From positions 1 to 32,386 of the forward strand of contig JAGVVY010000032.1 in the NCBI GenBank assembly GCA_018304585.1: a DNA stretch of 32,386 nucleotides, in the 5' to 3' direction. This document shows, piece by piece, positions 1 through 32,386 of the stretch. The stretch comes from Candidatus Aenigmatarchaeota archaeon. Lineage in GTDB: Archaea > Aenigmatarchaeota > Aenigmatarchaeia > GW2011-AR5. The notes under the pieces are model-generated. The model was not told where the DNA came from. It searched no databases and saw only the letters and a program-made list of their open reading frames with translations. Position 1 is the first letter of the stretch, and each line of letters begins with the position of its first letter. The translations under genes and the position numbers were made by a program.

Positions 1-6
1 ATTACA

Positions 7-708
7 GTGCTCTTGCTAAGTTATGCGTCCTTTGCGCATGGCGAAGAAACGCCGTGGCAGAAAGTCGGGATACCCGATCCTTTAAATGTATTATTCTGGG
101 TCTTTGCAATCTCTGCATTTGTTATCGCGGCATCCGTTTACTACAAAGATCATATTGGAATGCGGGCGAAGAAGCTTGCCTTTATCTGCATAGCCGCTCC
201 AATAATGCTGGGCGTGATATACCTGGCAGGAACCACTATTTATCTTAACATCAAGTCTGTGACAGGTGGGCCTGTGCATTGGCACGCCGATTATGAAGTA
301 TGGGCATGCGGGCGTTCATACGAGCTTATGGATCCCGAATACCTGTCAAATAAAGTCGGTTCAGAGGCCGTTCATGAGCATAATGACAACAGGATGCATG
401 TCGAAGGTATAATCTTCAGCATGGAGGATGCAAGCATCGGTGAATTCTTTGAAGCAGTAGGCGGGGAAATGGCCGGCGGATCGCTTTCATTGCCGACACC
501 GGAAGGGATCAAGGAATGGAAAGACGGGAATTTTTGCAGCGGGATGCCTGCAAAATGGTACATGTTCGTCAATAGCGTTGAAAGCAATGAATGGGGCGGG
601 CATATCATAGCTCCCTATCCGGATGTTCCGCCCGGCGACAGAATAAAATTAGTCTTTACCGAAAAGCCCGCGCAACAAATAAGCGCAGGACAATTTGAGG
701 TGCCATAG
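7..708 (+). CDS. Membrane protein with two N-terminal TM segments and a His-rich extracytoplasmic domain; may start upstream of the window
   Basis: ORF with hydrophobic N-terminal segments then HWHADYEVWACG...VHEHNDNRMHVEG...GEFF; stop abuts the start of the CcdA-like gene; GTG start at window edge. Confidence 0.75.
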   Translation: MLLLSYASFAHGEETPWQKVGIPDPLNVLFWVFAISAFVIAASVYYKDHIGMRAKKLAFICIAAPIMLGVIYLAGTTIYLNIKSVTGGPVHWHADYEVWACGRSYELMDPEYLSNKVGSEAVHEHNDNRMHVEGIIFSMEDASIGEFFEAVGGEMAGGSLSLPTPEGIKEWKDGNFCSGMPAKWYMFVNSVESNEWGGHIIAPYPDVPPGDRIKLVFTEKPAQQISAGQFEVP

Positions 709-1383
709 ATGGCTATAGAGGCTTCTTTGCCGACAATATGGACCGTCTTAATCACGGCAGCAGTAGATTCCGTCAATCCCTGCGCCATAGGCGTACTTAT
801 TCTGCTCATTTCAGCTATCGCGGTGAGGAGATCAAAGAAGGATGTTCTCAAATTGGGGTTCATCTATATTTCCGCCGTTTATGTTACGTATTTTCTGGCA
901 GGCCTGGGCCTGACGTTCTTCTTTCACTCGATACCTCTGTGGCTTACGGAATATGTATCGATTTTTGTAGGAACGATAGTTGTTATGGCAGGACTTATAG
1001 AAATAAAGTATTTCTTCTGGTACGGGCAGGGGATTTCTCTTTCAATAAAGCCGGAATATTCCAAAAAAATCCACAAATATGTTACAAATGTTACCGTACC
1101 GGGCCTTATTTTCCTTGGAATATTTGCGGCAGGAGTGGAGCTGCCGTGTACAGGAGGACCTTACCTGGCAATTACCCTTCTTCTATCCCAGAATTTCAAC
1201 CTTACTGCAGTGTTGCTTTTGTTAATTTATAACATAATATTTGTCATGCCGCTTGCAGTAATACTTCTGATGGCCTATTCGGGCACCAAAATTTCTTACA
1301 TGAGGCTCGCTACAGGTATACTTCTTATAGCCCTCGGCTTTGCTCTTATGCTTATAGCTAACGGGACAATAAATCTCGGATAG
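709..1383 (+). CDS. CcdA/DsbD-like transmembrane thiol-disulfide/cytochrome c biogenesis protein
   Basis: Multi-TM protein with DSVNPCAIGVL and GVELPCTGGPYLAI, the paired Cys motifs of the CcdA family. Confidence 0.85.
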   Translation: MAIEASLPTIWTVLITAAVDSVNPCAIGVLILLISAIAVRRSKKDVLKLGFIYISAVYVTYFLAGLGLTFFFHSIPLWLTEYVSIFVGTIVVMAGLIEIKYFFWYGQGISLSIKPEYSKKIHKYVTNVTVPGLIFLGIFAAGVELPCTGGPYLAITLLLSQNFNLTAVLLLLIYNIIFVMPLAVILLMAYSGTKISYMRLATGILLIALGFALMLIANGTINLG

Positions 1384-1473
1384 GAAGCCCGCCAGACATG
1401 ACAGGACATTCATTAATTTGAAGCCAGCGGTTGCAGTATTTTTTACTTAAATAGTCTTTTGATAAATCGAAAA

Positions 1474-2337
1474 ATGCCGAGCGGAAATGACGAAGAGCGT
1501 TGCGTTATAAATTTGACAAATCGTGTCAGTTACGATCTTTTTACAGATGATGTATATGTAGATGGCGAACCGGCGCATATAACGCCCATGCCCAAAATAA
1601 TTTTAAGGCGGCTGGTTGTAAAGCGGGGTTATGTATGTCCCGACAAGGTGCTTTTGGCAGATGCCAGCAGCAGTGGCGGAAAATCCGCGCTACGACAACA
1701 CATAAAGCGTCTCAGACGAGCATTGGGCGATTCGGGAAAAACGCCTGCCATCATAATACAATCCGGCAACGGCTATATGATCGGGGGCACGTATGCCCTT
1801 TCGCCCGTTGAATATGAAATTCACAAATATGCGAAATCGAGGCCTGGAACCGCCGTTTCTTTTGAAGAAATCGGGAGGCATGCTGGCATAGGGGGTACGT
1901 GGGACTCGCCGGTCAGACATTACATACATAGTCTAAATCATAAAGTTCCTAAAGAAGAGAGATTGGCATCGGTTATCGGTTTCGGCTATGTCTATCCCGG
2001 ATGCATGGAAACTGAAATATTGCGTTCCGGCGATATCACATATGAAGCCAATTCGCATATGGTTTACCGCAATGGGCAGGATATTAGAATGGGAATCGCG
2101 GATAAGCTTGCCTTAAAGCACATGATGGAACATGCCGGGGAAGTTGTTTCAAGGTCTTATCTGTCACAGCTTTTAGGTTTAGGTGGCGGTGTTGGCAATG
2201 CCATGACGAAGAGGATGACGCGAATTAATAAGGCTATTTCCGGGAGCGAAGGAGACGGCGATTGCATAACGGCGGCAAAAGGCAAAGGCTACGTGTTTTC
2301 AGCGCCGGTAACGCGGGAAACAATCACTTACACGTAG
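1474..2337 (+). CDS. DNA-binding protein with three apparent tandem OmpR/PhoB-type winged-helix domains and no receiver domain
   Basis: Three repeats each ending in a wing-like motif: SGNGYMIGG, GFGYVYPG, GKGYVFSAP; helix-like RQHIKRLRRALGD and MTKRMTRINKAI; ATG at 1474 (track uses TTG 1459). Confidence 0.65.
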   Translation: MPSGNDEERCVINLTNRVSYDLFTDDVYVDGEPAHITPMPKIILRRLVVKRGYVCPDKVLLADASSSGGKSALRQHIKRLRRALGDSGKTPAIIIQSGNGYMIGGTYALSPVEYEIHKYAKSRPGTAVSFEEIGRHAGIGGTWDSPVRHYIHSLNHKVPKEERLASVIGFGYVYPGCMETEILRSGDITYEANSHMVYRNGQDIRMGIADKLALKHMMEHAGEVVSRSYLSQLLGLGGGVGNAMTKRMTRINKAISGSEGDGDCITAAKGKGYVFSAPVTRETITYT

Positions 2338-2454
2338 GAAACGTCGGCAATTCGCGCTTAAATACGTTTCATTTTAAGTAATATCCTCTCACGTACCCGG
2401 AAGGATTGTACCGTTGCAGTCTTGTTCTACGTTGGCGAGTGCCCCGGAAACAGT

Positions 2455-2488
2455 TAAATAAGTAAGCTCATAATAAAGAGGAGAGAAA
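2455..2488 (+). promoter_or_regulatory. Putative archaeal TATA-like element and Shine-Dalgarno upstream of rpl3
   Basis: GTTAAATAAG followed by AGAGGAGAG just before ATG 2489. Confidence 0.4.
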
Positions 2489-3424
2489 ATGCCCCATAAA
2501 GGAAGACCAAGACGAGGATCGTTGCAGTACAAGAGGGTAAGAGCGGCGCGCATATACCCGCGGGTATCTTTCTATTCAGAAAACAACGAGGCAAAACCGC
2601 TGATGTTCGCAGGCTGGAAGGCCGGCATGACGCACGTCAAATACACCGACTCCAATTCCAAGTCCCCGACGCATGGCAAGGTCGTCATCAAGGCAGCCAC
2701 GATAATCGAAATTCCTTCTCTTCTTGTTTGCGGCGTAAGATTTTACGCCGGCACCCGGACCGTCTCTGAAAAATGGATGGAAAACCTTCCCAAAAACGTT
2801 CAGGATAAAGCAGGCAAGCAGTTCGGTGCTTTCGTGGAAAAAGCGGATGATGCGAGGATCATAGTTGCAACGCAGCCGGAAAAGAGCGGCATGAAGAAAT
2901 CGATGCCTGAAGTTTTTGAAATAGGAATAGGCGGAAAAGGCCCGGCCAAGATCGAATACGCCAAGTCTTTGCTTGGCAAGGAAATATCCGCCAGGGACAT
3001 ATTCATTCCCGGAGAAAGCATAAGCGCCACGGCAGTCACGAAGGGGTACGGATACACGGGGCCGGTAAAGAGATACGGCATAAGGATACAGTTCAGAAAA
3101 GACAAGCAGATGAACAGGCACGTAGGCTCTCTTGGCCCGACAACGCCGGGCAAGGTGGACTGGAGAGTACCGCAGGCAGGCCAGTACGGATTCTTCAACA
3201 GGACTGACAAGAACAAGAGGATATTGCTCATAGGAAACGATGCAGCGAAGATAAACGCCAACGGCGGGCTGCTCGGTTATGGGACGGTCAAGGGCGACTA
3301 TATGCTGATTGAAGGCTCCGTGCCCGGAACAAAGAAAAGGCTGATCATGCTCAGAAAAACGCAGGGCAAGGCCGATCCGGTGGAACTTTCATATGTTTCG
3401 CTTGAGAGCAAGCAGGGTGCATGA
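2489..3424 (+). CDS. rpl3: Large subunit ribosomal protein L3 (uL3)
   Basis: PHKGRPRRGSLQYKRVRAARIYPRV, GWKAGMTHV, and position at head of the operon. Confidence 0.97.
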   Translation: MPHKGRPRRGSLQYKRVRAARIYPRVSFYSENNEAKPLMFAGWKAGMTHVKYTDSNSKSPTHGKVVIKAATIIEIPSLLVCGVRFYAGTRTVSEKWMENLPKNVQDKAGKQFGAFVEKADDARIIVATQPEKSGMKKSMPEVFEIGIGGKGPAKIEYAKSLLGKEISARDIFIPGESISATAVTKGYGYTGPVKRYGIRIQFRKDKQMNRHVGSLGPTTPGKVDWRVPQAGQYGFFNRTDKNKRILLIGNDAAKINANGGLLGYGTVKGDYMLIEGSVPGTKKRLIMLRKTQGKADPVELSYVSLESKQGA

Positions 3425-4218
3425 GCATGGCAAAGATATACGACATTCAGGGGAAAGAGGCTGGAAGCGTGGAACTGCCTGCCGTATTCAAGACGGAATA
3501 CAAGCCTTCGTTGATAAAGAAGGCGGTGCTGGCCATGCAGGCCAACAAGAGGCAGGCTTACGGAAGAGACCCGCTCGCAGGCAAGAAGACTTCCGCCCAC
3601 TACCACGGAAGCAGGCATTATAGGTACACCATGATGAACAAGGAGATGGCAAGAATATCGAGAATCCACGGAAGGATAGGATATCTTGCGTTCACGGCAA
3701 GGTTCGTTCCCCAGGCGGTAAAGGGAAGGAAGGCCCACCCCCCTGTCGCAGAGAAAGTCTGGGCGCAGAAGATCAACAAGAAGGAAGCAAGAGCTGCGGT
3801 CAAGTCCCTGATAGGGGCCACGGCCAATGCTGAAATAGTCAAGGCAAGGGGACATCTTTACGAGAACCAGCTTCCGGTCATAGTCACGAACGATTTCGAG
3901 AAGATTTCCAAGGCCAAGGAAATGGCGGTTGCCCTTGAAAAAGTCCTGGGCTCCAAGGAAATGGCAAGGTCCGGGCAGAAGAAAATCAGGGCGGGCAAGG
4001 GAAAAACAAGAGGGAGAAAGTACAGGCAGAAGATAGGCCCGCTCCTCGTGGTTTCTGCAAAATGCGATGCCATGAAGGCCTGCTCCGGAATACCCGGGGT
4101 GAACGTGGTGACCGCATCCAACGTGAATGCGGAATTCCTCGCGCCGGGCACGCATGCCGGAAGATTGGCCGTCTACACGGTTTCGGCGTTGAAGGAGCTT
4201 GAAAAGAGGTTTGCATGA
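3421..4218 (+). CDS. rpl4: Large subunit ribosomal protein L4 (uL4)
   Basis: RQAYGRDPLAGKKTSAHYHG, KTRGRKYRQKIGPLLV; follows L3. Confidence 0.97.
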   Translation: MSMAKIYDIQGKEAGSVELPAVFKTEYKPSLIKKAVLAMQANKRQAYGRDPLAGKKTSAHYHGSRHYRYTMMNKEMARISRIHGRIGYLAFTARFVPQAVKGRKAHPPVAEKVWAQKINKKEARAAVKSLIGATANAEIVKARGHLYENQLPVIVTNDFEKISKAKEMAVALEKVLGSKEMARSGQKKIRAGKGKTRGRKYRQKIGPLLVVSAKCDAMKACSGIPGVNVVTASNVNAEFLAPGTHAGRLAVYTVSALKELEKRFA

Positions 4219-4583
4219 TTATGGCTGAAGAAAAGAAAACGAAAGCTGTTCCAAAAGCCGCAAAGGCCGCAACAAAGGTCGAGTCGAAGCAAAAGCCGGC
4301 TGAAACGGCCATGGTAGTCAAGGATGATCCTTACAAGACGGTCAAGTTCGTGCTTATGACGGAAAAAGCGGTCCAGACCATAGAAAGGGACAACAGGATG
4401 GCATTTGTCGTGGACATCAAGGCCGAAAAGGACGGCATAAAGAAATCGGTTGAAAGCATGTTCGGCGCGCCCGTAACTTCGGTCAGGACATCCATAGACC
4501 AGAAGAGAAGGAAGCGCGCATACGTGAAATTCAAGAACGCAGGTGCGGCAGGCGACATAGCGATCAAGCTTGGAATAATATGA
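4215..4583 (+). CDS. rpl23: Large subunit ribosomal protein L23 (uL23) with Lys/Ala-rich N-terminal extension
   Basis: LMTEKAVQTIERDNRMAFVVDIKAEKDGIKKSVESMFGAPVTSVRT. Confidence 0.96.
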   Translation: MIMAEEKKTKAVPKAAKAATKVESKQKPAETAMVVKDDPYKTVKFVLMTEKAVQTIERDNRMAFVVDIKAEKDGIKKSVESMFGAPVTSVRTSIDQKRRKRAYVKFKNAGAAGDIAIKLGII

Positions 4584-4593
4584 CGGTGAAAAA

Positions 4594-5283
4594 ATGGGAA
4601 AGAATTTGATACAGCAGAGAAGAGGAAAAGGCAATCCCAGATACAGGTCGCCTTCCCACAGATTCCCGGGCCTTGCCACTTACGACAACATACCGAAAGG
4701 GGCCACGTCGGGCATAGTCACGAAGATAATAGACGCGCCCGGCAAGACGCTGCCGCTGGCGGAGGTTGATTACAACGGGACAAAGGTGCTCCACCTTCCT
4801 AACCAGGGCATATCGGTAGGGCAGACAATCTCGATGTCTTCGGCAGAGGAAGGCAACATAGTTACGCTGAAGGAAATTCCGGAAGGAACAAGGATATATA
4901 ATATTGAATTGACGCCGGGCGACGGAGGAAGGCTCTGCAGAAGCTCGGGCACGTTCGCAGTCGTAGTGGCAAGAGAGGAGAAGAAAGTCGTTGTACTCAT
5001 GCCTTCAAAGAAGAAGAAGGAAATACCCGCGGACTGCCGCGCCACCGTGGGCACTACGGCCGGCGCGGGCAGGATAGACAAGCCTTTCATGAAGGCGGGC
5101 AACAAATACCACGCCATGAAGGCGCTCGGCAAGTTCACGGCCAAGACCTCGGCCACGAACAAGAACGCGGTGCAGCATCCGTTCGGAGGCAAGAACTTCG
5201 GCAAGCACAAGACGGTCTCGAGAAACAGGCCACCCGGAAGAAAGGTAGGAAGCCTCGCGCCGAGAAGAACAGGAAAGAAGTGA
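4594..5283 (+). CDS. rpl2: Large subunit ribosomal protein L2 (uL2)
   Basis: GNPRYRSPSHRFPG, PGDGGRLCRSSGTFA, AVQHPFGG, PPGRKVGSLAPRRTGKK. Confidence 0.97.
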   Translation: MGKNLIQQRRGKGNPRYRSPSHRFPGLATYDNIPKGATSGIVTKIIDAPGKTLPLAEVDYNGTKVLHLPNQGISVGQTISMSSAEEGNIVTLKEIPEGTRIYNIELTPGDGGRLCRSSGTFAVVVAREEKKVVVLMPSKKKKEIPADCRATVGTTAGAGRIDKPFMKAGNKYHAMKALGKFTAKTSATNKNAVQHPFGGKNFGKHKTVSRNRPPGRKVGSLAPRRTGKK

Positions 5284-5287
5284 TGAC

Positions 5288-5671
5288 ATGGCAAAGAAAT
5301 TTTTGTTCAGGGGAAAGACCACGGAAGAGCTTCAGGCCATGAACATGGAGGAGTTCAGCAAGGTCATAGACTCCCGCGCGAGAAGGGCGCTTCTTCGCGG
5401 ATACACAAAGCAGGAGAAGAAGCTTATCGAGGACATAAGAAAGAACGACGGCAAGCTTGTGAGAACGCAGTGCCGCGACATGGTCATAGTCCCGGAGATG
5501 ATAGGCCACAAGATAGGCATCCACAACGGGAAGGAATTCGTGGCAATGGACATCAAGACCGAAATGCTTGGACGCAGGCTCGGCGAATTTTCGCTTACCC
5601 GCGGACGCGTGAAACACTCGTCGCCTGGGATAGGCGCAACGCGCTCCAGCAAGGCAGTATCGTTGAAGTGA
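5288..5671 (+). CDS. rps19: Small subunit ribosomal protein S19 (uS19)
   Basis: VRTQCRDMVIVPEMIGHKIGIHNGKEF and LGEFSLTRGRVKHSSPGIGATRSS. Confidence 0.97.
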   Translation: MAKKFLFRGKTTEELQAMNMEEFSKVIDSRARRALLRGYTKQEKKLIEDIRKNDGKLVRTQCRDMVIVPEMIGHKIGIHNGKEFVAMDIKTEMLGRRLGEFSLTRGRVKHSSPGIGATRSSKAVSLK

Positions 5672-5677
5672 TGAAAA

Positions 5678-6103
5678 ATGCCCTATACATTCGCACCGGA
5701 AGAGAAGCATGCCAAAGCGTACGGCAGGAACCTTAGGATGAGCCCCAAGAAGGGGGAGCTTATCTGCAACATGTTAAGGAAAAAGAAGTTGAGCGTCGCC
5801 AAGAGAATGCTCAAGGACATGTACACGGGCAAGCGAAGCATGGGGGGCAAATACTACACAAAGACCGTGAAGGAACTGCTGGACCTGCTCGTGAGCTGCG
5901 AAAAGAATGCGCTGTCGCTTGGCATGGACACGGCAAAGATGTTCGTGTTCGCTTCCTCGCACAAAGGTACGATGTTCAGGAGAAGGAGAAGAAAATCCGG
6001 ATTCGGCTCGACGATGAAGACCGCCAACGTGGAAATGATACTCGTTGAAACGGGAAAAGCGAAGCCGAAGGAAAAGCCCGCGGCAAAGACGGTGAAACAA
6101 TGA
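5678..6103 (+). CDS. rpl22: Large subunit ribosomal protein L22 (uL22)
   Basis: MSPKKGELICNMLR...FRRRRRKSGFGSTMKTANVEMIL; operon position. Confidence 0.95.
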   Translation: MPYTFAPEEKHAKAYGRNLRMSPKKGELICNMLRKKKLSVAKRMLKDMYTGKRSMGGKYYTKTVKELLDLLVSCEKNALSLGMDTAKMFVFASSHKGTMFRRRRRKSGFGSTMKTANVEMILVETGKAKPKEKPAAKTVKQ

Positions 6104-6762
6104 AAGAAAGAATATTCATAGCCAAGGCCAAGGAAGAAGTCAACATGCAGGAGTTCATAAGGAAGCACTTCTCCACGGCCAAGGTCGGCGACATAGAAAT
6201 ACAGAAAACGCCAATAATGACAAGGATCGTGCTCCACACGACAACCCCCGGCCTGATAATAGGCTCGGGCGGCGAGAAGATAAGGGAAATAACCGACATG
6301 CTCAGGGACAAGTTCAAGATAGACAATCCGCAGATAGACGTGCAGAAGATAGACGACGCGAACCTTGACGCGGCGATCGTCGCCAAGAGCCTCGCTTCAC
6401 AGATAGAATCCGGAGTGAATTACAGGAGGCTTGGCAACTTTTATCTCGAGAAGATCATGAGATCAGGCGCGGTAGGGTGCGAAATAGTCATGTCCGGAAA
6501 GCTTTCCGGAGAAAGATCAAGAAGAGACAGGTTCGTTGCAGGATACGTCAAGAAATCCGGCGAGCTTGCAAAGCAGCACGTGCGCAAAGGATTCGCGGTT
6601 GCCAATCCCAAGCTCGGCAATATAGGCGTGTCGGTTCAGATAATGGTGGATTATCCCCAGTCGATTGCGAACAGCGTGAGAAAGATAACTGAACCGGTTC
6701 CAAAGGCAGAGGAGGCGGAACCGGCAAAGCCCGAAGCTGCGGAAGAAGGAAAAAGGGAATGA
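6100..6762 (+). CDS. rps3: Small subunit ribosomal protein S3 (uS3)
   Basis: KH-domain signature TTTPGLIIGSGGEKIREI; GAVGCEIVMSGKLSGERSR. Confidence 0.97.
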   Translation: MKERIFIAKAKEEVNMQEFIRKHFSTAKVGDIEIQKTPIMTRIVLHTTTPGLIIGSGGEKIREITDMLRDKFKIDNPQIDVQKIDDANLDAAIVAKSLASQIESGVNYRRLGNFYLEKIMRSGAVGCEIVMSGKLSGERSRRDRFVAGYVKKSGELAKQHVRKGFAVANPKLGNIGVSVQIMVDYPQSIANSVRKITEPVPKAEEAEPAKPEAAEEGKRE

Positions 6763-6965
6763 TTATGGCGTTCATAAAGAAAGACAAGCTGAAGGCCATG
6801 AAGGCATCGGAGATAGATGCCAAGATACAGGAGATAAAGCTCGAGCTGTCGAAGGAGATGGCGCTGAGCGAAATCGGCAGCACCGTCAAGAATCCCGGAA
6901 ACATCAGGGAAATGAGGCGGACCATAGCCAGGCTCCTGACTAAAAAGAGAGGTGGTTCACAATAG
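6759..6965 (+). CDS. rpl29: Large subunit ribosomal protein L29 (uL29)
   Basis: Short helical protein ending NIREMRRTIARLLTKKR; follows S3. Confidence 0.93.
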   Translation: MIMAFIKKDKLKAMKASEIDAKIQEIKLELSKEMALSEIGSTVKNPGNIREMRRTIARLLTKKRGGSQ

Positions 6966-7267
6966 CAGTTTGCCCGAAATGCGGTTTGCCGAAAGAGTTG
7001 TGCGTATGCGAGACGATAGCGAAAGAGTCGAGAAAAATAACGATAAGCACGGAACAGAAAAGATACGGCAAATATACAACCGTGATAAAGGGCATAGACG
7101 AGAAGCAAATAAGCCTGAGGGAAGTGACGACAAAGCTCAAATCGAAATTGGCTTGCGGGGGGACCCACAAGAACGGCGAAATAGCGCTTCAGGGAAACCA
7201 CAAGGACAAGGTCAAGAAAATACTCGTGCAGGAGGGATTTCCCGAAGACATGATAGAGCTGAAGTGA
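6962..7267 (+). CDS. Translation initiation factor aIF1 (SUI1/eIF1 family), proposed AUA start
   Basis: Frame from ATA 6962 gives (I/M)AVCPKCGLPKELCVCE, the N-terminal Cys-rich region, then SUI1 sequence to KLKSKLACGGTHKNGEIALQGNHKDKVKKIL; SD-like GAGGTG 6949-6954 with 7-nt spacer; the TTG 6986 start in the track removes the first CxxC. Confidence 0.85.
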   Translation: MAVCPKCGLPKELCVCETIAKESRKITISTEQKRYGKYTTVIKGIDEKQISLREVTTKLKSKLACGGTHKNGEIALQGNHKDKVKKILVQEGFPEDMIELK

Positions 7268-7543
7268 ATGAGAAACGCAAGGAATCTCGTGCGCCACGAA
7301 TTCATAGGCCTTGAATGCGAAATCGTGCGGTCCTCAAATCCGTCGCAAGCCGGCATCAGCGGTCGGGTGATAGACGAGGGCATGCGCATCATGATCGTCA
7401 GGACCCGGGACGGGGACAAGAAAATCGAAAAAAAGAATTCGGTTTTCCGGTTCGCGGTCGGCGGGAAGAAAGTGGAAGTGGACGGAAATTTCATAATCGC
7501 AAGGCCCGAGGACAGGATAAAGAAGAAGATATCAAGATGGTGA
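7268..7543 (+). CDS. rnp1: Ribonuclease P protein component 1 (Rpp29/Pop4 family)
   Basis: NLVRHEFIGLECEIVRSSNPSQAGISGRVIDEG...; conserved location between aIF1 and S17. Confidence 0.93.
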   Translation: MRNARNLVRHEFIGLECEIVRSSNPSQAGISGRVIDEGMRIMIVRTRDGDKKIEKKNSVFRFAVGGKKVEVDGNFIIARPEDRIKKKISRW

Positions 7544-7547
7544 AAAG

Positions 7548-7880
7548 ATGGACAAGGAATCAAAAAAGGACATAGGCATCGGCGTCAGCGCGCCGAAGGG
7601 CAAGTGCTCCGACGGCAAGTGCCCGTGGCACGGCCACCTGAAGGTTCGCGGAAGGATATTCAGGGGCGAGGTTGTGTCCAACAGGGCGCAAAAGACCGCA
7701 ATAGTCAAGTGGCATTATTATAATTATGTGCCTAAGTACGAGAGGTACGAGAGAAGGAACACGAAAGTTGCCGCTTACAATCCGGAATGCCTGTCCGCTT
7801 CGATAGGCGACACGGTGACCATAGCGGAATGCAGGCCGCTTTCAAAGACAAAGAAGTTCGTGGTGGTTGATAAGAAATGA
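7548..7880 (+). CDS. rps17: Small subunit ribosomal protein S17 (uS17)
   Basis: KCPWHGHLKVRGRIFRGEVVSNRAQKTAIVKW, YERYERRNTKVAAYNP. Confidence 0.96.
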   Translation: MDKESKKDIGIGVSAPKGKCSDGKCPWHGHLKVRGRIFRGEVVSNRAQKTAIVKWHYYNYVPKYERYERRNTKVAAYNPECLSASIGDTVTIAECRPLSKTKKFVVVDKK

Positions 7881-8278
7881 AAGCAGTATCCGCAAGAATT
7901 CCCAGGGCCCTGCAGATCATGTCAAGGATAAAATGCGCGGACAATTCCGGCGCAAAGGAACTTGAGATAATAGCGGTCAAGGGATACAGGGGAGTACAGA
8001 GAAGGAACCCCAAGGCTGGCGTTGGCGACGTGGTCATATGCACCGTCAAGAAGGGCAAGGAAAAGGTAATGCACCAGATGGTGTATTGCGTCATAGTCAG
8101 GCAGAAGAAAGAATTCAGAAGATCGGACGGCACAAGAGTAAAGTTCAGCGACAACGCGGCCGTTCTTGTGAACTCGAAGACGTTCGAGCCGACCGGAACT
8201 GAAATAAGAACCGTGATAGCAAAGGAAGTCGTGGAGCGATTTTCGATGATAGGAAAGATAGCAAGCCTGGTAGTGTGA
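7877..8278 (+). CDS. rpl14: Large subunit ribosomal protein L14 (uL14)
   Basis: CADNSGAKELEIIAVKGYRG...FSDNAAVLVNSK. Confidence 0.96.
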   Translation: MKAVSARIPRALQIMSRIKCADNSGAKELEIIAVKGYRGVQRRNPKAGVGDVVICTVKKGKEKVMHQMVYCVIVRQKKEFRRSDGTRVKFSDNAAVLVNSKTFEPTGTEIRTVIAKEVVERFSMIGKIASLVV

Positions 8279-8652
8279 TAATCATGAAAGCATATTCGCC
8301 GGAATGGAAGACAAGCTCCCAGCCAAGGAAGCAGAGGAAGTTCAGGTACAACGCGCCCGGCCACATAAGGCAGGCCTTCCTTTCCGCGCACCTTGACAAG
8401 GCTTTGCGGGAGGAAACTGGAAGAAGAAGCATGAAATTGAGGAAGGGCGACGAGGTCATAGTCACAAGAGGGGAATTCAATAAAATCAGGGGCGCGGTCA
8501 CGCGGGTCGATACCAAGGCGCTGAAGGTCTTTATCGAAGGCGTCAAGAGAAAGAAGGTATCCGGACAGGAAGCGAACGTGCCGGTAGACCCAAGCAACGT
8601 GAAAATAATAAAGATATTCAGGGATGACAAGAAGAGGAGGATCAAGAAATGA
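8275..8652 (+). CDS. rpl24: Large subunit ribosomal protein L24 (uL24)
   Basis: KOW motif LRKGDEVIVTRGEFNKIRGAVTRVD. Confidence 0.95.
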   Translation: MIIMKAYSPEWKTSSQPRKQRKFRYNAPGHIRQAFLSAHLDKALREETGRRSMKLRKGDEVIVTRGEFNKIRGAVTRVDTKALKVFIEGVKRKKVSGQEANVPVDPSNVKIIKIFRDDKKRRIKK

Positions 8653-9344
8653 GCCTTAAGCGTTACGCGATGCCTACGTTCTGGCCGCTGGAGAGGAAGA
8701 CCAAGAAGTATGCGGTCAAGCCGCTGCCCGGGCCTCATAACAGCAAGACCTGCATGCCCATAGGTATATTCCTCAGGGACGCGATGAAATTCGCGGATAC
8801 CATGAAGGAAGCCAAGGACATAGTCAACCGCAGCCTTGTCAAGGTCGACGGGGTGGCAAGAAGGGACGTAAAGTTCCCGGTAGGCGTCATGGACATAATC
8901 ACGGTAGGAAAAGAAAGCTATCTTGCACTGCCGAAGAAGAACGGCATGAGGTTCCTCAAATCGCCTGCAGCGGCAAAGCTTGCGAAGATAAAGAACAAGA
9001 CCGTGCTCAAGAAAGGCAGGATGCAGCTGAATCTCTACAACGGCAGGAACATAATCGCCGAGACCGGGGACTACAGCACGGGAGACACGCTGATGATTGA
9101 CGTTCAAAGCGGCGCCATAAAGGGCGTCCTGAAGATGAAGGTCGGCTCTCAGGGCCTTATAACGGAGGGAAAGAATGTCGGCACGGCAGGAAAAATAAAG
9201 AAGATCGTGTCGACTACGGGCTCCGAAGCGGAGATAATAGTGCTGGAAAGCGAAGGCACGGACGTCGTAGTTCCCAAGGATTACGTGTTCGTGATAGGCG
9301 AGGATTCGCCGGTCATAAACGTTGCGGAGGCCCGCGGTGAATGA
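8649..9344 (+). CDS. rps4e: Small subunit ribosomal protein S4e (eS4)
   Basis: LKRYAMPTFWPLERKTKKYAVKPLPGPHNSKTCMPIGIFLRDAMKFA. Confidence 0.96.
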   Translation: MSLKRYAMPTFWPLERKTKKYAVKPLPGPHNSKTCMPIGIFLRDAMKFADTMKEAKDIVNRSLVKVDGVARRDVKFPVGVMDIITVGKESYLALPKKNGMRFLKSPAAAKLAKIKNKTVLKKGRMQLNLYNGRNIIAETGDYSTGDTLMIDVQSGAIKGVLKMKVGSQGLITEGKNVGTAGKIKKIVSTTGSEAEIIVLESEGTDVVVPKDYVFVIGEDSPVINVAEARGE

Positions 9345-9837
9345 TATGGGCATGAAAGACATACGCATCGAAAAGGTGGTGTGCAACATAGGGTGCGGCA
9401 CCCATACACCGGTCGAGAACGCCAAGAAGATACTGGAGAGGCTGACTGAAAGAACTCCCGTCATAATCAAGACCGCCAGGAGAAACACGTTCGGCGTGCC
9501 GAAGAACAAGGCCATAGGATGCAAGATCACGATAAGGAACGGCGCGGCCAAGTTCGCCAAGAGGATGCTTGAGGCCGCGGAAAACCGGATCAAGGCATCC
9601 AGCTTTGACGACAAGGGCAACTTCGCCTTCGGGGTCAAGGAATATATAGACATACCCGGAATGGATTACGACCCGAAGATCGGCGTGATAGGCATGGACG
9701 TATGCGTGACGCTTGAGAGGCCGGGATACGCCGTCAAGAAGAAGATGCATCCGCACAAGGTAGGAAAGAAGCACGTCATAAACAGGGACGAAGCCGTCCA
9801 GTTCATGAAAGAGAAATTCAACGTCAAGGTGGAGTGA
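9337..9837 (+). CDS. rpl5: Large subunit ribosomal protein L5 (uL5)
   Basis: [16 protein letters not shown]...[24 protein letters not shown] 9337 or ATG 9346 preferred over TTG 9322. Confidence 0.94.
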
Positions 9838-9842
9838 TAATC

Positions 9843-10001
9843 ATGCGTTTGAAAGCGGCGAAGAGGAAGCAGGGCGAGGGCGCGCGCAAGTGCGTGAGAT
9901 GCGGCAACATGAGAGGCCTGATAAGGAAGTACGGGCTCATGTACTGCAGAAGATGCTTCCGCGAAGTGGCGGCTGACCTCGGCTTCCACAAGTACAGGTG
10001 A
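9843..10001 (+). CDS. rps14: Small subunit ribosomal protein S14 (uS14, zinc-binding), 52 aa
   Basis: Below track length cutoff; [52 protein letters not shown]; four Cys in CxxC pairs; between L5 and S8. Confidence 0.95.
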
Positions 10002-10045
10002 AGAATGATGAAAATCCGGATGAAATGCACGGGAGGAACGAGAGC

Positions 10046-10432
10046 ATGAGGCACGACCTTTTGCCGGACGTCATGTACTCGCTGAATAACGCCGACAAGT
10101 TCGGCAAGCACGAGTGCGTAGTGCCCGCGTCAAGCACCGTGAAGAGCGTGCTCGCGATACTCCAGCAGGAAGGATACATAGGCAGCTTTGAATTCATAGA
10201 CGACCAAAAGTCCGGGAAGTTCCGCGTCGAGATGAAAGGCAAGATAAACGTGGCAAGAGCCGTGAGGCCGAGATTCGCGGCAAAGAGCTCGTCTTTCAAG
10301 AAATGGGAAACAAGGTTCCTTCCGGCTCGGGACATGGGAACGCTCATATTTTCCACGGCAAGCGGCGTCATGACAAAGAAGTCTGCGATGGAAAAAGGAA
10401 CAGGCGGAAAGCTTGTGGCTTATGTTTATTGA
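10046..10432 (+). CDS. rps8: Small subunit ribosomal protein S8 (uS8)
   Basis: MRHDLLPDVMYSLNNADKFGKHECVVPASS...GTLIFSTASGVMTKKSAMEKGTGGKLVAYVY; ATG 10046 preceded by GGGAGGA. Confidence 0.94.
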   Translation: MRHDLLPDVMYSLNNADKFGKHECVVPASSTVKSVLAILQQEGYIGSFEFIDDQKSGKFRVEMKGKINVARAVRPRFAAKSSSFKKWETRFLPARDMGTLIFSTASGVMTKKSAMEKGTGGKLVAYVY

Positions 10433-10498
10433 GGGAAGAAAGAAAAGTTGCTATAGAAAATATTGAGGGAAGAAAGAATTGCATAAAATACTGAGGGA
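10427..10498 (+). repeat. Short imperfect direct repeats in the S8-L6 junction
   Basis: TATTGAGGGAAGAAAGAA at 10427-10444 and 10461-10478, with a partial third TACTGAGGGA at 10489-10498. Confidence 0.85.
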
Positions 10499-10500
10499 TC

Positions 10501-11052
10501 ATGATGAAGAAAGAAATTGCTATACCGAAAGGCGTGGACGTCGCGATACACGGAATGGAACTCAGGATCAAGGGTCCCAAGGGGGAGCTCTCAAAGAACT
10601 TTGAGAACCCGATGTTCAACAGCATGGTGAAAATGGAAAAGAACGGTAACCTTGTCGTATCCTCGGAAAGCGAGAGAAGGCAGATCAAGGCCATGGTGGG
10701 CGCAATAGCTGCCCATGCCAAGAACATGATGACAGGAGTGACAAAAGGCTACGAATATACGATGAAGATCCACTATTCGCACTTTCCAATCAACGTTGAA
10801 GTGAAGGACAAGGACGTGCTTGTCAAGAACTTTCTTGGGGAAAAGGCCCCGAGAACCACGAAGATAAAGGGCAAGGCCGAAGTCAAGGCGACAAAGGACG
10901 TTGTAGTTGTGAAGGGAACGGACATAGAAGACGTGGGCCAGACTTGCAGGAACATAGAGGAGGTCTGCAAGATAGTCGAAAGGGATGGCAGGGTATTCAA
11001 CGATGGCATTTACGTGGTTGAGAAGAAACTTCAGACAGGGGAAAAGATATGA
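10501..11052 (+). CDS. rpl6: Large subunit ribosomal protein L6 (uL6)
   Basis: LRIKGPKGELSKNF...GVTKGYEYTMKIHYSHFPI...VEDVGQTCRNIE-like C-terminus. Confidence 0.95.
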   Translation: MMKKEIAIPKGVDVAIHGMELRIKGPKGELSKNFENPMFNSMVKMEKNGNLVVSSESERRQIKAMVGAIAAHAKNMMTGVTKGYEYTMKIHYSHFPINVEVKDKDVLVKNFLGEKAPRTTKIKGKAEVKATKDVVVVKGTDIEDVGQTCRNIEEVCKIVERDGRVFNDGIYVVEKKLQTGEKI

Positions 11053-11492
11053 GCAAAAGATTCAGAAGGCAGGACAGCCAGTTCCACAGCAAGCTTGGAA
11101 CAAAATGGAGGGCGCCTAAAGGCGGCCAAAGCAAGATGCGGGAGCGCAGGGGAGGCGCTGGCAAGGTTCCAAAGGTCGGTTACAGAACCGACAAATCCGT
11201 AAGAGGTACGATCATGGGCAAGAAAGTAACGTATGTTGCCGGGCTTACCGACCTGCAGAAGCTCGCCAAGGGCGACACAGCCATGCTTTCCTCGTCGTTG
11301 GGGATGAAGAGTGTGCTCGAACTTGCCGCAAGGGCCAGGGAACTTGGCATTGAAATATTCAACAGGCAGAGAATCAGGACTGGAGAGAAGCTTATGAAAG
11401 CCAAAGAGGAAAAGAAGGCCAAGGAACAGGAAGCAAAGAAGCAGGGTATGAAAGATTTCAATACTACAAAAAAGGAAAAGAAGGCTGAATAG
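11049..11492 (+). CDS. rpl32e: Large subunit ribosomal protein L32e (eL32)
   Basis: KRFRRQDSQFHSKLGTKWRAPKGGQSKMRERRGG...PKVGYRTDKSVRG. Confidence 0.95.
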   Translation: MSKRFRRQDSQFHSKLGTKWRAPKGGQSKMRERRGGAGKVPKVGYRTDKSVRGTIMGKKVTYVAGLTDLQKLAKGDTAMLSSSLGMKSVLELAARARELGIEIFNRQRIRTGEKLMKAKEEKKAKEQEAKKQGMKDFNTTKKEKKAE

Positions 11493-11493
11493 A

Positions 11494-11658
11494 ATGTTCA
11501 TAAAATTTGCAGACAAGAATTGTCCGGTATGCGGCAACGCCGGCGACAGGCTGAATAAGATAAGCAAAGGCCTGTTCCAGTGCGGAAAGTGCGAAATGGC
11601 ATACGACAAGTTCGGCTTCTTCGGGTATCCGAACGAAGAAGAAGCAACGTGGAATTGA
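11494..11658 (+). CDS. Uncharacterised 54-aa zinc-ribbon protein in the ribosomal operon
   Basis: Below track cutoff; MFIKFADKNCPVCGNAGDRLNKISKGLFQCGKCEMAYDKFGFFGYPNEEEATWN; starts 1 nt after the L32e stop and ends 5 nt before L19e. Confidence 0.8.
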   Translation: MFIKFADKNCPVCGNAGDRLNKISKGLFQCGKCEMAYDKFGFFGYPNEEEATWN

Positions 11659-11663
11659 TAATC

Positions 11664-12131
11664 ATGGCGCAACTGACATCCCAGAAGAAGATAGCGGCCC
11701 GCGTGCTCAAATGCGGGGAGAGCCGCGTTTGGTTCGACCCGGCGAGGGGCGCGGACATAGCTGAAGCGATAACAGCGGCGGACGTAAGGAGGCTGCATAT
11801 GCAGGGCGCCATAAAGGAACTGCCCGCCAAGGGCAACAGCAGGGGCAGGGCGCGCGCCGTGCTTGCCCAGAAGAGGAAGGGCAGAAGAAAGGGCATAGGC
11901 TCGAGGAAAGGAAAAGCGAGCGCCGGGCTTTCGAGAAAAGAAAGCTGGATAAAGACGATCCGCGCGCTGCGGGACCAGTTGAACACGGTTCGCGCGTCCA
12001 TGGATCACAGGATATACAGGCAGGTTTACAGGAAAGCGGGCAGCGGCTTCTTCAGAAGCAGGGCTCACATGATGACATACCTGGAAAGAAACAAGATGCT
12101 GAGGGATTCAAATGCTAAAAAGAAGGCTTAA
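11664..12131 (+). CDS. rpl19e: Large subunit ribosomal protein L19e (eL19)
   Basis: LTSQKKIAARVLKCGESRVWFDP...GRRKGIGSRKGK; ATG 11664, the track ORF starts too early at 11580. Confidence 0.95.
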   Translation: MAQLTSQKKIAARVLKCGESRVWFDPARGADIAEAITAADVRRLHMQGAIKELPAKGNSRGRARAVLAQKRKGRRKGIGSRKGKASAGLSRKESWIKTIRALRDQLNTVRASMDHRIYRQVYRKAGSGFFRSRAHMMTYLERNKMLRDSNAKKKA

Positions 12132-12690
12132 CAAGAAGACGGATTACGGGCAAAGGCTGGCGCTGCTCAAGTCAGGCCTTCCGAGGCTTGTAGTGAGAAA
12201 AACCAATAACAAGATACTTATCCAGCTTGTGGAGTTCATAACCTCCGGCGACAAAACGATAGCCGAGGCAAGCTCCCTTGATCTCGCGCCGCTTGGATGG
12301 AAAGGGCACGGTGGAAGCGTGCCTGCGGCATATCTTGCAGGGATGCTGGCTGCCGGAAAAGCGATGAAGCAGGGCGTGAAAGAGGCTATAGCCGACATAG
12401 GCATTCAATACTCAAGGAAGGGCGTTGCGATATACGCGGCCATCAAGGGCGCAAAGGACGCCGGCCTGAACATATCAGCCGGCGAGGCTTTTCCTGATGA
12501 CGCAAGAATACGCGGCGAGCACATTGTGCAATACGCAAAATTCTTAAAGTCCAAGAACAAAGCGGCTTATGAAAAGCAGTTTTCATCTTATCTCAAGGGC
12601 GGAGCCGACCCGGAGGACACAGCGAAGAACTTTGAGGAAGTGAAGCAGGCAATCAAAAGCGGAAGAGGAATAGACGATGGCAAACGATAA
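12112..12690 (+). CDS. rpl18: Large subunit ribosomal protein L18 (uL18)
   Basis: RRLNKKTDYGQRLALLKSGLPRLVVRKTNNKILIQLVEF...GWKGHGGSVPAAYLAG. Confidence 0.95.
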   Translation: MLKRRLNKKTDYGQRLALLKSGLPRLVVRKTNNKILIQLVEFITSGDKTIAEASSLDLAPLGWKGHGGSVPAAYLAGMLAAGKAMKQGVKEAIADIGIQYSRKGVAIYAAIKGAKDAGLNISAGEAFPDDARIRGEHIVQYAKFLKSKNKAAYEKQFSSYLKGGADPEDTAKNFEEVKQAIKSGRGIDDGKR

Positions 12691-13333
12691 CATGCAGAAT
12701 TGGGTACCGAGAACGGAGCTGGGCAGGAGCGTGCTTAACGGTTCCGTGGCATCGCTTGACGACATATTCAGCTCAGGCAGGATAATCAAGGAGCCCCAGA
12801 TAGTCGACAAGCTTGTTCCGATGCTTGAGAACGATCTTATTTACGTAGGCGGTTCTTCCGGAAAGGGCGGCGGAAAGAGGATGACATCGACGAAGAGAAC
12901 CACAAGAATGCACATGAGCGGCCGAAGATATACTATTTCATCGGTTGCCTGCATAGGCAACAAGAACGGATACATCGGAATAGGCAAGGCCAGCGCAAAG
13001 GAAAACAGGATAGCCATTGGCAAGGCTGTGGAGAATGCAAAGCTCAACATGATACCTGTCAAGAGGGGATGCGGTTCATGGGAATGCTCCTGCACCGAGC
13101 CGCATTCGATACCCATGACGGCGGAAGGCAAGGCCGGTTCGGTCAGGGTCGTGCTTATGCCCGCGCCGAAAGGCATAGGATTGTGCATCAACAACGAAGC
13201 CAAGAAGATGATGAGGCTGGCCGGCATAAAGGACATATGGTCCAAGAGCTACGGGCACACATCCAGCCACGTGAACTACTCTTACGCCGTGTTTGACGCA
13301 TTGAAGAAGATGAATCTGCATAAGGTGAAATGA
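12677..13333 (+). CDS. rps5: Small subunit ribosomal protein S5 (uS5)
   Basis: IGIGKASAKENRIAIGKAVENAKLNMIPVKRGCGSWEC...IKDIWSKSYGHTSSHVNY. Confidence 0.96.
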   Translation: MANDNMQNWVPRTELGRSVLNGSVASLDDIFSSGRIIKEPQIVDKLVPMLENDLIYVGGSSGKGGGKRMTSTKRTTRMHMSGRRYTISSVACIGNKNGYIGIGKASAKENRIAIGKAVENAKLNMIPVKRGCGSWECSCTEPHSIPMTAEGKAGSVRVVLMPAPKGIGLCINNEAKKMMRLAGIKDIWSKSYGHTSSHVNYSYAVFDALKKMNLHKVK

Positions 13334-13650
13334 TGCTTGCTGTTGTAAGAATCCGGGGCAGCGTGAACGTCAGGGCGGACATACGGGAAACCCTGAGAGT
13401 CATGGGCATGAAGAAAATAAACTCTGCCATAGTCCTGGAAGACAACAAGACAAACAGGGGAATGATAATGAAAGTTGCCGACTTCGTTGCCTGGGGCGAA
13501 GCCGATGCCGAGACGCAGAAGTCCATAAAAGGCGTTGCGCACCTGAAACCCCCAAGAAAGGGCATAAAGTCCATCAGCCTGAAGGCGCCGCAAGGCGACC
13601 TCGGCTACAACGGCGCGAAGATAAACGAGCTCATAAAGAGGATGTTATAA
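13330..13650 (+). CDS. rpl30: Large subunit ribosomal protein L30 (uL30)
   Basis: LAVVRIRGSVNVRADIRETLRVMGMKKINSAIVLEDN. Confidence 0.93.
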   Translation: MMLAVVRIRGSVNVRADIRETLRVMGMKKINSAIVLEDNKTNRGMIMKVADFVAWGEADAETQKSIKGVAHLKPPRKGIKSISLKAPQGDLGYNGAKINELIKRML

Positions 13651-14027
13651 TGACAAGCGACAAGGCCAACAAGAAGAGAGGAAGCCATACGCACGGCTTC
13701 GGCGCCAAGAAAAAGCACCGCGGCAAGGGAAGCAAGGGAGGCAAGGGAATGGGTGGAAGCTCCAAGCACAACAGGAGCTTCATCTATGCCAAGGATCCCG
13801 GGCATTTCGGCAAGAAAGGCTTCACTTCTTTGAAAGAGAGAGCGAAGGTCATAAATGTTTTTGAACTTGCCAAGTTTGAAGGGGAAGTCAACCTCACAGA
13901 AATGGGATACGGCAAACTTCTCGGGCAGGGGGAAATTTCCAAACCCCTAAAGGTGAAAGTGCTTTTGTGCTCTCCGTCAGCCAAGGAAAAAGTGGAGAAG
14001 GCAGGGGGCCAGGTAATCACCGAGTGA
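13650..14027 (+). CDS. rpl15: Large subunit ribosomal protein L15 (uL15)
   Basis: NKKRGSHTHGFGAKKKHRGKGSKGGKGMGGSSKH. Confidence 0.94.
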   Translation: MTSDKANKKRGSHTHGFGAKKKHRGKGSKGGKGMGGSSKHNRSFIYAKDPGHFGKKGFTSLKERAKVINVFELAKFEGEVNLTEMGYGKLLGQGEISKPLKVKVLLCSPSAKEKVEKAGGQVITE

Positions 14028-14031
14028 TATA

Positions 14032-15552
14032 ATGTCCGCGTACGAGAAAATAGTAGGGTTGCTGCCCAGCGTCAGGGGGCCTTCCGGATACCTTAATTTC
14101 TCGTCCCGCATCAAGTGGACAGGTCTTATATTATTTATATTTCTCATAATGGGTCAGATAACGCTTTGGGGCGTCTCTGAAACTTCTCTTCAGCAATTTC
14201 AGACATTTGAAATGATACTTGGCTCTTCTCTTGGCTCCATAATTACCTTAGGCATCGGTCCTATAGTCACTGCATCTATAATCTTACAGCTTCTTGCAGG
14301 ATCCAAGATAATCAATATTGATACATCGACTGAGGCGGGCAAAGCTAAATTCCAAGGCACGCAAAAATTGCTTGCAATACTATTCTGCATATTCGAGGCT
14401 ATAATATTCGTAAGTCTGGGCGCGGTTTCTCCTGTAAGCCGCGATTTCGCCACCATAACGTTCCTTGTAGTCCAACTCATGTTCGGGGCGTTGATATTAC
14501 TTTTCATGGATGAAGTCGTGTCCAAATGGGGTATAGGTTCAGGAATATCGCTTTTCATTGCAGCCGGAGTTTCAAAGACTATCTTTGTCAGGGCATTCAA
14601 TCCGCTTGCAGGAGAAGGCAGCGAATTCTCATTCGGCCTTATTCCGCAGGCAATACAATACATAGGCTCACAACAGTTATATGAGGCGTTTACCGCATTC
14701 CTGCCGATAATTTCAACTGTAATAGTTTTCTTCATGGTCGTGTATATACAGGCCATGAAAGTGCAGATACCTCTTGCTTTTGCTTCTGTCCGGGGCTTTG
14801 CGAGAAGCTGGCCTCTCAAGCTTATCTATACCAGCAATATACCCGTCATACTTATAGCAGCCTTGCTTGCAAACATCCAGCTCATAGGCCATGCTCTTGC
14901 AAGGGACGTTGGCGGAGGCTTAAGATGCGGGCTATTGGGATGCTTTGATGGCAACAATCAGGCAGTATCGGGCGTTGCCCATTACCTTCAGGTTCCGCGC
15001 GAGACATCAATAGAATTATTCTTCACAATCTTCCTTTTGGCGATGCTGGGCTCGGTGATTCTTGCATACTATATGAAGCATCCAAATCCCGGCAAATTCC
15101 TTGGCGCATCTTCAATTATTTCGCTTATCCTTGCATCAATGATAACGCTTAGCGTCACCGGCGCGCCAAGCGCTGAAAGCATATTCAGGGTATTTGCATA
15201 CTTGATAATACTTGTTGCGGGCTCAGTGCTCTTTTCGATTCTATGGGTTACGACTGCAGGCATGGATGCGCGCAGCGTTGCCAACCAGATAGAATCCATG
15301 GGCATGCAGGTGCCGGGCTTCAGGCGCGACCCGCGTATAGTTGAGCAGGTATTGAACAGGTACATACCTTCCCTTACAATAATCTCCGGTCTTGCAATAG
15401 GCACGCTTGCCGCGCTTGCGGATTTCACAGGGGCTCTCGGAACCGGAACAGGCATACTGCTCACGGTCATGATAATCTACAACTTCTACGAGCAGATCTC
15501 GCAGCGCTACGTTGAGGACATGAACCCTGCCGTAAGGAAGTTCTTCGAGTAA
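14032..15552 (+). CDS. secY: Protein translocase subunit SecY
   Basis: Multi-TM; GSSLGSIITLGIGPIVTASIILQLLAG; QIESMGMQVPGFRRDPRIVEQVLNRYIPSLTIISGLAIG; end of spc operon. Confidence 0.97.
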   Translation: MSAYEKIVGLLPSVRGPSGYLNFSSRIKWTGLILFIFLIMGQITLWGVSETSLQQFQTFEMILGSSLGSIITLGIGPIVTASIILQLLAGSKIINIDTSTEAGKAKFQGTQKLLAILFCIFEAIIFVSLGAVSPVSRDFATITFLVVQLMFGALILLFMDEVVSKWGIGSGISLFIAAGVSKTIFVRAFNPLAGEGSEFSFGLIPQAIQYIGSQQLYEAFTAFLPIISTVIVFFMVVYIQAMKVQIPLAFASVRGFARSWPLKLIYTSNIPVILIAALLANIQLIGHALARDVGGGLRCGLLGCFDGNNQAVSGVAHYLQVPRETSIELFFTIFLLAMLGSVILAYYMKHPNPGKFLGASSIISLILASMITLSVTGAPSAESIFRVFAYLIILVAGSVLFSILWVTTAGMDARSVANQIESMGMQVPGFRRDPRIVEQVLNRYIPSLTIISGLAIGTLAALADFTGALGTGTGILLTVMIIYNFYEQISQRYVEDMNPAVRKFFE

Positions 15553-15606
15553 CTATGAATTGGGCTTTATCGCAATCTTTATTAATTTTTATTTAATTAC
15601 CATTTC

Positions 15607-16209
15607 ATGGAAGTAAAATCAAGAAACAATTATTTTGGCCAGAGACATGGACAAAGCGAGGCTAATGTATTAGGAATAATAATCAGTGATCCTGCTGTAG
15701 GGATTAAAAATTATGGCTTAAGTCATTTGGGAAGAGACCAGGTATACAAATCTGCCAAAGCCGCAAGAGAGTCCGATCTCCTTGGGCCGAAAACTATAAT
15801 TTATACGTCAGATTTCTTGAGAGCCAGAGAAACTGCAGATATAACGACGGATATTTTAAATGCTCAGTGAATTAAAGAGGATGTAAGACTTAGAGAAAGA
15901 TATTTTGGAGAGCTTGAAGGCAAGTCAAATAGAAATTATCAAAGAGTCTGGGACTATTACAGACTTTCGTCTGAACACAATAAATTTGGAGTGGAACCCC
16001 CCAGAAGTGTTAGGAAGAGGGTACTTTCTCTAATAGTTGAGCTGGAAAATAGAGAACCTGATGATTCTCAAATTTTTCTTGTAATCCATGGAGATACTCT
16101 TCAAATACTGGAAACTGCTTTGCAAGGATGGCGTCCTGAATATCATAGAGCACTCAAGCCGCTTGAAACGGCAGAAATAAGGAAATATGGGCGTCAATAT
16201 ACGTCATGA
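15607..16209 (+). pseudogene. Histidine phosphatase (phosphoglycerate mutase-like) interrupted by an in-frame TGA at 15868-15870
   Basis: RHG motif FGQRHGQSEAN upstream; same frame continues IKEDVRLRERYFGELEGK...FLVIHGDT after the TGA. Confidence 0.75.
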
Positions 16210-16277
16210 GCAATTATCTTAGATTTTGACTCATGAGTCATTTTTATTTCTTTGTCTCTAATGGATATGAGAAAGAA

Positions 16278-16386
16278 GCGCTTGTAGTCTAACGGTAGGA
16301 CCACAGCCTTCCAACGGCTCTTTAGGAAAAGCGCCGGCGGAAAACGAAGAAAGCTGTTGATCCGGGTTCAAATCCCGGCGGGCGCA
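16278..16386 (+). tRNA. tRNA-Gly (anticodon TCC) with a ~38-nt intron at position 37/38
   Basis: Acceptor GCGCTTG/CGGGCGC, T arm CCGGGTTCAAATCCCGG, anticodon stem ACAGC/GCTGT; intron ACGGCTC...GAAGAA with CTTC/GAAG central helix and CAA/AAA bulges. Confidence 0.9.
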
Positions 16387-16475
16387 TCAGATTTGAACCG
16401 AAGGTTCACAGGGAAGACGAAGTCTTCACTGCGCCGGAGAATTTTATTCTCCGTGCGAATCCCGGCGGGCGCATC
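16371..16475 (+). repeat. 18-bp direct repeat of the tRNA-Gly 3' end flanking three hairpins
   Basis: AATCCCGGCGGGCGCATC at 16371-16388 and 16458-16475; hairpins 16394-16408, 16413-16427, 16435-16453. Confidence 0.9.
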
Positions 16476-16570
16476 CTGGGATTTTCTGCAATAAAGAATA
16501 AGCTTCTCTATGCAAACGGGCAGACATTACGTGCTTTCTCTATTAATTCTTATTTGCATATTTAATCGGC

Positions 16571-16666
16571 ATGGACCGTGATAGGCGATATTTCGTCATA
16601 TTGGCATTGTTTCTGATATTTTCACTTTATCTGTATCTGCATTTAGTCGTGCCGTATCTGGACTAG
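16571..16666 (+). CDS. Possible 31-aa single-pass membrane microprotein
   Basis: ATG...TAG encoding MDRDRRYFVILALFLIFSLYLYLHLVVPYLD; too short for certainty. Confidence 0.35.
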   Translation: MDRDRRYFVILALFLIFSLYLYLHLVVPYLD

Positions 16667-17898
16667 ACAAAGCCAAGAACATGCACCATTCCTACTATAA
16701 CCAGAACCGATACTATGTCGGCAATGCTTGTCATTATAGGTATTGTGACGTTATCCGGATCGACGTTATGGTTGAAGGATATTATCGATATGGCCATGGA
16801 CGTCAGTATCAGGAACAGATGCAGGATAATTCCGGATGAAACTGACAGGATTACCACGTCCCATAACGTCAGGCCGTTGACCCCGGCAAATGCGCCTATG
16901 TAATAGGTCATTATTCCTAAAAGCGGGAAAATGAAATAGGCAAGGCGCATTGAATTGAGGATTTCTTCGAGCTTCTGGCCCCTCATCTTGAAGTCGGGCT
17001 TGATCAAGCCGAGGTGCAGCTTGCTTCCGACCCGGGAAGAGAGTATTGTTGTAATGTTGCCTGCCGTCTCAAGGAACGACGGGATGAACATCAGTATAAC
17101 GGGTATCGCTATTATGGTGTGCACGTATGCTTCCAGTACGACGCCTGAAGCCGCGCTCAGAAGCCCCGACAGCGCAAGGACGGGCATGGATTCCATCATT
17201 ATGCGCTTGAAGTTGACGGAATTGGGGACCGTGCCGGAGGATATGAGAACGTGGAACATGCTCAGAAGGGACAAGACGACGGACGCGTAGAATATCGTTT
17301 GGGAATAATGCCCTATGTACTGAACGATGAGAGCCGCGGCAATGAGGCTGGGTATCGTAAAAAAATCGCCTATTGCCGTGACAAGAGGGGACGTAACGTT
17401 GTCGGGATCCCAGTTTCTCTTGTATGCAAGAAACGATATCCATATCGATGCGACGGTAAGAAGAACGCCGGATAGCAGGCCTGCAATCAGCGATATGGAA
17501 ACCAGTTCCTCCAGGGGTATGGCAGGCAAGCCGAAAAGATACGTTAGAATCTTTGATATGATGCCAAGATAAACGGAAAGAACGACGCTGAGAGAGAACG
17601 ATGCAAACACGTTCACCCTAAGGACTTTGTTCTTCAGGTCAAAGCTCTTCAGCGTGCCTATGTGAAATGCCGAGCCGAGGCGGGATGATAAGGTCCCAAA
17701 AATGCAGCCGCGGATATCGAGGGCCGCGGGCAGCAAAACAAGAAGCCCGGGAACCGCAAGTATAAGGGCTTCCGATTTGCTGAGGAATATGCCCGCAAGA
17801 ACGGACGTTACGCCGCTGATGACAAGCGAAAAAACGCTGTAGCGCAGCTTGACGTAGGACATTGCCTCCGCAGTCAAAAAGCCATGCAGTGAATTCAT
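16663..17898 (-). CDS. MgtE/SLC41-type divalent cation transporter with two MgtE membrane domains
   Basis: Two repeats each carrying a DPDNVT(S/I)P(L/I)(V/M)T(A/S)I(G/A)D motif (NWDPDNVTSPLVTAIGDF and NVDPDNVTIPIMTSIADI). Confidence 0.88.
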   Translation of the reverse strand: MNSLHGFLTAEAMSYVKLRYSVFSLVISGVTSVLAGIFLSKSEALILAVPGLLVLLPAALDIRGCIFGTLSSRLGSAFHIGTLKSFDLKNKVLRVNVFASFSLSVVLSVYLGIISKILTYLFGLPAIPLEELVSISLIAGLLSGVLLTVASIWISFLAYKRNWDPDNVTSPLVTAIGDFFTIPSLIAAALIVQYIGHYSQTIFYASVVLSLLSMFHVLISSGTVPNSVNFKRIMMESMPVLALSGLLSAASGVVLEAYVHTIIAIPVILMFIPSFLETAGNITTILSSRVGSKLHLGLIKPDFKMRGQKLEEILNSMRLAYFIFPLLGIMTYYIGAFAGVNGLTLWDVVILSVSSGIILHLFLILTSMAISIISFNHNVDPDNVTIPIMTSIADIVSVLVIVGMVHVLGFV

Positions 17899-17925
17899 AA
17901 TATGCCTCGGAAGAGGATATTATAT

Positions 17926-18507
17926 TTACAGCTTCTTCAGTTCCCCTCGTGCCAGCTTGTGGAGGCGTTTGCAGCTTTCCTTGGAGCCTACAAATATCAG
18001 CACGTCTTCGTCCCGTATGGGCGCGGTTTCTTCCGGGTTGAATATCCATTTGCCGGCCCTTTTTATGCCTATGACATTAGCGCCGGTTTCGGTTCTGAGC
18101 TTCATGTCGCCGAGCGTCTTGCCTACAAGTATTGATTTTTTCAGCACCGTCTCGCGCGCTATGCTCTCGTCGCTTTCGCGCAGCGCGTCTTTTATGACCG
18201 GATGCAGCTCCCTGCCTTCCAGAACCATCTCTGCCATGTTCCTGGCGGCATTTGCAACGAACTTGGAGCTTTCGGCCACGTCTATCACGCCTATGAGCCT
18301 CTTGGCTTGGTGGCCGCCGCGTGATGCTGCGAACAAATGCAGATACAAGTTTTCTTCAAGACTCTCTATATCGTTGTATAATATGATCACTTCCTTGGCT
18401 ATCTCCTTGCTTTCGAAAAACACGGACGAATAAGCAAGATTCAACATAAGCCCCGATAGGTTTTTCACATCCTGAATAAGATCCTTTACGTTTCCCGGCT
18501 CTTCCAT
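17926..18507 (-). CDS. PhoU-like domain plus RCK_C (TrkA-C) domain protein
   Basis: Helical N-terminus with VIDVAESSKFVANAARNMAEMV; C-terminus GANVIGIKRAGKWIFNPEETAPIRDEDVLIFVGSKESCKRL. Confidence 0.82.
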   Translation of the reverse strand: MEEPGNVKDLIQDVKNLSGLMLNLAYSSVFFESKEIAKEVIILYNDIESLEENLYLHLFAASRGGHQAKRLIGVIDVAESSKFVANAARNMAEMVLEGRELHPVIKDALRESDESIARETVLKKSILVGKTLGDMKLRTETGANVIGIKRAGKWIFNPEETAPIRDEDVLIFVGSKESCKRLHKLARGELKKL

Positions 18508-18792
18508 GCGATCACCGAGAATTGATTGAATTTACAACTTAAAAAGGGTTTACAGGCCTATTGTTTTACGAATCCGGGAGCTTGCATGACCGGAAGACGG
18601 GACGGCCATCCGCATATTTTTGCAGCGGATAATCTGGCTTTGCAGGCAAATGAATGGATGCGGCCCATGCCAAAAATAAAAGACAGACATTTAGCGTCTT
18701 GATATTTCTGTGCGGCCTTGAAAAGCATCGAAGCCGGGTAGGGGATTCGCCAAAAGGTCTATTTCCGTCAAGCATGATGGGCAAGGCACGTC

Positions 18793-18993
18793 TTACAGGC
18801 GCCCCGCACGCCTGAGTTTCGATTGCCGTACCTCTTCATCCAGAACCCGGAGCCAGACTCCCATCTTCACCAAACACTCCTCCGCCTCTATGTGATCAGG
18901 CTCTGCCAACAGCAGGTGCTGCAAGATGGGACACTCGTTCAACTCGGTTCTCGCGAATGCTTTCAACGGTTTGGAGTCAAGGTATTTCTTCAT
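18793..18993 (-). CDS. Small hypothetical protein
   Basis: 66-aa ORF, ATG 33 bp from the IS3 left end; family not recognised. Confidence 0.35.
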   Translation of the reverse strand: MKKYLDSKPLKAFARTELNECPILQHLLLAEPDHIEAEECLVKMGVWLRVLDEEVRQSKLRRAGRL

Positions 18994-19093
18994 ATCAATT
19001 ACGCCTTAATGACAGACCAATTGATTGTAGTGAACCCCAAATCCTGGACAGTAGCGCTAGTAAAGTAGCCTAGTCCAAGAGGAGGGTATAATT

Positions 19094-19405
19094 ATGGTCA
19101 ACCGCCGTCAATTCACGCCGGAGTTTAAGGCCCAGGTGGTGCTGGAACTGCTCAGCGGAGCGAAGAGCGGCGCCGAAGCCTGCCGGGAGCGCCAGATCAA
19201 TACCGCCCTGCTCTCCCGCTGGAAGACCGAATTTCTCCAGAATGCCGCCCGCGCCTTTAAGACCGAAGACCAGACCAGCCAGGAGCAAGCCCGCATTGCC
19301 GAGTTGGAACGGATGGTGGGTCGGCTGACCCTGGAACTGGACATCGCAAAAAAAGCCTCCAGCATGTTGAGTGGCAACCGGAGCGGCAGCGGGAAGTGGT
19401 CATGA
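19094..19405 (+). CDS. IS3-family transposase OrfA (HTH)
   Basis: RRQFTPEFKAQVVLELLSGAKSGAEACRERQINTALLSRWKTEFL. Confidence 0.93.
   Translation: MVNRRQFTPEFKAQVVLELLSGAKSGAEACRERQINTALLSRWKTEFLQNAARAFKTEDQTSQEQARIAELERMVGRLTLELDIAKKASSMLSGNRSGSGKWS
19348..19354 (+). promoter_or_regulatory. Programmed -1 frameshift site (A AAA AAA) for OrfAB
   Basis: GCA AAA AAA GCC in OrfA frame; -1 frame is open from here into OrfB. Confidence 0.85.
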
Positions 19406-20238
19406 AGCTGGCCGAGGAATATCCGGTGGCCTTGGTCTGCCAGACGCTGGGCTACCCCCGTAGCAGCTACTACCGGCCCCGCCCAGCGCCCGCAGAGCAA
19501 GGGTTGCGCCAGGAGATCCTGCGCCTGGCGGAGACCTGGCCTACCTATGGCTATCGCCGCCTGACCGCGCAACTGCGCCGGGAGGGCTGGACGGTCAACC
19601 ATAAGCGAGTCGCTCGCTTGCTGCGGGAGTTAGGGTTACAGGGCAAGGTGTGCGTCCGCAAACGGCGCACCACCAACAGTCAGCACCCCTTCCCGCGCTA
19701 TCCCAACCTGGTGCGCGACCTGGCGGTGACCTACCCCGACCAGGTTTGGGTCACCGACATCACCTATATCCGGCTCCGTAGCGGGTTTGTGTATCTGGCG
19801 GCGCTAATGGACGTGTTCACGCGGGGCATTCGGGGCTGGCAACTGGGGCGCACCCTGGGCCAGGAGTTGACCCTGGGGGCGCTGGAGCGCGCCCTGCTGG
19901 GACATCGGCCAGCGATTCACCATTCGGATCAGGGCGTCCAGTATGCCGCCACCGCCTACGTCCAGCGGTTGCAGGCGGCTGGCGCGCAAATCAGCATGGC
20001 GGCGGTGGGGAAAGCCTGGGAGAATGGCTATGCGGAGCGACTGATGCGCACCATCAAAGAAGAGGAGGTGGACTTAACCGAGTATGCGGACTTCCAGGAT
20101 GCCCACCGGCAGATCAAGCGGTTCCTGGAGGAGGTGTACATGCGCAAGCGCATTCACTCATCCCTGGGGTATTTGACTCCGGTGGAGTTCGAAACCCAGT
20201 GGCTGGCCCAGCGGGCAACCGCCCAGGTTGTTGTCTAA
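19396..20238 (+). CDS. IS3-family transposase OrfB (rve/DDE integrase core)
   Basis: YPDQVWVTDITYI, LMDVFTRGIRGW, HHSDQGVQYAA, KAWENGYAERLMRTIKEEE. Confidence 0.95.
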   Translation: MVMKLAEEYPVALVCQTLGYPRSSYYRPRPAPAEQGLRQEILRLAETWPTYGYRRLTAQLRREGWTVNHKRVARLLRELGLQGKVCVRKRRTTNSQHPFPRYPNLVRDLAVTYPDQVWVTDITYIRLRSGFVYLAALMDVFTRGIRGWQLGRTLGQELTLGALERALLGHRPAIHHSDQGVQYAATAYVQRLQAAGAQISMAAVGKAWENGYAERLMRTIKEEEVDLTEYADFQDAHRQIKRFLEEVYMRKRIHSSLGYLTPVEFETQWLAQRATAQVVV

Positions 20239-20278
20239 GCCAAGCCGTTTTTGTGTCCAGGATTTGGGGTTCACTACA

Positions 20279-21862
20279 GGCGTCACTTCTACCCTCCTAT
20301 TTGACCCCGATAACCTGTACCGGCTCACCAACAAGAAGTCTGTGTTTTCAGGTGTTGCCCTCCAGGACCTCAGCTATGCCTATGACCCAGTGGGGAACAT
20401 CACACGCATCGTTGACGCTGGATCGGAATTGCCAAAGGATGCGACTTTCGCGTATGACGAGTTGGACCGGCTTGTGGTAGCTAGGATTGAGGCTGCGGGC
20501 GAACTCATTGAAGAGAGTTACTCCTACTCTCCAGTTGGGAACATCCTGAGCAAGACAGGGATTGGGGCTTACACCTATGACGACCCTCGGCACCCCCACG
20601 CGGTAACTGAGGCTGACGACCACCGGTTCGATTATGATGCCAACGGCAACATGATTGCTAAGACCGATGGCTCCCAAGTGACGACCTTCGCATATGACTT
20701 CCAGAACCGCCTGACAAGCATCGTCACAGCTCGGGGGACGAGCGTCTACGCCTACCGGGATGATTATCACCGCGTCCAGAAGCAACTGCTTTCCGGCACA
20801 ACCATCAATTATATTGGTGAGTTGTCTGAGATTGATGAATCAGGTTTTGCCACGAACTACATATTTGGGGGCAATGACAGGATAGCGACGACGGACGAGT
20901 CCGGCATTTATTACAGTCTTACTGACCACCTTTCTTCAGCCACCTTGCAGGTCGACGGAGTCGGCACTGTTGTTCAAAAGATTGATTACCTGCCCTTTGG
21001 CGGCGAACGGGTCAATCTGCGCGAAGCTGGGTTTGAGTCCCGTTTCACGTTCACAGACCAGGAGCATGACAGCGAATCTGGGCTGCTTTATTATGGCGCC
21101 CGTTACTATGATCCTCACTATGGAAGATTTACACAGCAAGATCCCGCTCTCTGGTACCCAAAGGCGGAGGTGTTAGCTGATCCCCAATTCTTGAATATAT
21201 ATAGCTATGGAATCAACAATCCTGTACGGTTTGTGGACCCAACAGGGGAATCTGTCGTTGATTTCGCTTCAGGGTTGGGGCTGGGGATAGCACATGGTGC
21301 AATCGGAGCAGTTGCTGGATTTGTCGAAATCATCGTCGATCCTTACAGTGTTGCTCTACAGATGCGTGAGGGGATTTTTTGGAGCTTTGGCGTCATAGGT
21401 GACTACTATTCGAACCCTGAGTTGGCATTCGCCAACACAAGCAATGCTGCACAAGAGCATCTGCACAATTTCGAGATATCAAACGATTTCGAAAAAGGTG
21501 AAGTCATAGGTAACGCAGTTGGCGTTGTTGCAGCAACCGCTTTGATGGAGGGAGCCGCTCGACCCAAAGTGCCAGGTTCGATACCAGCTATTGAAGCAGG
21601 CTCGGTCACCAACGCCGAAAGAATAAAGGTAACCGAGATCGGGAAGAAGCAGGGCTGTCATACTTGTGGGATTAAAGATCCTGGCACTAAGACCGGATAT
21701 TTCGTTCCAGACCACCAACCTCCTAGTGCCTTGATCGGCGTCAATCAGGCACAAAGACTTTTTGCTCAGTGCCTACCATGTAGTAGGGTTCAAGGTGGAC
21801 AAATCAGTCAAATTGTCCAGCAAAAACTAAAAAGGTTTCAAGGAGGTTTTACTGTCCCTTAA
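20279..21862 (+). CDS. RHS/YD-repeat protein, C-terminal part, with a putative HNH-like zinc toxin tip; 5' truncated by the IS
   Basis: YD repeats (FDYDANGNMIAKTDG), core LTDHLSSATLQVD...LLYYGARYYDPHYGRFTQQDP; tip CHTCGIKDPGTKTGYFVPDHQPPSAL...CLPCSR. Confidence 0.85.
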   Translation, partial: GVTSTLLFDPDNLYRLTNKKSVFSGVALQDLSYAYDPVGNITRIVDAGSELPKDATFAYDELDRLVVARIEAAGELIEESYSYSPVGNILSKTGIGAYTYDDPRHPHAVTEADDHRFDYDANGNMIAKTDGSQVTTFAYDFQNRLTSIVTARGTSVYAYRDDYHRVQKQLLSGTTINYIGELSEIDESGFATNYIFGGNDRIATTDESGIYYSLTDHLSSATLQVDGVGTVVQKIDYLPFGGERVNLREAGFESRFTFTDQEHDSESGLLYYGARYYDPHYGRFTQQDPALWYPKAEVLADPQFLNIYSYGINNPVRFVDPTGESVVDFASGLGLGIAHGAIGAVAGFVEIIVDPYSVALQMREGIFWSFGVIGDYYSNPELAFANTSNAAQEHLHNFEISNDFEKGEVIGNAVGVVAATALMEGAARPKVPGSIPAIEAGSVTNAERIKVTEIGKKQGCHTCGIKDPGTKTGYFVPDHQPPSALIGVNQAQRLFAQCLPCSRVQGGQISQIVQQKLKRFQGGFTVP

Positions 21863-22277
21863 GGGTTTGAGGCCAGCCCAAATAGCTCCTGTGTGGTTAC
21901 ATCCTAAACACCTAGCCTGGATCAGCCAGTAACCTATACCAGAGGACGAAGCCGTCATGCAGAATCTACCATTAGGGGGAAAGGTCACAGTGTCTAAAAG
22001 CCATGGCGGGAGGTTGCACCTCGATCTTCCTGTATTACGGTGTGTTACTTTGCTGGCGGCGCAAAAGACTTCAGCGTTTTGGTTGTGAAAATACCCTTTC
22101 TGCTGCGGCGCCTAGAAGTGGCTTGCACAAGCGGAAAGCGGTTTGACACCTGCCCTAGTTGTATAAATTAACTGCTCTGTCGAACGGTTCAGATTTGACT
22201 ATAAATATTTATTAATCTCTTACGAAATGATACCATTGAGGGTTAGTTTTATTAATGTGATACTATCATCCCAAGAT

Positions 22278-22290
22278 GCTTAAATATTAT
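22278..22290 (+). promoter_or_regulatory. Archaeal-type TATA box for the downstream ORF
   Basis: GCTTAAATATTAT about 25 bp upstream of ATG 22309, consistent with leaderless transcription. Confidence 0.5.
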
Positions 22291-22308
22291 TGTAGACGAT
22301 GATTATGT

Positions 22309-22941
22309 ATGACAAAAGGCATCGAAATAATTACTGAAGGCCTTGAACTGACAACTCGCGGGTTGGATATGCAAGGGCTACCAGAGCTGGTAGTTAAAGT
22401 AAAAATGCGCTCCTTAATACCCGCTGCTAAGGATTTGTTGACTCATTTACTACAATTGAATGACCATGAATTATTCCAGCCTGGGAAGAGGATTGATTAT
22501 GGATATTGGCCCATAACTCTTGAAGCGAGAGGTTCAAAGCGGCTAGAGCTGCTGGAATTGAGCCACAATGGAAATCGTTTCGTCAGAGGGGTTACGCTTG
22601 CTTTGACTTTCTGGCGCGAACAAACGAGAATTTGTGAGCACTTTGGGAAGATATTCACACCTCCCCGCTGTGATCAATTAGTGGGTATATCTCACGGGGT
22701 ATTACAAGGTAAGCCAGTTGTAGGAGTCAGGTACAATCCCGATGACCTTATGTCGGGTTGGGTTATCAAAACTGATCTTTATGACGGCAATATGGACGCA
22801 TTGACGACTGAGCATTTGTATCATTTAACTGCGAAAAGACCGGACTTGACCAAGTATTTGGCCCTGCCAGCAGGTTTTAGGATCGATTTTCGGGGGCAGA
22901 AGAGGGTGTGGTTCGATAAAGAAGTGACGAAATGGCATTAG
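22309..22941 (+). CDS. Hypothetical protein, candidate immunity protein for the RHS toxin
   Basis: 210-aa ORF downstream of the RHS tip; DDLMSGWVIKTDLYDGNMDALTTEHLYHLTAKRPDLTKYLALPAGFRI is reminiscent of DUF2185/Imm33 from memory, unverified. Confidence 0.5.
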   Translation: MTKGIEIITEGLELTTRGLDMQGLPELVVKVKMRSLIPAAKDLLTHLLQLNDHELFQPGKRIDYGYWPITLEARGSKRLELLELSHNGNRFVRGVTLALTFWREQTRICEHFGKIFTPPRCDQLVGISHGVLQGKPVVGVRYNPDDLMSGWVIKTDLYDGNMDALTTEHLYHLTAKRPDLTKYLALPAGFRIDFRGQKRVWFDKEVTKWH

Positions 22942-23220
22942 CTAAATGTCGTGTAGTTCTAGTCGCCTCAACCTAATCGATAGTAAGAATAACCGCTCGT
23001 AGAATCGCTTGAAGGTTAGGTTACGTATTAGATGGTTTCGCTGCCCACCAAGTCAGCCGAAGGATAAACTGTGTCAACAGGAGCGTAGGTATCGTAACCT
23101 CTGTGTATGAGGTATGTATGGTAGCCAGCAAATCCCGTTCTGGGGAGTTTGATGTTCCCCGCGGAGTTTTGGGATTGCATTGCCGACTATTGAGGGTTTT
23201 CTGTAATCAACGTCACGGCT

Positions 23221-23964
23221 TTAGACTACACCATGTTTATGCAGCGCAGTCACAAGTTCGTTTCTATAGCGTCCACCTAGATCAGAGTATCGTTTCAATT
23301 TCCCACAGACGTGTTTAGTGTCCAGAACGCCAGCTTTTTTGTAAATACCCAGCACACCTTCTATACCTGCATCTAAGCCGATCAACGCGTCAGCTACACC
23401 GACATAATAACCCACAGCGGGCAATCGGTCTTTCTCCCAATACGGATCAACTAGTTTATGTGTTGGGGATTCGGAAAGATTGTTTTGTTGATGCCGGGGT
23501 TCATAACGTGATCTTGGCAGCCTTTCCGGGAGTTGTTGGACTGGTTTATTTATTGGCAGTTGCCTGTCTAGGAATGTGCCGATGAATTCATCTAACAGAG
23601 AGTTCATATTAGAGGGATTACCATGAACATAGCTCTGCCTGGGTAAGGGACCAGCTACCCTATCAAGGGATGGGCCTATCAGCTTGCTTATAACAGAAGA
23701 ATAGCTCTGTCCAGCGCTTATCATGCTTTTCGCAGCTTTATAACCGGCCTTGTAACCCCCAAGCCGTATTTGTTGTCCAACGTCTAACATCAAGGTCTGC
23801 CCCGGAAATCCGGTTCTCAAACCTTTTGCATTATTAGAAATCCTGGCGTATTTTCCTGACTGTTCTATCTCCTCCAGCGAAATCCCCAAAGACTTCGTTA
23901 GAGACAACTTTTCTCGCCCTTCTCCGAGAACCTCTTCCAACTCGACTTCCCAAGGTTGCTTCAT
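23221..23964 (-). CDS. Hypothetical protein, 247 aa
   Basis: Intact ORF with ATG and upstream TATA-like CCTTAAATATATACC; no family recognised. Confidence 0.55.
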   Translation of the reverse strand: MKQPWEVELEEVLGEGREKLSLTKSLGISLEEIEQSGKYARISNNAKGLRTGFPGQTLMLDVGQQIRLGGYKAGYKAAKSMISAGQSYSSVISKLIGPSLDRVAGPLPRQSYVHGNPSNMNSLLDEFIGTFLDRQLPINKPVQQLPERLPRSRYEPRHQQNNLSESPTHKLVDPYWEKDRLPAVGYYVGVADALIGLDAGIEGVLGIYKKAGVLDTKHVCGKLKRYSDLGGRYRNELVTALHKHGVV

Positions 23965-23990
23965 CGGTATTCACTTCCATTATTCACATA

Positions 23991-24005
23991 GGTATATATT
24001 TAAGG
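23991..24005 (-). promoter_or_regulatory. Archaeal-type TATA box for the 247-aa ORF
   Basis: CCTTAAATATATACC on the minus strand about 30-40 bp upstream of the ATG. Confidence 0.5.
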
Positions 24006-24145
24006 ATTACCGCTTGGATTGAAATTTCGCCAACACCCAAAACGGTATGGTGTTGACGCACTTGATTTTGGTGCAATCATAACAACGTCCAGCGGCACAA
24101 TATGTAAGGGTCGGCCGTCCAACTTACTGCTCCTTGAGGAGAGTG

Positions 24146-24478
24146 CTAATAATAGATTCCGGGTTGCTTGACGCAACCCAACAGCGCCGGGAAGTTGTGG
24201 CGCAAGCGTTGCACCGCCTGGTGTAGTGCTTGGCCCAACTGCTCCAAATTGCGGCAACACCGGTTCTTCAACTCCACTCGCTTCAACCGGCACCAGAGAG
24301 CCTCCGCCGGATTCAACTCTGGAGCGTAAGCGGGCAAATGGGCCAAGTGAAGCCGCTGGGCCGCACCCTGCGCCAGCAATTCCTTGATGGCCCCGCTGCG
24401 GTGAATGGGCACGCCGTCCCACCCCACCAGCAACGGCCCGGTAATCTGCAGCAGCAGGTGCCGCAGGTAGCCCACCAA
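24146..24478 (-). pseudogene. IS630-family transposase, C-terminal fragment
   Basis: LLVGWDGVPIHRSGAIKELL...HLAHLPAYAPELNPAEALWCRLKR, the DDE tail of IS630 transposases; N-terminal half missing. Confidence 0.85.
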
Positions 24479-24664
24479 GACGGCACTGCGGTAAGGCCGC
24501 GCCTGCTTCCGCTCAGAATCCCTGGCAGTTGTACTGATTAATCAAGACCACTATACTAGCGAGGCTTAGAAAATGTCATGGAGATGTCCTACGCCTTTGG
24601 GCTGTTTTTGTGATTTGTAAAGACCTGCCATTCTGAACGTAGAACCTTGTCCACAAGAAGTAGT

Positions 24665-27600
24665 TCAATGCCAGTTCTTCGCCACCGGCAAATCCCCAGG
24701 GCTGCGAATGCTGCGCGCTCCACTGACCACAATATTCAGTGTCCCTTCCCGCCGCGACACCGCGCCGCTCACCAGCAGCAACGGCTCCCGCAGCACCAAC
24801 CGCAGCCGCTCATAAGTCTTCGGCCATACTACCAAAGGGATGTGGCCGAACTCGTCCTCCAACGTCATGAATACCGCCTTCGCCAGGGGCCGCTGCCGCC
24901 GGATCACCAACCCGGCCACCGTCACTTTGAACCCGTCAGGAAGCCCTGGCACGTCCTGGCTGGTCGAAAGGTGCTTTGGCAGTCTGGGCCGCAACTGCGC
25001 CATGACATGACCGGAAGGATGCAACCCCAGGGCGTGGTACTCCCCCAGCATGGTTTCCCAGGGAGAAGCCGGCGGCAAGTCCGGCACGTCCTGGGTCACC
25101 GGCAGGGCCAAGGTCGCCTGGTAGCCCCCGGGCCGGTACAGAAGGCCCACCTCCCACAGGGCGCGGCGGCGGTCTGGGCACAGGCCGTCCAACGCCCCTG
25201 CTTCCACCAACTTTTCCACACTCTCCCGCTTCAACCCCGTGCGCTCCATGAAGTCCCGCAGGTTAGCGAATGGGTCGCCGCTGGTCCGAGCCGTCAGGAT
25301 AGCCTCGGTTCCTGCCGGGCCGACCTCGCGCACCTGCGCCAGTCCTAGCAGCACCGCCTCGTTATGAATGGCGGCTTTGCCCAAGGAGATATTCACGTCC
25401 GGGTTCAGCACGCGGATTCCGTGCCGCCGGGCGTCCTCCTTGATGGTCTCCAGATTGTAGAAACCCATGGGCTGGGCGTTGAACAGGGCCGTGTAGAACT
25501 CCAGGGGGTAGTAATACTTCAGCCAGGCCATGTGGTAAGCCGTCACCCCGAAGGCGAAAGCATGGCTTTCCGGAAACATATAATGCCCGTTGAACTTGTG
25601 GAAGATTTTCTCCGCTACTTCGGAAGGCACGCCATGCTGGGCCGCTCCGTCCCGGAACCTCTCCCACCAGAGGCGCAGCATCCGCTCGTTGTTCCGCTTG
25701 CTGAAAGCCCGCCGTAATTTGTCCGCCTCCGCAGGGCTGAACCCAGCCAAGTCCATGGCCAGCTGATTCACCTGGTCTTGGTAGAGAATGACCCCCAGGG
25801 TACGCTCCAGAGCGCGCCGCTCGAGCGTATGGTCGTACTCCCAGGGGATTTCAGGGTGGCTGCGCCGGGCGATGAACTTGCTCACGCCCTCGTTGGCACC
25901 CACGCCAGGTCGCACTGCCGCCACCTCGAAGGCCATGTCCGTCAGGTTCCGGGGCTTGATGCGGGGGATAGTCTGCATCTGAGCCGCCGACTCCACCTGG
26001 AACACCCCGATGGTGTCAGCCTGGTGCAGCATCCGGTATACCGCTGAGTCGTTGAAGTCAATGCGGCTCAGGTCGAGGTATTTGTGGTCCTTTCGCTCAA
26101 TGAGTTGCAGGCATTCTTGCAGCTGAGAGAGCGTGCCCAGGGCCAGAAAATCAATCTTAACGAAGCCCGCCTGGTCAACGGCGTCCTTGTCCCACTGGCA
26201 GACGTACCGCCCTTCAATGGCGCTGGGCTGCACCGGCACCATCTCAGTGAGAGGAGAGGAACTGATGATCATCCCGCCAGGGTGCTGGGCCAGCAGCTTG
26301 GGGAAACCGTCTAATTCCGCGGCCAGCCGCACCAGGTCGCGCCAGCCGGGAGCGTCTAGCTTGTCCTTGAACTCCGGCAGCCGGGCCATTTCCACGGGCA
26401 GGTCCCGCCCCGCGTGGGATTCTACCCGTTGTGCCAGTCGGTCCACTTCCGCCGCCGGTAAGCTGAGCGCCAGCCCCAGATCGCGAATGGCCCCTCTGAG
26501 TTGGTAGGTGCTGATCATGCCAGTCAGAGCCGCCCGCTCCCAGCCGTACTTCTCATGCACCCGTTTGATAAGCTCCTCCCGGATGTTGCGGGGGAAGTCC
26601 AGGTCAATGTCCGGCACGTTGCCCAGATCGTCGGCCACAAAACGATCCAACGACAAGTTGAACTCCAGGGGGTCAATATGGGAGAGGCCGATCAGGTAGC
26701 CCACCAACAAGGCAACGGACGAACCCCGACCCCGGCCCGGTGGCCGTTCCTCTAGGGGTATCTCGGCGTCCGTGAGGCCCAGGTCAGTCATCACCTGCCG
26801 CGCCAGTTGGACAATGTCGTGGTAGAGCAAAAAGAACCCGGACAGGTTGTGCTTGCGGATCAGCCGGAACTCCTCTTGGAGCCGCATCCGGACTTTATCG
26901 TTGACTCCTCCATACCGTCGCTCCGCGGCCCGGACACAGATTTCTTCCAGGTAGCTTTGGGGAGTATGGCCTGCTGGCACCGGGCAATCGGGGAAGCGGT
27001 AGCCCAGGTCGCGGGTCAGGTCAAAGGCGCAGCGCTCCGCCAGGACCAGAGTGTTGCTTACCGCCTCCGGGCGGCCTCGGAAGACGTAAGCCATTTCCTC
27101 CGGCGACTTGAGGTAGAACTGGCCGTTGGGCCTGAGGTGGTGCGCCGCTTCCTCCAGGCTCTTACGGTGACGGATGGCAACCAGGGTGTCCTGCAAGTCC
27201 CGCCGCTCCGGAACGTGGTAATGCACGTTGTTGGTGGCGACGACGGGAGTTCCTACCTGGCGGGCCAGTTCTGTTAGCCGCCGGTTGTGGGTCACGTCAC
27301 CCTTGACCAGGTGCTGCTGGAGTTCCACGAAGACGTTGCCGCTGCCAAACCACTCCAGGTACTGGCGGAGGATGCTTTCAACCTCGACGAAACGTCCGGC
27401 AGTGACCAGGCGGGCCAGTTGCCCCTGCCGGCAGCCAGTAAGGAGCACCAGGCCAGGGCTGTGTTCCGCCAGACGTTCGGGGTCCAGCTTCGGGCTGCTC
27501 CGGTCACCGGTCTGGTAGGCCAGGGTGAGCAGGCGGCACAAGTTAGCGTAGCCCTGGCGGGTCTCGGCCAGCACGGTCAGGTGCGAGCCGTCGCTCAAGG

Positions 27601-28837
27601 TGACTTCGGCTCCGATTATGGGTTGAATATCCAGGCTGCGAGCGGTATGCGCAAAGGCCAAAGCTCCGCACAGGTTGTCGTGGTCGGTGAGGGCCAGAGC
27701 GGGGTAGTTCAGTTCCTTAGCCCGCAGCAGCTTTTCCCGGTCTTCCTGCGCCAGCAGGCCTTTCATGGAGATGGCTCGGTTGCAGTGGACGCAGAAGTCC
27801 GCCCCCGGCTCGTTTTCGGTTTTGCAGAAGTTGCAGGCTATGGTCGCCACGACGCCAAGGGCCTGCCGTTCCTCCTTCGCCCGGTTGCGCTGCTTGAGGA
27901 TGTATTGCTCTACCTGCTTCTCCGCCAGGTGCTCGTAAACCTTGAAGGCCCGGCTCTCCACCGAATGCCCCACCAGCTTCTTGATCATCACCTCGTTCCA
28001 GCCCGCTTCCAACAAGTGGGTGACCCGGCTGTGCCGGAGCAGGTAGCTGTACACTCTTTTCTCCAGTCGCGCTTTTTTCGCCAGGCGCTTTAAGGTGGTG
28101 TTGTACGACTCTGGTATGAGAAACCCGATGACCTGACGGCTGACGTAGCTCGACGGAAAGAGGGGCGCCGTCTTGTCCTCCCGGTAAGGATGGACATTGA
28201 GCCAGCCCTTGAGGTAGCGGTCGCTATCCATGGCGTAGATGGTTCTGATGAACGTCTTGCTCTCCCGGATTGTGATCCTGGTGTAACCCTCGGCGAAAGC
28301 CAGACTCCCGATAGTGAGCGTCAACAGTTCGGAAGGTCTGGCGCCGGACTCGTAGGCCAGAGAGATAAGGCACCTGTACATGGCGTTTCTGGTTGCGCTG
28401 ATCAGCTGGCGTACCTCCTCCTGGGTGAGGAGGTCGTTGTACGCGATGTCGAATTTCTTCACGTGCTTCTTCTCCAGCTTGATCCAGCGGTACCGCTCCG
28501 GATTGAACCGGCTGCCCTGGATGAAGCGCATGAGACGCTTGAGACCGGTCTTGTAGTCATTGACGGTTGAGCCGGCGAGACCCCGGCCATTCACCTCGGC
28601 CAGGATTTGCTGCATGTCTTCGTCGGTATACTGCGTAAAGTCCGCTTTCACGATCCCGGATATATTTCGCAGAACCGTGAGGTATTTCTTGATGCGGCCT
28701 GGGGAGATGTTTTCGGCCAGGAGGCGCTGGAGGAAGCTCCTAATGGTGGCCTTGTTCTGTTTGCTGATTTTTCGGGATTTCAGAATTTGCGCCAGCACGC
28801 GCTGATAGTTCTTGTTGGTCTTGTAGAAGCTGTCCAT
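24665..28837 (-). CDS. Fusion: N-terminal archaeal-type tyrosine integrase with zinc ribbon (~aa 1-360) joined to a DnaE2-like DNA polymerase III alpha (~aa 375-1390)
   Basis: Integrase: ESGARPSELL, YSYLLRHSRVTHLLEAG, VGHSVESRAFKVYEHL, CNFCKTENEPGADFCVHC. DnaE: YPALALTDHDNLCGALAF, GRGSSVALLVGYLIG, VPDIDLDFPRNIREELI, GVILYQDQV, OB fold. Confidence 0.9.
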   Translation of the reverse strand: MDSFYKTNKNYQRVLAQILKSRKISKQNKATIRSFLQRLLAENISPGRIKKYLTVLRNISGIVKADFTQYTDEDMQQILAEVNGRGLAGSTVNDYKTGLKRLMRFIQGSRFNPERYRWIKLEKKHVKKFDIAYNDLLTQEEVRQLISATRNAMYRCLISLAYESGARPSELLTLTIGSLAFAEGYTRITIRESKTFIRTIYAMDSDRYLKGWLNVHPYREDKTAPLFPSSYVSRQVIGFLIPESYNTTLKRLAKKARLEKRVYSYLLRHSRVTHLLEAGWNEVMIKKLVGHSVESRAFKVYEHLAEKQVEQYILKQRNRAKEERQALGVVATIACNFCKTENEPGADFCVHCNRAISMKGLLAQEDREKLLRAKELNYPALALTDHDNLCGALAFAHTARSLDIQPIIGAEVTLSDGSHLTVLAETRQGYANLCRLLTLAYQTGDRSSPKLDPERLAEHSPGLVLLTGCRQGQLARLVTAGRFVEVESILRQYLEWFGSGNVFVELQQHLVKGDVTHNRRLTELARQVGTPVVATNNVHYHVPERRDLQDTLVAIRHRKSLEEAAHHLRPNGQFYLKSPEEMAYVFRGRPEAVSNTLVLAERCAFDLTRDLGYRFPDCPVPAGHTPQSYLEEICVRAAERRYGGVNDKVRMRLQEEFRLIRKHNLSGFFLLYHDIVQLARQVMTDLGLTDAEIPLEERPPGRGRGSSVALLVGYLIGLSHIDPLEFNLSLDRFVADDLGNVPDIDLDFPRNIREELIKRVHEKYGWERAALTGMISTYQLRGAIRDLGLALSLPAAEVDRLAQRVESHAGRDLPVEMARLPEFKDKLDAPGWRDLVRLAAELDGFPKLLAQHPGGMIISSSPLTEMVPVQPSAIEGRYVCQWDKDAVDQAGFVKIDFLALGTLSQLQECLQLIERKDHKYLDLSRIDFNDSAVYRMLHQADTIGVFQVESAAQMQTIPRIKPRNLTDMAFEVAAVRPGVGANEGVSKFIARRSHPEIPWEYDHTLERRALERTLGVILYQDQVNQLAMDLAGFSPAEADKLRRAFSKRNNERMLRLWWERFRDGAAQHGVPSEVAEKIFHKFNGHYMFPESHAFAFGVTAYHMAWLKYYYPLEFYTALFNAQPMGFYNLETIKEDARRHGIRVLNPDVNISLGKAAIHNEAVLLGLAQVREVGPAGTEAILTARTSGDPFANLRDFMERTGLKRESVEKLVEAGALDGLCPDRRRALWEVGLLYRPGGYQATLALPVTQDVPDLPPASPWETMLGEYHALGLHPSGHVMAQLRPRLPKHLSTSQDVPGLPDGFKVTVAGLVIRRQRPLAKAVFMTLEDEFGHIPLVVWPKTYERLRLVLREPLLLVSGAVSRREGTLNIVVSGARSIRSPGDLPVAKNWH

Positions 28838-28885
28838 ATACAGCTATTGTGTCTGTGGCGATAAAAAGGATAGACACTTGTTCAA

Positions 28886-28956
28886 AGCCGGGTAGGCGAG
28901 TTGAACGCCTCTATCTCGCTTTGCAGGCGAGCACATGGCCGCTCTGTCAACCCGGC
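28886..28956 (-). tRNA. tRNA-Cys (anticodon GCA)
   Basis: Minus strand GCCGGGTTGACAGAGCGGCCATGTGCTCGCCTGCAAAGCGAGATAGAGGCGTTCAACTCGCCTACCCGGCT; full cloverleaf and U73 discriminator typical of Cys. Confidence 0.93.
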
Positions 28957-29145
28957 GGCATGTTTACTTATCAAAGGAAGATATTTATCCGTTCCCGCAA
29001 AGCAAATTATTTCCGCAGAGAAGATATAGTAGATGACATTACTTTTCAGGCATTCTCTACGTACAGCAAAGACAGAGTTGCCCGGATACTTCTGTCATTT
29101 GCCATAATATTTTCTAAAAAACACGCTCGCGCAAAAAAACAATAA

Positions 29146-29160
29146 CTTTATATATAACCC
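29146..29160 (+). promoter_or_regulatory. Archaeal-type TATA box upstream of the surface protein gene
   Basis: ACTTTATATATAACC about 35-45 bp upstream of GTG 29192. Confidence 0.45.
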
Positions 29161-29191
29161 CAATACATTAAAATTTTAGTTTGGTGATTTA

Positions 29192-32100
29192 GTGGGGAAC
29201 GCATCAAAGTTCGTTTTGTTGGCGGCAATTCTTCTCATCGCTGTGCCTTCCTTCTCCGTTGACGTTTCAGTTAAGACGAACAAATATTCGTATACAGCGA
29301 ATGAAAGCATTTACTCGTCCGTTGCAGTATCTGATAACACAACCGCTATCTCGAACCAGTCTGTCGTATTGACAGTCAAAGATTCATCAGGTACGGCAAT
29401 CTCATCTTCTTCATTAATAACTAATTCTACAGGAGGCGCAAATTATACGTTCTCTCTTTCTTCTTCCGGTAACTATACCATACTTGCAAATGCTTCCGGC
29501 ACAGTAGTCAGCCACTTCATCAAGGTTCTGCCGTATTCAAAAATTTTAATATCACTCAACAAGCCTTCGTATAGTACCGATACCGTTGGCACCCTTCTTG
29601 CCACGGTTGTGGATTCAAACGGCAACGGCGTTTCGTCCATTATGATAGTATCGAATCTGCGTTACAAGAACGGCACTTTGATAAGCGAGATAACGTCGTG
29701 CACGACTGACAGCGTAGGGCAATGTTCAACTTCGTTCACAGTTCCAAGCACCGAAGGCGAGTACATAGTTGAAATAAATAAATTTGAGCAGGCAGTACCT
29801 CTGCTTGTAGGCGGGTTCAGCGCTTCAATGAAAATATCGCCTACCGTAGTTGGCCGCGGCGACAACGTCACAATCAGAGTCACTGTGAAGAATGCCAATG
29901 GCAACGGAATCGCAGCTTCAACAAGACAGCTTGTGATAACGGCGCCTAATGGAATCAAGACAACCGTGGCTGCCATGACGCAGGCCGCAGACAGTTCTGC
30001 TACAAGCCTCACAGGCGTTTATGAGGATAAATTCTCTTCAACCGGTGAAGGCACATATGCCGTCACAGCTACTGTAACTGCGCAGGGTTCAAATATAACC
30101 AAGGAACTTCTCGGCAGCTTTGAAGTTAGGGCATATGTAATGGAAATCAGTGCATGGGACGGCCAGCTTGTCTTCTATCCGGGTTCTACCGTGACTATCG
30201 GGTTGAAATTGAAGAACGCGTCCACAAACGACAATATAGCAGGCAAGGCGACGACGATAACTTCAGGCGCAAAAATATATGATACTTCAGGAGTGGACAC
30301 GTCCATTTCGCCGACCGTCACGGATCAGGTCAGCACTGACGGCAAATACAAGATGTCATTCTTGATGCCGGGAACATCGGCTTCCGGCACTTACAAGGTT
30401 TTGATAAGCATAAACGATACGTTTGGTTCAGGCTCCGGGATAGGATACTTCTCCATTCAGAGAGCAAAAGGTTTTGTCGTTTCAATGGATGCATTCCCGA
30501 ACGGAATATCGCAAAGGGATTTCGTTGCAGGCAAGAAAATAGTCCTCAGGTTCTCCGCGCAGAATGTTTCGGGTACAGTGCCCGTGACAGGCATATCGAG
30601 TTATTCAATTACAGATAGCGAAGGAAATGACAAAACCTCATTATTCGGTACCAATGCGACATATACTTCCGGAAATTACACTTACATTAATTTAACGGCG
30701 CCTGCAAAAGGCGGGGATTATTTTGTAAAAACCCAGACGGATACGCCTGTAGGCCCGGTTTCTGCTGACGGTAATTTCAAAATCAGATCATTGGATGTAA
30801 GCATACGCCCTGTTAGTGCCGGAGGCCCTGGAAGCAGCAGTCCTATGCCGGGTGCAGGCGGGTCGGGCCCCGGATACTTCTGGTTCTTTAGGCCTAATGA
30901 CACAGTTCAGCTAAACGTAAGCGTGACCACAGCAAGTGAAAAGCAGGGCAATGAAGGATTCATGTCAAAGGGTTCGTTTGGAGGAGGGCCAACAGGGGTC
31001 GAAGGCGGGCTTTTTGGCATAGGCGGCGGCTCGTCGGTACAGGGGGCGCAAGTAACGGTTACTAAAGTGATCAACCTTAATACGGAAGAAGACTGGACAT
31101 CCTCGATAACGCTCACGAACTGCGTTACTGATTCGTCCGGAAGTTGCGCGGTCAGCATGAAATCAAGCGTCAACGGCCAGAACTGGACAGGCGGATTTTA
31201 TATCGCATTCTTCAACGTTTCGACATCAGACAACAAGACTGACCGCGCTCAGGGTTTCTTCGATGTCAGAAAATATTTCATGGACGTCACGGTTCGGGCA
31301 AACACGACTACAGACGCGTCTTCACTTGGGTTCAACAGCTTCCAGAACTGGAATGTAGGGCCTAATACGGCTGTAAATGTTTCGGTTACGGTAAGGGAGC
31401 CTGGAAGCTGGCAGACGGCTAACAGGACAGGTACGCTTACAATAAGCGGCGTTTATTACGGAGGCAATGCAGGCGAATTCATATTCCCGCCAAAAAAGAT
31501 AGATTCTACTAATGTAACAATACGAATAGACGGAGGCTCGAACAGCACCGTCATATCCGCGCCATCCGCCGGGTGGAAATCCGGGTTCTATATTGTCAAA
31601 GTCACTGTAAATTTCTCGGGCGGGATAGACAGCGGCGAAGGGTTTTTCATGTCAAAAATATTTGAAGGGTTCGGAAGCCCTGTGAATCCGGAAACGAACG
31701 TGCCCGATTTCACTATAGGCAAGAATGAAAACGTGACTATGAAGATTGACGTCTTCAACGTTGTGAATTACAGGCCGGCGGCCAACCTCACGGTTTCGCT
31801 CAAGAAAATATTGAGCTTTGCAAGCTTCCCGCCCTCTGAATTAACGTATGACAAGACCGTCACGCAAGGAACCACAGACGCGTCAGGAAGAGTGCTTATG
31901 ACTATGGAGCCGCCTACAGGAGGATGGAGCAACGGCCAATATCTTGTGGTATTTGATGTGACCAATGGCACGGTCACCGATCAGGTCGAAGGTTTCTTCA
32001 TGGTAAGGAACTTCTTTGCAGAAATAAGCACAAGCAGTTGGAGATATGGAAGAAGCGACAACATAAACTTCACGGCAACGATATCTTCAGACCCTTCATG

Positions 32101-32386
32101 GATGAGGAACCAGTTTGGCGGCGGCTGTCCGCCGGCGGATACTACATGCGGGGGAGGGGGAAGCGGACCCAGCAGCCCTGAAGCTTTCCTGCAGGAAGGC
32201 ACGGTGCTATTTGGAAACGGCTTCAACCTCGACGGCGACACGTTCCCGGATATAAATATAACGAATATGTCAGTTGACGGCAGAATGGCCAATATTTCAG
32301 CAACCAATCTAACCATTGGCGGCGTTACGATGAACACAACCATAGCATTCATGGGATGCATAAACTCCAGCTATAGCCGCTGCACG
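29192..32386 (+). CDS. Large secreted surface protein with Ig-like/macroglobulin-like repeats, partial (runs off window end)
   Basis: Frame from GTG 29192 spans 1065 codons to the last base, spot-checked at several places with no stop seen; signal peptide KFVLLAAILLIAVPSFSVDVSV; repeated Asn/Ser/Thr-rich beta-type segments. Confidence 0.85.
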   Translation, partial: MGNASKFVLLAAILLIAVPSFSVDVSVKTNKYSYTANESIYSSVAVSDNTTAISNQSVVLTVKDSSGTAISSSSLITNSTGGANYTFSLSSSGNYTILANASGTVVSHFIKVLPYSKILISLNKPSYSTDTVGTLLATVVDSNGNGVSSIMIVSNLRYKNGTLISEITSCTTDSVGQCSTSFTVPSTEGEYIVEINKFEQAVPLLVGGFSASMKISPTVVGRGDNVTIRVTVKNANGNGIAASTRQLVITAPNGIKTTVAAMTQAADSSATSLTGVYEDKFSSTGEGTYAVTATVTAQGSNITKELLGSFEVRAYVMEISAWDGQLVFYPGSTVTIGLKLKNASTNDNIAGKATTITSGAKIYDTSGVDTSISPTVTDQVSTDGKYKMSFLMPGTSASGTYKVLISINDTFGSGSGIGYFSIQRAKGFVVSMDAFPNGISQRDFVAGKKIVLRFSAQNVSGTVPVTGISSYSITDSEGNDKTSLFGTNATYTSGNYTYINLTAPAKGGDYFVKTQTDTPVGPVSADGNFKIRSLDVSIRPVSAGGPGSSSPMPGAGGSGPGYFWFFRPNDTVQLNVSVTTASEKQGNEGFMSKGSFGGGPTGVEGGLFGIGGGSSVQGAQVTVTKVINLNTEEDWTSSITLTNCVTDSSGSCAVSMKSSVNGQNWTGGFYIAFFNVSTSDNKTDRAQGFFDVRKYFMDVTVRANTTTDASSLGFNSFQNWNVGPNTAVNVSVTVREPGSWQTANRTGTLTISGVYYGGNAGEFIFPPKKIDSTNVTIRIDGGSNSTVISAPSAGWKSGFYIVKVTVNFSGGIDSGEGFFMSKIFEGFGSPVNPETNVPDFTIGKNENVTMKIDVFNVVNYRPAANLTVSLKKILSFASFPPSELTYDKTVTQGTTDASGRVLMTMEPPTGGWSNGQYLVVFDVTNGTVTDQVEGFFMVRNFFAEISTSSWRYGRSDNINFTATISSDPSWMRNQFGGGCPPADTTCGGGGSGPSSPEAFLQEGTVLFGNGFNLDGDTFPDINITNMSVDGRMANISATNLTIGGVTMNTTIAFMGCINSSYSRCT

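Follow-up and report, generated by a model that had tools for sequence, protein, structure and literature searches.

In bacteria, the gene infC encodes the initiation factor IF3 and starts with a near-cognate codon, AUU in Escherichia coli and AUC in Streptomyces; IF3 discriminates against this start, and the resulting negative feedback has been shown in E. coli (PMC5472188 and references therein). The same work describes sigR of Streptomyces, which starts with GTC and is repressed by IF3 (PMC5472188). In eukaryotes, eIF1 represses its own suboptimal AUG, which lies in a poor context (work cited in PMC6237735). The aIF1 of the archaeon Sulfolobus solfataricus disfavours non-canonical starts (PMC6237735; PMC8211752). 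AUG, GUG and UUG are the sole start codons named in the relevant passages of a review on archaeal initiation (PMC7531240), and in the full-text-searchable literature, subscription literature aside, we found no earlier description of an archaeal aIF1 with a non-canonical start. In prokaryotes generally, non-AUG starts are associated with stronger SD sites, and switches from AUG to AUU and from AUG to CUG are very rare (1 and 2 in 61,358, respectively; PMC5622118).

The window, that is, the whole stretch of 32,386 nucleotides analysed in this work, lies on contig C8 of the Aenigmatarchaeota genome G000, and carries a r-protein cluster with the order L3, L4, L23, L2, S19, L22, S3, L29, aIF1, Rpp29, S17, L14 and onwards to SecY. 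The names of these genes, aIF1 excepted, were given by recognition of the translated sequences; this includes the Rpp29/Pop4-like gene, which was named without a family search and served as a control. The product of aIF1 matches the SUI1 family (Pfam PF01253, E 3.9e-21) and carries the zinc knuckle CPKCGLPKELCVC, in agreement with the motif CX2CGLPX3C(phi)C that forms a zinc knuckle in Methanocaldococcus jannaschii aIF1 (PMC6237735). A search of the G000 genome, which is incomplete, found a single copy of a SUI1 protein. The features of the locus are the following:

6765 to 6965, forward strand: rpl29 (L29/uL29), an ORF whose C-terminus, KNPGNIREMRRTIARLLTKKRGGSQ followed by the stop codon, was aligned in the congeners; gene upstream of aIF1
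6941 to 6943, forward strand: in-frame TAA stop upstream of aIF1, leaving six codons before ATA for any upstream start
6949 to 6954, forward strand: SD-like GAGGTG of aIF1, with an anti-SD duplex of -11.9 kcal/mol
6962 to 6964, forward strand: proposed AUA start codon of aIF1, based on three congeners, SD spacing and the onset of coding conservation
6962 to 7267, forward strand: aIF1 (SUI1 family), (M)AVCPKCGLPKELCVCE...DMIELK, 101 codons plus stop
6963 to 6965, forward strand: TAG stop of L29, overlapping the aIF1 start as ATAG
6971 to 7012, forward strand: N-terminal zinc knuckle CPKCGLPKELCVC of aIF1, a sequence motif
6986 to 6988, forward strand: TTG, the first canonical start codon in the aIF1 frame, rejected as start
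7268 to 7543, forward strand: RNase P protein Rpp29/Pop4-like gene, with an ATG start, next in the operon

Elsewhere in the window, the minus strand carries at 24665-28837 an ORF of 1390 aa that combines a phage-integrase-type recombinase (residues 137-306) with a DNA polymerase III alpha / PHP protein of bacterial type; the GC content of this region is 0.60-0.62, compared with about 0.46-0.49 around it, and the ORF may be a genuine fusion or may result from an assembly that is chimeric with bacterial DNA. On the plus strand, an IS3-type transposase-like ORF pair followed by an RHS-repeat protein occupies 19094-21862 (GC up to 0.58), and a tRNA-Gly(TCC) gene with a 38-nt intron is located at 16278-16386. 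ARAGORN also read introns in seven or more further tRNA genes of G000, and one intron-containing tRNA-Met(CAU), which may be the initiator or an elongator, was found in this genome.

The aIF1 frame from 6941 to 6973 reads TAA AAA GAG AGG TGG TTC ACA ATA GCA GTT TGC, and is followed by CCG. The earlier note had claimed that no ATG, GTG or TTG precedes the conserved N-terminus, and both the codons and their coordinates bear this out: the three triplets are absent between the TAA at 6941-6943 and the first Cys codon. By inspection, the only single-base neighbours of ATG among these leader codons are ATA and AGG, and the latter sits within the SD site. The same note had placed ATA 6962 where Met is expected, with GAGGTG 7 nt away and the L29 stop overlapping as ATAG, exactly as we find it (the spacer extends from 6955 to 6961). 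The SD site before ATA is the strongest among the genes of the r-protein cluster that were scored, a ranking that is unaffected by the coordinates of L23 and L19e being a few bases off and by the doubtful starts of S8 and L5; its aligned spacing is 4, and that of most ATG genes in the cluster is 2-4. GCA 6965 was also considered as the start and rejected, given that it is not near-cognate and that its SD spacing would be 7, compared with 4 for ATA. Counting against ATA as a start is its partial overlap with the L29 stop in the window, which places a separate constraint on this codon. Taken with the comparison of the genus given below, initiation of aIF1 translation at AUA 6962 is nevertheless strongly supported by the sequence evidence.

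Across Aenigmatarchaeota, the start of aIF1 is usually found at codon -4 before the first Cys, in the pattern M-x-E-I/V-C. By inspection, non-canonical codons occupy the position where other homologues carry ATG in 28 genomes (ATA in 9, ATC in 9, ATT in 1 and CTG in 9). Four genomes with a possible GTG or TTG were left out of these counts as ambiguous: in one congener of the window (G001) a GTG lies just before the Cys codon and is a possible alternative start, and in g5 and two g9 genomes a GTG or TTG could likewise serve as the start, but these triplets lie inside or against the SD site and ATA is there spaced as in the clear cases. AUA, AUC and AUU are also isoleucine codons, so that their conservation alone is no proof of a start; what argues for a start rather than for Ile is the presence of upstream stops, the SD spacing and the exchange between CTG and ATG. 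ATC comes directly after a stop codon in four members of family f7, as does CTG in the Hadarchaeota locus L227; in both cases the start cannot be upstream.

A tree of 124 genomes was built from the coding sequences of the r-proteins and aIF1 after removal of the start codon. It contains a clade with an SH-aLRT support of 99, made up of 14 genomes from five families, whose aIF1 starts are exclusively ATA, ATC or ATT; CTG, ATA and ATG are mixed in its sister group. The tree requires a minimum of five switches between canonical and non-canonical starts, or of 10 when the codons are told apart, counts that do not separate gain from loss. The genus of the window is a separate case inside its own family, in which aIF1 mostly starts with ATG or GTG. 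In most of the members of this family that use ATG, this codon is located one codon further 3', at the position of GCA (6965) in the genus; the ATA of the genus is thus not the product of a simple change of ATG at the same site. That many relatives start aIF1 with ATG or GTG indicates that a non-AUG start is not essential to this gene. ATG in relatives had been named beforehand as a finding that would speak against an AUA start; it occurs in many of them, and the distribution still favours a weak start that has come and gone several times.

Similar codons were found at aIF1 in other archaeal phyla. In Hadarchaeota, CTG is present at the start position in 17 of 27 cases, mostly after GGAGGTG, and L29, S3, Rpp29 and S17 of the same loci start with ATG, GTG or TTG. 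The clade that uses only AUA, AUC and AUU, together with the CUG of Hadarchaeota, argues for the repeated gain and loss of what would be a weak start. Among 30 Asgard loci (L315-L344), ATG, GTG, ATA and CTG are mixed at aIF1; the non-AUG starts of this group are candidates read from aIF1 alone, and correspond to ATA in L318, L319, L321 and L322 and to CTG in L330, L331, L332 and L342, with no canonical start upstream. In L317, ATA is found where the relatives L315, L316 and L320 carry ATG. ATG is present in the aIF1 loci of Methanofastidiosa that were read and in most of those of Thermoproteota. A survey of Methanomethylicia and Thermococcus-like loci (L049, L066, L075, L079, L082, L091 and L369-L378) showed weak but canonical starts: TTG in all the listed Methanomethylicia loci, and in the Thermococcus-like group TTG in 6 of 10 loci with GTG likely in others.

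We consider it likely that the AUA start, as read from the sequence, is coupled to a self-limitation of aIF1 of the kind described for infC and eIF1. In such a mechanism, AUA 6962 would presumably be read by the initiator Met-tRNA through a third-position mismatch, once the strong SD site has placed this codon in the P site. The rejection of non-AUG starts by aIF1, known from S. solfataricus biochemistry and assumed here by homology, would make its own AUA efficient only when the factor is scarce: at high aIF1 levels initiation at AUA would be repressed, and at low levels it would proceed, which would constitute a negative feedback. The SD site would then provide a high potential output, of which the level of aIF1 would set the fraction that is realised, and the loop could hold aIF1 steady against the r-proteins of the same operon. 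The start codon of aIF1 belongs to the class that the factor rejects, assuming that the aIF1 of this phylum behaves in this way, and the set AUA, AUC, AUU and CUG is the one to be expected from a start-codon-fidelity loop. Support for the autoregulation itself is indirect, and comes from gene specificity within the set of genes compared, recurrence in separate lineages, the strong SD sites and the discrimination exerted by Sulfolobus aIF1.

The main alternative is that AUA is a real start whose only effect is to keep the synthesis of aIF1 low and constant compared with that of the r-proteins, with no feedback. All the sequence evidence on the start codon fits this explanation equally well, and a low-stoichiometry factor encoded in a r-protein operon would indeed have to start less efficiently than the genes around it. 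For this purpose, however, a weak SD site or a GUG or UUG codon would suffice, and the SD sites found here are unusually strong. In Aenigmatarchaeota the median SD of aIF1 is -11.5 kcal/mol for non-AUG starts vs -8.7 kcal/mol for AUG starts (p = 7e-9, with relatedness uncorrected), and the aligned spacing of the non-AUG genes is restricted to 4-5 (10th-90th percentile; extremes 4-6), whereas that of the AUG genes ranges from 2 to 12; in Hadarchaeota the CTG starts are preceded by an SD of -13.7 kcal/mol with a spacing of 6. If a poor codon is retained deliberately, compensation by stronger and narrowly spaced SD sites is what one would expect. In addition, the codons used are near-cognates of the kind that a fidelity factor rejects, and among the genes examined it is essentially only the fidelity factor that uses them. 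A constant low rate therefore seems to us a good deal less probable than self-limitation, although it is the strongest of the competing explanations.

A second alternative, which we regard as improbable, is that the start-codon rule is relaxed in general, for instance by an altered initiator tRNA, and that aIF1 is not special. The data on other genes bear directly on this point. A single mechanical rule, by which ATG, GTG or TTG was sought in the open frame ahead of the conserved N-terminus up to a limit of 30 codons, was applied to aIF1 of Aenigmatarchaeota and to 598 neighbouring genes (L29, S3, Rpp29, S17, L14 and L22). By this rule, a canonical start is missing in 23 of 133 aIF1 genes vs 4 of the 598 neighbours (Fisher p = 1.6e-14, relatedness of the genomes uncorrected), so that ATG, GTG or TTG is present in 594 of the 598 genes of the same genomes, and the Hadarchaeota neighbours are canonical as well. 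At genome scale, one 338-kb contig of G002, a congener of the window, was compared with one 440-kb contig of G015 by pairing non-overlapping conserved ORFs; of the 115 ORFs paired, aIF1 alone lacks a canonical N-terminal start, the remaining 114 of G002 having one. The rule flagged nine further ORFs in this comparison, in which ATG occurs a few codons into the alignment. What can be said for a relaxed rule is that S3 of L022, from another family, has an apparent ATT start, and that no tRNA was assigned as initiator in the incomplete G000 genome. Maintenance of the unusual aIF1 start in the genus and in the 14-genome clade, together with the canonical controls, points instead to a conserved and gene-specific feature.

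Some of the genes that seemed to lack a start were reclassified. Three of the four start-less controls, all of them S17 from a single genus, have extensions that reach past the 30-codon limit, and are not real cases; the fourth, the S3 of L022 (genome G020), has the apparent ATT start in cggtgatttattATTAAGGAAAGAATT and is possibly a second non-AUG gene in the phylum. Four apparently start-less aIF1 genes of family f23 are also false, given that they have an N-terminal extension with ATG 15 codons upstream. In this family, L167, L184, L188, L203 and L209 carry an aIF1 N-terminal extension with a second CxxC ahead of the usual zinc knuckle.

The comparison within the genus bears on the remaining alternatives. 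ATA is present at the aIF1 start in all three genomes (G000, G001 and G002). Nucleotide divergence between G002 and the window is 8% over 510 nt, and the region from -20 to +13 around ATA is identical; the upstream frame of aIF1 in G002 is open for 30 codons, yet it has no canonical start. G001 keeps ATA with an aIF1 identity to the window of 72%. From ATA to the knuckle, the codon differences among the three genomes are synonymous (GCA/GCC, GTT/GTG, CCG/CCA, AAA/AAG and GGT/GGG) and the first replacement, AAA to AGG, occurs further in, whereas the codons just upstream of ATA differ by replacements; this indicates that coding starts at or about ATA. The earlier note had proposed to follow this codon in related genomes; ATA is constant within the genus (3/3), and beyond it some relatives have non-AUG codons and many have ATG.

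These data leave very little room for a start at TTG 6986, although it is the only canonical start for this frame in the mechanical ORF list. As noted earlier from the window alone, TTG has no SD site (pairing is essentially nil, -0.1 kcal/mol) and its use would remove both cysteines of the first CxxC; besides, the codons that precede it change synonymously across the three species, it lies inside conserved coding sequence, and the zinc knuckle that the shortened protein would lack in part is kept in the homologues examined. It is just as improbable that aIF1 is produced as a fusion with L29, by frameshifting or by readthrough of the L29 stop. The ATAG overlap in the genus is compatible with such a fusion, which would require a -1 shift near AAAAAG, but TAA 6941 closes the upstream frame, the codons ahead of ATA show no conservation at the protein level, and g5 and two g9 genomes keep ATAGCA although their L29 stops 26-31 nt short of the first Cys codon. 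Inspection by eye revealed no conserved slippery site, and the combination of an open shifted frame, a slippery site and a conserved joined protein that defines programmed frameshifting was not found. Finally, an error of sequencing or assembly, or an allele that has degenerated recently, which might be suspected in a metagenome assembly with parts of the contig that look mixed in origin, is the least probable of all, since the same ATA occurs in the two other genomes of the genus, which excludes a sequencing error, and the same codon class in dozens of genomes.

An AUA start with self-limitation by aIF1 hence remains the preferred reading. Gene finders that accept only ATG, GTG and TTG are likely to mis-call the N-termini of aIF1 in such lineages, and AUA, AUC, AUU and CUG are worth considering when aIF1 starts are annotated. 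With a natural mRNA of this type, the role of aIF1 in fidelity also becomes open to experiment.

Among the known systems, infC is similar to aIF1 in that a fidelity factor has a near-cognate start with a third-position mismatch. The two factors, IF3 and aIF1, share no sequence relationship and work in different initiation machineries. Unlike infC, archaeal aIF1 uses a set of codons that includes AUA and CUG, the gene is located in a r-protein operon after L29, and the feedback is a predicted one. eIF1 (SUI1) belongs to the same family as aIF1 and both raise the stringency of start-site selection; the eukaryotic gene relies on an AUG in a weak context and on scanning, whereas aIF1 would rely on a non-AUG codon with the ribosome positioned by the SD site. 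In sigR, a non-canonical start likewise senses the level of a fidelity factor, but this is a bacterial gene and the control is not autoregulation of the factor itself. Archaea may have converged on the loop of IF3 and eIF1, with the recurrent non-AUG start of aIF1 as its sign at the sequence level. On balance, we favour the broader view that fidelity autoregulation is a theme of the three domains, in which near-cognate aIF1 starts of Aenigmatarchaeota, Hadarchaeota and probably Asgard, with compensating SD sites and repeated gain and loss, would let aIF1 set the stringency of its own ribosomes.
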